Of a DNA stretch of 46,474 nt, positions 1 through 46,474 are shown piece by piece. The stretch covers positions 1 to 46,474 of the forward strand of contig JAUWMQ010000006.1 in NCBI GenBank assembly GCA_030613065.1, given 5' to 3'. Position 1 is the first letter of the stretch; every line of letters begins with the position of its first letter. The notes under the pieces were generated by a model. The model searched no databases. It had not been told where the DNA came from and saw only the letters and a list, made by a program, of their open reading frames with translations. The stretch is from Candidatus Aegiribacteria sp. Its GTDB lineage: Bacteria > Fermentibacterota > Fermentibacteria > Fermentibacterales > JCC-6. Made by a program: the position numbers and the translations under genes.

Positions 1-189
1 CATGTTGGACAGCTGAAATGTAAATCGCAAAAAAGAGACCTCAAAAAGGAGGCCAGGTCACGTAAATTCGAAATTGATGAGCTAAGTTATTGGCAGGTCA
101 GCAGGCGATGCTTGAATCTAGGTTGTTTTGGACAGCACTGATTCCAGAAATAACGTGTACTGAAATAGTGGTGCACTGAGGGAGGAAGA

Positions 190-564
190 ATGTTCAGAAT
201 CATCATGGCACTGATTACGCTGGCGGTTTTCGCGGGAGCAGTATCGTGCGGGAAAGATGCACCCGCGGGACCTGGAGAAATCGCAAAAAGTATGCTTGAG
301 GCAGCACAGGCAGGCGATTACAATAAAATGAAGAGTTACATGTCAACGGAAATGCAGGCAGAATTCAGCGAAGCTATGCTTGATGGAATTGAAATTGTGT
401 CTTTCACCATAGATGAGATCGATTACGATCGCGATAGTACCGAAGTAGAAGTTGAATATACAATTACAATCAAGGAAATCGATTCCGGCGAGACAGATAC
501 TGATGATGAGGATATGGATTTGGAACTGAATTCGGACGGGGATTGGATAATAGTCGATATGTGA
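190..564 (+). CDS. small acidic exported protein, probable lipoprotein
   Basis: A 124-aa protein with a hydrophobic N-terminus ending in Ala-Val-Ser-Cys at residue 20. This is a plausible but non-canonical lipobox, because the -3 residue is Ala. A short helix (residues 28-58, with AKSMLEAAQAGDYNKMKSYM) precedes a beta-rich, very acidic C-terminal half. This layout resembles the DUF4878/NTF2-like lipoproteins that have a Met/Ala-rich helix before a curved sheet, but I cannot assign a family firmly. The start is supported by GGGAGGAAGA directly upstream of the ATG. It lies 42 bp before the next gene and probably shares its transcript. No enzyme function can be suggested. Confidence 0.75.
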   Translation: MFRIIMALITLAVFAGAVSCGKDAPAGPGEIAKSMLEAAQAGDYNKMKSYMSTEMQAEFSEAMLDGIEIVSFTIDEIDYDRDSTEVEVEYTITIKEIDSGETDTDDEDMDLELNSDGDWIIVDM

Positions 565-606
565 CGGGCTGAAAAGTTTACTGAAGATTACAAAGGAATA
601 ACAATT

Positions 607-1050
607 ATGAACATAGCGGTCTACTTCATAGCAGGTTCGCTGCTTCTTGCTGCGGTGCTTGTATTTCTGATTCGAAAACTCCTTAAAACAGCCATGGCAG
701 AGGTGTACGCTGAGTACCCTGAACATATTCGTATTCTTACCTCCCCCATGGCGAATCTTTTCGGGGTTAAGTCCGGAGGGATGAAACAGATAAGGGGTAA
801 CGGAATTCTCCTGCTTACATCTACTCAGCTCTATTTCAGGATGCTTATACCTAAAAAAGAACTGCTGGTGCCGCTTAGCAGTATTACATCCGTCGAAACT
901 CCCCTGAGTTTTATGGGTAAGACAAAGGGAATGAAGCTCCTGAAAATTGATTTCAAGAACGATGTCGGAGGGACGGATTCCGCTGCCTGGCAGGTTCCAG
1001 ACCTGGAAAAATGGGTTGAAACTATCAGAGGATCAGCAGAGCTGAACTGA
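607..1050 (+). CDS. membrane-anchored PH/GRAM-like small protein
   Basis: A 147-aa protein with one N-terminal membrane helix (about residues 4-24) followed by a basic stretch and a compact alpha/beta domain. The segment ILLLTSTQLYFRMLIPKKEL followed by a turn and SSITSVETP is typical of bacterial PH- or GRAM-like domains: a strand pair, then 'I..I..V'. It ends with a helix (PDLEKWVETIRGS), as in those folds. This predicts a cytosolic lipid- or protein-binding domain held at the membrane, but no ligand can be named. It follows the lipoprotein gene closely on the same strand. Family assignment is by pattern only. Confidence 0.7.
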   Translation: MNIAVYFIAGSLLLAAVLVFLIRKLLKTAMAEVYAEYPEHIRILTSPMANLFGVKSGGMKQIRGNGILLLTSTQLYFRMLIPKKELLVPLSSITSVETPLSFMGKTKGMKLLKIDFKNDVGGTDSAAWQVPDLEKWVETIRGSAELN

Positions 1051-1100
1051 CAGCAGCCGTCAACTTCATCCCGGCTTCATGATCATTGAAACTGCGTGTC

Positions 1101-1556
1101 CTACACTATCGCTTTCTCTTCCTTCTGTACTTCTATCAGTTCCATTTTTTCCAGCCTTAGAGTGATAGCGTAGGCACTTCTTTTCAGCAAGAGAGCGATT
1201 TCATCGCGTTCCGTACCTTTGCTGAATTCATCCCGAAGAGTATCTTCTTCTTCCTCCGTCCAGGTTTTTCCGCTGCGTTCGTACTTGCCCGATGGGCCTT
1301 CCTGCGGCAGCTCTCCTCTTTTCTCGACTGCCAGACCGAGATCTTCAACCGCCCTGGATATCATGCTGCCGATCTCTTCAAGGTTCTCTTCAAAAAGGAA
1401 AATTCTGCTCTGGTCGAAACCGGTATCTGAAATTCTGCGGGATTCAGTTATGGATATATAGAACCTTTCGTTCACCGCCTGTCTTACATCTATGAAGTAA
1501 GTTGTTCTTCCTGCCGAAACCCTTTCGCTGAACAGTGACCCGTTTTCGATACTCAT
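1101..1556 (-). CDS. Pur-alpha-like nucleic-acid-binding protein with C-terminal SANT/Myb-like domain
   Basis: A 151-aa protein. The first 75 residues read SAGRTTYFIDVRQAVN...FYISITESRR...RIFLFEENLEEI. This is the beta-sheet-plus-helix PUR repeat of the DUF3276/BpuR family (single-stranded DNA/RNA binders in spirochaetes and Bacteroidota). After a Gly/Pro/Lys linker, residues 95-140 (KTWTEEEEDTLRDEFSKG, then DEIALLLKRSAYAITLRLEKM) look like a SANT/Myb or GcrA-like helix-turn-helix. The start ATG has GGGAG seven bases upstream. It is divergent from the YgiQ-like gene, with 119 bp between their starts. Likely a nucleic-acid-binding regulator; the target is unknown. Confidence 0.72.
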   Translation of the reverse strand: MSIENGSLFSERVSAGRTTYFIDVRQAVNERFYISITESRRISDTGFDQSRIFLFEENLEEIGSMISRAVEDLGLAVEKRGELPQEGPSGKYERSGKTWTEEEEDTLRDEFSKGTERDEIALLLKRSAYAITLRLEKMELIEVQKEEKAIV

Positions 1557-1675
1557 TTCTATTCTCCCTTCAATGTAAACGTCCGTTCACTATCAGTGTC
1601 CGCTTTTTTCAGGGGCTTGTCAATGCCTGCCTTTATCAAGTACTTTCTTCTGTCAGGAAGGGAGAGGGAGAATTC

Positions 1676-3391
1676 ATGGCCGAAATAGCTCCAATTTTGC
1701 CGGTTACAAGAATGGAAATGGAATCCCTGGGATGGGATACGTGTGATATCATCCTGGTTACCGGGGATGCGTATGTAGATCATCCCTCTTTCGGAGCGGC
1801 TCTCATCGGTAGATATCTGGAGAGTATGGGATACAGGGTGGGAGTTATTCCCCAGCCGGATGTCTCCTCCCCGGAGGATTTTCTGCAACTGGGTGTTCCG
1901 AAGCTTTTCGTAGGAGTTACCTCAGGTGCGATGGATTCCATGGTGAATCATTACACATCCCTGAACAGAATCCGTTCCGGCGATGCCTATGCAGAAGGCG
2001 GGAAGCCTGGGAAAAGACCTGACAGGGCACTGCTGAAATATGTCAACATGGTTCAGAGGACAATGCCTGGTGTTCCCGTAGTAATTGGAGGTATAGAAGC
2101 CAGCTTGAGAAGGCTGAGTCATTACGATTACTGGAGCGACAGGGTCAGGAGATCGATTCTCCTTGATACAAAAGCAGGCATTCTTGTTTACGGTATGGGT
2201 GAGAGGGCAGCTGGCGAAATTGCCGACGCCATCTCCTCGGGAAGAGATCTTCACGGAATCAGGGGTACGGCAGTCTACACCAGCGCAAAAAAACTTGGCG
2301 GAATGGATCTCGGAAAACACATCGAGTTGCCTTCCCATGAGGAGGTTACGCGCAATTCTGACGCGTTCATGGAAATGACGAAGATGCTGGAAAGTGAAAT
2401 CAGTCCCTATTCCGGTTCAACTATTGTTCAGAGAGCTGACAGCCGCGCTGTTATTATCTACCCGCCCCAGTATCCATTGAGCACGGAAGAGATGGACAGG
2501 ATCTACGAACTTCCATATTCCAGAGAACCCCATCCGGCTTACACTGATGAGATACCTGCGTTCAGAATGATACAGAATTCGATATCAGTTGTCCGTGGAT
2601 GCGCGGGAGGCTGCAGTTTCTGTGCCCTTGGGCTCCACCAGGGGAAGATGATAAGCAGCAGAAGCCAGGCTTCAGTTTTGCGTGAAGTAGATATGTTGAA
2701 GGCTAAACGCTATTTCAGGGGAACAGTAACCGACCTCGGCGGACCCACTGCGAATCTCTACGGCCTGGGTTGTACAGGCGGCAGAGCTCTTGAAAAATGC
2801 AGTAGATATTCATGTCTTTATCCTGAGATCTGTGAAAATTTCAGAACCGATCACAGCCAATATATCGAGCTTCTGAATGCCGTTTCGGAGATCAGCGGTG
2901 TACGGAATGTCTATGTATCCAGCGGTATACGTTTCGACGTTGCTCTGCGAGATAAGAACTTCATCGAAAAACTGGTAAAGGACAATGTATCCGGATACCT
3001 TAAGATCGCCCCGGAGCACTTCTCGACTGAAGTGTTGAAACTGATGAGAAAACCATCCCCTGATCTCTGGAGGAGATTCAAGGAGCTTTTCGAAAGTTTT
3101 TCAAAAGAAGCCGGCAGGGAACAGTACATAGAACCTTACATACTCGTTGCCTTCCCGGGCTGCGAAATGAAACATATGCAAAATGCGGCAGGTGAGCTGA
3201 GAAAACAGCGCATGCGGCCGGAAAAGGCTCAGATCTTCCTTCCTACACCCATGACTATGGCAACTGCCATGTACCATACGGGTATCAACCCGGAAACCGG
3301 CATGCAGATCTACGTGGCCCGAAAACCTTCACAGAAAAAGAGTCAACTTGAAGTTCTTCCTGGCCACTATGGTGGGAAAAGAAGTAAATAG
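1676..3391 (+). CDS. YgiQ-family radical SAM protein
   Basis: A 571-aa protein. The reading frame is open further upstream, but the ATG at 1676 has a strong GGGAGAGGGAG site and begins the conserved N-terminal YgiQ domain (LPVTRMEMESLGWDTCDII, then VTGDAYVDHPSFG). The radical SAM centre is visible at residues 309-316 as VRGCAGGCSFCALG, a CxxxCxxC motif that binds the [4Fe-4S] cluster cleaving S-adenosylmethionine. YIEPYILVAFPGCE and LPTPMTMATAMYHTG near the end are typical of the family. E. coli-type YgiQ proteins are longer (about 650-740 aa), so the C-terminal DUF3362-like tail is mostly missing. The substrate of YgiQ proteins is not established. Confidence 0.9.
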   Translation: MAEIAPILPVTRMEMESLGWDTCDIILVTGDAYVDHPSFGAALIGRYLESMGYRVGVIPQPDVSSPEDFLQLGVPKLFVGVTSGAMDSMVNHYTSLNRIRSGDAYAEGGKPGKRPDRALLKYVNMVQRTMPGVPVVIGGIEASLRRLSHYDYWSDRVRRSILLDTKAGILVYGMGERAAGEIADAISSGRDLHGIRGTAVYTSAKKLGGMDLGKHIELPSHEEVTRNSDAFMEMTKMLESEISPYSGSTIVQRADSRAVIIYPPQYPLSTEEMDRIYELPYSREPHPAYTDEIPAFRMIQNSISVVRGCAGGCSFCALGLHQGKMISSRSQASVLREVDMLKAKRYFRGTVTDLGGPTANLYGLGCTGGRALEKCSRYSCLYPEICENFRTDHSQYIELLNAVSEISGVRNVYVSSGIRFDVALRDKNFIEKLVKDNVSGYLKIAPEHFSTEVLKLMRKPSPDLWRRFKELFESFSKEAGREQYIEPYILVAFPGCEMKHMQNAAGELRKQRMRPEKAQIFLPTPMTMATAMYHTGINPETGMQIYVARKPSQKKSQLEVLPGHYGGKRSK

Positions 3392-3497
3392 ACTCAAATG
3401 ACATTTTATATGCCATTACTTCTATAAGTACTTAAATCTCTATTGAAGGATAAGTCTGATCAGGTGCGGCTCGTTGAGTATCTGGATCAGTCACCAA

Positions 3498-5003
3498 TTA
3501 TTCCTGCCTGGCATGTTCCTGCTCATAGATCAGTTCTTCAACAAAATAATCTGCAGCATCCTCACCGACCAGAAATGCTCCGTACTCCGTCAGGTGCATG
3601 GAGTCGTAGAAGACATCTCTTGAATGCGGTATCAGTGATGCGAGATCGAGATATGCTACGTCTTCCTTTTCACAGATCTCTATCAGATCTTTATTGAGAG
3701 TGTTCAAGATAAGCCAGGTGGTTGCTGCAGAGAACTTGGAGCTGGTTCCACCGAACCAGAAACTTCCACCCTGAATGCCTCTCCAGTAGTCATTGTCTTC
3801 GAATAGAAGCGGCTGAGTCATGAATACCGGAGTAATATCCAATTCACGACACTCTTGAATAATGGCTTCTATTCTGTTCTTGTAGTCGTCCGGTAGTGGA
3901 ATGAGTTCGTGAAGATCATCCGGCAGTTCCATCTCGGTAGAAAGCATTGGCTCCTCTATGAACATTGGATCAACGGTTTCAGAGACTACGGGGGCTTTAT
4001 CAACATATACTATTTTCAGTTTGTACAGCACCTGCATAATCATGCAGTGCTTGAATATTGCCTGCCTGAAGCCGGTTTCCGGCAGGCTGACATCAAGAGC
4101 AGCCTCCCCTTTTAGAAATTGTCCGACATCATTTATGCCGACCAGAAACAGAGCAATGTCCGGCTTCACTTCGGAAAACACTTCCCTGACCAGCAAGGCA
4201 TGCTTTGCAGCGGAGTGCATTGGAATGCCGCAGTTACCGACCCAGGTTTCCGGATGCACCTCTCTGAGCCTGTCCTGAAGTATCCGGGACCATGTGAGTG
4301 AATCATCCATGTAGTAGTTGGCAGTTGTACTTCCTCCCACCGTAATAATTGTCAGCCATTCATCCCAGTCTTCAGGAGGATCCTCTCCTCTCATTCCCCA
4401 GGCATTCGTAGTGCAGATACCTCCAGGGGTTATACCTGGAAGATTAACCTCCATCACCACCCGCTGATAAGGTCGAAGGCCGAACCTGGGATTGAAAATA
4501 CCCGGTGGCATCAGCTTTCTCAGTACAAATTCCGATATCAGCAAAACTGTCAGAAGGGAAACCGCCATGGTAACCGTACCGAGTATTGCCGATCTCCGTC
4601 GTTTTCCAGGATAACTGACAATGATCAGAAGACCCGGACTGAGAGTTAGAATTGCCATTCCAATGGTTACTGATGTTCTCTGAAGGAATGGGATCGGAAA
4701 CAGAAACCACAGCACGAAATAGAGGGGAAAAGTTACGATCAGCAGCAGTGCTGCCAGGAAATCAGGACATCGGGAAAGCAGGGCTTTGACAGATTCAAGT
4801 ATTTTCTTCGATCCAGCCAGAAAGCGGATAACAAGACCAGATGCAACAAGCAGAATAACAGAAGCGAGCGAAACAGGAATTGACCACCGTTCGAGAACGA
4901 CCCTATTACTGCTTGTTGATGTCAGAAAGGCAATCAGTATCAGCAGTAACGCAGCAAGGATAACTGCAAGGATGATTCTTGTAATCAGATTGTCAGATCT
5001 CAT
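3498..5003 (-). CDS. membrane-anchored SGNH/GDSL hydrolase
   Basis: A 501-aa protein with about five predicted membrane helices in the first 165 residues, then a SGNH hydrolase domain. Block I is ITVGGSTTANY with the nucleophile Ser near residue 225. Block II is the Gly in NCGIPM. Block III is the Asn in LVGINDVG. Block V is DSMHLTEYGAFLVGE, with the catalytic Asp and His. The domain is probably extracytoplasmic and may act as an esterase or acyltransferase on a glycan, as in other membrane-fused SGNH proteins; the substrate is unknown. The frame extends to a TTG at 5024, but I chose the ATG at 5003 because GGAGG sits five bases before it. It is convergent with the YgiQ-like gene. Confidence 0.82.
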   Translation of the reverse strand: MRSDNLITRIILAVILAALLLILIAFLTSTSSNRVVLERWSIPVSLASVILLVASGLVIRFLAGSKKILESVKALLSRCPDFLAALLLIVTFPLYFVLWFLFPIPFLQRTSVTIGMAILTLSPGLLIIVSYPGKRRRSAILGTVTMAVSLLTVLLISEFVLRKLMPPGIFNPRFGLRPYQRVVMEVNLPGITPGGICTTNAWGMRGEDPPEDWDEWLTIITVGGSTTANYYMDDSLTWSRILQDRLREVHPETWVGNCGIPMHSAAKHALLVREVFSEVKPDIALFLVGINDVGQFLKGEAALDVSLPETGFRQAIFKHCMIMQVLYKLKIVYVDKAPVVSETVDPMFIEEPMLSTEMELPDDLHELIPLPDDYKNRIEAIIQECRELDITPVFMTQPLLFEDNDYWRGIQGGSFWFGGTSSKFSAATTWLILNTLNKDLIEICEKEDVAYLDLASLIPHSRDVFYDSMHLTEYGAFLVGEDAADYFVEELIYEQEHARQE

Positions 5004-5179
5004 GCTTGCCTCCAGCATGCTCAAATGGATATCTTATTCACCGTGCCAACTACCCGCTAGCTGCGTTGCTGTAGTTTAATAACATAGTAAAACATAACTT
5101 CATCGACGAAAAGTTACACTGGTTTGTGGAATACAGGATACAAGAATCCGCTGCATCAGTTTTCAAAGCAATCCCTTTG

Positions 5180-5202
5180 CGTTATGTTCAACGGGTATAA
5201 CC
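5180..5202 (+). promoter_or_regulatory. candidate ModE-like operator (inverted repeat)
   Basis: The half-sites GTTAT (5181-5185) and ATAAC (5197-5201) form an inverted repeat with 11 bases between them, eight bases before the first possible start of the MobB-ModE fusion. ModE sites in other bacteria are also built from CGTTAT/ATAACG-type halves. A weak promoter, TTTTCA (5160-5165) with a 17-base spacer and TATGTT (5183-5188), would overlap the repeat, which would suit repression. The evidence is pattern only and the half-sites are short. Confidence 0.3.
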
Positions 5203-5209
5203 CTGATTA

Positions 5210-6037
5210 TTGAGCGAACGGAGTACTTTGGGAAAAAGGATAGTTATTTCGTCTGATTGCAGAAAACTCGGGAAAACTCTTATTACCGAACGTCTCGTAG
5301 CTGAATTTACTGCAACCGGCCTGACTGTTACCTGTGTTAAACTGTCACGCGAGGGGCACGGCCCTGCAGGAATCAGCGACAGTCCGGGATCCAGCGGTAC
5401 CGATACCCACCGTTACAGTGAAGCCGGCGCTTCAAAGGTAATTTTTTTCAGGTATGTAGCAGTCGAGGAGCTTGCGGATGCTGTCGATAAGTTTATGTCT
5501 CCCGGGGATATAGTGATCTTCGAGAGCAACTCAATTCTCAACCTGCTGGATCCTGATTTTCATATTCACATACGATCAGATTCCGGACAGAAGCAGTCTG
5601 CAGAAGGACTCGAACTGAAAGCGGATCTCATATTAGAAGGCCCTTTATCCTCGGAAGATGCTGACAAGATAGCCAGACTGGTGCCGGGATTGATGCGTGT
5701 TGGTGATTATTCTCCAATAAAAATCGGCGGCAAGCACTGGCTGAACCTTCATGGAAAACCTCTTTTTGGCGAGGGAAGGATGGATCTCCTGAAGTCTATC
5801 CGCGAGACCGGTTCCATATTGCAGGCCGCACAGAAAACAGGTATCCAGTACAAAAGAGCCTGGGTACTTTTGCACGATGCGGAACAACGGCTTGGCGCAA
5901 AACTGCTTAACAGTGATAGGGGCGGAGCCGGAGGCGGAGGAACGAGTATTACTCAGCTGGCGGAGACTCTGCTGAACATCTGGGAAAAGTCTGAGGAGGA
6001 TTTCAACAGAATGCTGGACAGGCTGGAGGTAAGATGA
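5210..6037 (+). CDS. MobB-like P-loop domain fused to ModE-type DNA-binding domain
   Basis: Up to 275 aa in two parts. Residues 9-170 resemble MobB-like P-loop proteins: a first strand RIVISSDCRKLGKTLIT carrying a GKT-type nucleotide loop, a VKLSREGHG segment, and Asp/Glu-rich switch regions (GDIVIFESNSILN). Residues 188-275 are a ModE-type winged helix: GEGRMDLLKSIRETGSILQA, the Tyr-Lys-Arg-Ala-Trp signature of LysR/ModE HTHs, and a GGAGGGGTSITQLAE wing. ModE senses molybdate or tungstate through TOBE domains, which are absent here, so the sensing part may be the P-loop domain. The start is TTG. A second TTG at 5228, four bases after GGAG, is equally plausible. The stop overlaps the moeA ATG (ATGA). 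Confidence 0.75.
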   Translation: MSERSTLGKRIVISSDCRKLGKTLITERLVAEFTATGLTVTCVKLSREGHGPAGISDSPGSSGTDTHRYSEAGASKVIFFRYVAVEELADAVDKFMSPGDIVIFESNSILNLLDPDFHIHIRSDSGQKQSAEGLELKADLILEGPLSSEDADKIARLVPGLMRVGDYSPIKIGGKHWLNLHGKPLFGEGRMDLLKSIRETGSILQAAQKTGIQYKRAWVLLHDAEQRLGAKLLNSDRGGAGGGGTSITQLAETLLNIWEKSEEDFNRMLDRLEVR

Positions 6038-7245
6038 TAACTGTTGAGGAAGCACAGAAACTGGTACTTGATAATTCAGGTGAACCTGAGGTGGAAGAAG
6101 TATCCATTGATAGGGCTGCCGGCCACGTTCTGGCTTCCGATGTCCATTCGGATATCGATATGCCGCCCTTCAACCGCTCTGCAATGGATGGATTTGCCAT
6201 TTCGGGAGACGATCTCAGGCACGAACTTCTTGAAGAGATCGTCGCCGGTGATTCAAGTGAAATCAGCATTTATCCTGGTATTGCATGCCCGATAATGACA
6301 GGGGCTCCACTACCGGAAGGAGCGGACAGGATCGTGATCGTCGAGGAATCCGTTATTGAGGATTCCGTTCTTTACCTTGAAAAAGTACCGCCTGAGGGAG
6401 CGAATATCTGCTGGAAAGGTGAAGACATCAAAGAGGGGCAGATTGTGCTGGAACACGGCACAAGACTGACCCAGCAGCACATGGGCATTGCCGCCATGGC
6501 CGGCCGGGGTGTACTCCCGGTTTTCAGAAAGCCGCGTATTGCCGTAGTGACTACCGGCACTGAAATTGTTCCTCCAACATGGATACCATCACCCGGGCAA
6601 GTAAGGAACGCAAATTTGCCGCTGATTACTTCTCAGCTGTCAATGAGCGGTTTCACAGCCCTGGTATCGGTTCATTCCGCCGATGACCCAGGTTCCCTCA
6701 GTGCAACTTTCAGACAGTTACTGAGCTGCAGTGATGTTCTTATAGTTGCTGGAGGGGTTTCAAAGGGCACGAGGGATTTCGTTCCTTCAGTCCTTGAATC
6801 CCTCGGTGTAATAATTCATTTCAGAACTGTTGCACAGAAACCGGGTAAACCTTTGATCTTCGGCAGCAGCGCTGCCGGCAAGCCGGTCTTCGGGCTGCCT
6901 GGTAATCCGGTTTCTGTAATGGTGACAATTGAGGAGTACGTACTTCCGCTTCTGAGAAAAAGATCTGGATTCAAGGGATATCACAGGCGAATGTACCATG
7001 GCGAGATTACTTCTGATTACAGAAAGAAACCTGGCCGAGTGCATTTTCTCAGGGTTATCGCTTACAGAGAAGGCAATTCCTGGAAGCTTCATTACCCCGA
7101 TTCTTCCGGTTCCGGAGATCTTATGAGCACAGTAAATGTAAATGCGCTTGCAATTGTCGGCTCCGATCAACTGAGTATTGAAGCCGGGGAATCCCTGCCT
7201 TTCCATTTTCTCAGTTCCACAGCTGGCGAGCTTGCCTTCTCATGA
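6034..7245 (+). CDS. moeA: molybdopterin molybdenumtransferase MoeA
   Basis: A 403-aa protein of normal MoeA length. The family signature is clear: IDRAAGHVLASDV, then MPPFNRSAMDGFAI near residue 50, and GAPLPEGADRIVIVEE. The central MPT-binding domain has TTGTEIVPP and VRNANLPLI, and VAGGVSKGTRDFVPSVLE is the motif shared with MogA. The C-terminal part holds QKPGKPLIFG and FGLPGNPVSVMVT. MoeA hydrolyses adenylylated molybdopterin and inserts the metal. Next to tupABC and an AOR operon the metal may well be tungsten. The gene overlaps both neighbours by four bases (ATGA), so it is in the middle of a translationally coupled operon. Confidence 0.95.
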   Translation: MITVEEAQKLVLDNSGEPEVEEVSIDRAAGHVLASDVHSDIDMPPFNRSAMDGFAISGDDLRHELLEEIVAGDSSEISIYPGIACPIMTGAPLPEGADRIVIVEESVIEDSVLYLEKVPPEGANICWKGEDIKEGQIVLEHGTRLTQQHMGIAAMAGRGVLPVFRKPRIAVVTTGTEIVPPTWIPSPGQVRNANLPLITSQLSMSGFTALVSVHSADDPGSLSATFRQLLSCSDVLIVAGGVSKGTRDFVPSVLESLGVIIHFRTVAQKPGKPLIFGSSAAGKPVFGLPGNPVSVMVTIEEYVLPLLRKRSGFKGYHRRMYHGEITSDYRKKPGRVHFLRVIAYREGNSWKLHYPDSSGSGDLMSTVNVNALAIVGSDQLSIEAGESLPFHFLSSTAGELAFS

Positions 7246-8186
7246 GGGATTCGAGGGGGCGGGAAATTAATTACCTCAGACTTTCAGTCACAGACAGGTG
7301 CAATATCAGGTGCATTTACTGTATGCCGGAATCTGGTGTTGACCTGGTTTCTCATGATGATGTCCTATCTGTGGATGAGACTATCCGGCTTACCGGGATA
7401 ATCATGAAAGCGGCAGGTGTAAGAAAAGTAAGGGTAACCGGCGGAGAACCTCTGGTAAGAAAAGGTCTTCTGGACATCGTGCGCGGAATCTCAGATCTCC
7501 ATCCCCTGGAGCTTGTGCTTACTACCAACGGGTTGCTGCTGAGCGGTATGGCGGAGCAGATTGCAGAAGCGGGAATAGAGAGGGTGAACATAAGCCTGGA
7601 CAGTTTACGGGATGAGAGGATAAGGGGAATTTCCAGGAGGGATATATCCCTGAAGGATATTAAAGATGCTATTCAATCAGCATTTGATGCAGGTCTTGAT
7701 CCTTTGAAGGTGAATTGCGTTGTCATGAGAAACATTAACGATGATGAGATAGCGGAGTTTATCAGGTGGAGCGGGGAAACAGGAGTTTTTGTTCGTTTCA
7801 TTGAACATATGCCGTCAATTCTTTCCGAAGATACATTCGTTTCAAGGGATGAGATAATTGAAAGAGCTTCTGTTCTGGGTAGAATCGTCAAACTGAGCGA
7901 TGAAGGTACAGCAGGTATCTACTCCGCTCAGGGCACCGGACAGACTTTCGGCATAATCGCGCCGTTTTCCGATCCCATGTGCAACTCCTGCAGTAGAATA
8001 AGGCTATCTGCCCTGGGCACACTGTACTCCTGCCTTGCAGAGGGGGAGGGTGTACCGCTCATGGAACTGCTCCGGAGTGATGCAGGCGATGAAACAATTT
8101 CAGAGATGGTCATTAGATCTGTCATAAATAAACCTGATTCCCATGGCGGGTGTGTCCGTACGAAGATGTGGAGGATTGGCGGTTAG
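7242..8186 (+). CDS. moaA: GTP 3',8-cyclase MoaA
   Basis: A 314-aa radical SAM enzyme catalysing the first step of pyranopterin synthesis, GTP to 3',8-cyclo-7,8-dihydro-GTP. The N-terminal cluster motif is LSVTDRCNIRCIYCMPESG (CxxxCxxC), followed by RVTGGEPLVRKGL for SAM binding. The second, substrate-binding cluster is in DPMCNSCSRIRLSALGTLYSC (CxxC and a third Cys). The protein ends in Gly-Gly after MWRI, the conserved C-terminal tail that enters the active site. Its ATG overlaps the moeA stop and moaC starts two bases after its stop. Confidence 0.95.
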   Translation: MRDSRGREINYLRLSVTDRCNIRCIYCMPESGVDLVSHDDVLSVDETIRLTGIIMKAAGVRKVRVTGGEPLVRKGLLDIVRGISDLHPLELVLTTNGLLLSGMAEQIAEAGIERVNISLDSLRDERIRGISRRDISLKDIKDAIQSAFDAGLDPLKVNCVVMRNINDDEIAEFIRWSGETGVFVRFIEHMPSILSEDTFVSRDEIIERASVLGRIVKLSDEGTAGIYSAQGTGQTFGIIAPFSDPMCNSCSRIRLSALGTLYSCLAEGEGVPLMELLRSDAGDETISEMVIRSVINKPDSHGGCVRTKMWRIGG

Positions 8187-8187
8187 C

Positions 8188-8661
8188 ATGAAGAAAATGT
8201 CCCATATTGATGAAAAGGGAAATGCGAGGATGGTAGATGTTTCGTCAAAGGAACCCACAGAGAGAACAGCTGTAGCTTCAGGGTGTATCAAACTCGGCAG
8301 AAACGCGTCCGCTGCAATTGAGGATGATTCCGTTCCCAAAGGTGACGTATTCTCCACCGCGAGAATTGGTGCCATCACTGCAGTGAAGAGAACCTGGGAG
8401 ACAATTCCACTCTGCCATCCACTCAGAATAGGCGGGGTGGAGATAGATTTTAACAGGGATGGAAATACCGTTGAAGCCACCTGTACTGTAAAGGGTGTGG
8501 AATCTACCGGATTCGAGATGGAAGCCCTCATAGGTGTTACAACCGCTCTTCTTATCATTTACGATATGACAAAAGCCCTGGACAGGGGCATGGAAATCGG
8601 AGAAGTAAGACTGATTCGGAAAAGTGGAGGAAAATCGGGGGAATACAGATGGCAAGGGTAA
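8188..8661 (+). CDS. moaC: cyclic pyranopterin monophosphate synthase MoaC
   Basis: A 157-aa protein, normal for MoaC. It converts the MoaA product into cyclic pyranopterin monophosphate. Signature regions are MVDVSSKEPTERTAVASG, KGDVFSTARIGAITAVKRTW, IPLCHPL, and GFEMEALIGVTTALLIIYDM followed by KALDRGMEIGEV. The frame is open upstream to 8143, but that part overlaps the moaA tail and is not conserved. The ATG at 8188, right after the moaA stop TAG, gives the expected N-terminus (SHIDEKGNARMVDVS). It overlaps the following gene by 13 bases. Confidence 0.94.
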   Translation: MKKMSHIDEKGNARMVDVSSKEPTERTAVASGCIKLGRNASAAIEDDSVPKGDVFSTARIGAITAVKRTWETIPLCHPLRIGGVEIDFNRDGNTVEATCTVKGVESTGFEMEALIGVTTALLIIYDMTKALDRGMEIGEVRLIRKSGGKSGEYRWQG

Positions 8662-9599
8662 GCGCGGTATGCCTTTCCGAGAAAAGACAGACACGGAAAG
8701 TAATGCAGAATCTGGTTAATCTGATCGAAAACTTCGGCATTGAGGGAGATGCACACGCGGGAGAAGGCATGCGGCAGATATCGATACTTTCAGAGATGTC
8801 CCTGGCGAAAATGGAGGCTGAAGGGATAACAACCTCACCCGGATGCTGCGGTGAGAATATTGATATCCACGCTGCTATCGAACTACATACACTGCTTCCG
8901 GGAGTTCAGTTGAAACTTGGCGACTGCGCGGTAGTAAGGATCACGGAAATCGGGAAGGATAATTCCGACGGTCATGCGGATAACGTAATCCGGAACAATA
9001 TCTTTCCACGTGAAGGAATCTTCGCGGAAGTACTCACAGGCGGCACAGTTAAGCCGGACGACTCGGTTGAAGTGCTCAGAAGCAACGGTTTTACCGCGGG
9101 TGTATTGACCGTAAGTGATTCAGCTTCCAAGGGGGTCTATCAAGACACGAGCGGTCCCGCATTGATAGAATTACTTCGCAGTAACGGTTATCTTCCGGCA
9201 AGGTATGCCGTGGTCCCCGATGAAGTTACTGAGATATCGACTAAGCTCTCGAACTGGTGCGAGGATGGCTTTCTGGATGTACTGTTCACGACGGGCGGAA
9301 CAGGATTTTCAGTAAGGGATGTTACTCCCGAAGCAACCCGGATGGTCTGTGACCGGGAAGTTCCAGGCATTCCGGAGATGATAAGGCAGAAGTCAGCTTT
9401 AATCGTCGAATCTGCCTGGCTTTCCAGAGCCCGGGCAGGAATCAGAAAACGGACACTGATAATAAACGTTCCCGGAAGCAGGAAGGCTGCCCTTGAATGC
9501 GCGGGTTTTGCCTTCCCGATTCTCGGTCATGCCCTGGAGATTCTCAGGGGAGACATTGAGCACTGCGGCCATGGGGACGTACCACATTTCTTCAACTAA
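8649..9599 (+). CDS. MOSC domain fused to MogA/MoaB-type molybdopterin adenylyltransferase
   Basis: A 316-aa two-domain protein. Residues 1-150 form a MOSC domain (GIEGDAHAGEGMRQISILS, then a Gly-Cys-Cys-Gly-Glu-Asn segment and LKLGDCAVVRITEIG). MOSC domains bind sulfurated pterin cofactors or transfer sulfur. Residues 153-316 are a MogA/MoaB-like domain (AGVLTVSDSASKGVYQDTSG, FTTGGTGFSVRDVTPEATR, NVPGSRKAALE), which adenylylates molybdopterin before metal insertion by MoeA. The same fusion exists in other anaerobes. It closes the cofactor operon; its ATG lies inside moaC. No moaE-like gene is present in the window. Confidence 0.88.
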   Translation: MARVSAVCLSEKRQTRKVMQNLVNLIENFGIEGDAHAGEGMRQISILSEMSLAKMEAEGITTSPGCCGENIDIHAAIELHTLLPGVQLKLGDCAVVRITEIGKDNSDGHADNVIRNNIFPREGIFAEVLTGGTVKPDDSVEVLRSNGFTAGVLTVSDSASKGVYQDTSGPALIELLRSNGYLPARYAVVPDEVTEISTKLSNWCEDGFLDVLFTTGGTGFSVRDVTPEATRMVCDREVPGIPEMIRQKSALIVESAWLSRARAGIRKRTLIINVPGSRKAALECAGFAFPILGHALEILRGDIEHCGHGDVPHFFN

Positions 9600-9732
9600 T
9601 TTGGCGTGATATCCTTGTTGTGATATTACATTTTGACTCAATAGTCATATTAGTGTATTATCTTTCAGTAATGCAAATTAATAAAGTCTGCTTTACAAGA
9701 AGTTCCTAATTTGTCATAAATGAATATAGAAC

Positions 9733-9761
9733 TTGACAAATTATAAAATCAATTTTATATA
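9733..9761 (+). promoter_or_regulatory. sigma-70-type promoter of the DUF4097/DUF2089 pair
   Basis: A perfect -35 TTGACA (9733-9738) and a 17-base spacer precede TATATA (9756-9761) in an AT-rich stretch. Transcription would begin near 9768, leaving a short leader before the chosen start at 9798. A small inverted repeat, TGACT-CAAT-AGTCA at 9634-9647, lies about 90 bases upstream. Confidence 0.6.
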
Positions 9762-9797
9762 TTGTTATAAATTATTCACAATATGAAAGGAACGATC

Positions 9798-10814
9798 ATG
9801 AGCGAGGAACAGAGAGAGATACTTCAGATGGTTGCAGATGGGAAGATAACCGCCGATGACGGCGCAGAACTTCTGGAAGCACTTAAGACAGGTGAGCAGA
9901 AGAGAAGGGAGATGGAATCACCGGCTCGCAGAGTGAAGGAGAAGAAGCGCATAATCCTTGAGAATAAAAGGAGAGGTCCTTTTGGTGGCATTGGCGGTAT
10001 GCGGGAAATAGGCCGTATGGTACGCGGTATCGTGAGTGAATCAATATCCGGAATTGAAGATGATGAATCTGTTGAAAATGACGATGAAATGTATGAGGAT
10101 GCCGGGCTTCTCGAAGGCCCGCTTCAGCTTGAAGAGGGTACAGAGCTTGTTCTGAAAAGACGTGTTCACAGGCATAGCAGGAACAGTGGGGGTGATCTGA
10201 TTCTGAACGGAGTGAAAGGTTCGACTCTCGAAGTCCTTGGTGACGACACACCGGATGTGCGCGTATACCGGGATGATGGAACGGTATATCTTAAATGGGA
10301 TAAGGGTGACCTGTCGCTTAACGTACCGGAAACAGTAGAAAATGTCAGGGCAAGCATAATGGGAGGTAGTATCATTCTAAATGGTGTAGCTGCTTCTACT
10401 GATATTAAAACGATGGGAGGGGATATCAACCTGTCTGAAGCATCAAAGGCTTTCAGAGCGAAGACGATGGGGGGAAATATTCTGATCAAACTGACTGATG
10501 ACTGGGCAGAAGATTCAAAGGTAGTAACAATGGGTGGCAACATAGCGCTGAGCATATGTGTTACTACAAAGGCATCCATATCGGCGAAGACCATGGGGGG
10601 CGAAATTACGGTCCAGGAGGGTATAACCGGAGTGACTGAATCTGGACATCCCGGTTCTTCAAGAGTTAATATAGACCTCTCAGAGGGAGAAGATGCACCG
10701 GAACTCCGAATCAAGACCATGGGAGGCAATATCTCGATAACCCGGTCAGAAACGGAACCGGTTGAAAAGAACGACGGGGAGAAAAAGAAAAAGGAAAAGA
10801 GAAGAGAGAAATGA
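9798..10814 (+). CDS. SHOCT-like/DUF4097 protein with TMGG beta repeats (YvlB/LiaX-like)
   Basis: A 338-aa protein. The first about 35 residues (SEEQREILQMVADGKITADD, then a GAELLEAL helix) form the small helical domain that heads YvlB/LiaX-type proteins. A basic linker and an acidic segment follow. From about residue 115 onward the protein is DUF4097-like, built of short beta units. The core Thr-Met-Gly-Gly-(Asp/Asn/Glu)-Ile occurs five times (near 10410, 10465, 10530, 10590 and 10715), consistent with stacked turns of a beta-solenoid. The C-terminus is strongly Lys/Glu rich. An upstream ATG at 9783 is possible, but AAAGGA six bases before 9798 decides the start. Relatives act in Gram-positive envelope-stress operons; here the role is inferred only. 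Confidence 0.75.
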   Translation: MSEEQREILQMVADGKITADDGAELLEALKTGEQKRREMESPARRVKEKKRIILENKRRGPFGGIGGMREIGRMVRGIVSESISGIEDDESVENDDEMYEDAGLLEGPLQLEEGTELVLKRRVHRHSRNSGGDLILNGVKGSTLEVLGDDTPDVRVYRDDGTVYLKWDKGDLSLNVPETVENVRASIMGGSIILNGVAASTDIKTMGGDINLSEASKAFRAKTMGGNILIKLTDDWAEDSKVVTMGGNIALSICVTTKASISAKTMGGEITVQEGITGVTESGHPGSSRVNIDLSEGEDAPELRIKTMGGNISITRSETEPVEKNDGEKKKKEKRREK

Positions 10815-10820
10815 GACAAA

Positions 10821-11180
10821 ATGAGTGAAAGTTCCATTCCACCTAAATGCCCCGGTTGCGGAGACAGGTTAATTGTTGTCAAGCTTCAATGCAGCTCATG
10901 CGGTACGGAAGTAAACGGTGAGTTCGATGTGTGTCCGGTATGTACACTTGAGGGAAAGAACAGGGAATTATTTGACCTGTTCATGGAAGCCAGAGGGAAT
11001 CTCAAGGAAGTACAGAGAAAACTGGGTGTATCGTATCCAACCGTCAGACTGAGAATTGATAGCATGTTCAGCGAGCTGAAGGGCGAAAAACCTCCAATGG
11101 ATTCGGCTGAGGTTCTCAAGAAACTCAGCGATGGGGAAATAGATGTAGAGACTGCAGTGAGACTCCTTGCCGGGGAGTAA
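10821..11180 (+). CDS. DUF2089 family zinc-ribbon/HTH protein
   Basis: A 119-aa protein. The N-terminal zinc ribbon has KCPGCGDRLIVVKLQCSSCG followed by a CPVC knuckle, so three CxxC pairs are visible. The middle part (LFDLFMEARGNLKEVQRKLG then VSYPTVRLRIDSM) is the DUF2089 helix-turn-helix. The last 30 residues (EVLKKLSDGEIDVETAVRLL) repeat the short helical motif found at the start of the preceding DUF4097 protein. The family is frequently encoded next to YvlB-like genes. The gene starts six bases after its neighbour and surely shares its transcript; it is probably the DNA-binding partner of the pair. Confidence 0.85.
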   Translation: MSESSIPPKCPGCGDRLIVVKLQCSSCGTEVNGEFDVCPVCTLEGKNRELFDLFMEARGNLKEVQRKLGVSYPTVRLRIDSMFSELKGEKPPMDSAEVLKKLSDGEIDVETAVRLLAGE

Positions 11181-11334
11181 ACCTGGGAGATGACTGCAGC
11201 GGACTCTACTCGACCGGAGGCCCTTGATGCGGAAGCAGCAACTGCGAGTAACCCCCATATTCATTCGATGATGTAAAAGACTAATCCAGCTGGATCAGCC
11301 AGGAACGCGAGTGTATCAATCGGAGACAGAAAGA

Positions 11335-13047
11335 TCAATACTCCTGTTTTACCTCCAATCTTTCCAAAGCCCTCTCCCGGGATGCATTTCTGCTTGAAAA
11401 AACAAGTTCTACTGGACTCTCGACCACGATGACTAAGGTTTCATCAGAAGCAAGCCATAGAGGTGCTGCTGCCAGATCATACAATGCAGCTCCATCTCTG
11501 AGCTCCGGAACAATGGTTACCACTGAATCAGGAAAGATCCGAGAGACAAGGTTAAGAGAGCCGGATTCATCAGGTCCCTGACAGGATGGATACCGGATCA
11601 AGTTACCCACTGGAATGCTGCCAGTCAGCAGCAAGGTAGTGTCCGGGAGTTCAGCGTACATATCAACTGATACAGGTACAGAAATGTAGTGAATTGCATC
11701 ATCAGACAGAAACACCAGAAATCCCGAATCGCCCTCTGTGATCAGAGCTTCCCATATCCTGTCTGTTCCGGATACAAACCGACCTGGCTGAATCCCCAGA
11801 CAGTCCATGGGAACCAAGTACTCACCGGGCCAGAAGGTGCCGTAGACTCCAACCGCATTAGCAATACCATCCACAAAAAGCGGCCCACTTCCCGGTAATT
11901 CATCTGCTATCTCTGCGAGTCTCTTTGTGGTTCTATCAACGTAGTCCGACGCCATTCCCAAAGTTCTGATCTCGTCCCTGGAAAAAAGAATGATGCCCGC
12001 AAAGAACACTGTAAGTGCAGGATAAAGAAATCTTCTGCCATGAAGCATCTGGACAAGAAAACCCAGAAAAAGAGCGGCCCCGGGAAGAGCTGCTACGGAA
12101 AAATCAGGTCTTAGAGTAAGATTGCTCACTGGAAGCATGAGAAAGATTCCCAAAGAGAGAACGAGAATCCGGTTCTTCCACTTCGAAATCCCGAAGAACA
12201 CTGCAACCGGATAAAGGAGAAGAAGCAATCTTGCCGAAGCACCGGACAGCCAGGGTTGCCAGACAATTGAGTTCTGCAACATAAGGTTCTTCAGTATGAA
12301 TGGTCCGAAAGAAGTACTCTCGGCATAGTTCACACCGAAACCCATCGCGCGGTACCTTAACACTCCATAAATGACCAGTGGTATAAGACCTGTGACAATC
12401 GCTGAAAACGTTTTTCGCCACTTTGATTCTCTTTCAGCCGAGCAGAATGCCACCATTGCTATTACAGGAAGAGCTGTAAGGGCAGTTTCTTTCACCAGCA
12501 GTGAGATTAGATAAAGAAGGGCCGCGGCTGCAGGCATCCACTTCCTCCTTGAGTTCTTACTCCATATCGATATCAGAATAAGAGAGGCAAGGAAGGGAAT
12601 AAGAGCAAGAATTGTAGTTCTCCATGAGACCCGGGCCACGGCCACGGCCATGGGATAAGATAACATGAAAAGAGCAGTACCGGAGTAGATTGCCTCGGGT
12701 TTCCTGAGAAACCGACCAAGAAAAACGTAAACAAGAAGAGAGGACACAAGAAGGAGTATCAGGTTAGTAATATGCCAGGCAGTCTGATTCTCCACACTCC
12801 ATATTCTGTTGTCCAGTGCCCAGCTGAGGATCATCAGTGGTCTGTAACCACCTCCATACTGGGAGGAGAAAGCAGCAGGTACTTCCCGGAGAGTATGGTT
12901 GCAGTCAAGAAAGTCATCGGTAAGAAATCCTGTCCGGAGGGTGGGAATGTAAAGCATTGCAACAACAAGAAGTATCACAACCGATGGTAGGAATTTCCTC
13001 ATATATCTACCCAAGCGTTTTCGAGCACTCGAAAAGCCCTCCAGCAA
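11335..13047 (-). CDS. GT-C-type multi-pass membrane glycosyltransferase (TMTC-like)
   Basis: A 570-aa protein with about ten predicted membrane helices in the first 370 residues and a soluble C-terminal part of about 190 residues. The first extracytoplasmic loop carries FLTDDFLDCN, an acidic pair typical of GT-C dolichyl- or polyprenyl-phosphate-sugar transferases. It is followed by YRPLMILSWALDNRIW and AWHITNLILL, a layout like TMTC/DUF1736 and related protein O-mannosyltransferase-like families. The start is TTG at 13047, with AGGAGG nine bases upstream inside the gap after the ThiS-like gene, so it is the last gene of the AOR operon. A link to the AOR function is not obvious. Donor and acceptor are unknown. 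Confidence 0.68.
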   Translation of the reverse strand: MLEGFSSARKRLGRYMRKFLPSVVILLVVAMLYIPTLRTGFLTDDFLDCNHTLREVPAAFSSQYGGGYRPLMILSWALDNRIWSVENQTAWHITNLILLLVSSLLVYVFLGRFLRKPEAIYSGTALFMLSYPMAVAVARVSWRTTILALIPFLASLILISIWSKNSRRKWMPAAAALLYLISLLVKETALTALPVIAMVAFCSAERESKWRKTFSAIVTGLIPLVIYGVLRYRAMGFGVNYAESTSFGPFILKNLMLQNSIVWQPWLSGASARLLLLLYPVAVFFGISKWKNRILVLSLGIFLMLPVSNLTLRPDFSVAALPGAALFLGFLVQMLHGRRFLYPALTVFFAGIILFSRDEIRTLGMASDYVDRTTKRLAEIADELPGSGPLFVDGIANAVGVYGTFWPGEYLVPMDCLGIQPGRFVSGTDRIWEALITEGDSGFLVFLSDDAIHYISVPVSVDMYAELPDTTLLLTGSIPVGNLIRYPSCQGPDESGSLNLVSRIFPDSVVTIVPELRDGAALYDLAAAPLWLASDETLVIVVESPVELVFSSRNASRERALERLEVKQEY

Positions 13048-13071
13048 AAATGATATCCTCCTGCAGGTATT

Positions 13072-13269
13072 TTATCCTCCGGACATCAGATGGATTATGT
13101 CTACAGTTGCCTTATCGGGAATGACTGTAGAATCGTATTTCTTTCTGGGTACAAGTTTTCCGTTAATTCTTACGATAAGAAGCGGAAAGAGGTAATTCTT
13201 CTCCTTTATGACATCCCGTGCGGTCTTGCCCGGGGACCATTCTAACCGCTCTCCGTTAACAATAATCAT
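13072..13269 (-). CDS. ThiS/MoaD-family ubiquitin-like sulfur carrier
   Basis: A 65-aa beta-grasp protein: MIIVNGERLEWSPGKTARDV, then IKEKNYLFPLLIVRINGKLV, ending in Met-Ser-Gly-Gly. The C-terminal Gly-Gly is the site that E1-like enzymes adenylylate and that carries a thiocarboxylate. By sequence it is closer to ThiS (VPRKKY..T.I.D...V..IH.MSGG) than to canonical MoaD. No thiamine genes are nearby; it lies 40 bp after the AOR fusion gene, and the ThiF-like E1 sits at the other end of the operon. It probably delivers sulfur to the tungsten cofactor, as suggested for MoaD-like proteins in other AOR operons. That role is inferred. Confidence 0.85.
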   Translation of the reverse strand: MIIVNGERLEWSPGKTARDVIKEKNYLFPLLIVRINGKLVPRKKYDSTVIPDKATVDIIHLMSGG

Positions 13270-13309
13270 AGGCTCAGCGGCGGAGACAAATCGTCCCCAC
13301 CTGCAAATC

Positions 13310-15298
13310 TTAACCTCCGTGCTTTCTAACCAGTTCGATTACATCGGGGAAATCCACCCCGAGTTCCATAAGCTTGGCGACTGTTGGAACACCATCGTTC
13401 GTCCAGCCTCTGCGCTTGTAGACCGCATCCAGCAGGTGTTCGTACTGCGATTCCCGGTACTTACGCATAGCTGCCACTTTCTCTATCGTGGACATTCCTG
13501 TCGGATCTATCCCCACATCTTCTCGAAGCTGCGTGTCGTATCTGTCCTGACGTGATTCGTATTCCGTTGCAGTGACGGGACCTGCAGACCTGTACGGTAT
13601 TGCGTCGTGTTCCCGTTTTCCGAAGCCCATCTTCAGGTTGAATACGCGCTGGAAGTTGTAGACCTTCTCGGACATCCCAATCAGGCTGTCCATAGTCTGG
13701 GGTTTTCCAGTTACTCCTTCAAAGAACTCACAGTACCCCTGAACGTGTCCGGGAACCTTTGCCGGTTCATCTGTTTCGGCATTGTCCGCCGGTTCAACAT
13801 CGTTCCATGGAAGTTTGCAGAGCCCGCACAGGCCGAACCACGTTCTCCACATGGGGAAGTAATGAAGGGCTTCAGCTTTATCTTCAAAGGTTGGTATCTG
13901 CTTGTTCACCATATCCATGAAAATGAGCCAGGCTTCATCATGCTGTGCGCCTTTGAGAGCAATGCCGTAACCACCCTGCTGGGCGAGGGATTCCTTGGTT
14001 ACATATTCGGAGTACTCCATTCCCTTGGCTTCCATACCGATATCAAACACAAAGCCTGGATCGGCGCCAAAATTCTCTACGAAGTACTTCTTCATGTAGC
14101 GGATACCTTTGCCTGCGATGAGTCCGAAACCCTCTCCCCGGCCTATCTGATGCAGAAGTTCAAGGGCCGCGTCCTTAGCGCCGAACGATATCTCCAGCCC
14201 TCCAGTTTTTTCCATATCAAGAATACCGGCTTCGTAGCATTCCATGACAAAGGCTAATCCTGTTGAGAAGGAGATCGTATCAAGTCCGTAGGTGTCGCAG
14301 TAGAAGTTGTACTCGATTACGAAACGAGGGTCGAATATTCCCATATTGGATGAACCGCCCAGGGTTTCGTACTCCGGGCCGTCAACAAGGACTTTCTCTC
14401 CCTTGTAGGGGCCGGTTTTCAATTCAAAGTTCTCGATAGCTTTGGCGCAGGCCATGGTGCACCCGAGCCAGCATCCATCCGGTTTTCCCTTTGTGAAGAA
14501 TGTTCTGAGGACATCGGAGCTGATCTTCGAAGAATCTTCATGCTTTCCGAAACGGTAATTCATGACGGGGAGGAGATCGTAGGCATCCATAATCTCAACA
14601 AGGTGGGCGGTTCCCACTCCGCGCATGTCACACTGTTCCTTGTCGAATCTGATCATCTCCTCGGTTATTCTCATGCCCGCGCGGCGAACCATATCTGCGT
14701 CGTATGGCTGGTTCGGGTCGTCAATCATGGTTATTGCCCCGGTGGGACATATTTCAGCGCAGGCGCCACATCCAATACAGTGGGGCTGCTCGGAATCGTA
14801 TGGCATCTGAACGGACCTGTCCGCACCCCTGTTCGTGAAGTTAATGATGTTCTCCCAGATGCCCTGTTCGCAGATTCTCATACAGAGGCCGCATAGAATG
14901 CAGGCATTCGGATTAAGATCGACAGCGGGATGCTGATACCGGGGGGGGGTAATCCCTGCATGCTTCGCAAGATCCTTGATAAGCTGCACATTGGGCCACC
15001 TGGAAAGCATCATCTCCAGGATTATCTTCCTGTTCCTGAGCACCGTTTCCGAAGAAGTATTCACCTTGATGGGTCTTCGAACAGGATAGTTGCACGAAGT
15101 AACCAGTTTAGTCTTTCTTCCGTCATTCACTTCCACAATGCAGAGCCTGCACGCAGCATACGGCTCCACCAGTTCACTGCTGCAGAGAGCAGGAATGTAG
15201 ATGCTGACCTCTCTGGCCGCTTCAAGAATAGTCGAATCCTTCTCGATCGAGACTGATTTTCCATCAATTTCGATTGTTATCATTTCTCTGTCAGCCAT
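13310..15298 (-). CDS. NuoG-like ferredoxin module fused to aldehyde oxidoreductase domains 2-3
   Basis: A 662-aa fusion. Residues 1-80 are a [2Fe-2S] ferredoxin-like domain (Cys 39, 50, 53, 69). Residues 130-190 hold two [4Fe-4S] motifs, CILCGLCMRIC and CIGCGACAEIC. The usual NuoG HxxxCxxC cluster between them is absent. From about residue 225 the protein is AOR domains 2 and 3: GTAHLVEIMDAYDLLPVMNY, a cluster motif at Cys 276/280/284, GPEYETLGG, YGLDTIS, AKGMEYSEY, a His in GAQHDE, and a last Cys at 491 or 494. AOR domain 1 is missing and is encoded at 17626-18435. The ATG overlaps the nuoF-like stop (TAATG), seven bases after GGAGG. It should bind the tungstopterin together with the domain 1 subunit and pass electrons to the NuoF-like subunit. 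Confidence 0.9.
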   Translation of the reverse strand: MADREMITIEIDGKSVSIEKDSTILEAAREVSIYIPALCSSELVEPYAACRLCIVEVNDGRKTKLVTSCNYPVRRPIKVNTSSETVLRNRKIILEMMLSRWPNVQLIKDLAKHAGITPPRYQHPAVDLNPNACILCGLCMRICEQGIWENIINFTNRGADRSVQMPYDSEQPHCIGCGACAEICPTGAITMIDDPNQPYDADMVRRAGMRITEEMIRFDKEQCDMRGVGTAHLVEIMDAYDLLPVMNYRFGKHEDSSKISSDVLRTFFTKGKPDGCWLGCTMACAKAIENFELKTGPYKGEKVLVDGPEYETLGGSSNMGIFDPRFVIEYNFYCDTYGLDTISFSTGLAFVMECYEAGILDMEKTGGLEISFGAKDAALELLHQIGRGEGFGLIAGKGIRYMKKYFVENFGADPGFVFDIGMEAKGMEYSEYVTKESLAQQGGYGIALKGAQHDEAWLIFMDMVNKQIPTFEDKAEALHYFPMWRTWFGLCGLCKLPWNDVEPADNAETDEPAKVPGHVQGYCEFFEGVTGKPQTMDSLIGMSEKVYNFQRVFNLKMGFGKREHDAIPYRSAGPVTATEYESRQDRYDTQLREDVGIDPTGMSTIEKVAAMRKYRESQYEHLLDAVYKRRGWTNDGVPTVAKLMELGVDFPDVIELVRKHGG

Positions 15299-17166
15299 TA
15301 GAGTACCTCCACAGCGTTGAAGTTGCATACTTCTCTGCAGACTCCGCAGTGTATGCACTTCTCCTGGTCTATTAGATGTGGTTCCTTCAGGCTGCCCTCG
15401 ATAGCGTCTACGGGACAGTTTCTGGCGCAGAGAGTGCAGCCCGTACAGTTATCAGCAGCTATGCGGTACTCAATAAGCGGTTTGCATTTGAGAGCCCTGC
15501 ACTTTCCCTCACGGATATGTTCTTCGTATTCATCCCGGAAGTACCTTATGGTGCTGAGAACTGGATTGGCAGCGGTCTGACCTAATGCGCACAGACTGGA
15601 TTCGCACATATTCAGTCCATATTCCTCGAGGAGTTCGATGTCGCCCGGGCGGCCATCTCCATTGATTATTCTTTCCATAATGCTCCCGAGGGCAACAAGC
15701 CCTTCTCTGCAGGGTGTGCATTTGCCGCAGGATTCGTCCTTCAGGAAATCAACAAAGTAATTTGCCACCTGGATCATGCAGGTTAAGTCATCCATGACCA
15801 CCATACCGCCAGACCCCATCATTGAGCCTGCATCGGTGAGGGTGTCGAAATCCACCGGAAGGTCAAGTTTGTCAGCAGGGAGAACTCCCCCGGAAGGACC
15901 GCCGGTCTGAACAGCCTTGAATTCCCTGCCTCCGGGAATCCCTCCACCGATATCGTAGATGATTTCCCGAAGAGTTATTCCCATAGGTACTTCAACAAGA
16001 CCGATGTTATTCACGTCTCCAACAAGAGAGAAAACCTTGGTTCCCGATGATCCGTTCCATGGATTCTCAGAGACATCACCTGTTCCGATGGATGCGAACC
16101 ACTCAGCTCCCTTTTCCATTATGAGAGGGATATTGGCCCAGGTTTCAACGTTGTTCAGGACAGTCGGCTTATCCTTGTAGCCCCTTTCAACAGAACGGAC
16201 GTACTTTGCTCTTGGTTCTCCAGGATTACCTGCCAAGGAAGCCATCAGAGCCGAAGATTCACCACAAACAACGGCCCCGGCGCCCCTGTGCACCACGATA
16301 TCGAAATCGAATCCGGTATTGAAGATATTCTTTCCAAGAAGGCCGTGCTCACGTGCCTGATCTATCGCAATGATCAGACGTTTCATGGCAAGGGGGTATT
16401 CCTTACGGATATAGATGTATCCTTTACTGGCTCCCACTGCATAGGCGCCCGCAAGCATTCCCTCTATTACGCTGTGGGGATCCGCCTCGATTATGCTTCT
16501 GTCCATGAAAGCGCCGGGGTCTCCCTCATCGGCATTACAGATGACAGATGGAGGATCTCCCGTTTTCTTAACAGCTTCAACACACGATTGCCATTTCACT
16601 CCGGCAGGGAAACCACCGCCTCCGCGCCCCCTGATGCCGGAACGGATAATTTCAGTGACCACTTCATCAGGTTTCATGGTTGTGAGTATCCTGTGAAGAG
16701 CCTGGTATCCACCAAGCCTGATGTAATCTTCGATCTTCTCCGGATTGATCATTCCCTTGTGCCGGAGAGCAAGAAGTTTCTGCTTTCCGAAGAACGGAAT
16801 ATTCTCCATCTTCGGGACAGCTGCTCCGTTATGATGATAAAGAAGCCTTTCCACAGGTTCTCCGCCTATCAGATGCTTCTCTATTATTTCCGTGATATCC
16901 GGGCAGGTAAGCTCCTCATAGAATATACCCTCAGGCTGAACCACCATAATGGGCCCCTGGGCGCAGAATCCGTTGCATCCTGTTGGCACTACGAGGTACT
17001 TCTCCGAGAGGTTCCGGTTCTCAAGTTCCTTAATCAGGACAGCGACGAGATCGAAGGATTTGTTGGCCACGCACGCTGTTCCTGTGCATAGCATCAGCGC
17101 CGCATTGTAGCTTTCATACTCATTGAGAGCCTTCTGCTGTATCTGTCTCAACTGGTCAATAGTCAT
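15298..17166 (-). CDS. NuoF/HydB-like NAD- and FMN-binding subunit
   Basis: A 622-aa flavoprotein like HydB, HndC and the long NuoF proteins of bifurcating enzymes. An N-terminal thioredoxin-like [2Fe-2S] domain has Cys in LCTGTACVANK and VVPTGCNGFCAQG. The FMN/NADH core has IRGRGGGGFPAGVKW and NADEGDPGAFMDRSIIE. The [4Fe-4S] motif is SCGKCTPCREG plus ESSLCALGQ. The C-terminus adds two ferredoxin clusters (CTGCTLCARNCP and CIHCGVCREVC). It should exchange electrons between NAD(H), FMN and ferredoxin-type clusters; bifurcation is possible but not shown by sequence. It overlaps both neighbours (ATGA upstream, TAATG downstream). Confidence 0.93.
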   Translation of the reverse strand: MTIDQLRQIQQKALNEYESYNAALMLCTGTACVANKSFDLVAVLIKELENRNLSEKYLVVPTGCNGFCAQGPIMVVQPEGIFYEELTCPDITEIIEKHLIGGEPVERLLYHHNGAAVPKMENIPFFGKQKLLALRHKGMINPEKIEDYIRLGGYQALHRILTTMKPDEVVTEIIRSGIRGRGGGGFPAGVKWQSCVEAVKKTGDPPSVICNADEGDPGAFMDRSIIEADPHSVIEGMLAGAYAVGASKGYIYIRKEYPLAMKRLIIAIDQAREHGLLGKNIFNTGFDFDIVVHRGAGAVVCGESSALMASLAGNPGEPRAKYVRSVERGYKDKPTVLNNVETWANIPLIMEKGAEWFASIGTGDVSENPWNGSSGTKVFSLVGDVNNIGLVEVPMGITLREIIYDIGGGIPGGREFKAVQTGGPSGGVLPADKLDLPVDFDTLTDAGSMMGSGGMVVMDDLTCMIQVANYFVDFLKDESCGKCTPCREGLVALGSIMERIINGDGRPGDIELLEEYGLNMCESSLCALGQTAANPVLSTIRYFRDEYEEHIREGKCRALKCKPLIEYRIAADNCTGCTLCARNCPVDAIEGSLKEPHLIDQEKCIHCGVCREVCNFNAVEVL

Positions 17167-17633
17167 TTCCGGCCCTCCTTACTGAATCTCCTGATGATAT
17201 CGGGCACTTTGTTGGATTTTACTCCACCTATCACTTCATCACCAATGGTAACAACAGGAGCAAGCCCGCACGCACCTACGCACCTGACTTCAGTAATTGT
17301 AAATTTGCCATCAGGTGTCGTTTCCCCACTTGAAATACCGAGTGTTCTTTCAAAGGCTGCAAGAACGTCCGGTGCCCCCTTCACGTAACATGCTGTGCCC
17401 ATGCAGACCTGTATTTCCGTTTCACCTCTTTGCTCAAGGCTGAAAGCTTTGTAGAAGGTAGCAATATGAAACAGTTTACCCCTTGGCTTTTCGGTTCTGT
17501 CAGCGATTCTTTCAAGAGCTTCCTTCGGGATATACCGGAATTCATCCTGAACATCCTGCATCATTTCGATGACGAAGTCAGGGTTGGTGTTCCATTTCTC
17601 AATAATCGCGTCCACTTTATTGAAATCAATCAT
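17163..17633 (-). CDS. NuoE-like [2Fe-2S] thioredoxin-fold subunit
   Basis: A 156-aa NuoE/HydC-like protein. The N-terminal helical bundle (MQDVQDEFRYIPKEALERIA) leads into the thioredoxin-like domain with the four-Cys [2Fe-2S] site: CMGTAC and, 37 residues on, CVGAC (EVRCVGACGLAPVV). It partners the NuoF-like subunit in NADH-linked complexes, carrying electrons from or to FMN. The ATG sits inside the last codons of the AOR domain 1 gene (8-base overlap), with GGGGAGG six bases upstream. Its stop overlaps the nuoF-like ATG. Confidence 0.94.
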   Translation of the reverse strand: MIDFNKVDAIIEKWNTNPDFVIEMMQDVQDEFRYIPKEALERIADRTEKPRGKLFHIATFYKAFSLEQRGETEIQVCMGTACYVKGAPDVLAAFERTLGISSGETTPDGKFTITEVRCVGACGLAPVVTIGDEVIGGVKSNKVPDIIRRFSKEGRK

Positions 17634-18435
17634 TAGAAACCTCCCCAGAAGGAGAATCCTGCCTGGAAATGGTCCATGTTGGTCTTGTGTGTGGAGCCTT
17701 CACCGCAAGGGCTTTCAGGCCCTTGTTCCTGAAGACCGTGCCTGTTCCACCCCTCCCGGCCTGTTTCAGCCTCATGGTTCTTCGTCTCCAGTCCCACCAG
17801 GAGAAATTCAGGCATCCGATCCATGCATGATCAGCTCCCATGCCGGCCGAAACCGTTGAAATATGCCGCTTGTCATCATCGTTATCGGAGTACATTTCAG
17901 CAAGTTCTTCTGCAGCCAGGTGTGAGTTCACTGAAAGAAGCGGGGATTCAATCACCTGGACGTTCCCGTTCATCCCATCGATGAAGACGATCAGCTCTTT
18001 CTCAGATTTTCCGGTGATTACGAGGCAGTCGAAACCTGAAAACTTAAGCAGAGGACCGAAATGTCCGCCGACGTTAGAATCCACTACGGATCCCGTTGTG
18101 GGGGATATAGTTGTGACAATTGATTTGCCGGAACCCGCGAAAGAAGTTGTTCCTCCGAGGGGTCCCGCGGCTATACAAATCGGGTTCTCAGGACTGTCCC
18201 ATTTCGTTTCAGAGGTTACTTCCTGCCAGGTCATCCAGAGGTCGAACCCTTTTCCTCCGGTGAAAACCTCTTTCATTTTCTCCGATACCGGTATGATCCT
18301 GAAGGAAGGTTCTGAGATATCAACTCTGAGTATTTCCCCCGTATACCCTCTTATTGAAGGTTTGGGGCTGTACTCGAAAGTACCTAGAACCTTCTGTTTA
18401 CGAAGAATCTCACCGGCTTTGTGCGTGTTTGCCAT
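17626..18435 (-). CDS. stand-alone aldehyde:ferredoxin oxidoreductase domain 1 (AOR N-terminal domain)
   Basis: A 269-aa protein matching only the first domain of AOR enzymes: IRGYTGEILRVDISE, VFTGGKGFDLWM, DSPENPICIAAGPLGGT, SPTTGSVVDSNVGGHFGPLL, FSGFDCLVITGKSE, and GRGGTGTVFRNKGLKALAVK. In single-chain AORs this domain forms the base on which the bis-pterin tungsten cofactor lies. Here it stops at the domain boundary with a short tail, and domains 2-3 are found on the NuoG-like fusion three genes downstream. The frame is open to 18543, but the ATG at 18435 has GGGAG six bases upstream and removes a spurious hydrophobic lead. It is the first gene of the operon. Confidence 0.9.
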   Translation of the reverse strand: MANTHKAGEILRKQKVLGTFEYSPKPSIRGYTGEILRVDISEPSFRIIPVSEKMKEVFTGGKGFDLWMTWQEVTSETKWDSPENPICIAAGPLGGTTSFAGSGKSIVTTISPTTGSVVDSNVGGHFGPLLKFSGFDCLVITGKSEKELIVFIDGMNGNVQVIESPLLSVNSHLAAEELAEMYSDNDDDKRHISTVSAGMGADHAWIGCLNFSWWDWRRRTMRLKQAGRGGTGTVFRNKGLKALAVKAPHTRPTWTISRQDSPSGEVSND

Positions 18436-18484
18436 AGAAAACTCCCTGTGTATGCGCCTGTAGGTGCTAAAGAAACTGCTCACA

Positions 18485-18512
18485 GTTATAAATACCACGG
18501 AAATATACCCAA
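18485..18512 (-). promoter_or_regulatory. possible promoter of the AOR operon
   Basis: On the minus strand TTGGGT (18512-18507), a 16-base spacer and TATAAC (18490-18485) precede the AOR domain 1 gene by about 50 bases. The -10 is good and the -35 poor. The gap 18436-18597 also has to hold the promoter of the divergent ThiF-like gene. Confidence 0.35.
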
Positions 18513-18597
18513 GAAAGCTGCGAACCACAGGGGTTGGAAACAACCCTCCGGTAAGGGCTCTGGCACATCATGAATTGATTGCTTAGAATTTATATAT

Positions 18598-19212
18598 ATG
18601 ATTGATGAAGAAACCAGCGCATTCAGAGACAACCCCCCCGAACTCACTGCTCTTCTCAACAGTTCTTCAGTGGGTATCGCCGGAGTCGGCGGAGTAGGAT
18701 CGAATGTAGCCGCAGCACTGATCCGTGCAGGGACAGGCAGGCTTGTAATTGTCGATTACGATTCTGTCGAACTGCCCAATCTCAACAGGCAGTTCTATTT
18801 CAGAGATCAAATTGGATATCCAAAGGTTGAAGCGCTTAGGTACAATCTGGAACTCATAAACCCCGATGCTCTTATTGAGATGCACAACAGATTTATCGAT
18901 TCTGAAAACGCCTGCTCAATCTTTGCTGATTGTGATGTGCTTGTGGAGGCGGTGGATAGCGAGGAAAGCAAGATCATGCTTCTTGAATCATGGCTGCAGG
19001 TATTGCCACGCAAACCGGTGTTCTCCTGCTCGGGTATCGCCGGTTTTGGAAGGACTGATTCAATCAGAGTTGACAGGCGCCAGAACCTTACGATTGTGGG
19101 AGATCAGGAAAGTGATCTGTCCCTGGGCACACTTTCATCAAGGGTTGCCATTGTTGCCGCCATGATGGCCAACGAGATCATCGAGTACCTCTGCTCCTCG
19201 AAATCGCAGTGA
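18598..19212 (+). CDS. ThiF/MoeB-like E1 adenylyltransferase
   Basis: A 204-aa minimal E1 enzyme. The ATP-binding loop is GVGGVGSNVAAALIRAGTG, then IVDYDSVELPNLNRQFYF with the Asp and the Asn-Arg-Gln that contact ATP, and IGYPKVEAL. It lacks the CxxC zinc knuckles and rhodanese part of long MoeB proteins, as in the short clostridial-type ThiF proteins. It probably adenylylates the Gly-Gly end of the ThiS/MoaD-like carrier encoded at the far end of the divergent AOR operon. There is no visible ribosome site; AT-rich TATATAT runs directly into the ATG, so leaderless translation or another start is possible. The last 51 bases recur at 20798-20848. Confidence 0.85.
   Translation: MIDEETSAFRDNPPELTALLNSSSVGIAGVGGVGSNVAAALIRAGTGRLVIVDYDSVELPNLNRQFYFRDQIGYPKVEALRYNLELINPDALIEMHNRFIDSENACSIFADCDVLVEAVDSEESKIMLLESWLQVLPRKPVFSCSGIAGFGRTDSIRVDRRQNLTIVGDQESDLSLGTLSSRVAIVAAMMANEIIEYLCSSKSQ
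19149..19199 (+). repeat. 51-bp direct repeat, copy 1 (3' end of the ThiF-like gene)
   Basis: This stretch codes for IVAAMMANEIIEYLCSS near the C-terminus of the ThiF-like protein. It matches 20798-20848 at 50 of 51 positions; the one difference (19185 G, 20834 A) is a silent GAG/GAA change. Confidence 0.95.
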
Positions 19213-19289
19213 ACGGTAGCAATAGAAAGGAATTAACTAAGAGCAACTTATCCGCAGGGTTATAGTTCTTCCTTAGAGAGAAGGTTGAG

Positions 19290-20780
19290 ATGAAGTGTCT
19301 TGTATTTATATTTATCCTTTTTGTCCTGCTTCCGTTGTCCGTTCGAGCGGACTACATCTTTGAGGAAGCTTATGAGTATGTAGTAGGTTATTGGCCTTGG
19401 GATGCGATCTGCCTGGTTGGCGGAGATTTCAACAATGATAGTCTTACCGATTGCGTGGCTTCATACTACCCTCCGATTGGAGAAGACACATACTTATTTA
19501 CTTTCCTGTGCAATGGTGACTGCACATTCGATATTCTGACGACAGAAGTTTTCACTTATCCTCTCGGTTCGATAACAGTCAATGATTTCGACAACGATGG
19601 ATGCGACGATTTGATTATAGGTGAGGGAAACGCTTATTATGGTGGTGTATATCCCATCGAGAGAGACATTGTGCACCTGTTCATGGGTAATGGAGATGGC
19701 ACTTTCACTGAACTGGATACACTGCATGTGAAAAACGTCTGGGTTACTTCCGGAGATCTGAACGGTGATGGAAACGCTGATCTGGTAATCTCCGGTTCAG
19801 AGAGCGGAGATTGCGCAGTACTTGTAAAACCTGGCAACGGTGACTTCACATTCCAGGAAACCGCGAGTTACGAAATTCCCTACATACTCCACACTGTCCA
19901 GATACTTGGTGACATGGACCTTGATGGTAATGTTGATGTTGGGGCGATCGGTGACGGGGGAGGAAAAGTATACTTTCTCTACGGAAATGGTGACGGCACT
20001 TTCCAGCCCGCTGTAGCCGTGGCTGAGCATGACGCGCAAGGTTGTTATGATTTCATAGGAGTTGGTGATTTCAACGAGGATGGCATGCCGGATATGGCTG
20101 TTACCGGCTCTTATGCCATGTCAGCCAGTGACAAAGTACTTGTATGGGATGGAAGTGGGACATTTCCGTACGATTCAATGGATTGTATAGGAAACAGTTG
20201 CACATGGATTGAGATTAATGATTTCGATATGGATAGTCATCTTGATATCGCGATGAGTAGAATTTATGATAATGGATATGTTTTGCCAGGTTATGGGAAT
20301 GGGCATTTCCCATGCTGGTACCAGTCAGGCAGCCTTCTCCTGGAGACAGTCGCTCATGCTTATTCCGTTCTCTCCGCGGACTTCGATCTTGATGGAGATT
20401 TTGATCTGATCTTTTGTGAAGATGCTTATAGCCAACATGAAAGCATTCGCTGCTACAGGAATACAACCATCACTCAGGGCTTCGAAGAGGAATCAGCAGG
20501 TTCATTATCTGATTTGAATATTGAAATTTCGCCCAATCCTTTCTCTTCATCCGTCAGTATTGAAGTATCTGGATACTCAAATGGTTCAGGGATTCTTCAG
20601 ATATTTGACCTGTCTGGAAGATTGGTTATAGAATTCGAGCCTGTTCCAGGTGGGGAGGTAACTGCTTACTACTGGAGTGGAGTATCATCTTCCGGAGTTG
20701 AAGTGCCTTCAGGTATCTACACAGCAAGGCTGTGTTCGGAAAACCAGATTTCCAATGCTATGCTGCTGAAGCTGGAATAA
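19290..20780 (+). CDS. secreted FG-GAP/VCBS repeat protein with FlgD-like C-terminal tail
   Basis: A 496-aa protein with a Sec signal peptide (about residues 1-20, ending in VRA). The body has repeated calcium-binding-like FG-GAP/VCBS units, each with an Asp-rich loop of the type GDFNNDSLTD, DFDNDGCDDL, GDLNGDGNADL, GDMDLDGNVD or GDFNEDGMPD, predicting a seven-bladed-propeller-like fold. The last about 85 residues (ISPNPFSSSVSIEVSG, then LQIFDLSGRLV and SGIYTARL) are a FlgD-like/Por-type C-terminal domain as used for export or surface attachment in FCB-group bacteria. AGAGAAGG lies five bases before the ATG. The gene sits exactly between the two copies of the 51-bp repeat. Confidence 0.87.
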   Translation: MKCLVFIFILFVLLPLSVRADYIFEEAYEYVVGYWPWDAICLVGGDFNNDSLTDCVASYYPPIGEDTYLFTFLCNGDCTFDILTTEVFTYPLGSITVNDFDNDGCDDLIIGEGNAYYGGVYPIERDIVHLFMGNGDGTFTELDTLHVKNVWVTSGDLNGDGNADLVISGSESGDCAVLVKPGNGDFTFQETASYEIPYILHTVQILGDMDLDGNVDVGAIGDGGGKVYFLYGNGDGTFQPAVAVAEHDAQGCYDFIGVGDFNEDGMPDMAVTGSYAMSASDKVLVWDGSGTFPYDSMDCIGNSCTWIEINDFDMDSHLDIAMSRIYDNGYVLPGYGNGHFPCWYQSGSLLLETVAHAYSVLSADFDLDGDFDLIFCEDAYSQHESIRCYRNTTITQGFEEESAGSLSDLNIEISPNPFSSSVSIEVSGYSNGSGILQIFDLSGRLVIEFEPVPGGEVTAYYWSGVSSSGVEVPSGIYTARLCSENQISNAMLLKLE

Positions 20781-20797
20781 AAGAAAGGAACATCCAT

Positions 20798-20848
20798 CAT
20801 TGTTGCCGCCATGATGGCCAACGAGATCATCGAATACCTCTGCTCCTC
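20798..20848 (+). repeat. 51-bp direct repeat, copy 2 (orphan ThiF C-terminus)
   Basis: A second copy of 19149-19199 lies in the gap after the FG-GAP gene. Read in the same frame it still codes for IVAAMMANEIIEYLCSS and then Leu-stop (TTG TAA), so it looks like a genuine gene end without a gene in front of it. The base just before the repeat (20797) already differs from copy 1. Confidence 0.93.
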
Positions 20849-20867
20849 ATTGTAACCATACCGGCCA

Positions 20868-23381
20868 TTACCTGTCTGTACGTCTCACCGCAAGGAGGGT
20901 GAAGTCGTCAGAGTACCGGGAAGAACCATGAAATTCCTTAACGCTGCTTTCGATTTTCCGCAGAAGCTCTTCAGGATTCATCTCTGGGTTATCTGACATT
21001 ATTGAGATAATTCTATCTTCTCCGAACTCCTCCTCGTCAGTATTCATGGCTTCACTCACTCCATCGGTAAACATAAGAAGTGTATCGCCAATCTTAAAGT
21101 CGGTATTACCTTCGGTGTACTCGGCATTCCGCACTACACCTAACAGAAGACCGCCCTTGCTCAGCCTTTCGACCATCCCATCACTTCTTATCAGTATCGG
21201 CGGGTTATGACCTGCGTTGACGTAGCTGATGCTGCCGGTGACGGGATCTATGGAAGCCATGAAAAATGTAATGAAAAGTTCAGGTGGCGTGTTATCGTAT
21301 ATAAGTGTGTTTATTTTTTCAGCGGATTCCGCAAGAGAAACCCCTAATTTCTGAGTGGTTCTCAGGGATGCCTGAAGATTAGCCATGAGAAGCGCCGGTC
21401 CTACTCCCTTACCCGCCACGTCACCCACGGCAAGTACTACCCGTCCATCGGAAAGGGTCATGACATCGTAATAATCGCCGGCCACATCAAGGCAGAAGCG
21501 TATAAGTGGCTCGATTTCCAGACCATTAACATACGGGATGTTTTCTGGAAGAATGCCCTTCTGGATATCCCTGGCCATTCGCATCTGTTCTTCGAGTTTC
21601 TGCTTTTCGATTCTCTCCTTGAGAAGCTGTATGTTTTCCGCCACCAGAGCTATCTGTGCTGAAAAGTTGCCCAGCAGTTCAAGTTCTTCCGCGGTGAAAT
21701 CCTCCCCATTCGTCTTGCAGCTTATTACCAGGAATCCGACAAGACCCGATTTGACGGTAAGTGGAAGAATAACAGCGCATTTTCGTTCTAAGAACCATTC
21801 CGTCTGCTCTTCAGTCAGTAATATCTTGCCGCTTTCAACAGCTTCATCGAGGAGAATTGAGTTTTCCCTGCACATAAGGCGCTCGATTAGATTGTCTGAT
21901 GAACTGAAGGGTGCCGGTTCATCGTTTTCAGCCACGAATCCGCTTTCATCACTGATCCTGAGGACAGGAAAAATCTTTTCAGCAGTAAGTCCTTCAGCCA
22001 GTTTTTCCTGCAGATTCTTCCAGAAGGAGCCCTCTTCCGTTCGAACCATGCTGGATGCAAGGAAATCCTTCAGCAGATTGCGAAGCCTGCTCCGTTCAGG
22101 ATAAAAATATTCTTCAACCCTGCTTCTCAGTCTGCGCTGCGTTGGCATGAACGACAGTGCAAGACCAAGTCCGAGAACCAGTGTAGGTGTCTGGCTGTTT
22201 ATACCCACTGCCTTGAGAACGAACTCTCCAAAAAGATAGAGCATCCCAAAAAAGAGGATGAGAAGAATAAAGTTAACCGCGAGAAAACGAGTACCTCTTT
22301 TAAGTTTTCCCTCCACTTCCAGCAGCTTGTATTTCTGGAATGCGTAGATGAAGAAAACCGGTATGGGAAGGAGAAAAAGGAAAGTTATGTTTGATATGAG
22401 CATCTGTGTCTGAACAGGCAGTTGAATATTCATGCCATTGGATAAAGACTTGAACCAGCTGAACAGTATGTAAACAGCGATTCCGATAAAGGAACCATGA
22501 AGAACAAGCCTTGTCTGCCGTTTTTCTATGAAACTCTCCGCACGGCGGAAGTTTCTTATGAGAAGTATGAAGCCTGCGGCAAGGAAAAGTGTGTGATAGA
22601 TGGTTATCGGAAGTACATAGATGGGGCTGGCATCCAAAACAGTGAGAGAACCGAGAACCAGAACAGGAAGAAAGATAGCGATGTTGAAAAGAATCTTGTG
22701 TCTGTCATATACTCTGTTCCTTTTTGGAAAAAGGAGATGCAGCTTCAGCCAGAAGCTTGAGGATGACATCCCCAGCACAGCGAAACAGGTAATCAACCAT
22801 ACTGGTAGCTGAAAAGCCGCATACACAGGAGCGATTATTTCACTGGAAAGTGCCACCTCAAGTGCGAGTGAAAAGCAGAAAAGCGTAAGGGTTCTTACTG
22901 CTGTTGAAGTGGATTTCCTGGCAAATCCCCATATTCCCGTAATAATCAAGCCTGTCACAATAAGTGAAAGCAGCACGAACATCAGCCAGATCTGGAATTT
23001 CAGAGGTCCGGGTATGGTTCTGGTCACAATCTCCGTGGTGTATATGACATTGTCATGCATGAACATGATTTCGATAGTGTTACCTGCGGGTGTATCCGTG
23101 GAGAATGTATTGAAGTAGTTTTCCTCCGTTGCAGGACGGCCCTCTATTGCAACCAGCAGATCTCCTTGCTCCGGGTACGGGGGATGGGGAAAGTCATCCG
23201 GATCGATTTCCATAAAGGGTACGTAGGACGTTACTGCAGCAATCCTTATGAAGCTCCACATATCACCGATATGAGTGATCTTGTAGATCTTGGTATACTC
23301 CCGGGCGAGATGGAGACCGCAGAATCCCGCAGCCAGGATCATGATGATGAGTGTGAGTATCAGAATAAACCGCTTGATCAA
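20868..23381 (-). CDS. membrane-bound SpoIIE/RsbU-type serine phosphatase with GAF domain
   Basis: An 837-aa sensor phosphatase. After an N-terminal helix comes an extracytoplasmic, PDZ-like region (about residues 45-125, with YPEQGDLLVAIEGRPATEEN). Next are about eight membrane helices (130-400), a GAF-like domain (about 435-590), a short coiled linker, and a PP2C/SpoIIE domain (about 605-837). The phosphatase metal site is visible in VAGDYYDV, AVGDVAGKGVGPALL, NAGHNPP and LLMFTDGVSEAMN. Such proteins control anti-sigma antagonists or other phosphoproteins; the partner is not in the window. It starts with TTG, five bases after GGAG. Confidence 0.88.
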   Translation of the reverse strand: MIKRFILILTLIIMILAAGFCGLHLAREYTKIYKITHIGDMWSFIRIAAVTSYVPFMEIDPDDFPHPPYPEQGDLLVAIEGRPATEENYFNTFSTDTPAGNTIEIMFMHDNVIYTTEIVTRTIPGPLKFQIWLMFVLLSLIVTGLIITGIWGFARKSTSTAVRTLTLFCFSLALEVALSSEIIAPVYAAFQLPVWLITCFAVLGMSSSSFWLKLHLLFPKRNRVYDRHKILFNIAIFLPVLVLGSLTVLDASPIYVLPITIYHTLFLAAGFILLIRNFRRAESFIEKRQTRLVLHGSFIGIAVYILFSWFKSLSNGMNIQLPVQTQMLISNITFLFLLPIPVFFIYAFQKYKLLEVEGKLKRGTRFLAVNFILLILFFGMLYLFGEFVLKAVGINSQTPTLVLGLGLALSFMPTQRRLRSRVEEYFYPERSRLRNLLKDFLASSMVRTEEGSFWKNLQEKLAEGLTAEKIFPVLRISDESGFVAENDEPAPFSSSDNLIERLMCRENSILLDEAVESGKILLTEEQTEWFLERKCAVILPLTVKSGLVGFLVISCKTNGEDFTAEELELLGNFSAQIALVAENIQLLKERIEKQKLEEQMRMARDIQKGILPENIPYVNGLEIEPLIRFCLDVAGDYYDVMTLSDGRVVLAVGDVAGKGVGPALLMANLQASLRTTQKLGVSLAESAEKINTLIYDNTPPELFITFFMASIDPVTGSISYVNAGHNPPILIRSDGMVERLSKGGLLLGVVRNAEYTEGNTDFKIGDTLLMFTDGVSEAMNTDEEEFGEDRIISIMSDNPEMNPEELLRKIESSVKEFHGSSRYSDDFTLLAVRRTDR

Positions 23382-23708
23382 TTTAACTCCAGCGTTATTA
23401 AAACAGGGAATACATTCATTGCATGCCCCTTCCGCTCAGGATCCGGTCGTTCCCTATGTAAACATACGCTTATGAGGAATCCTGTCAACAATATGGCAAT
23501 TATATATACATTAGTGATATATATATCAATTCAGGAATTAAAGTGATTTGTCTTCTTGACAAACTGGAATTGAATACTCACAAAAATGTGCCGTGCTGTT
23601 TCAAGTGAATCAGGAGTGATTGTGTCGAGTCGACATAACGAATATATTACACCTTCATTGTTTCAGTATTTCAAATGCATTCACTATTTATAAGAATGAG
23701 GAGGAGGA
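23382..23708. other. divergent intergenic region before tupA
   Basis: 327 bases without a gene. The stretch near 23505-23530 is an AT repeat-like run. A TTGACA occurs at 23556-23561 but has no matching -10. The best candidate promoter for tupA is listed separately. Confidence 0.6.
23620..23648 (+). promoter_or_regulatory. candidate tupA promoter with palindrome in the spacer
   Basis: TTGTGT (23620-23625), 17 bases, TATATT (23643-23648). The spacer holds GTCGA-G-TCGAC (23624-23634), an exact inverted repeat well placed to be an operator for a tungstate-responsive regulator, followed by ATAACG. Strength and function are guessed from pattern. Confidence 0.4.
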
Positions 23709-24611
23709 GTGTTAAAAAATATCTTAAGCAGAATTCTGATTGTAGTTGTTCTTTTTGCGGCCTGTGGCGGACAGTCCTCCCGGGAGGATGCCGAAAAAGA
23801 GTTAGTAGAGGATGTTCATACTGACTCAATTCCTCCTCTACCCGGCGCGATCCGTTTGAGGGTAGCTACAACCACCAGCCTGTACGATACCGGTCTGTGG
23901 GGTTACCTTGAGCCTATGTTTGAAGAGGAATATGGCGTGGAACTCGATGTACTCTACGCGGGAACCGGCAAGGCTCTTGAATGGGGGCGAAGAGGGGATG
24001 TTGATGTTATAACTGTTCATTCCAGAGCCAGAGAAGAGCAGTTCGTTGAGGAGGGATACGGTCTGGAGCGTGTTCCGTTCGCTTACAACTACTTCCTTGT
24101 TGTTGGGTCACCTGATGATCCTGCGCATTTGGAAGGAATGGCTCCGGAAGATGCTTTCAGAACACTGATGCAGAATGGTGAGGGTCTTTTCGTTTCCAGA
24201 GGAGACGACTCGGGCACACACGGCAAAGAAAAAGCTATCTGGACAGCTGCCGGATATGATTATGAGGACGTGCGAACGTCGGGTGACTGGTATATAGAGG
24301 GCGGAAGCGGAATGGGACCCACACTGGTAATGGCAGACGAAATGGGTGCTTATACGCTGACGGATATGGGAACCTTCATTGCTTACCAGGGTGACCTGGA
24401 GCTGGAGCCGCTAGTGGATAAGGGTGATATGCTGCTGAATGTTTATTCAGTAATCGAGATCACATCGGCGAGGAATCCTGAAATGGCAGCAAATCTCAGG
24501 GAATTCCTTACCTCAGAGACCGTGCAGGAGCTAATCGGTAACTACGGTGTTGGTGAGTACGGCATACAGCTGTTCACACCATGTGCAGGAGAGGATATGC
24601 AGGATATTTAG
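23709..24611 (+). CDS. tupA: tungstate-binding lipoprotein TupA
   Basis: A 300-aa periplasmic binding protein. It has a hydrophobic lead ending in Phe-Ala-Ala-Cys at residue 19 (lipobox-like), then the TupA hallmark VATTTSLYDTGLWGYLEPMF, where the Thr-Thr-Thr-Ser run contributes to oxyanion binding. Further TupA-typical parts are YAGTGKALEWGRRGDVDV, FVSRGDDSGTHGKE and YTLTDMGTF. It differs from ModA and PstS and is the class known for high tungstate selectivity. The start is GTG preceded by a run of AGGAGG repeats (closest core four bases away). tupB begins directly after its stop. Confidence 0.9.
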   Translation: MLKNILSRILIVVVLFAACGGQSSREDAEKELVEDVHTDSIPPLPGAIRLRVATTTSLYDTGLWGYLEPMFEEEYGVELDVLYAGTGKALEWGRRGDVDVITVHSRAREEQFVEEGYGLERVPFAYNYFLVVGSPDDPAHLEGMAPEDAFRTLMQNGEGLFVSRGDDSGTHGKEKAIWTAAGYDYEDVRTSGDWYIEGGSGMGPTLVMADEMGAYTLTDMGTFIAYQGDLELEPLVDKGDMLLNVYSVIEITSARNPEMAANLREFLTSETVQELIGNYGVGEYGIQLFTPCAGEDMQDI

Positions 24612-25307
24612 ATGACCCAGTTACTGGAAGCTTTCCAAATTGCGCTCAATATGATTATCTCCGGGGATCCGGTGGTGTTCTCAATTGCGTTCCGGACACT
24701 GATGATATCTCTTACCGCAACACTGGTTTCGGCTTTTATCTTTATTCCTGTCGCTTGTCTGATACATTTCAATCAATTCAGAGGGAAAAAATTCCTTGTC
24801 AGTATTATTCAGACACTTTTCAGCGTACCTACGGTATTAGTTGGCATGCTGGTATTTCTGTTCATCTCCAGAGCAGGACCTCTTGGAAACCTCGGTATGT
24901 TATTCACTCCCGGCGCAATTGTACTTGGCGAAGTTCTTTTGATAGCTCCCATTATTACCGGGCTGACGATATCCGCTCTTTCCGGTATGGGAAGAGAGAT
25001 CCCCGATACCGCCCTGTCTCTCGGAGCAGGACAGCTGCAGATGGTCCTCAAGGTGCTGTCTGAATCAAGATATATGGTATTGACAGCTGTTCTCATGGGA
25101 TTTGGCAGGGCAGTGTCCGAGATAGGTGTGGCAATCATAGTTGGTGGCAATATCTCCGGGTACACGCGGACTCTGACAACGGCAATTGCGCTTGGTGTCG
25201 GACAGGGAGAGATTGCTGCTTCGATTGCTCTGGGTATCATCCTTCTTTCTCTTGCCATGATCGTCAGCCTTACCGTCAGTACACTTCAGCATAGCGTGAA
25301 GCGATGA
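24612..25307 (+). CDS. tupB: tungstate ABC transporter permease TupB
   Basis: A 231-aa inner-membrane permease with five or six predicted helices. It carries the ABC-importer EAA-like loop (DTALSLGAGQLQMVLKVLSE, then a permease-typical GFGRAVSEIGVAIIVGG) that contacts the ATPase. It follows tupA with no spacing and ends in an ATGA overlap with tupC, so the three subunits are translationally coupled. Confidence 0.92.
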   Translation: MTQLLEAFQIALNMIISGDPVVFSIAFRTLMISLTATLVSAFIFIPVACLIHFNQFRGKKFLVSIIQTLFSVPTVLVGMLVFLFISRAGPLGNLGMLFTPGAIVLGEVLLIAPIITGLTISALSGMGREIPDTALSLGAGQLQMVLKVLSESRYMVLTAVLMGFGRAVSEIGVAIIVGGNISGYTRTLTTAIALGVGQGEIAASIALGIILLSLAMIVSLTVSTLQHSVKR

Positions 25308-26353
25308 TACTTGAACTTGAAAACATCTCGCAGGCTAAGAACGGACATCAGATACTGAGTGATGTGAATCTATCTGTTTCCAGAGGTGCTTTCTTTGTTC
25401 TCATGGGTCCAACCGGCTGTGGGAAAACTTCTCTCCTCAGAATAGCGGGTCTTCTTGATAAACCTTCTTCCGGGCGGGTGATGTGCTTTGACAGATTGAT
25501 TCCCCTTCGCGGGAAAGAGAGGCTTCAGGCACGCCGCAGGATGGTCACTCTCTTACAGAGACCGGTTCTTTTTCGAGGAAGCGTTTTCTCAAATGTGGAG
25601 TGGGGATTGCGGATAAGAGGAATCCCGCTGAACGAGATTAACACGAAGGTTTTGCGTGTGCTGGAACTGGTTGATCTGGAAGGGTACGGAGATCGAGATT
25701 CCGGTACTCTTTCCGGTGGTGAGCTGCAGCGGGTCGCGCTCGCAAGAGCACTTGTAATTGAACCGTCCGTCCTGATACTTGATGAACCGACCACATCACT
25801 CGATCCTAATCTGAGATTTGACCTGCTCCGCAGACTGAGAGATCTGCATTCAAAAACGGGTATCACTTTCATCATGGCTACTCATGATTTTACTGATGCT
25901 CTGTCTATCGGAACAACTGGTGCTGTCATGAGAAATGGCAGGATAGAGCAGACGGGAACAATTGATGAGATCTTCTACAGCCCCAAAACTCCCTTCATGG
26001 CATCGTTTGTTGGAATGAGGAATGTCTTCCCGGCAGAATTCAGAGAAGATGGAGCTGTCGCTGGAGGACATCTTGTCAGGCATACATCGGACAAGAGAGG
26101 ACACGGTTTTCTGGCGATACCACCCGAGGCAATAGTTGTTTCCAGAAAAACTACAGTTACGAGTGAACGAAATCATTTCATTGGAACGATCGAATCTGTT
26201 GAACGAACAGGCTCGATTTTCAGTATCTCTGTGAGTTGCGGTAATCTGATAATGATTTCATCTATAACAAGAAGTGCTTTAACCGAACTGGATCTGACAG
26301 AAGGTCAAGAAGTATGTATATCCTTCAAGGCAAGTGCCGTTCATGTTTTCTGA
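25304..26353 (+). CDS. tupC: tungstate ABC transporter ATP-binding protein TupC
   Basis: A 349-aa ATPase. The Walker A is GPTGCGKTSLLR, the Q-loop lies in TLLQRPVLF, the ABC signature is LSGGELQRVALARAL, the Walker B is LILDEPTTSLDP, and the H-loop is MATHDFTD. After residue 235 a C-terminal extension of about 110 residues contains a TOBE-like beta domain (AIPPEAIVVSRK, then FIGTIESVERTGSIFSISV). In molybdate and tungstate transporters such domains can bind the anion and inhibit uptake. It overlaps tupB by four bases. Confidence 0.92.
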   Translation: MILELENISQAKNGHQILSDVNLSVSRGAFFVLMGPTGCGKTSLLRIAGLLDKPSSGRVMCFDRLIPLRGKERLQARRRMVTLLQRPVLFRGSVFSNVEWGLRIRGIPLNEINTKVLRVLELVDLEGYGDRDSGTLSGGELQRVALARALVIEPSVLILDEPTTSLDPNLRFDLLRRLRDLHSKTGITFIMATHDFTDALSIGTTGAVMRNGRIEQTGTIDEIFYSPKTPFMASFVGMRNVFPAEFREDGAVAGGHLVRHTSDKRGHGFLAIPPEAIVVSRKTTVTSERNHFIGTIESVERTGSIFSISVSCGNLIMISSITRSALTELDLTEGQEVCISFKASAVHVF

Positions 26354-26365
26354 GAAGGAGAATCT

Positions 26366-26956
26366 ATGAAGTGTCTCAAAGTTGTCGGCACAGACAGCTT
26401 AATAGATGAGTTTATTTCGAATTTCAGTGAAACTCTGCGGAGCAAAATTGTATGCGTTGTAAAAGAAGGTGAAGCAGGAACGTGCGAAGTTTCATTCCCC
26501 GGATCGTTATCCGCATTGAATACAATTCAGTCCATGCCTCCGGACATTGCCCTGGTACGTAGTGACATGGAGTTGACAGCTCCCGTTGTGAACTGCGGCA
26601 GCGGAGCCATCGAGGATGATCCACTGCTTATCGCGATGTACAGGGGTGAGGGATCGTCTATCAATTTCAAAGAAATCTTCGCGAAAACGTTCAATCTGCT
26701 GCCTCAGAAAACTGCTGAGGAGTGTGGACGATGCGGCCTGGACTGCAGGCGGATGGCTGAAGGCATTCTTCGAGGAGAGAAGAGGGCGGAGGACTGCTTC
26801 TTTGCCCCCGGCTCTGTTGAAGTGAAGCTTGGCGGCAGGCTCGTTGAGCTGGGCAGTTTCCCGGCAAATATCATTGAAGGAGCGGTCAGAGGCCTTGTAT
26901 CTTCGCTAAAAGGATACAACGAAGAGGAAGCTATTTCCATAAAAGTAAAGCCCTGA
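26366..26956 (+). CDS. MobB-like protein with C-terminal FeS-type cysteine domain
   Basis: A 196-aa protein, 12 bp after tupC with GAAGGAG before its ATG. The first 110 residues resemble a reduced MobB-like domain without a clear P-loop. Near residue 118 comes EECGRCGLDCRRMAEGILRG, then KRAEDC. This has the four-Cys pattern (CxxCxxxC...C) of the small [4Fe-4S] domain found in other redox proteins. The last part (VKLGGRLVELGSFPANIIEG, then AVRGLVSSLKGY) is common to proteins annotated near tungsten and molybdenum cofactor genes in anaerobes. The role is unknown, but the position suggests tungsten handling or cofactor insertion. Confidence 0.7.
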   Translation: MKCLKVVGTDSLIDEFISNFSETLRSKIVCVVKEGEAGTCEVSFPGSLSALNTIQSMPPDIALVRSDMELTAPVVNCGSGAIEDDPLLIAMYRGEGSSINFKEIFAKTFNLLPQKTAEECGRCGLDCRRMAEGILRGEKRAEDCFFAPGSVEVKLGGRLVELGSFPANIIEGAVRGLVSSLKGYNEEEAISIKVKP

Positions 26957-27030
26957 TTGCGGTCTTTCCGAAATTGTGGATAAATGACTGGTCAATTAAG
27001 GGGGTATAGAACCGGCAAAAGCTGGCTGGA

Positions 27031-27064
27031 AAATAAGGCCGGGATGTAATCACCGGCCCTATTT
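27031..27064. terminator. bidirectional terminator hairpin
   Basis: Arms AAATAAGGCCGG (27031-27042) and CCGGCCCTATTT (27053-27064) pair with a single mismatch around a 10-base loop. The hairpin lies between convergent genes (tup operon end at 26956, Cys-rich gene end at 27087). Its GC core flanked by A and T runs suits termination on both strands. Confidence 0.75.
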
Positions 27065-27086
27065 ACAGCAGTTTCAGTTTATCCGT

Positions 27087-27410
27087 TTACTGATGGCACC
27101 CGCCGCAGTGGCGAACCTCTTCATCAATTTCTTCTTCTGAAGAACAGTCATCACAGCTGCAACCTTCACATTCAGTTTCACAAGTACATTCTTCTTCGCA
27201 GCCAGTGCAGTCTTCACATTCGGAACCGCAGTCGCATTCGTCGCAGCTGTTACAGTCTTCCGTGCAGCCATCAACAGTGCCGCCGCAGCAGCATTCTCCG
27301 TCTACCGTTTCGCAGTGATCGCAGTCAGGAAGGGTATCCTCCTGAGCCTGCACTATGGCAAAGGTGCCAGCCGCTGCAAGGCATAAGACGATAAGTATCG
27401 TTCGCATCAT
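27087..27410 (-). CDS. secreted, acidic, cysteine-rich protein (possible metal binder)
   Basis: A 107-aa precursor. A signal peptide (MMRTILIVLCLAAAGTFA, then IVQA) is followed by about 81 residues with 21 Cys and many Asp/Glu. They are mostly in repeats of the form Cys-x2-Cys, Cys-x-Cys or Glu/Asp-Cys, with a final HCGGCHQ. This composition is typical of thiolate metal-binding proteins, but I know no named family for it. The ATG at 27410 overlaps the stop of the 45-aa peptide gene (TAATG) and has AAGGA six bases upstream, which fixes the start. It is the last gene of the ArsR operon, so a metal-responsive role is likely but inferred. Confidence 0.75.
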   Translation of the reverse strand: MMRTILIVLCLAAAGTFAIVQAQEDTLPDCDHCETVDGECCCGGTVDGCTEDCNSCDECDCGSECEDCTGCEEECTCETECEGCSCDDCSSEEEIDEEVRHCGGCHQ

Positions 27411-27547
27411 TACTTTTCCTTCTTTTTTGAGTTGCATGGATGATGACCATCCGGACCATGACATTCATGTATCTGTTCAGGGGAACATTCATCCGGTTTA
27501 CCCTTCAGATTTTCCGGTTTCTGACATTTGCTTTCGTCTTTGCACAT
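27410..27547 (-). CDS. 45-aa Cys/His peptide of the 'CSPEQI-CHG' type
   Basis: A short gene (ATG 27547 to TAA 27410) with AAGGAG seven bases before its ATG, inside the end of the arsR gene. The peptide begins MCKDESKCQKPENLKGKPDE and continues with CSPEQIHECHG and HHPC, giving five Cys and four His in 45 residues. From memory, near-identical small proteins with KGKP-(E/D)-CSPEQI-(K/R)-CHG accompany ArsR-family genes in anaerobes, but their function is not described. It probably binds a metal or thiol-reactive ligand. It is translationally coupled to both neighbours. Confidence 0.8.
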   Translation of the reverse strand: MCKDESKCQKPENLKGKPDECSPEQIHECHGPDGHHPCNSKKKEK

Positions 27548-27882
27548 CGTTTTTCTCCTTTCGAGATGCATTCATCTGGTTTTACCGTATCGTGTTTGAC
27601 AGCTAGTTGAACGAGAAGCTTACTGGAGCTGTCTATTTTTTCTCTGTTAAGCCTGTAATGGGTGTAGTATCCGTCTCTGTGGGAAGTAACGAAGCCTTTA
27701 AGATGGAGAATTCTGAGGTGCTGGGAAACGGCACTCTGGGAAATCTCAAGACGGTTGGCAATTGCGTTCACACAGAGGGATTCGTAATCCTGGAGAAGGC
27801 CGATTATCCTGAGCCTGCTTTCTACGCTCAGTACGCTCATGAGCTCGGCCAGTTCTTTAAGAGTACAATCCGTAATCTTCAT
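27505..27882 (-). CDS. ArsR-family metal-sensing-type repressor
   Basis: A 125-aa winged-helix protein: SVESRLRIIGLLQDYESLCV, then NAIANRLEISQSAVSQHLRI and LHLKGFVTSHRDGYYTHYRL. One Cys lies in the helix before the recognition helix (ESLCVNAI), where many ArsR proteins hold metal or thiol sensing residues, and two more lie in the C-terminal tail (DECIS, KRCAK). The ATG at 27882 has GGAG five bases upstream; a longer frame to 27927 would cover the operator. Its 3' end overlaps the 45-aa peptide gene by 43 bases. It probably represses its own operon. Confidence 0.88.
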   Translation of the reverse strand: MKITDCTLKELAELMSVLSVESRLRIIGLLQDYESLCVNAIANRLEISQSAVSQHLRILHLKGFVTSHRDGYYTHYRLNREKIDSSSKLLVQLAVKHDTVKPDECISKGEKRCAKTKANVRNRKI

Positions 27883-27895
27883 CGATCTCCATTTC

Positions 27896-27913
27896 AGTAT
27901 ATAAGTATATACT
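27896..27913. promoter_or_regulatory. ArsR operator, perfect 8-2-8 palindrome
   Basis: AGTATATA-AG-TATATACT, an exact inverted repeat 14 to 31 bases before the arsR ATG. AT-rich palindromes of this size at this position are typical ArsR/SmtB binding sites and overlap the promoter. Confidence 0.65.
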
Positions 27914-27957
27914 AATATAGATTTCAAATGTAAAGCACCATTACAAGAAGGCCTGTT

Positions 27958-28653
27958 TTAAAACCTGATGCCAACCTCTTCAGCCAGTTTCATTTCTCGT
28001 ATAATATTTGCTGTATTCTCAAGATAACCTTTGGGATAGGTGGGCATATCCCTGAATTCAGCCGAGAGTGTCTTATGCGAATGAAAACTCTGGAGAACGT
28101 ACCGTTTTACTCTTCCGATCTTCTCCAGGAGTTCGATGATATCATCACGGTCAACAATACCTGGAACCATTGTAGTTCTGAATTCGTAAGCCGGCTGGGA
28201 CATGATAATAGGGATAGATTCCTGAATATCCGAGAAAACAGCTTTCTCCCCGGTGGCTTCCAGGTATTTTGAGGGAGAGCTTTTAAGATCCATTGCGATG
28301 TAGTCCGCAAAATGAAGCACCTCTTTCAGCCTGCCGGGCTGAGTTCCATTGGTATCCACTTTTATTAAGAGTGATGTTTCGGATTTTATCTTCCGGATAA
28401 GATTGACGATACCACTGTAAAGAAGGGGTTCTCCACCCGTTATAGAGACAGCTTCTATGAAACCCTCCCTCTCCAGAAGTTCTTCTATGATCTCTTCATG
28501 GGTAAGTTTGAATTCTTCATCCAGCATATCGGGTCTTACAAGTTCAGGATTATGACAGAAGGGGCATTGAAGGTTGCAGCCGGCTATGAATATTATGGAT
28601 GATATCTTACCTGGATATTCTATCAGGCTGGTACCCGTGAGGGATCGGATCAA
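27958..28653 (-). CDS. nrdG: anaerobic ribonucleotide reductase activase NrdG
   Basis: A 231-aa radical SAM activase (long type, also called NrdG2-like). The cluster motif is FIAGCNLQCPFCHNPELV (CxxxCxxC), and SITGGEPLLY binds SAM. It creates the glycyl radical on the reductase by hydrogen abstraction. The start is TTG at 28653, overlapping the stop of the small glycyl-radical gene (TTGA). It is the last of three overlapping genes. Confidence 0.93.
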   Translation of the reverse strand: MIRSLTGTSLIEYPGKISSIIFIAGCNLQCPFCHNPELVRPDMLDEEFKLTHEEIIEELLEREGFIEAVSITGGEPLLYSGIVNLIRKIKSETSLLIKVDTNGTQPGRLKEVLHFADYIAMDLKSSPSKYLEATGEKAVFSDIQESIPIIMSQPAYEFRTTMVPGIVDRDDIIELLEKIGRVKRYVLQSFHSHKTLSAEFRDMPTYPKGYLENTANIIREMKLAEEVGIRF

Positions 28654-28820
28654 CTATCAGCCTTTTCTTCTGCTTTGTTCAGCGAAATGTACTTCCGCTG
28701 AGAGAATTCCTCTCTTTTTCCCTTGTTCCAGCTTTGAACAGGCCTGTAGTATCCTACAATCCTCGAATAGACTTCGGTTCTTATAACTTTTATGCGGTTT
28801 TCTACTTTGATCTCAGGCAT
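28650..28820 (-). CDS. separate glycyl-radical polypeptide of the class III ribonucleotide reductase
   Basis: A 56-aa protein starting MPEIKVENRIKVIRTEVYSR and continuing IVGYYRPVQSWNKGKREEF. This is the C-terminal glycyl-radical loop of NrdD (Arg-x2-Gly-Tyr ... Trp-Asn-x-Gly-Lys). The Gly of IVGYY is the predicted radical site. It is not part of the large NrdD chain, which stops eight bases inside this gene. Its ATG (28820) and stop overlap nrdD and nrdG respectively, so all three are coupled. Small stand-alone proteins of this type are known in some genomes from memory. Confidence 0.85.
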   Translation of the reverse strand: MPEIKVENRIKVIRTEVYSRIVGYYRPVQSWNKGKREEFSQRKYISLNKAEEKADS

Positions 28821-30933
28821 TAGTCGAAACCTTTCCAACTTGAAGAAAGAGGCTTCCCTGAGCCTCCGAATCAATGTTATCGATTTTCATGAAGCTTCCT
28901 TCGGGCAGCTGGTCATACTCGTCAGCATTGACGATCTCACCGAATTCCGCAAGTTCTTCACCGGTATGAGGGTAAGGGCACAGGAACTGCTCTCCGGCAA
29001 TATACCCGTGCACGGGACAGATCGAGAAAGTTGGTGTGAAACTGAAGTACGGCAGATGGAACCTTGAAACAATGGATTTTGCAAGTTTTCTAACCATTCT
29101 CCAGTCGGTAATTGCTTCACCAATAAATACGTGAACTACCGTTCCACCGGTGAACATGGTCTGAAGAGGATCCTGGTGCTCGAGAAGCCCGAAAATATCC
29201 CTCTGTTCAGTTACCGGGAGGTGGACTGAATTAGTGTAGTACGGATCAGAGCTGCCCATGCAGTAGATATCAGAGAATTCACCTTTGTCCTTCTTGGCAA
29301 GGCTGTATGAAGCTCCCTCCGCAGGGGAGGCCTCAAGGTTGTAGAGGTTCCCGGTCTCCTCCTGGAACTCAGTGAGCTTTGTCCTCATGAAATCCAGTAT
29401 CTTGATAGACCATCTGCGGCTTTCCTCCGTGGCAATGCTCTCTCCGAGAAAGTTCATGCAGCATTCATTCATCCCCAGAAGTCCTATGGTTGAGAAGTGA
29501 TTACTCCAGTAGTGTCCCTGATCAGCCTTGATTGTTCTGAGATAGTGGCTTGTATATGGATAGAGACCCTGCTCCGTAAGCTGCTCTATCATGTCCCGTT
29601 TCAGCTCGAGGGATTCCCTTGCGGCTTCCATTACTGCGGCGAGCCGCCTGAAGAACTCGCTCTCATCTGCAGATGTGTATCCAATTTTCGGAAGATTGAC
29701 AGTAACCACTCCAATTGATCCTGTAAGCGGGTTTGAACCGAAAAGGCCTCCGCCTCTGCTGCGAAGCTCTCTGTTATCAAGCCTGAGACGGCAGCACATG
29801 CTTCTGGCATCGTCCGGGTTCATATCAGAATTAACAAAGTTACTGAAATAGGGTACGCCGTACTTACCGGTCATTTCCCACAATGGTTTAAGGTTATCGT
29901 TATCCCATTCGAAATCCTTGGTAAGGTTGTAGGTGGGGATAGGGAAAGTGAATATTCTTCCTTTGGAGTCGCCCTCCATCATCAGTTCCGCGAAAGCCCG
30001 GTTTATCATATCCATTTCCGGCTGGAAATCGCCGTAAACTTTATCTTTCAGCTTACCACCGATAATCACTTTCTGATCACGGAAGTTAGATGAAGGTTTG
30101 AGATCCATTGTTATGTTGGTAAACGGAGCCTGAAATCCGACCCTTGTAGGGATATTCACATTGAAAAGGAATTCCTGGAAAGCCTGCTTGACCTGTAGAT
30201 AATCCAGCTCGTCATACCTGATGAAAGGCGCAAGAAGAGTATCGAAATTGGAGAACGCCTGGGCTCCCGCAGCCTCTCCCTGAAGGGTATAGAAAAAATT
30301 GACAACCTGTCCAAGGGCTGTTCTGAGATGTACCGGAGGGGCGGATTCTGTCTTCCCCCTTGCTCCTCTGAAACCCTCCTTCAGGAGGGTCATGAGGTCC
30401 CAGCCTACGCAGTAAGGACCAAGTATTCCAAGATCATGAATATGGAAATCACCATTTTCCTGGAATTCCCTTATCCTGGGAGTATAGATTCTGCTGAGCC
30501 AGTATTTTCTAGTTATCGAAGATGAAAGGTAGAAATTCAGCCCCTGCAGGGAATAATTCATGTTGGAATTTTCCTTGACTCTCCAGTCAGCTTTACCAAG
30601 GTAATCTGAGACGATTTCCTCCATTCCGCTGAACAGATGATCCACATCCCTGGCTTCGTTCTTTTTCTCTCTGTATAGAATGAAAGCCCTCGCGGCCGAT
30701 GTCAGCTTTCGCAGAACAAGTGTCTCTTCAATAAAATCCTGAATATGCTCAACTGTCGGAATTGAGCCGTTTTTGAAGTACTTCATATAAAGTGAGGCTT
30801 CGACCTGATCAGCAATCTCACGGGGATCAGCTTCGGTCGACGAAGAATTCAGTGTTCGTTCGACAGCCTTTTCGATTTTTAGCTTGCTGAAATTAACGAT
30901 CTTACTGTCACGTTTGCGGATCAGCCAGTCCAT
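28813..30933 (-). CDS. nrdD: anaerobic ribonucleoside-triphosphate reductase large chain NrdD, lacking the glycyl-radical tail
   Basis: A 706-aa protein. Residues 1-95 are an ATP-cone (WLIRKRDSKIVNFSKLKIEK, then SAARAFILYREKK), the allosteric site for ATP/dATP. The rest is the ten-stranded barrel of class III reductases: NFDTLLAPFIRYDEL, FTFPIPTYNLTKDFEW, CCRLRLDNRELRSRGGGLFG, LLGMNECCMNFLG, and TPTFSICPVHGYIAGEQFLC. The normal C-terminus with the Cys4 zinc site and RxxGY loop is absent: after FLCPYPHTGEELAEFG the chain ends in an acidic tail of about 45 residues. The glycyl loop is on the next gene. It reduces NTPs to dNTPs under anoxia. Confidence 0.92.
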   Translation of the reverse strand: MDWLIRKRDSKIVNFSKLKIEKAVERTLNSSSTEADPREIADQVEASLYMKYFKNGSIPTVEHIQDFIEETLVLRKLTSAARAFILYREKKNEARDVDHLFSGMEEIVSDYLGKADWRVKENSNMNYSLQGLNFYLSSSITRKYWLSRIYTPRIREFQENGDFHIHDLGILGPYCVGWDLMTLLKEGFRGARGKTESAPPVHLRTALGQVVNFFYTLQGEAAGAQAFSNFDTLLAPFIRYDELDYLQVKQAFQEFLFNVNIPTRVGFQAPFTNITMDLKPSSNFRDQKVIIGGKLKDKVYGDFQPEMDMINRAFAELMMEGDSKGRIFTFPIPTYNLTKDFEWDNDNLKPLWEMTGKYGVPYFSNFVNSDMNPDDARSMCCRLRLDNRELRSRGGGLFGSNPLTGSIGVVTVNLPKIGYTSADESEFFRRLAAVMEAARESLELKRDMIEQLTEQGLYPYTSHYLRTIKADQGHYWSNHFSTIGLLGMNECCMNFLGESIATEESRRWSIKILDFMRTKLTEFQEETGNLYNLEASPAEGASYSLAKKDKGEFSDIYCMGSSDPYYTNSVHLPVTEQRDIFGLLEHQDPLQTMFTGGTVVHVFIGEAITDWRMVRKLAKSIVSRFHLPYFSFTPTFSICPVHGYIAGEQFLCPYPHTGEELAEFGEIVNADEYDQLPEGSFMKIDNIDSEAQGSLFLQVGKVSTNA

Positions 30934-31048
30934 GATTTACCCCTGAAGCAGCAGAATCAATTATCCGAAAAGAATCTGTATGCATAGATTACCAGTGAAT
31001 CAACTCGAACTCCAATGTGGTCATCTTACTCAGGAATCCCACCTGTCG

Positions 31049-31076
31049 AGTATATTTTCTTGCGCTCCATTGTCAA
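31049..31076 (-). promoter_or_regulatory. sigma-70-type promoter of nrdD
   Basis: On the minus strand a perfect TTGACA (31076-31071), a 16-base spacer and TATACT (31054-31049, five of six). It predicts a start of transcription near 31042 and a leader of about 108 bases before the nrdD ATG. Confidence 0.65.
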
Positions 31077-31084
31077 GAGAAAAA

Positions 31085-31132
31085 ACACTATATCTGGTGG
31101 TAATGTGACATCCCAATGTCTATATGTTGAGC
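31085..31132. promoter_or_regulatory. tandem NrdR-like boxes
   Basis: Box 1 at 31085-31100 (ACACTATATCTGGTGG) fits the NrdR consensus ACACwATATwTwGTGT at 13 of 16 positions. A weaker box 2 at 31117-31132 keeps the core CTATATgTtG (10 of 16). They start 32 bases apart, the helical-phase spacing normal for NrdR box pairs, and lie just upstream of the nrdD -35 element. NrdR is the usual nucleotide-sensing repressor of reductase genes; no nrdR gene is in the window. Confidence 0.55.
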
Positions 31133-31272
31133 TATATGCAAGTCAGTAAGCAATCTGTGAAAGTAATAAAAATACGTGCGCCTAAGATGAATTGTGGCCT
31201 GGCTGACACAGGCAGTTGCATAACATATTGCTGTTAAATGAGAACATACCATCATAAGTGGAAAGGTTCCAT

Positions 31273-32154
31273 ATGAAACCGCGAGTTCTGGCTCTGATCG
31301 CTGTAGTGTTCTGGTCAACTGCCGCGTCTGCTTTCAAGCTTACACTGCGCTGGCTGACCCCTTTTCAGCTGGTACTGCTGGCTTCTGCCGTCTCCACGGC
31401 TGCCCTTTGGACAATGATACTGTTCAGAAAGAAACGCGATTTCAAGCCGGATACTTCCAACCAAACAATTCTAAAATCCGCCGCCAGAGGACTACTTAAT
31501 CCCTTCCTCTACTACCTTATTCTCCTCGAAGCATACGATAAGCTCCCCGCTCAGATAGCAATGGTGATTAATTATCTCTGGCCTGTGATTCTCATGATTC
31601 TATCCGCGCCGCTGCTGAAGCAGCGTATCACTCTGAAAATGGCAGCCGCATCCGTAATCAGCTTCTTTGGAATTGGAGTTCTGGCAACAGGTGGCAATCC
31701 GATTGGCGGACACCTGTCGTTATTCGCAATGGGTCTGGCGCTTTTTAGCACTGTGATATGGGCACTGTTCTGGATTCTGAATGTTCGTGCATCGGGAGAT
31801 TCTGTAAAGAATCTTGCTGAATCTTTCGTTTTCGGTTTACTGTACCTTGTCATATACGGGGCGGTCAGCGGAAAGATAGCCGGTATCTTCGATCTTGATA
31901 TTTATGGAATTATAGGTTCAGTATACATCGGACTGTTTGAAATGGGAATAACTTTCGTCATCTGGCATAAGGCGCTTGAACTCTCAGAAAAAACATCTGA
32001 AGTTGGAAATCTTATTTACCTTACGCCGTTTCTCGCCCTTGTTTTCATCGGTACTGCCGTGGGTGAAAGAATAGGCCTGTGGACTGTTGCCGGTCTTCTT
32101 CTGGTAATAAGCGGCATAGTCCTGCAGGAGATGGGAAAAAGAAGTAATATCTGA
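31273..32154 (+). CDS. EamA/DMT-superfamily transporter
   Basis: A 293-aa protein with ten predicted membrane helices in two homologous halves (RVLALIAVVFWSTAASAFKL at the first helix; ALFSTVIWALFWILN opens the second half). The second half ends YLTPFLALVFIGTAVGERIG, as in EamA exporters. These carry amino acids, nucleosides or other metabolites out of the cell; the substrate cannot be read from sequence. The ATG at 31273 has GAAAGG six bases upstream, better than the GTG at 31258. Confidence 0.88.
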   Translation: MKPRVLALIAVVFWSTAASAFKLTLRWLTPFQLVLLASAVSTAALWTMILFRKKRDFKPDTSNQTILKSAARGLLNPFLYYLILLEAYDKLPAQIAMVINYLWPVILMILSAPLLKQRITLKMAAASVISFFGIGVLATGGNPIGGHLSLFAMGLALFSTVIWALFWILNVRASGDSVKNLAESFVFGLLYLVIYGAVSGKIAGIFDLDIYGIIGSVYIGLFEMGITFVIWHKALELSEKTSEVGNLIYLTPFLALVFIGTAVGERIGLWTVAGLLLVISGIVLQEMGKRSNI

Positions 32155-32165
32155 GCCTGGATTTA

Positions 32166-32549
32166 TTATTCAACTTTCGAGAGCACAAATTGCATAATTC
32201 TCGAAGCTCCCTGCAATGCCAAACTCATATCAGATTTATCAATGTCAACAGGGAATGGATATCGAGCAGTCACGGCATAATCGCTAATCATCTGGCAGTC
32301 ATTTTCAAGAACACTGAATTCTTCATCATGCTCGAGACAGTATTTGTTCAGATGGACAAGATCATGTGTCTTAACAATTTTTTCTCCCAGAAAAGCAAGA
32401 TATCCTTTAAGATATTCCTCAGCTGATTGCTGACAATGATAGCAGATAATTTCTACAGGAACCGGCTTCATGTTCTGAAGATAGTTCGCAGATGCCAAAT
32501 CAGCTTCAGCTATCTTAAACCATTCTATGGCTATATCTTTGTTAACCAT
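32166..32549 (-). CDS. HEPN-domain protein (HepT-like toxin candidate)
   Basis: A 127-aa all-helical HEPN protein of the COG2250 type: AIEWFKIAEADLASANYL, CYHCQQSAEEYLKGYLAFLG, KTHDLVHL, and YAVTARYPFPVD. No clear R-x4-6-H RNase motif is present, so catalytic activity is uncertain. The ATG at 32549 overlaps the end of the nucleotidyltransferase gene by eight bases, the usual arrangement of HEPN/MNT pairs, where the MNT partner adenylylates and silences the HEPN toxin. Confidence 0.82.
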   Translation of the reverse strand: MVNKDIAIEWFKIAEADLASANYLQNMKPVPVEIICYHCQQSAEEYLKGYLAFLGEKIVKTHDLVHLNKYCLEHDEEFSVLENDCQMISDYAVTARYPFPVDIDKSDMSLALQGASRIMQFVLSKVE

Positions 32550-32910
32550 ATACCCGAATTCCTTCATTCAGTATTTTGTATTCAAGGGTACACTTGAGCA
32601 TGGCTCTTTCATTGAATTCTTCTTCGCTGTAAACCAGGATATCCAGTGAAACGGAGACCAGAGTATGGAGGACTCTCCCGATTTCCCGCATGATGTCAAT
32701 CTTGCGTCTGTTCCCCAGGTCAAGAATGACACACAAATCAATATCGCTATCCTCATCAGTTTCTCCACAGGCGTATGATCCGAAAATGAAGATCCGCTTT
32801 GCTCCGAACTGCTCCTTCAGAGTATCTTTCAATGTCATGATCTGATCATTTACTTCAACTGCCAATTCGGCCTCCTGCTCAATGTTACACTTGAAAACTA
32901 ACATCTTCAT
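32542..32910 (-). CDS. MNT-type minimal nucleotidyltransferase (MntA-like antitoxin candidate)
   Basis: About 122 aa. The polymerase-beta-like active site is FGSYACGETDEDSDIDLCVI, i.e. GS followed by Asp-x-Asp; the family's usual Arg before the Gly is a Cys here. A second acidic strand is VSLDILVYSEEEF. It forms an overlapping pair with the HEPN gene. The start is taken at the ATG 32910; ATG 32904 and TTG 32919 are also possible as no ribosome site decides. Confidence 0.82.
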   Translation of the reverse strand: MKMLVFKCNIEQEAELAVEVNDQIMTLKDTLKEQFGAKRIFIFGSYACGETDEDSDIDLCVILDLGNRRKIDIMREIGRVLHTLVSVSLDILVYSEEEFNERAMLKCTLEYKILNEGIRVYG

Positions 32911-33229
32911 TAACCACAATCAAGTAAAGGCTCGTTACCTGGAGATGTTAAATCGAGAGATGTGAGATATTTCACTGCCTACCGCTACTGTTTATGGAGT
33001 ATCCTGAAGATGCTGTCTGTAGAAAACTCAAACACCGCCACTCAAACCATGATTCTTTGTCTTAAGCAATAATACCGAGGATAGCACTGCCCCGTTAAAG
33101 TCCTGATTGAATCCAGGATGTTCTCATAATGCATTGATACGTACTAAGATGCATTGATTAATTTCAATAGTTCCTTCGTACACCACTTGAGAAGACTCTA
33201 CTTTTCCGTGATTCACTGAAACTAATATA
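32911..33229. other. 319-bp gene-free stretch
   Basis: I see no gene. It contains two direct copies of ATGCATTGAT (33129-33138 and 33149-33158, 20 bases apart). At its end is an inverted repeat TTCACTGA / TCAGTGAA (33212-33219 and 33230-33237) that runs into the stop of the asparaginase remnant and could be a weak terminator for it. Confidence 0.5.
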
Positions 33230-33583
33230 TCAGTGAACTTGAAAGAGATCACGAAGCATTTCATCTGTCATTACCGGCTGGGCCAGGGCCAGCATGAGGA
33301 GCAGTCTGGCCTTGTAGGGGCTAAGATCACCCGCGAGGAGGACACCTGCTTCCACAACTTCGATGCTGGCTATGCCATTCAGTCCGGGTACTGCGGCAAG
33401 AAGATCGTTCCCTGATACAGCAGGAACGACACCACCCGTCGAGGGATCGTATTTTTCAGCGATTGTTCCGCCGGTGGTTACAACTACCACAGTCGGCAGC
33501 GAGTTGTCAGCAGTATTACCCGATAATGCAATGCCGGAAAACAGAAAAAGAGCCGCTGTCAGAAGGATGCCACTGTGCTTCAT
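33230..33583 (-). pseudogene. type II L-asparaginase remnant with internal deletion
   Basis: A 117-aa reading frame. The first part is the N-terminus of a secreted asparaginase: a signal peptide, VVVVTTGGTIAEKYDPSTGG with the nucleophilic Thr, then VVPAVSGNDLLAAVPGL and IASIEV. Directly after, the sequence jumps to the family's C-terminal end (LAGDLSPYKARLLLMLALAQ, then DEMLRDLF). About 200 central residues, including the second catalytic Thr-Asp-Lys region, are missing without a frameshift. It should be inactive; an exported peptide of this size might still be made. Confidence 0.8.
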
Positions 33584-33616
33584 TGCATTCCTCTCTTTGA
33601 GATATTACAACCACGT

Positions 33617-33952
33617 TCAGTAAATGCAGGCATCAAGAATGGAGAGTACTTCTTCAAGTAGATCCTGAGAAGCCTTTTCGATAAGCGTGGCTTTTCTGGA
33701 ATGGAAATCGATCGATTTCACCTGTTCAACCATTACGAATCCTGTGAGGTTGCTATTCTCTGGAATTGGTATGTGGAAGGGGAAATTTCGCGATGTGTTC
33801 GTCAAAGGGCAGACAATAGAGAAACCGGTGCCGATATTGAACAGGTCTTTGCTTACTACAAGAGCGGGGCGCCGACCTCTCTGCTCATGTCCGGATTGAG
33901 GATCGAAAGTTACGGAAATAATGTCACCCTGTTTCGGTACGTAGAACGTCAT
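33617..33952 (-). CDS. mazF: MazF-family endoribonuclease toxin
   Basis: A 111-aa PemK/MazF protein: YVPKQGDIISVTFDPQSGHE, then QRGRRPALVVSKDLFN, VCPLTNTSRNFPFHIPI, and MVEQVKSIDFHSRKA. The Arg of RGRRPALV and the Thr of CPLTNT are the usual active-site residues. It probably cleaves mRNA at a short recognition sequence. The ATG follows the mazE stop with no gap. Confidence 0.93.
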   Translation of the reverse strand: MTFYVPKQGDIISVTFDPQSGHEQRGRRPALVVSKDLFNIGTGFSIVCPLTNTSRNFPFHIPIPENSNLTGFVMVEQVKSIDFHSRKATLIEKASQDLLEEVLSILDACIY

Positions 33953-34201
33953 TTACCATTCCTCCCTGCCCTCGGGTTTACCCCAGTCGACTTCCTCTGT
34001 TCGGTAATCCGCAGGGATTTCAGCGATGAGATCCTGAATATGGTGTTTCCCTCGAATCCTTATGGAAGGAGTTATGATGATGATGCCATCCTGTACCTTA
34101 ATATCCACTTCATCGCCGACATCAAGATCAGCATCCTTAAGAACGTGTCTGGCAAGGCGCAACCCCTGACTGTTACCCCATTTCTGAATTTTAGTGTGCA
34201 T
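33953..34201 (-). CDS. mazE: MazE-family antitoxin
   Basis: An 82-aa AbrB/MazE-type protein: TKIQKWGNSQGLRLARHVLK is the swapped-hairpin DNA-binding domain, followed by GDEVDIKVQDGIIIITP. The acidic C-terminus (EVDWGKPEGREEW) is the part that wraps around and inhibits MazF. It lies directly upstream of mazF on the same strand and should repress the pair. Confidence 0.92.
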   Translation of the reverse strand: MHTKIQKWGNSQGLRLARHVLKDADLDVGDEVDIKVQDGIIIITPSIRIRGKHHIQDLIAEIPADYRTEEVDWGKPEGREEW

Positions 34202-34435
34202 TCTATCACCACCTTATGTATATCCCATGTATAGCCTGGCGATGATTGACTGTCAATATGCAGAAGAGGCTCCATTTGTCACCGAGCATTTTTCCAATTA
34301 TACAGGTAGCATGCTGTTAACAGATCCATAATCAAGCATGATTACTGAGTATTTCAGAGTTTAGTCAAATTATGATAATATTTGAATGCTTGATTATTAT
34401 ATGATTGCAGGAATGATATAAATGAAAACTCATAA

Positions 34436-34461
34436 GAAAGGGGAGCCGAAACTCCCCTTTC
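34436..34461. terminator. hairpin terminator after the secreted 289-aa protein
   Basis: Perfect 10-base arms GAAAGGGGAG (34436-34445) and CTCCCCTTTC (34452-34461) around a 6-base loop, 19 bases past the stop of the gene at 34480. The T-rich tract after it on the minus strand is only moderate. Confidence 0.65.
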
Positions 34462-34479
34462 ATAGTGCAGATATTTGAC

Positions 34480-35349
34480 TTAGCGTATACTCCTCATAGA
34501 TGGAGATCCGTTTCCGTCAGGGGAACTGACGAAACCTGCCTTGATCTCACCCCAGGTACTTCTGGTCAGACTGACTGAAGTGTAGTTACCTACCTCTATT
34601 TCATGTACCTGATGAGTGATAAAATCAGCGAAGAAAAGAGTCTCATTGTCGCCAACAGCATCCACACGTCCACAGGAAAGTCCTAAAACATAATTGCCAG
34701 CCGGCCAGCCCGTTAAGGGGATACTTTCGACAAAAGTACCGTCGAGCTGATATACCTCAATAGTATAATAGGCGCTTGTTCTAAGAATAAACAGGTGTTC
34801 CCATCCTACAGCGGCTCCCATGTTCAGAGCGCCCGAAATGGATGCGAATATGCTGTGGGAAGAACCATCATAGTAAACGACATCCGGGTTTGCATAGCTG
34901 CTCAGATACACGTCGTTGTTGTCCCAGTCCACAGAACAGCCATCTGTGTAGTCATCTGTAGTGTAATAATCCGGCAGACTGGTATAGTAGGAGCCATTAG
35001 CAGGATCGATCAGCTTGGTAAAGGGGGAGTCTGCATCATTCATCAGCAAGTACTTCGTTCCCATATCATCGAAGCCATAGCCGATATCAAAGACCCATCC
35101 CAGATCAGACGCTACTGCTGTCCAGGTTCCGGCAGACATTGTGACCGGATCCATAGTCGCGTATGTAATGTTATTTGGAGCTACAGGACCTGCGACCCAG
35201 ATCAAGCCGGTGTCCCAGTCCATTGCCAGACCACGGACTCCATTTGCCGGTTGTCCGGTAAGGGATTGACTGCGAAGTATATCACCCGGGGTTGCATAAG
35301 TTAAAGAAACAACCAGTATCAGAAAAAACAATACGATGAGATTTTTCAT
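34480..35349 (-). CDS. secreted protein of unknown function, beta-propeller-like
   Basis: A 289-aa protein with a Sec signal peptide (MKNLIVLFFLILVVSLTYA). The mature part is beta-rich with repeating short blades (GLAMDWDTGLIWVAGP, CSVDWDNNDVYLSSYANPDV, VGWEHLFILRTSAYYTIEVY), reminiscent of NHL/SMP-30-like propellers. GGAGG stands four bases before the ATG. There is no C-terminal sorting tail, but the end is Ser/Pro-rich and may be shortened. No function can be given. Confidence 0.75.
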   Translation of the reverse strand: MKNLIVLFFLILVVSLTYATPGDILRSQSLTGQPANGVRGLAMDWDTGLIWVAGPVAPNNITYATMDPVTMSAGTWTAVASDLGWVFDIGYGFDDMGTKYLLMNDADSPFTKLIDPANGSYYTSLPDYYTTDDYTDGCSVDWDNNDVYLSSYANPDVVYYDGSSHSIFASISGALNMGAAVGWEHLFILRTSAYYTIEVYQLDGTFVESIPLTGWPAGNYVLGLSCGRVDAVGDNETLFFADFITHQVHEIEVGNYTSVSLTRSTWGEIKAGFVSSPDGNGSPSMRSIR

Positions 35350-35805
35350 ATCTCCTCCATTCCTTTTGCGGTGTATTGAAGAATAACCTTCAACCTGTGC
35401 GCAAATCTATTCAATCAGTCCACAGGAAACCTGGTTCAAGAAACTGTTCCGGAGAGCAGTCCAAAGCTTCCCATTTAGCATCAAATCAACTACATTAACA
35501 TAATAACCTGTACAGTAACGGAATGTCAATGTAATAATGAGCTGGCACCCGCAAAACTATTCGATATCAAGCAGCGGGTTCATCTGGAGAGGAGATGATG
35601 ATAAGAGTTTACGATTGTAAGCGGGCATCAACATTGTCTCCTCAAGTAAGTTCCGTTTACTCTTTACAAGGAGGATGCCGATGCCCGGCAGTACTATTCA
35701 CAATTGTATTCCATTCGTCGAGTGCGCATGAACCGGCTGTAGTATCTGAGGTTACATGTTCATGAAACTTTATACCTGCTTAGGAATAATCATGGTTATC
35801 GGATG
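35350..35805. other. 456-bp region with decayed small frames
   Basis: No intact gene. It contains the signal-peptide fragment described separately and a 16-codon frame (35681-35731) with a perfect AAGGAGG six bases before its ATG. The region looks like the debris of a former gene. Confidence 0.45.
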
Positions 35806-35854
35806 TCAATCGGGATGGGGAATGGTGTCCAGTCCACCGGCTATGGATACGTAA
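35756..35854 (+). pseudogene. orphan lipoprotein signal peptide running into the M16 gene
   Basis: ATG at 35756 with GAGG four bases upstream opens a 32-codon frame: MFMKLYTCLGIIMVIGCQSG, a good lipoprotein signal (Val-Ile-Gly-Cys). It then enters the antisense of the M16 peptidase's 3' end and stops at 35854. It looks like the beginning of a lipoprotein gene whose body was lost at the junction with the peptidase gene near 35806. Confidence 0.4.
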
Positions 35855-38442
35855 GTAATTCCGCTTCCAAGCCACCTTTCCGCTGCCAGTCTGATCTCTT
35901 CCTCTGTCAGTTCTGAAATCTTAAGCAGGGAGTACCTGTCGTGATCCAGAGGAAGCTTCATTGATGCGTAGGAAAGCAGTATCTGAGTTATATTGCTGTA
36001 CTTCATCATGCCAAGTTCCTGGCCGCCTATGTATGAGGCTTTTTCCAGTCTGAGTTCATTTCTGCTGACTCTCCTCTTCGTGAGATCTTTAAGCTCCTGC
36101 TTCAGTTTCTGAAAGGCCACAGGGAAAGCGGAAGGACTTGTCAGAAGAAGAGCAATGATTCTGCCTCGGTCAGTCAGAGGGATATAAAGGCTGCTTACAT
36201 GATATGAGAGACCTGTTTCACGAATGTTTCTCCCCAGTCTTGATCCTATTCCCTCGCCCAGTATTCCGTTGAGGACTGAAATGGCATAGGAATCACTGTG
36301 AAGCCTGGGGGGTGCAGGCGATCCGATAAGGACAGCTATCTGCTCCCTGCCCTCCAGGTTTATATGAGCTTCAGATGAATCGCGTTGATTGCTGACCTTT
36401 CCTATTTCGATGGGAGGGTGCTCAGGATACTTCCAGTTCGAAAAGTGCCGTTTGATTATCTTGAGCAGCCTGTCTTCCTGAAAACTGCCCACTGCAACGA
36501 TGACTGTTCCCGTTGGCCTGCAGTTCCTATGATGGAAATCTACAATATCCTCGCGCGACAGGGCTTCCAGTGATTCCCTTGTGGGTACCGCGGTTCTCTC
36601 GGGGGGATATGTTGACTGTCTGGAGAAGGAGTTCATTGCAGCTCCCACAGGGGATTTGATCCATTCTTCAAGGCTTGAGACCGCATCGGTTCTTACTGCG
36701 TCGATATCGGCCTGACGAAAGGCCGGGCGGACAAGCAGATCGGAGATTACAGACAGAACCTCGGCTGCGTCTTTGCTCAGCGATGTAATGATACCTCCGG
36801 CAAAACCGGTGGTCGATGAAAAATCCACGCTTGTACCCAGGTATTCGAGCCTTGCGTTGAATTTGATGCTGTCTTCATCGGGTGTTCCGTACAGCATGGT
36901 CTCCGCAGTGATTTCCGACAGACCCGTCATACCTGCAGGTTCCCTGTTTGAACCCATTGAGCAGGAGAAGCCAATTGAGACAATGGGAAAGGAAGTATCC
37001 CTTTTCAACAGAACCCTTATCCCGTTATCAAGCATGATATCCTTTGTATTGTCAGATACGGAAACATCGGGAGTTTCCAGAAGTCTGTCGGGAATCTCTA
37101 TTTCAGAAGGCTCCTGAGCAGAGGGGGGGAGCAGATCGGTTTCGGAGGAAGACACGCTCACAGCAGGTGGTCTGGCTTCACCCGTATCGGATGGCTTCAG
37201 CACCGCGATAGTAGCTGAATCCTTTTTGAAATACTTGATTGCTGCTGACCTGATATTATTTTCATCAACTGTATTGCACGCTTCTATTGAATTCCAGTAG
37301 TAGTAGGGGTCATGAAATTTCGCGTATCCTGTGGAGAGCCTTCTGGCTCTGCCCAGGGGGTCTGCATTGGATATTATACTCCACGCTTCCCTGCGATTCT
37401 TAAGAATTTTCAATATTTCGCTGTCAATTCCTTCCCGCCCGATTTTACCCAGTTCCCGGAAAATGATATCTTCAACCTTGGATACAGAGCTCTCCACCGG
37501 CAGCACAGCCCGTACAACGTAAAGCCCAGGCATGACAAGAGTATTTGTTGATACAGAGACATCAAGAGCAAGGGACGGTTTCACCAGGAGTTTCTCAAAC
37601 CTGCTGGATCTGCCCGATGCAAGGTAAACTGAAATGAGTGAGAGTGGTGCTGAATCCGCATGATCCCCTTCCGGCACTCTGAATCCAATGGATACTCTTG
37701 GCAGGTATGTGGGATGTTCAATATCCGTTCTTACCTGATCTGTACGGGAAGGTGCAGAGATTACATGGGGTTCATCAACTGCATGTCCCGCAATCTTTCC
37801 GAAAAGTTCTTCTATTTTTGCGAACACGGCTTCAGAATCAACATCTCCCACTACCGAGATCACAGCGTTCGAAGGATCGTAGAAATTCCTGTAGAATTTC
37901 AGCAGCTTCTCCTGAGAGAAAGACCGGATATCATCCTGTGTGCCTATGATAGGTCTGCCGTAAGGATGAGTGCCGAAAGCTCTGCTGTACAGAAGTGAAT
38001 CAAGTGTACCGGCCGGATCATCTCTGTGTGTAAGAAGTTCCTCCTCCAGTATGACTGCCTTTTCGGAAGTGACATCTTCAACAGTCATACTGCTGTTCTG
38101 CATCCTGTCAGCTTCAAGTTCAAGAATATCGTTAAGGCCGGCCTTTGGCACTGCTGAGTAATAAACGGTTATGTCTCTGGATGTGTAGGCGTTTGCCAGT
38201 CCACCGTTGCGCTGCACTATCTGCCAGTAAGCGCCAGGGCCGAACTTTTGAGATTCTTTGAACATCATATGCTCGCAGAAATGACTGAGACCCTGTGTTT
38301 CAGGGGTTTCCCACAACGAACCGGCTCTGTACACCAGGCATACTGCAGCTACCGGGGAGTACCTGAGTTCCTGAAGTATGACAGTAAGACCGTTTTTCAG
38401 CTTCTCTATCCTGACACTGTCAGGCTTAAAAACTTTATTCAT
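35806..38442 (-). CDS. M16-family zinc metallopeptidase, two-domain, no signal peptide
   Basis: An 878-aa tandem M16 protein. The first half has the inverted zinc motif GLSHFCEHMMFKES (HxxEH) and, about 75 residues on, Glu residues in EKAVILEEELL as third ligand. The second half repeats the fold, but GLSEITAETMLYGT replaces the zinc motif, so it is a structural half, as in the pitrilysin-like class. Near the end, the G(S)RLGRN region and an active-site Tyr in GLSYHVSSLY are typical. No signal peptide is present, in contrast to its paralogue 43 bp upstream, so the two may act in different compartments. Confidence 0.88.
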   Translation of the reverse strand: MNKVFKPDSVRIEKLKNGLTVILQELRYSPVAAVCLVYRAGSLWETPETQGLSHFCEHMMFKESQKFGPGAYWQIVQRNGGLANAYTSRDITVYYSAVPKAGLNDILELEADRMQNSSMTVEDVTSEKAVILEEELLTHRDDPAGTLDSLLYSRAFGTHPYGRPIIGTQDDIRSFSQEKLLKFYRNFYDPSNAVISVVGDVDSEAVFAKIEELFGKIAGHAVDEPHVISAPSRTDQVRTDIEHPTYLPRVSIGFRVPEGDHADSAPLSLISVYLASGRSSRFEKLLVKPSLALDVSVSTNTLVMPGLYVVRAVLPVESSVSKVEDIIFRELGKIGREGIDSEILKILKNRREAWSIISNADPLGRARRLSTGYAKFHDPYYYWNSIEACNTVDENNIRSAAIKYFKKDSATIAVLKPSDTGEARPPAVSVSSSETDLLPPSAQEPSEIEIPDRLLETPDVSVSDNTKDIMLDNGIRVLLKRDTSFPIVSIGFSCSMGSNREPAGMTGLSEITAETMLYGTPDEDSIKFNARLEYLGTSVDFSSTTGFAGGIITSLSKDAAEVLSVISDLLVRPAFRQADIDAVRTDAVSSLEEWIKSPVGAAMNSFSRQSTYPPERTAVPTRESLEALSREDIVDFHHRNCRPTGTVIVAVGSFQEDRLLKIIKRHFSNWKYPEHPPIEIGKVSNQRDSSEAHINLEGREQIAVLIGSPAPPRLHSDSYAISVLNGILGEGIGSRLGRNIRETGLSYHVSSLYIPLTDRGRIIALLLTSPSAFPVAFQKLKQELKDLTKRRVSRNELRLEKASYIGGQELGMMKYSNITQILLSYASMKLPLDHDRYSLLKISELTEEEIRLAAERWLGSGITYVSIAGGLDTIPHPD

Positions 38443-38485
38443 TCCTACAGGTGTATTCCGGTCATGCTGCTATCTGAACCATGCT

Positions 38486-41179
38486 TTACTCTGATAGAAA
38501 CTCCTCCTCCTGGATACCACCCGCTATGGATACGAACCATTCTCCTGATATGAAGTATCTTGATGCGGCTTCCCTGAGCTCATCAGGTGTGAGTTCAAGA
38601 ACTTGTCCAAGGTAGGTCAGATCCCAGTCGAGAGGTCTGCCGTTGGCACGGAGCCCCGTGAATCTGGAAGCCTGGTCTGCGTAGCTCATACCTGAAAAAG
38701 CCTGTCCCCCAACTGCATTCGCCTTTGCAAGGCGGAGTTCGATATCACTTACGTTTTCAGTTGATATTCTGTTTAATTCGTTTATCACCGATGAGGTAGC
38801 CTGTGGTATGTAGTCAGCAAGGGTTGACAGGTAGGCCGTAAAAATACCCGTGCTGTCGTAAGTTGAAGACCAGCTGCCGACTCCATACGCAAGTCCCTGT
38901 TCATCTCTGACGCTGTGTTCCAACCTTGAACCGATACCCCGTCCCAGGATTCTATTCATAATGCTGAAGGCTGGATAATCGGGCATTTCAATTCCAGGAG
39001 CGTTTCTGGCTATCAGAACTACCGCCTGCACCCTTCCTGGCATGAAGGATATCACTGTATCTCCGGGGGCCGTTGAAAATTCGGGAAATTCCATGCAAGG
39101 AAGAAGCTGCCCGGGATTGTCCCAGTCTCCAAAGAGATCTTCCGTCAGATTGTAGATTGTTTCAGGGTCCACGTCACCAACAACGGTTATGACAGCTCCC
39201 TCCGGCCTGCAGCAGGTTCCGTAGTAATTCATCACGTCGTTGAGCGTGATTCTGTCAAGAGTTGCCTCGGAAGGATTTCTGTAATCGGATGGAGAGTTTA
39301 CGGTAATAGCCATGAGGCTGTCGTAAGCGACCGAGAATGACTGTTCGGCGGAAGCTTCAAGATTTGTGTACTGCTCATGCATCACAGTCTCAAAGTCGGA
39401 TTCCCTGAAAGCTGGTCTCAGGAGCAGATCAGAAACTGTCTCAAAAGCGATCTCCACATCCTCCGAAAGCAGGGTTATCGAACCTGATGAGTATTCATCA
39501 CCCGAATAGAATCTGAGGTACGAGCCTTCCATTTCAAGCCTCTTATGGAATTCTGTATAGTCCAGGTCTTCGGTACCCTTCAGCATTGTTTCTGTGGTCA
39601 CGGAAGCAAGTCCGTTCAGCTCCGATGAATGCATCAGGCTGCCCATGGGAACTGCGAAGTTAATTGAGACCACCGGGAAAGCATGGTCTTCCTTGATGAG
39701 CAGGACAAGGCCGTTTGAGAGTTCGAATTCCTGAACGCCGTCAGCGATGGATGTTTCGGGAGGTGTAAGGAAATCTTCCGGTATCTCAAGACCTTCGTAA
39801 TTTATTGACGAAGGCTCCGTAATATCAGTGGGAAGTTCCTCCCTCTCACCACCTGAAGGTATTCCCATTTCTCCGGATGGAACGAGTACCGCAACGTTTG
39901 CACCATCCCGTCGGAAGTACTTCGATGCGGCTTCACTTATATCGGCAGGTGTAAGCTGTTCTATCAGTTCCAGTTGTTCCCTTGCATGAAGCGGATTGCC
40001 GAACATTGTGGTTGAAAGACCGTAATCTATTGCCTGTCCCAGAGGACTGGCGATATCAAGTATTTCCCCGGCACGGTACCTGTTCCTCTGTTCCTCAAGA
40101 GTTGCCTCGGGAATTCCGTTCTCAGCTATCTCGTCGAGTTCGCGCCAGATAATTTCCCGGACTTCCTCCATTGTCACTTCGCTGTCTCCCGGGGGGTTCA
40201 TGGTCACGTAGATATTGAACATTCCGGGATCTATCCCTCCATCATTCCATGCCCCCGCGCTGTACACCAGATTGGTTTCAACCAGGAGCTGCTCAAGCCT
40301 GCTGGATCTTCCTCCGGAAAGATAAGAGGCTATTATACTCAGAGCTGGATTATCAGGATGGGCACCGTCAACCGTGTGAAAAGCCATCACGAATCTGGGC
40401 AGATTCGATGCGTGTTCAATCTCTACGTATCGTGCTTCAGTCTGCTCCGGCTCGCAAGGGATGGATTCCTCCGGCACTTCCCCTGATGGAATACTGCCGA
40501 AATACAGGTCTATCTTTTGAAGAAGCTCTTCCGTGTCGAAATCTCCCACGACCGTAAGAACCGCATTGGAGGGACAATAGTAAGTTTCATAGTAACTGCG
40601 GGCCTTGTTATGGTCGTATCCTAGAATATTGTCGTCGTATCCGATAACAGGATAAGCGTACGGATGTTCAGTATATGCAAGTTCTCCAAGAGCCTCCCAG
40701 AGCGCTCCGTCAGGACTGTCAATACAGCTCATTCGGCGCTCCTCATGGACAACATTTCTCTCCGAAACAACTTCTGCTGAATCGATGGTACAGTTTACTA
40801 TCCTGTCGCTTTCGATCATTAATGCATCTTCCAGCCTGCTTGATGGAAGAAGAAGAAAGTAGCAGGTGACATCATTGCTTGTAAAAGCGTTAGCCATTCC
40901 TCCGTCCCTCTGGACTATCTGCCAGAATCTCGATTTTGGCATGTCCTCTGTTCCCTTGAACATCAGGTGTTCACAGAAATGGCTAATTCCCAAAATGTCA
41001 CCACACTCGTTACGTGAACCGACTCTGTAGGAGATAACCGAAGCTACAACCGGAGCGTAATGGAGTTCCTGCATAATGACGGTAAGCCCGTTCTCCAGAA
41101 TCGTAACATCAGGTTCCGCAGCAAATACCGTAGATATCGGGACAGCAAGTAACAGAATAAACAGCATGGATCTTTTCAA
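38486..41179 (-). CDS. secreted M16-family zinc metallopeptidase, two-domain
   Basis: An 897-aa paralogue of the following gene with a Sec signal peptide ([16 protein letters not shown]). The zinc motif is [14 protein letters not shown], with the third-ligand Glu in VVHEERRM. In the second half the motif position reads [14 protein letters not shown] and is non-catalytic. The two genes have the same order of motifs ([20 protein letters not shown], then [17 protein letters not shown]), so they arose by duplication. It starts with TTG, AAAGG eight bases upstream. It is divergent from pyrG and probably co-transcribed with its paralogue. Confidence 0.9.
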
Positions 41180-41350
41180 GGGAGCAACCTTTCAGAAGGA
41201 ATGAAATTTACATATAACATAGCAGTATGCAATAGAGGAACAGTATTCGCAATAGCCTGCTCATGTATCTGCTTCTTGAAAAACTTGCAGTTTGAAAGCA
41301 TATTTGATAATACTGGGAACTATTTTCTTATTCAGAAAGGGTGTTTTTCG

Positions 41351-42967
41351 ATGCCTCATAATAGATGCAAATTCATTTTCGTCACAGGCGGAGTAGTCTC
41401 CTCCCTGGGGAAAGGAATAACCGCTGCTTCCATAGCTCTCCTGCTTCGGCAGAGAGGGTACACGGTAACCATGCAGAAACTTGATCCATACCTTAATATT
41501 GATCCGGGAACTATGTCTCCATATCAGCACGGAGAGGTCTATGTAACGGATGACGGCACAGAGGCTGACCTGGATCTCGGGCATTACGAACGTTTTGCCG
41601 GAGTATCCTGCAACCGCAACAGCAACTACACAGCAGGTAAGATTTATTCATCTGTTCTGGCAAGGGAACGCGAAGGTGGGTATCTGGGCAGCACAGTTCA
41701 GGTGATACCACATATTACGGATGAAATAAAGAAAGCTGTTCTGTCCCAGGCGGACGAGGGTATCGATATCGCAATAACCGAGGTTGGAGGAACGGCCGGT
41801 GATATAGAGGGGCTGCCTTTTCTCGAAGCCCTGCGGGAACTCGGCCAGGATCTGGGCAGGGAGAATGTGCTGTATATTCATTTAACGCTTATACCATGGC
41901 TGTCCGCATCCAGGGAACTTAAAACAAAACCTTCACAGCAGTCGGCAAGCATTCTGCGTAATATCGGAATCATCCCGGACATTCTTATATGCAGGACTGA
42001 AAGATCGCTTCAGGAAGAGCATTACAACAAACTCTCCATGTTCTGCAACGTCCCCCTTGAGGCTGTTATTGAAGAGAAAGACGTTGAAAACTCCATATAC
42101 GAAGTACCCGTTGAGCTTGCAGAACAGAAGCTTGATGAACTCATTCTGAAAAGATTGAAGCTGCCCCTTAATAATCTTGACCTTGATGACTGGAAAACCA
42201 TGATAAGCAGAATAGTGCACCCATCCGGTCCCCTGGTTAAGATCGGAGTTATCGGGAAATACATGGGCCTTCGCGATGCTTACAAAAGCATATTTGAAGC
42301 CCTTACACATGGAGGTATTTCAAATGATGTTGCCATGGAGATAAAGGGCATAGAATCGGAGGATCTCGAAAGGGGAACCACAGGTGTACTTGAAGGTCTG
42401 GATGGAATACTGGTTCCCGGTGGATTCGGCCATCGTGGTATTGAGGGAAAGCTGGAGGCTGTCCGGTTCGCAAGGGAGAAGAACATTCCATTTCTGGGTA
42501 TCTGTCTGGGGATGCAGTGTGCCGTAATAGAAACGGCAAGGCATCTTGTGGGGCTTCCCGATGCCAACAGTTCCGAATTCACTCCCGGGTGTTCCCATCC
42601 TGTTATCCATCTTATGGAGGAACAGAATGCTGTTACCGACAAGGGTGGGACTATGCGTCTGGGTCTTTATCCATGTGTTCTGCTTGACGGCTCGGCGGCG
42701 CAATCTGCCTACGGAAGCGGTAGGATTTCAGAACGTCACAGGCACAGGTACGAGCTCAACAATGAATACAGGGAACGGCTTGAAGAAGCAGGACTCGTCT
42801 GCTCAGGCCTTTCTCCGGATGGAGATCTTGTTGAGATAGTTGAAAGGCCGGATCATGCATGGTTTGTTGCCTGTCAGTTTCATCCGGAGTTCACATCAAC
42901 TCCGCTTAAGCCCAATCCGCTGTTCAGAGCCTTTATAGGAGCCACAAGGGAGCACGCGTGTGAATAG
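41351..42967 (+). CDS. pyrG: CTP synthase
   Basis: A 538-aa protein, standard length. The amidoligase half starts [20 protein letters not shown] (ATP loop), followed by [20 protein letters not shown] and [18 protein letters not shown]. The glutaminase half has [14 protein letters not shown] and the nucleophile Cys in [14 protein letters not shown], with a His-x-Glu in QFHPEFTS. It makes CTP from UTP, ATP and glutamine. The frame is open 150 bases upstream, but the ATG at 41351 gives the conserved N-terminus. It overlaps purF by eight bases. Confidence 0.97.
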
Positions 42968-44408
42968 AGTCGGTGAGTATTGCGGACTGTGTGGAATAAC
43001 CGGATTCAGTGGAGATTCGGTCGCTCTTGTAGCAGAGGGATTGCTGGCCCTCCAGCACAGGGGTCAGGAGGCCGCCGGGGTGCTTATTTACTCAGATGGT
43101 AAGATGAAACTGCACAAGAGAAAAGGTACTGTATCCGAAGCCATGTCCGACATTCCGTCGGATTTTTTCACCGGCAGAATTGAAGCGGCAATTGGTCATG
43201 TAAGGTATGGAACCTATGGGGGCAGCGGGGTTGATAACGCTCAACCGCTGATGGTGAGTATGGCCGGGTTTCAGATAGGTATCGCTCATAATGGAACCCT
43301 TTCAAACGCCGGATTGCTGAGAGATGAACTGCAGCGTCAGGGAGCGATCTTCATGACGAATACAGATACCGAGGTTGTTCTGCATCTGATGTCCCATAAT
43401 CTCGAACAGACGGGCTTCAATATCCGGAAAGCTCTGGAGATTGCTCTTAACAGGCTCCAGGGAGCGTACTGTTTCCTGTTAATGACTCCGGATGGCTTTT
43501 TTGCCGTGAGAGACCCTCTGGGATTCAGACCTCTGAACCTTGGAAGGTTTGAGGAAGGCGGGTGGATAGTCGCTAGCGAAACCCTGGCTTTTGATGTATG
43601 CGGTGCTGAGTACATGCGGGAAATAAACGCAGGTGAGATCCTCTACATTCCGTACGATACATTCATTCCGGAATCGGAGCAGTTCAATAACGGAGCGCAC
43701 CTTTTCAGAAACAGGCCGGGGCTTGCCCAGTGCATTTTCGAGCATGTTTATTTCGCGAGGCCAGGCAGCAGAATATTCGGAGACAGCGTCTATACAACAA
43801 GACTTGCAATGGGACGTCAGCTGGCAAGGGAACTTCCCGTGGAATGCGATATAGTCGCTCCGGTTCCCGACAGCGGAATGTTCGCAGCAATTGGTTTTGC
43901 GCGAGAGCTTGGATTACCCTTCGATATGTGCTTTACGCGTAACCATTACGTAGGCAGGACATTCATCAATCCTGAGTCAGCACACAGAGCCACGATGGTC
44001 ATGAGAAAGCTCCAGCCCATTCCGGAAGCTGTTAAGGGCAAGAGACTATGTGTTGTTGAAGACAGTATTGTCAGGGGAACTACAAGTCGAGCCAGAATAA
44101 GGGCTCTCCGGGAAGCCGGAGCTTCGGAGGTTCACATGAGGGTAAGCTGCCCTCCACATAAATTCGGCTGTTATTTCGGAATAGATTTTCCGGAACCATC
44201 GAAGCTTATTGCCGGAAATTTCTCCGTGCAAGAAATAGCTGAACAGCTTGAACTTGACAGCCTTGGATACCTGTCTAAAGATGGAATGCTCAGCTGCGTA
44301 AGTGCGCATAACACATATGATTACTGCACAGCCTGCTTTGATGGCGAATATCCTGTAAAACCACCTGAGCAATACCAAAAACATAATGGGTACAAAAGTC
44401 TGATTTAA
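42960..44408 (+). CDS. purF: amidophosphoribosyltransferase
   Basis: A 482-aa protein catalysing the first step of purine synthesis (PRPP plus glutamine to phosphoribosylamine). The start is GTG, with AAGGGAG five bases upstream. A short propeptide (MNRVGEY) precedes the nucleophilic Cys8 ([11 protein letters not shown]), followed by [13 protein letters not shown]. The PRPP loop is [18 protein letters not shown]. Cys residues in [12 protein letters not shown] and [11 protein letters not shown] match the [4Fe-4S]-containing, Bacillus-type enzymes, which are oxygen-sensitive and suit an anaerobe. It is cotranscribed with pyrG and guaA. Confidence 0.96.
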
Positions 44409-44418
44409 AGGAGATACT

Positions 44419-45960
44419 ATGGTTCTCGGTGGAGTAGCGATTCTTGATTTCGGGTCCCAGTACAATCAGCTGATAGCCAGAAGAATTAGGGAAATGGGTG
44501 TGTACTGTGAGCTTATCCCCGGGAATGCACCGATGCCTGAGATATTGAGAATCAAGCCTGCTGCAATAATCCTTTCAGGAGGTCCCTCAAGTGTATACGA
44601 TGACGACTCTCCTCATTCTGATCCTGCAGTTTTTCAAACAGAGCTGCCGATACTTGGTATCTGTTATGGAATGCAGCTGCTGGCCCTTAATGAGAACGGA
44701 AAGGTAGAGGGCGGGTATGAGAGGGAATATGGCCCCGCGAAGCTGTACAGTGAAAAGGACATTGATATTTTCAATGATATTGAATCCGGGCTTCAGGCCT
44801 GGATGAGCCATGGAGACAGGGTTGTGAAGGTTCCCGCTGGATACAGCGTGATAGCACATACCGAGTCGCTTCCGATAGCGGCTATGGCGGATGTCTCAAG
44901 GAGAAGGTATGGAGTGCAGTTTCACCCGGAGGTGAATCATACCGTATTCGGAGAGAAACTGCTGAGAAATTTTGTTTTCGGAATATCCGGCATTTCTCCC
45001 AACTGGAGCATGAAAACATTCCGGAAAAAATCAATAGAAACTGTACGAAATGAACTCGCTGGCGGTGGTAATGTTATCCTTGGGCTTTCCGGAGGTGTGG
45101 ATTCTTCCGTTGTAGCTGCACTTCTTCATGAAGCTGTACCCGAGAGGTTCACACCAATTTTCGTGGATAATGGTTTGTTGAGAATGGGTGAAAGGGAAGA
45201 GGTAGTGGAGACTTTCCGCGACCATTTCGGGATGCCGCTTAAAACCATTGATGGTTCCGATGAGTTCCTTTCAGCTTTGAGCGGAGTGACAGATCCTGAG
45301 AGGAAAAGGAAAATCATCGGCAGAGTTTTCATTGAACTCTTCGAGAAAGCTGCATTCGAAATTGATAACGTTACTCATCTGGCCCAGGGAACGCTGTACC
45401 CTGATGTCATCGAAAGTGTTTCCTTCCGCGGTCCTTCCGCGACTATCAAGAGTCATCACAATGTGGGCGGTCTGCCGGAGCGGATGAACCTTAAGCTGCT
45501 TGAACCGCTTCGGGAGCTGTTCAAGGACGAAGTGAGGGAGCTGGGGCGAGAGCTGGGGCTGCCTGATCGTATGGTATCCAGGCATCCTTTTCCCGGCCCT
45601 GGACTGGCGGTCAGAATACTTGGTGATATCAACCATGAAGACCTGGAAATCCTAAGAAAAGCGGACAGGATTTTCATAGATTATCTTCAGGAGAACGATC
45701 TCTACGATGATATCTGGCAGGCTTTCGCCGTGCTTCTCCCGGTGAGGACAGTCGGGGTTATGGGGGACGAAAGAACCTATGACAGGGTCATCGCCCTTCG
45801 TGCCGTAACTTCCACAGACGGAATGACAGCTGACTGGTACAGAATACCTCATGAACACCTGGCCAGGATATCATCTTCAATCGTTAACAGGGTAAACGGT
45901 ATCAGCCGGGTAGTGTACGATGTCTCAACAAAACCACCCGGTACGATCGAGTGGGAGTGA
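44419..45960 (+). CDS. guaA: GMP synthase (glutamine-hydrolysing)
   Basis: A 513-aa protein, normal length. The glutaminase domain has LDFGSQYNQLIARRIRE and the Cys of GICYGMQLLA, with His/Glu in VQFHPEVNHT. The ATP-pyrophosphatase loop is LGLSGGVDSSVVAALLH. The C-terminal dimerisation domain ends KPPGTIEWE, as in all GuaA proteins. It converts XMP to GMP. It begins 10 bp after purF with AAAGGAG before its ATG. Confidence 0.97.
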   Translation: MVLGGVAILDFGSQYNQLIARRIREMGVYCELIPGNAPMPEILRIKPAAIILSGGPSSVYDDDSPHSDPAVFQTELPILGICYGMQLLALNENGKVEGGYEREYGPAKLYSEKDIDIFNDIESGLQAWMSHGDRVVKVPAGYSVIAHTESLPIAAMADVSRRRYGVQFHPEVNHTVFGEKLLRNFVFGISGISPNWSMKTFRKKSIETVRNELAGGGNVILGLSGGVDSSVVAALLHEAVPERFTPIFVDNGLLRMGEREEVVETFRDHFGMPLKTIDGSDEFLSALSGVTDPERKRKIIGRVFIELFEKAAFEIDNVTHLAQGTLYPDVIESVSFRGPSATIKSHHNVGGLPERMNLKLLEPLRELFKDEVRELGRELGLPDRMVSRHPFPGPGLAVRILGDINHEDLEILRKADRIFIDYLQENDLYDDIWQAFAVLLPVRTVGVMGDERTYDRVIALRAVTSTDGMTADWYRIPHEHLARISSSIVNRVNGISRVVYDVSTKPPGTIEWE

Positions 45961-46202
45961 ATAATAAGTTTATAATATCACTGATAAAATGATAATAATG
46001 CTCAAATGCAAGACCTGACCCTAACGCAATCCTAGCCACCAGAGCTAATCGCCCACCGCACTATACAAAGCGTGGCTTGAAGGGTATATACAAAAGGTGT
46101 AATCGTCAAGGTTTGGACTGTCAGTAACCAGGGTTGACGAAGTGGATGTGATATTTTAGCTTATTAATGTGATATTGTTCTAACTATATAAGGATGTGGT
46201 TT

Positions 46203-46474
46203 ATGAAACTGGTTGTTTTTTCTTTGTCTGTCTTTGCAGCTTTTGCTTTCGCTGACGTTTCTGAACTCGGTGCGCTTCACCCTCAAGGGGGTACTGCTCC
46301 CGGTGGAACAGATGACATTGTCTTTGCCCAGTCATATGTATACGCCAACATTACCAATGGAATCCGCCTGAGCGCTGACGAATGCTACTGGGCCGATGAC
46401 TTTATTCTGTCCGCCAATGCCTATATTCAGAATATTAGTTTCTGGATAGTTTATAACGTCACCTCCGCACCAAG
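46203..46474 (+). CDS. secreted protein, truncated by the window edge
   Basis: The frame is open from the ATG at 46203 to the last base (at least 90 residues). It starts with a Sec signal peptide (MKLVVFSLSVFAAFAFA, cut before DVSEL). The mature part (DDIVFAQSYVYANITNGIRL, then ECYWADDFILSANAYIQ) resembles the beginning of secreted beta-sandwich proteins, but there is too little to assign a family. AAGGA lies about eight bases before the ATG. Confidence 0.7.
   Translation, partial: MKLVVFSLSVFAAFAFADVSELGALHPQGGTAPGGTDDIVFAQSYVYANITNGIRLSADECYWADDFILSANAYIQNISFWIVYNVTSAP

Follow-up and report, generated by a model that had tools for sequence, protein, structure and literature searches.

The operon and its genomic surroundings

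The window analysed here, i.e., the whole stretch of 46,474 nucleotides, carries on its minus strand (18435-13310) an operon coding for aldehyde oxidoreductase (AOR) domain 1 (269 aa), NuoE/BfuC, NuoF/BfuB and a NuoG/BfuA module fused to AOR domains 2-3 (662 aa), in this transcript order (Table 1). Coordinates and gene order agree with the first-pass annotation, which had also noted junction overlaps of 1-8 bases; these measure 8 bases (17626-17633), 4 bases (17163-17166) and 1 base (15298). The equal subunit amounts it had read from such overlaps were not borne out, as gene spacing differs between relatives. Purifying selection acts on each of the four genes (dN/dS 0.046-0.123 against relatives L080 and L047).

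Table 1 Features of the window around the split AOR operon
Feature	Position	Strand	Evidence
Pterin cofactor genes: MobB-like plus ModE-like protein, MoeA, MoaA, MoaC, MOSC-MogA type	5210..9599	+	profile matches
ThiS-like protein (WorX type), 65 aa, GG end	13072..13269	-	TIGR01683 E 2.5e-12, over cut-off
NuoG::AOR-C, 662 aa	13310..15298	-	Fer2_4 5-83, Fer4 ~129-191, PF01314 220-647 E 2.3e-89
Approximate interruption, AOR residue 247 of first chain to ~194 of last	14720..17694	-	comparison with single-chain relatives
BfuB/NuoF-like FMN subunit, 622 aa	15298..17166	-	thioredoxin-like 2Fe-2S, PF01512, PF10589, Fer4
BfuC/NuoE-like [2Fe-2S] subunit, 156 aa, Cys 77, 82, 118, 122	17163..17633	-	PF01257 E 2.5e-46
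aorN, AOR/WOR domain 1, separate 269-aa chain	17626..18435	-	PF02730 over 33-246, E 4.6e-45
ThiF-like adenylyltransferase, divergent	18598..19212	+	NF006395 214 bits, over cut-off
TupA-, TupB-, TupC-like importer genes	23709..26353	+	NF041772 E 1.7e-48, NF041773 E 7.9e-47, NF040840 (WtpC model) E 6.4e-82; all three below curated cut-offs

The AFOR N-terminal (PF02730) and C-terminal (PF01314) domains are both present, and because the electron-transfer cassette sits mid-gene the AOR is made as two chains. The earlier description of one AOR divided around a cassette holds, since single-chain relatives continue straight across the break, and its placement of the break at the domain 1/2 boundary is also correct, the break falling in the linker with about 8 residues unaccounted for. 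Across the junction single-chain relatives read KALVVK-(about 8 aa)-NNPAD; in the split enzymes the first chain ends with KALxVK plus a tail and the second half resumes at PNxPxD. In the window, aorN aligns to residues 3-210 of 1aor, its core ends at about residue 247, and a new tail with Trp254 lies beyond. A Trp in this tail is found in 34/34 split and 0/44 single-chain enzymes.

The catalytic residues Thr243, Glu313, Tyr427 and His448 of PfAOR correspond to T230, E311, Y432 and H453 of the 662-aa chain, and their equivalents are kept in all 34 split and all 44 unsplit rows. The same is true of C276, C280, C284 and C494 (spacing CX3CX3C), which, by alignment with AORs, we take to be one [4Fe-4S] ligand set. 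In this chain the BfuA/NuoG-like module covers approximately residues 1-193 and AOR/WOR domains 2-3 residues 194-662. The "NuoG-like" label stood as far as the presence of the module is concerned, with the refinement that it is of the short BfuA/WorC type; its Cys set would hold one 2Fe-2S and two 4Fe-4S clusters, and the nearest solved relative is chain A of 9mqx. An AlphaFold2 model of the chain (pLDDT 83.4, pTM 0.80) had WORs and 9mqx_A as top Foldseek matches. As for NuoF, the FMN subunit is present as annotated but belongs to the long HydB/WorB type and not to the plain complex I one, having a 2Fe-2S domain at its N-terminus and a two-cluster domain at its C-terminus (phmmer 738 bits to HydB 7q4v_B, 724 to 9mqx_B).

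The low model confidence at residues 429-465, which include Y432 and H453, was considered as a possible effect of domain 1 being absent. This reading was refuted by a single-chain Lutispora relative that has domain 1 and the same low-confidence loop (487-528).

The Tup-like importer genes suggest tungsten as the metal. The importer matches the tungstate-binding protein of PDB 3lr1 (E 1.3e-48); no match to the WtpA tungstate family was found in the genome, the importer being TupA-like instead. No polyferredoxin ORF adjoins the operon in the window. By the same rule for both groups, 15 of 28 single-chain loci have a WorS-like ferredoxin gene within 1.5 kb, as against none of the 24 split loci with 1.5 kb visible on both sides; 13 of the 28 unsplit loci lack an adjacent WorS-like gene too.

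Recurrence in other genomes and phylogeny

Named genomes were scanned and the best 80 of 247 relatives were kept, so that the count of unsplit relatives is a minimum. The NuoG::AOR fusion occurs at 41 of these 80 loci, and wherever the upstream side of the fusion can be read (35 loci), domain 1 is on a separate chain. The survey thus recovered the gene order aorN-nuoE-nuoF-nuoG::aorC proposed earlier at 28 of the 35 readable loci, the others being AOR-N::NuoE fusions (3), two-gene forms of AOR-N and NuoG::AOR-C without NuoE/NuoF (L064, L072, L079) and one frameshifted copy. NuoE::NuoF fusions were also seen, at L116 and L123. The interrupted arrangement is present in several bacterial phyla.

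For the trees, duplicates (L033, L034), L004-L022 (same genomes), L086, L102, L114 and loci with <75% of domain 1 or <90% of AOR-C were dropped. The split enzymes grouped together as one clade both with the joined domains (SH-aLRT 100) and with domain 1 alone (support 99), and NuoF of the split operons likewise formed one clade (support 100). A further tree took in five of 19 NuoF matches. With AOR-C alone, the split state needed 2 changes on 78 rows, and the split clade had a support of 82 when 55 of the tree rows, the set also used in the AU test, were analysed. To judge from these trees, the split of AOR probably arose once. Since the outgroups are very distant (branch 3.16), the nesting of the split clade within the unsplit enzymes is not settled by the tree.

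We consider it likely that the operon encodes a two-chain tungsten AOR/WOR on a Bfu-type bifurcating core without WorS, with a single origin that is most simply explained by cassette insertion. We infer that an aor/worL gene took up a bfuC-bfuB-bfuA cassette at its domain 1/2 loop, that BfuA was joined in frame to the downstream AOR half, and that the interrupted operon would then have moved between phyla by transfer. Insertion, put forward in the first-pass annotation, stays as the simplest account. A thiF-AOR-thiS setting common to the unsplit Fermentibacterota family f3 and the window had suggested insertion at this very locus, which was rejected. Forcing the split Fermentibacterota rows together with f3 and the unsplit f1 cost 114.8 log units (p-AU 9.7e-22, 55 rows), and because this joint clade is rejected, the split was not made from Fermentibacterota's own unsplit aor.

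The same enzyme could also have been reached with no single insertion, if aor was broken first, a nuoG-like gene was fused downstream and nuoE and nuoF moved between, or if a two-gene form came first and nuoEF later. Two-gene forms do exist, and no intact aor with a fused NuoG was found among the best 80 of 247 relatives. However, the two-gene forms are scattered over three positions within the four-gene clade (branch supports 81, 86 and 98), resembling separate losses; NuoF of the four-gene operons forms a single clade whose main groups match those of the AOR tree; and the observed gene order is exactly the expected remnant of an insertion. A stepwise origin is hence considered rather improbable.

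A bolder form of the insertion account has, in our estimate, about an even chance of being right. It holds that bfuCBA, by landing inside a tungsten-enzyme gene, made a working two-chain bifurcating enzyme in one step, whose halves stay separate, gained a Trp docking tail and displaced WorS, and whose operon was passed among about six phyla.

Electron-transfer core and proposed pairing of the two chains

As to function, we infer assembly, metal, reaction and substrate as follows. The aorN product would join the AOR portion of the 662-aa chain in enclosing one tungstopterin, and together the two would oxidise an aldehyde. Judging from the ligands, electrons would pass from W over the AOR [4Fe-4S] and the BfuA-like clusters to the BfuB FMN and BfuC [2Fe-2S] and leave as NADH and reduced ferredoxin, and the BfuA module may stand in for WorS, which in Class II-IV WORs is a polyferredoxin of its own. 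The arrangement probably lets aldehyde oxidation feed NAD and ferredoxin directly.

The cluster ligands agree with the earlier suggestion of an NAD-linked and possibly bifurcating enzyme, here read as a candidate NAD- and ferredoxin-linked Bfu type. The NuoE four Cys (C1 ligands) are kept in 37/37 and the NuoG twelve Cys (A1, A2 ligands) in 64/64 aligned rows, a few of which come from non-split operons. The B1, B3 and B4 ligands of NuoF are all kept in 34/34 split enzymes, and the FMN domain is present in the window. For B2, the cluster specific to bifurcation, the ligands C463, H550, C556 and C561 are kept in 34/34, giving the window four of five. For B5 [2Fe-2S], the window has C27, C32, C64 and C68; among the 34 split NuoF the first two Cys are absent in six, all Aegiribacteria copies, and the third in one.

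It is an improbable alternative that the split AOR reduces NAD only, the long NuoF being non-bifurcating here. It would accord with the fifth B2 position (501), which is Ile in the window instead of Thr or Cys (T 21, I 8, C 3, M 1 and A 1 in the 34 split NuoF), and with the six relatives lacking two B5 Cys. Bifurcation by WOR1 itself has been questioned: according to one review, all that has been demonstrated for WOR1 is electron transfer to Fd and NAD, with no endergonic step involved (PMC12096430). On the other hand, the B3 and B4 ligands and the hallmark His are kept in 34/34, and according to section 5 of PMC9304861 these two clusters are absent from non-bifurcating homologues. Because three members have no NuoE/NuoF, the AOR part of the proposed bifurcating enzyme may also work in the absence of these two subunits.

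The 269-aa protein could instead be a cofactor chaperone or a leftover, with the 662-aa chain working alone. In favour of this, the tail after domain 1 is new. However, 44 of the 45 near-invariant domain-1 positions in the split enzymes share the residue of the single-chain ones, aorN lies upstream in the same operon at 35/35 readable loci, its tree keeps the partner's split grouping, and its dN/dS is 0.085 and 0.123 in the two comparisons, which makes this very improbable. As for the second complete domain 1 partner that the first-pass annotation had named as counter-evidence, the genome yielded just one other domain 1, which is 92.7% complete and part of a complete single-chain AOR, and no other lone domain 1 was found there. 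Misassembly, a frameshift or a pseudogene, as in Sabulitectum silens, where the operon genes are broken by frameshifts (L027 and L085, one contig), is a negligible explanation for the window, because the order recurs at 28 loci plus 6 close variants in separate assemblies named for several phyla and all four reading frames in the window are open.

Relation to known tungsten enzymes

The closest described system is the Class IV WOR or Wor-Bfu of Acetomicrobium mobile and Eubacterium limosum (WorLSABC; PDB 9mqx), which likewise joins an AOR-family tungsten subunit to BfuA, BfuB and BfuC homologues and in which, according to the text available from PMC13328260, the ThiS-like WorX is variably present; a ThiS-like gene occurs here too. 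In Class IV, WorL is one chain beside WorS, WorA, WorB and WorC, WorS is the electron carrier to WorABC, and the gene order is SLCBA or CBASL. In the window, BfuC-BfuB-BfuA lies between the two halves of WorL, the C-terminal one of which is fused to BfuA, and the operon has no adjoining WorS gene, which places it outside Class IV.

Fusion of a catalytic domain to BfuA is shared with the Type 1 Bfu enzymes (FeFe-HydABC, Nfn-Bfu, Fdh-Bfu and F420-Bfu; PMC9304861), whereas here the fused catalytic domain amounts to two thirds of an AOR and a second chain supplies the rest. The text available from that paper names no AOR among its Type 1 domains and gives Wor-Bfu as Type 2. A published census of 4,064 sequences took as its criterion, in the part available, both AOR domains on one protein (PMC13328260); the window enzyme has them on two, and split enzymes would thus escape the census. 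They would add a WOR architecture that it should, by its own criterion, have missed. A literature search of titles and abstract openings returned no report of a split AOR, and the aldehyde gene shown in the part available of PMC10116835 concerns Bacteroidales.

The arrangement suggests that interruption of its gene can divide a pterin enzyme with a buried cofactor between two of its domains and connect it to a new electron-transfer module. Few cases let the assembly of modular bifurcating enzymes be read in this way. With the split operon it also becomes possible to test what WorS does and how little wiring bifurcation needs.

The single-chain sister AORs (mostly 710-775 aa) come from Bipolaricaulota, Bacillota (Lutispora), Chloroflexota, Aminicenantes, Cloacimonadota and Fermentibacterota family f3. 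They share 62-70% identity with the window over domains 2-3, the catalytic residues and CX3CX3C, and often an adjacent ThiS, but they are uninterrupted and have no fused NuoG. In the benzoyl-CoA reductase BamBC-DEFGHI an AOR-family tungsten subunit also feeds a Bfu-like module, as described in the text available from PMC13328260. Unlike that complex, the window operon has no HdrA-like subunit; BamB is one chain, and the window AOR-C matches it weakly (E 1.4e-5).

The split operon and its distribution

The operon consists of four genes with open frames (Table), and the gene order proposed in the first-pass annotation, AOR domain 1, NuoE, NuoF and NuoG joined to AOR domains 2 and 3, is right and recurs well beyond one window. 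That annotation had also given overlaps of 1-8 bases at the junctions, and each gene was indeed found to overlap the next, by 8, 4 and 1 bases in operon order.

Table. The operon and its flanking genes in the window
Feature	Position	Place	Strand	Length
Whole operon	18435-13310		minus	
AOR domain 1 alone (AOR-N)		first gene	minus	269 aa
NuoE-like protein		second gene	minus	
NuoF-like protein		third gene	minus	
NuoG-like iron-sulphur module, then AOR domains 2 and 3 (NuoG::AOR-C)		last gene	minus	662 aa
ThiS-like gene	13269-13072	downstream of operon		65 aa
ThiF-like gene		upstream of operon, divergent		

A scan of named genomes yielded 247 relatives, of which the best 80 were kept. NuoG was joined to AOR-C in 41 of these best 80 of 247 (the frame being broken in L085), and the remaining 39 were single-chain AORs without a fused NuoG. 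Contig ends hide the upstream side at six of the 41 fusion loci; among the 35 readable ones, the order AOR-N, NuoE, NuoF, NuoG::AOR-C was present at 28 (with L058 and L060 truncated on one side), AOR-N was fused to NuoE at three (L082-L084), AOR-N was followed by NuoG::AOR-C with NuoE and NuoF absent at three (L064, L072, L079), and the four-gene order was kept with frameshifts at one (L085). L027 and L085 lie on one contig of Candidatus Sabulitectum silens, where the frameshifts breaking the operon genes could be sequencing error or decay. By record title or taxonomy the fusion loci are assigned to Fermentibacterota, Myxococcota or 'Deltaproteobacteria', Bdellovibrionota, Acidobacteria, Eisenbacteria and Coatesbacteria, with Cloacimonetes also named by title for one locus cut off by a contig end; most of these phylum assignments concern metagenome bins and individual ones may be wrong. 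The arrangement is far more general than a single stretch of DNA. Some match at E 1e-40 was obtained in 35 of 42 genomes of the window's phylum, NuoG-only and single-chain matches included. The operon seems not to be universal in the window's genus, because two of its genomes, G001 and G016 (97% and 92% complete), had no fusion-protein match at this threshold.

Site of the break and origin of the two-chain state

The break had been claimed to fall at the boundary of AOR domains 1 and 2, and this is borne out by single-chain relatives, which read through a linker of about eight residues into domain 2. Against Pyrococcus furiosus AOR (PfAOR), domain 1 of the window aligned over residues 3-210, and the alignment reported for the last chain takes up again near residue 241. 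The closer single-chain relatives fix the cut more finely: they have KALVVK, about eight residues and NNPAD before entering domain 2, and in the split enzymes KALxVK is retained close to where the first chain ends, with PNxPxD following directly on the NuoG module of the last chain. Compared with these relatives, no AOR sequence beyond the short linker was lost. At 44 of the 45 domain-1 positions near-invariant in the split set, the residue was the same as in the single-chain set.

A single origin is indicated by the trees. The 34 split rows, counting that of the window, formed one clade (SH-aLRT 100) when both AOR halves were joined, as they did with domain 1 alone (support 99). With AOR-C alone the split state needs two changes in 78 rows, and in 55 rows it formed one clade (support 82). 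The NuoF proteins of split operons likewise formed one clade (support 100) in a tree with 18 further long NuoF proteins. The main subgroups of the AOR and NuoF trees match in a by-eye comparison, and the unit therefore seems to have travelled together. Since the two-gene forms were placed at three separate points within the split clade (supports 81, 86 and 98), they look like cases of nuoEF loss. Five NuoF proteins placed from genomes with two-gene forms all fell outside the split NuoF clade. The genomes of L064, L072 and L079 hold other long NuoF proteins, and two of the five placed adjoin genes resembling, by eye, pyruvate-oxidoreductase subunits.

The split state is regarded as derived because the other AORs seen are single-chain, and not on the basis of tree rooting, the outgroup branch (3.16) being too distant to settle nesting of split enzymes among single-chain ones. 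The origin of the two-chain enzyme would most simply be an insertion.

Other arrangements were observed among the relatives. In two Bacillota loci (L116, L123) a Bfu-like cassette adjoins an intact aor. The unsplit AOR, which belongs to the same subfamily, precedes ThiS, then a NuoE::NuoF fusion, then a NuoG-like protein about 1305 aa long; FlpD and Pyr_redox domains were detected in the NuoG-like protein of L116. In L028-L032 (Fermentibacterota family f3) ThiF and ThiS genes flank an unsplit AOR of another lineage. The f3 ThiS is 54-62% like that of the window, and ThiS of split operons outside Fermentibacterota is 34-50% like it; aor was possibly replaced between fixed ThiF and ThiS neighbours.

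Signs of a functional enzyme

The equivalents of PfAOR Thr243, Glu313, Tyr427 and His448, together with the four AOR cluster cysteines, were kept in all 34 split and all 44 single-chain rows. The window genes gave dN/dS values of 0.075-0.091 with L080 and 0.046-0.123 with L047; in the comparison with L051, three of the four genes had saturated synonymous sites. A Trp in the tail after domain 1 (W254 in the window) was present in 34/34 split rows, whereas the same stretch lacked Trp in 44/44 single-chain rows. A second complete domain 1 partner had been named as evidence against a two-chain enzyme; just one further AOR domain 1 turned up in the genome, and it is part of a complete single-chain AOR. 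The low-confidence active-site loop in the last-chain model was discarded as a structural argument, the loop of a single-chain relative used as control being equally uncertain. Throughout the 78 rows of this subfamily, the AOR cluster cysteines are spaced CX3CX3C (window 14447-14473, C276-C284 of the last chain); PfAOR as aligned has CX2CX3C.

Electron-transfer modules and relation to known systems

The window's NuoF belongs to the long type represented by HydB and WorB; its nearest PDB entries are HydB (7q4v_B, 738 bits) and 9mqx_B of the bifurcating tungsten enzyme (724 bits). Schut et al. (PMC9304861) define a bifurcating BfuB by its five clusters, B1-B5, of which the unusual B2 has a His ligand. 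The B1, B3 and B4 ligands, the B2 His and three B2 Cys were kept in 34/34 split NuoF proteins. At the fifth B2 position 21 of them have T, 8 have I (the window's among these), 3 have C, 1 has M and 1 has A; two B5 Cys were missing in 6/34 and another in 1/34. In six split loci of the window's genus (L045, L050, L081, L142, L144, L147), NuoF is only 63-71% like that of the window and has lost two of the four B5 cysteines in its N-terminal domain, although likeness to the window is 89-92% for AOR-N, in those loci that have it, and 88-92% for AOR-C; in these operons, conserved in their other parts, NuoF has either changed fast or been replaced.

The NuoG module is of the short BfuA type, with 9mqx_A as best match by sequence and by fold. 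The last-chain model (pLDDT 83.4, pTM 0.80) matched WOR structures in Foldseek. WorS-like genes (80-300 aa, at least three 4Fe-4S motifs, at most 1.5 kb away) neighboured 15/28 single-chain loci vs 0/24 split loci among loci with both flanks, and for this reason the role of WorS is most likely taken over by the fused BfuA module.

Class IV WORs are described in PMC13328260 as WorLS coupled to WorABC, in the gene orders SLCBA and CBASL. The census described there sampled only proteins carrying both AOR domains, and it should therefore have passed over the split enzymes. Among the Bfu types the arrangement is Type 1, with the catalytic domain on BfuA, but part of that domain is supplied in trans. 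No report of a split AOR was found in searches of an open-licence library. The operon product is best read as a tungsten oxidoreductase made of two chains, lacking WorS and connected to a Bfu core, with assembly, metal, substrate and bifurcation predicted. For WOR1, a review (PMC12096430) states that only transfer of electrons to Fd and NAD, and no endergonic step, has been shown.

Pterin-cofactor genes in the window encode MoeA, MoaA, MoaC, a MOSC-MogA type protein and a MobB/ModE-like protein, and TupA-, TupB- and TupC-like genes are present, all three matches being under curated cut-offs; these genes are compatible with tungsten as the metal. The MobB/ModE-like protein (275 aa, window 5210-6037) is a fusion of a MobB-like portion with a ModE-like DNA-binding portion and may regulate the cofactor genes.
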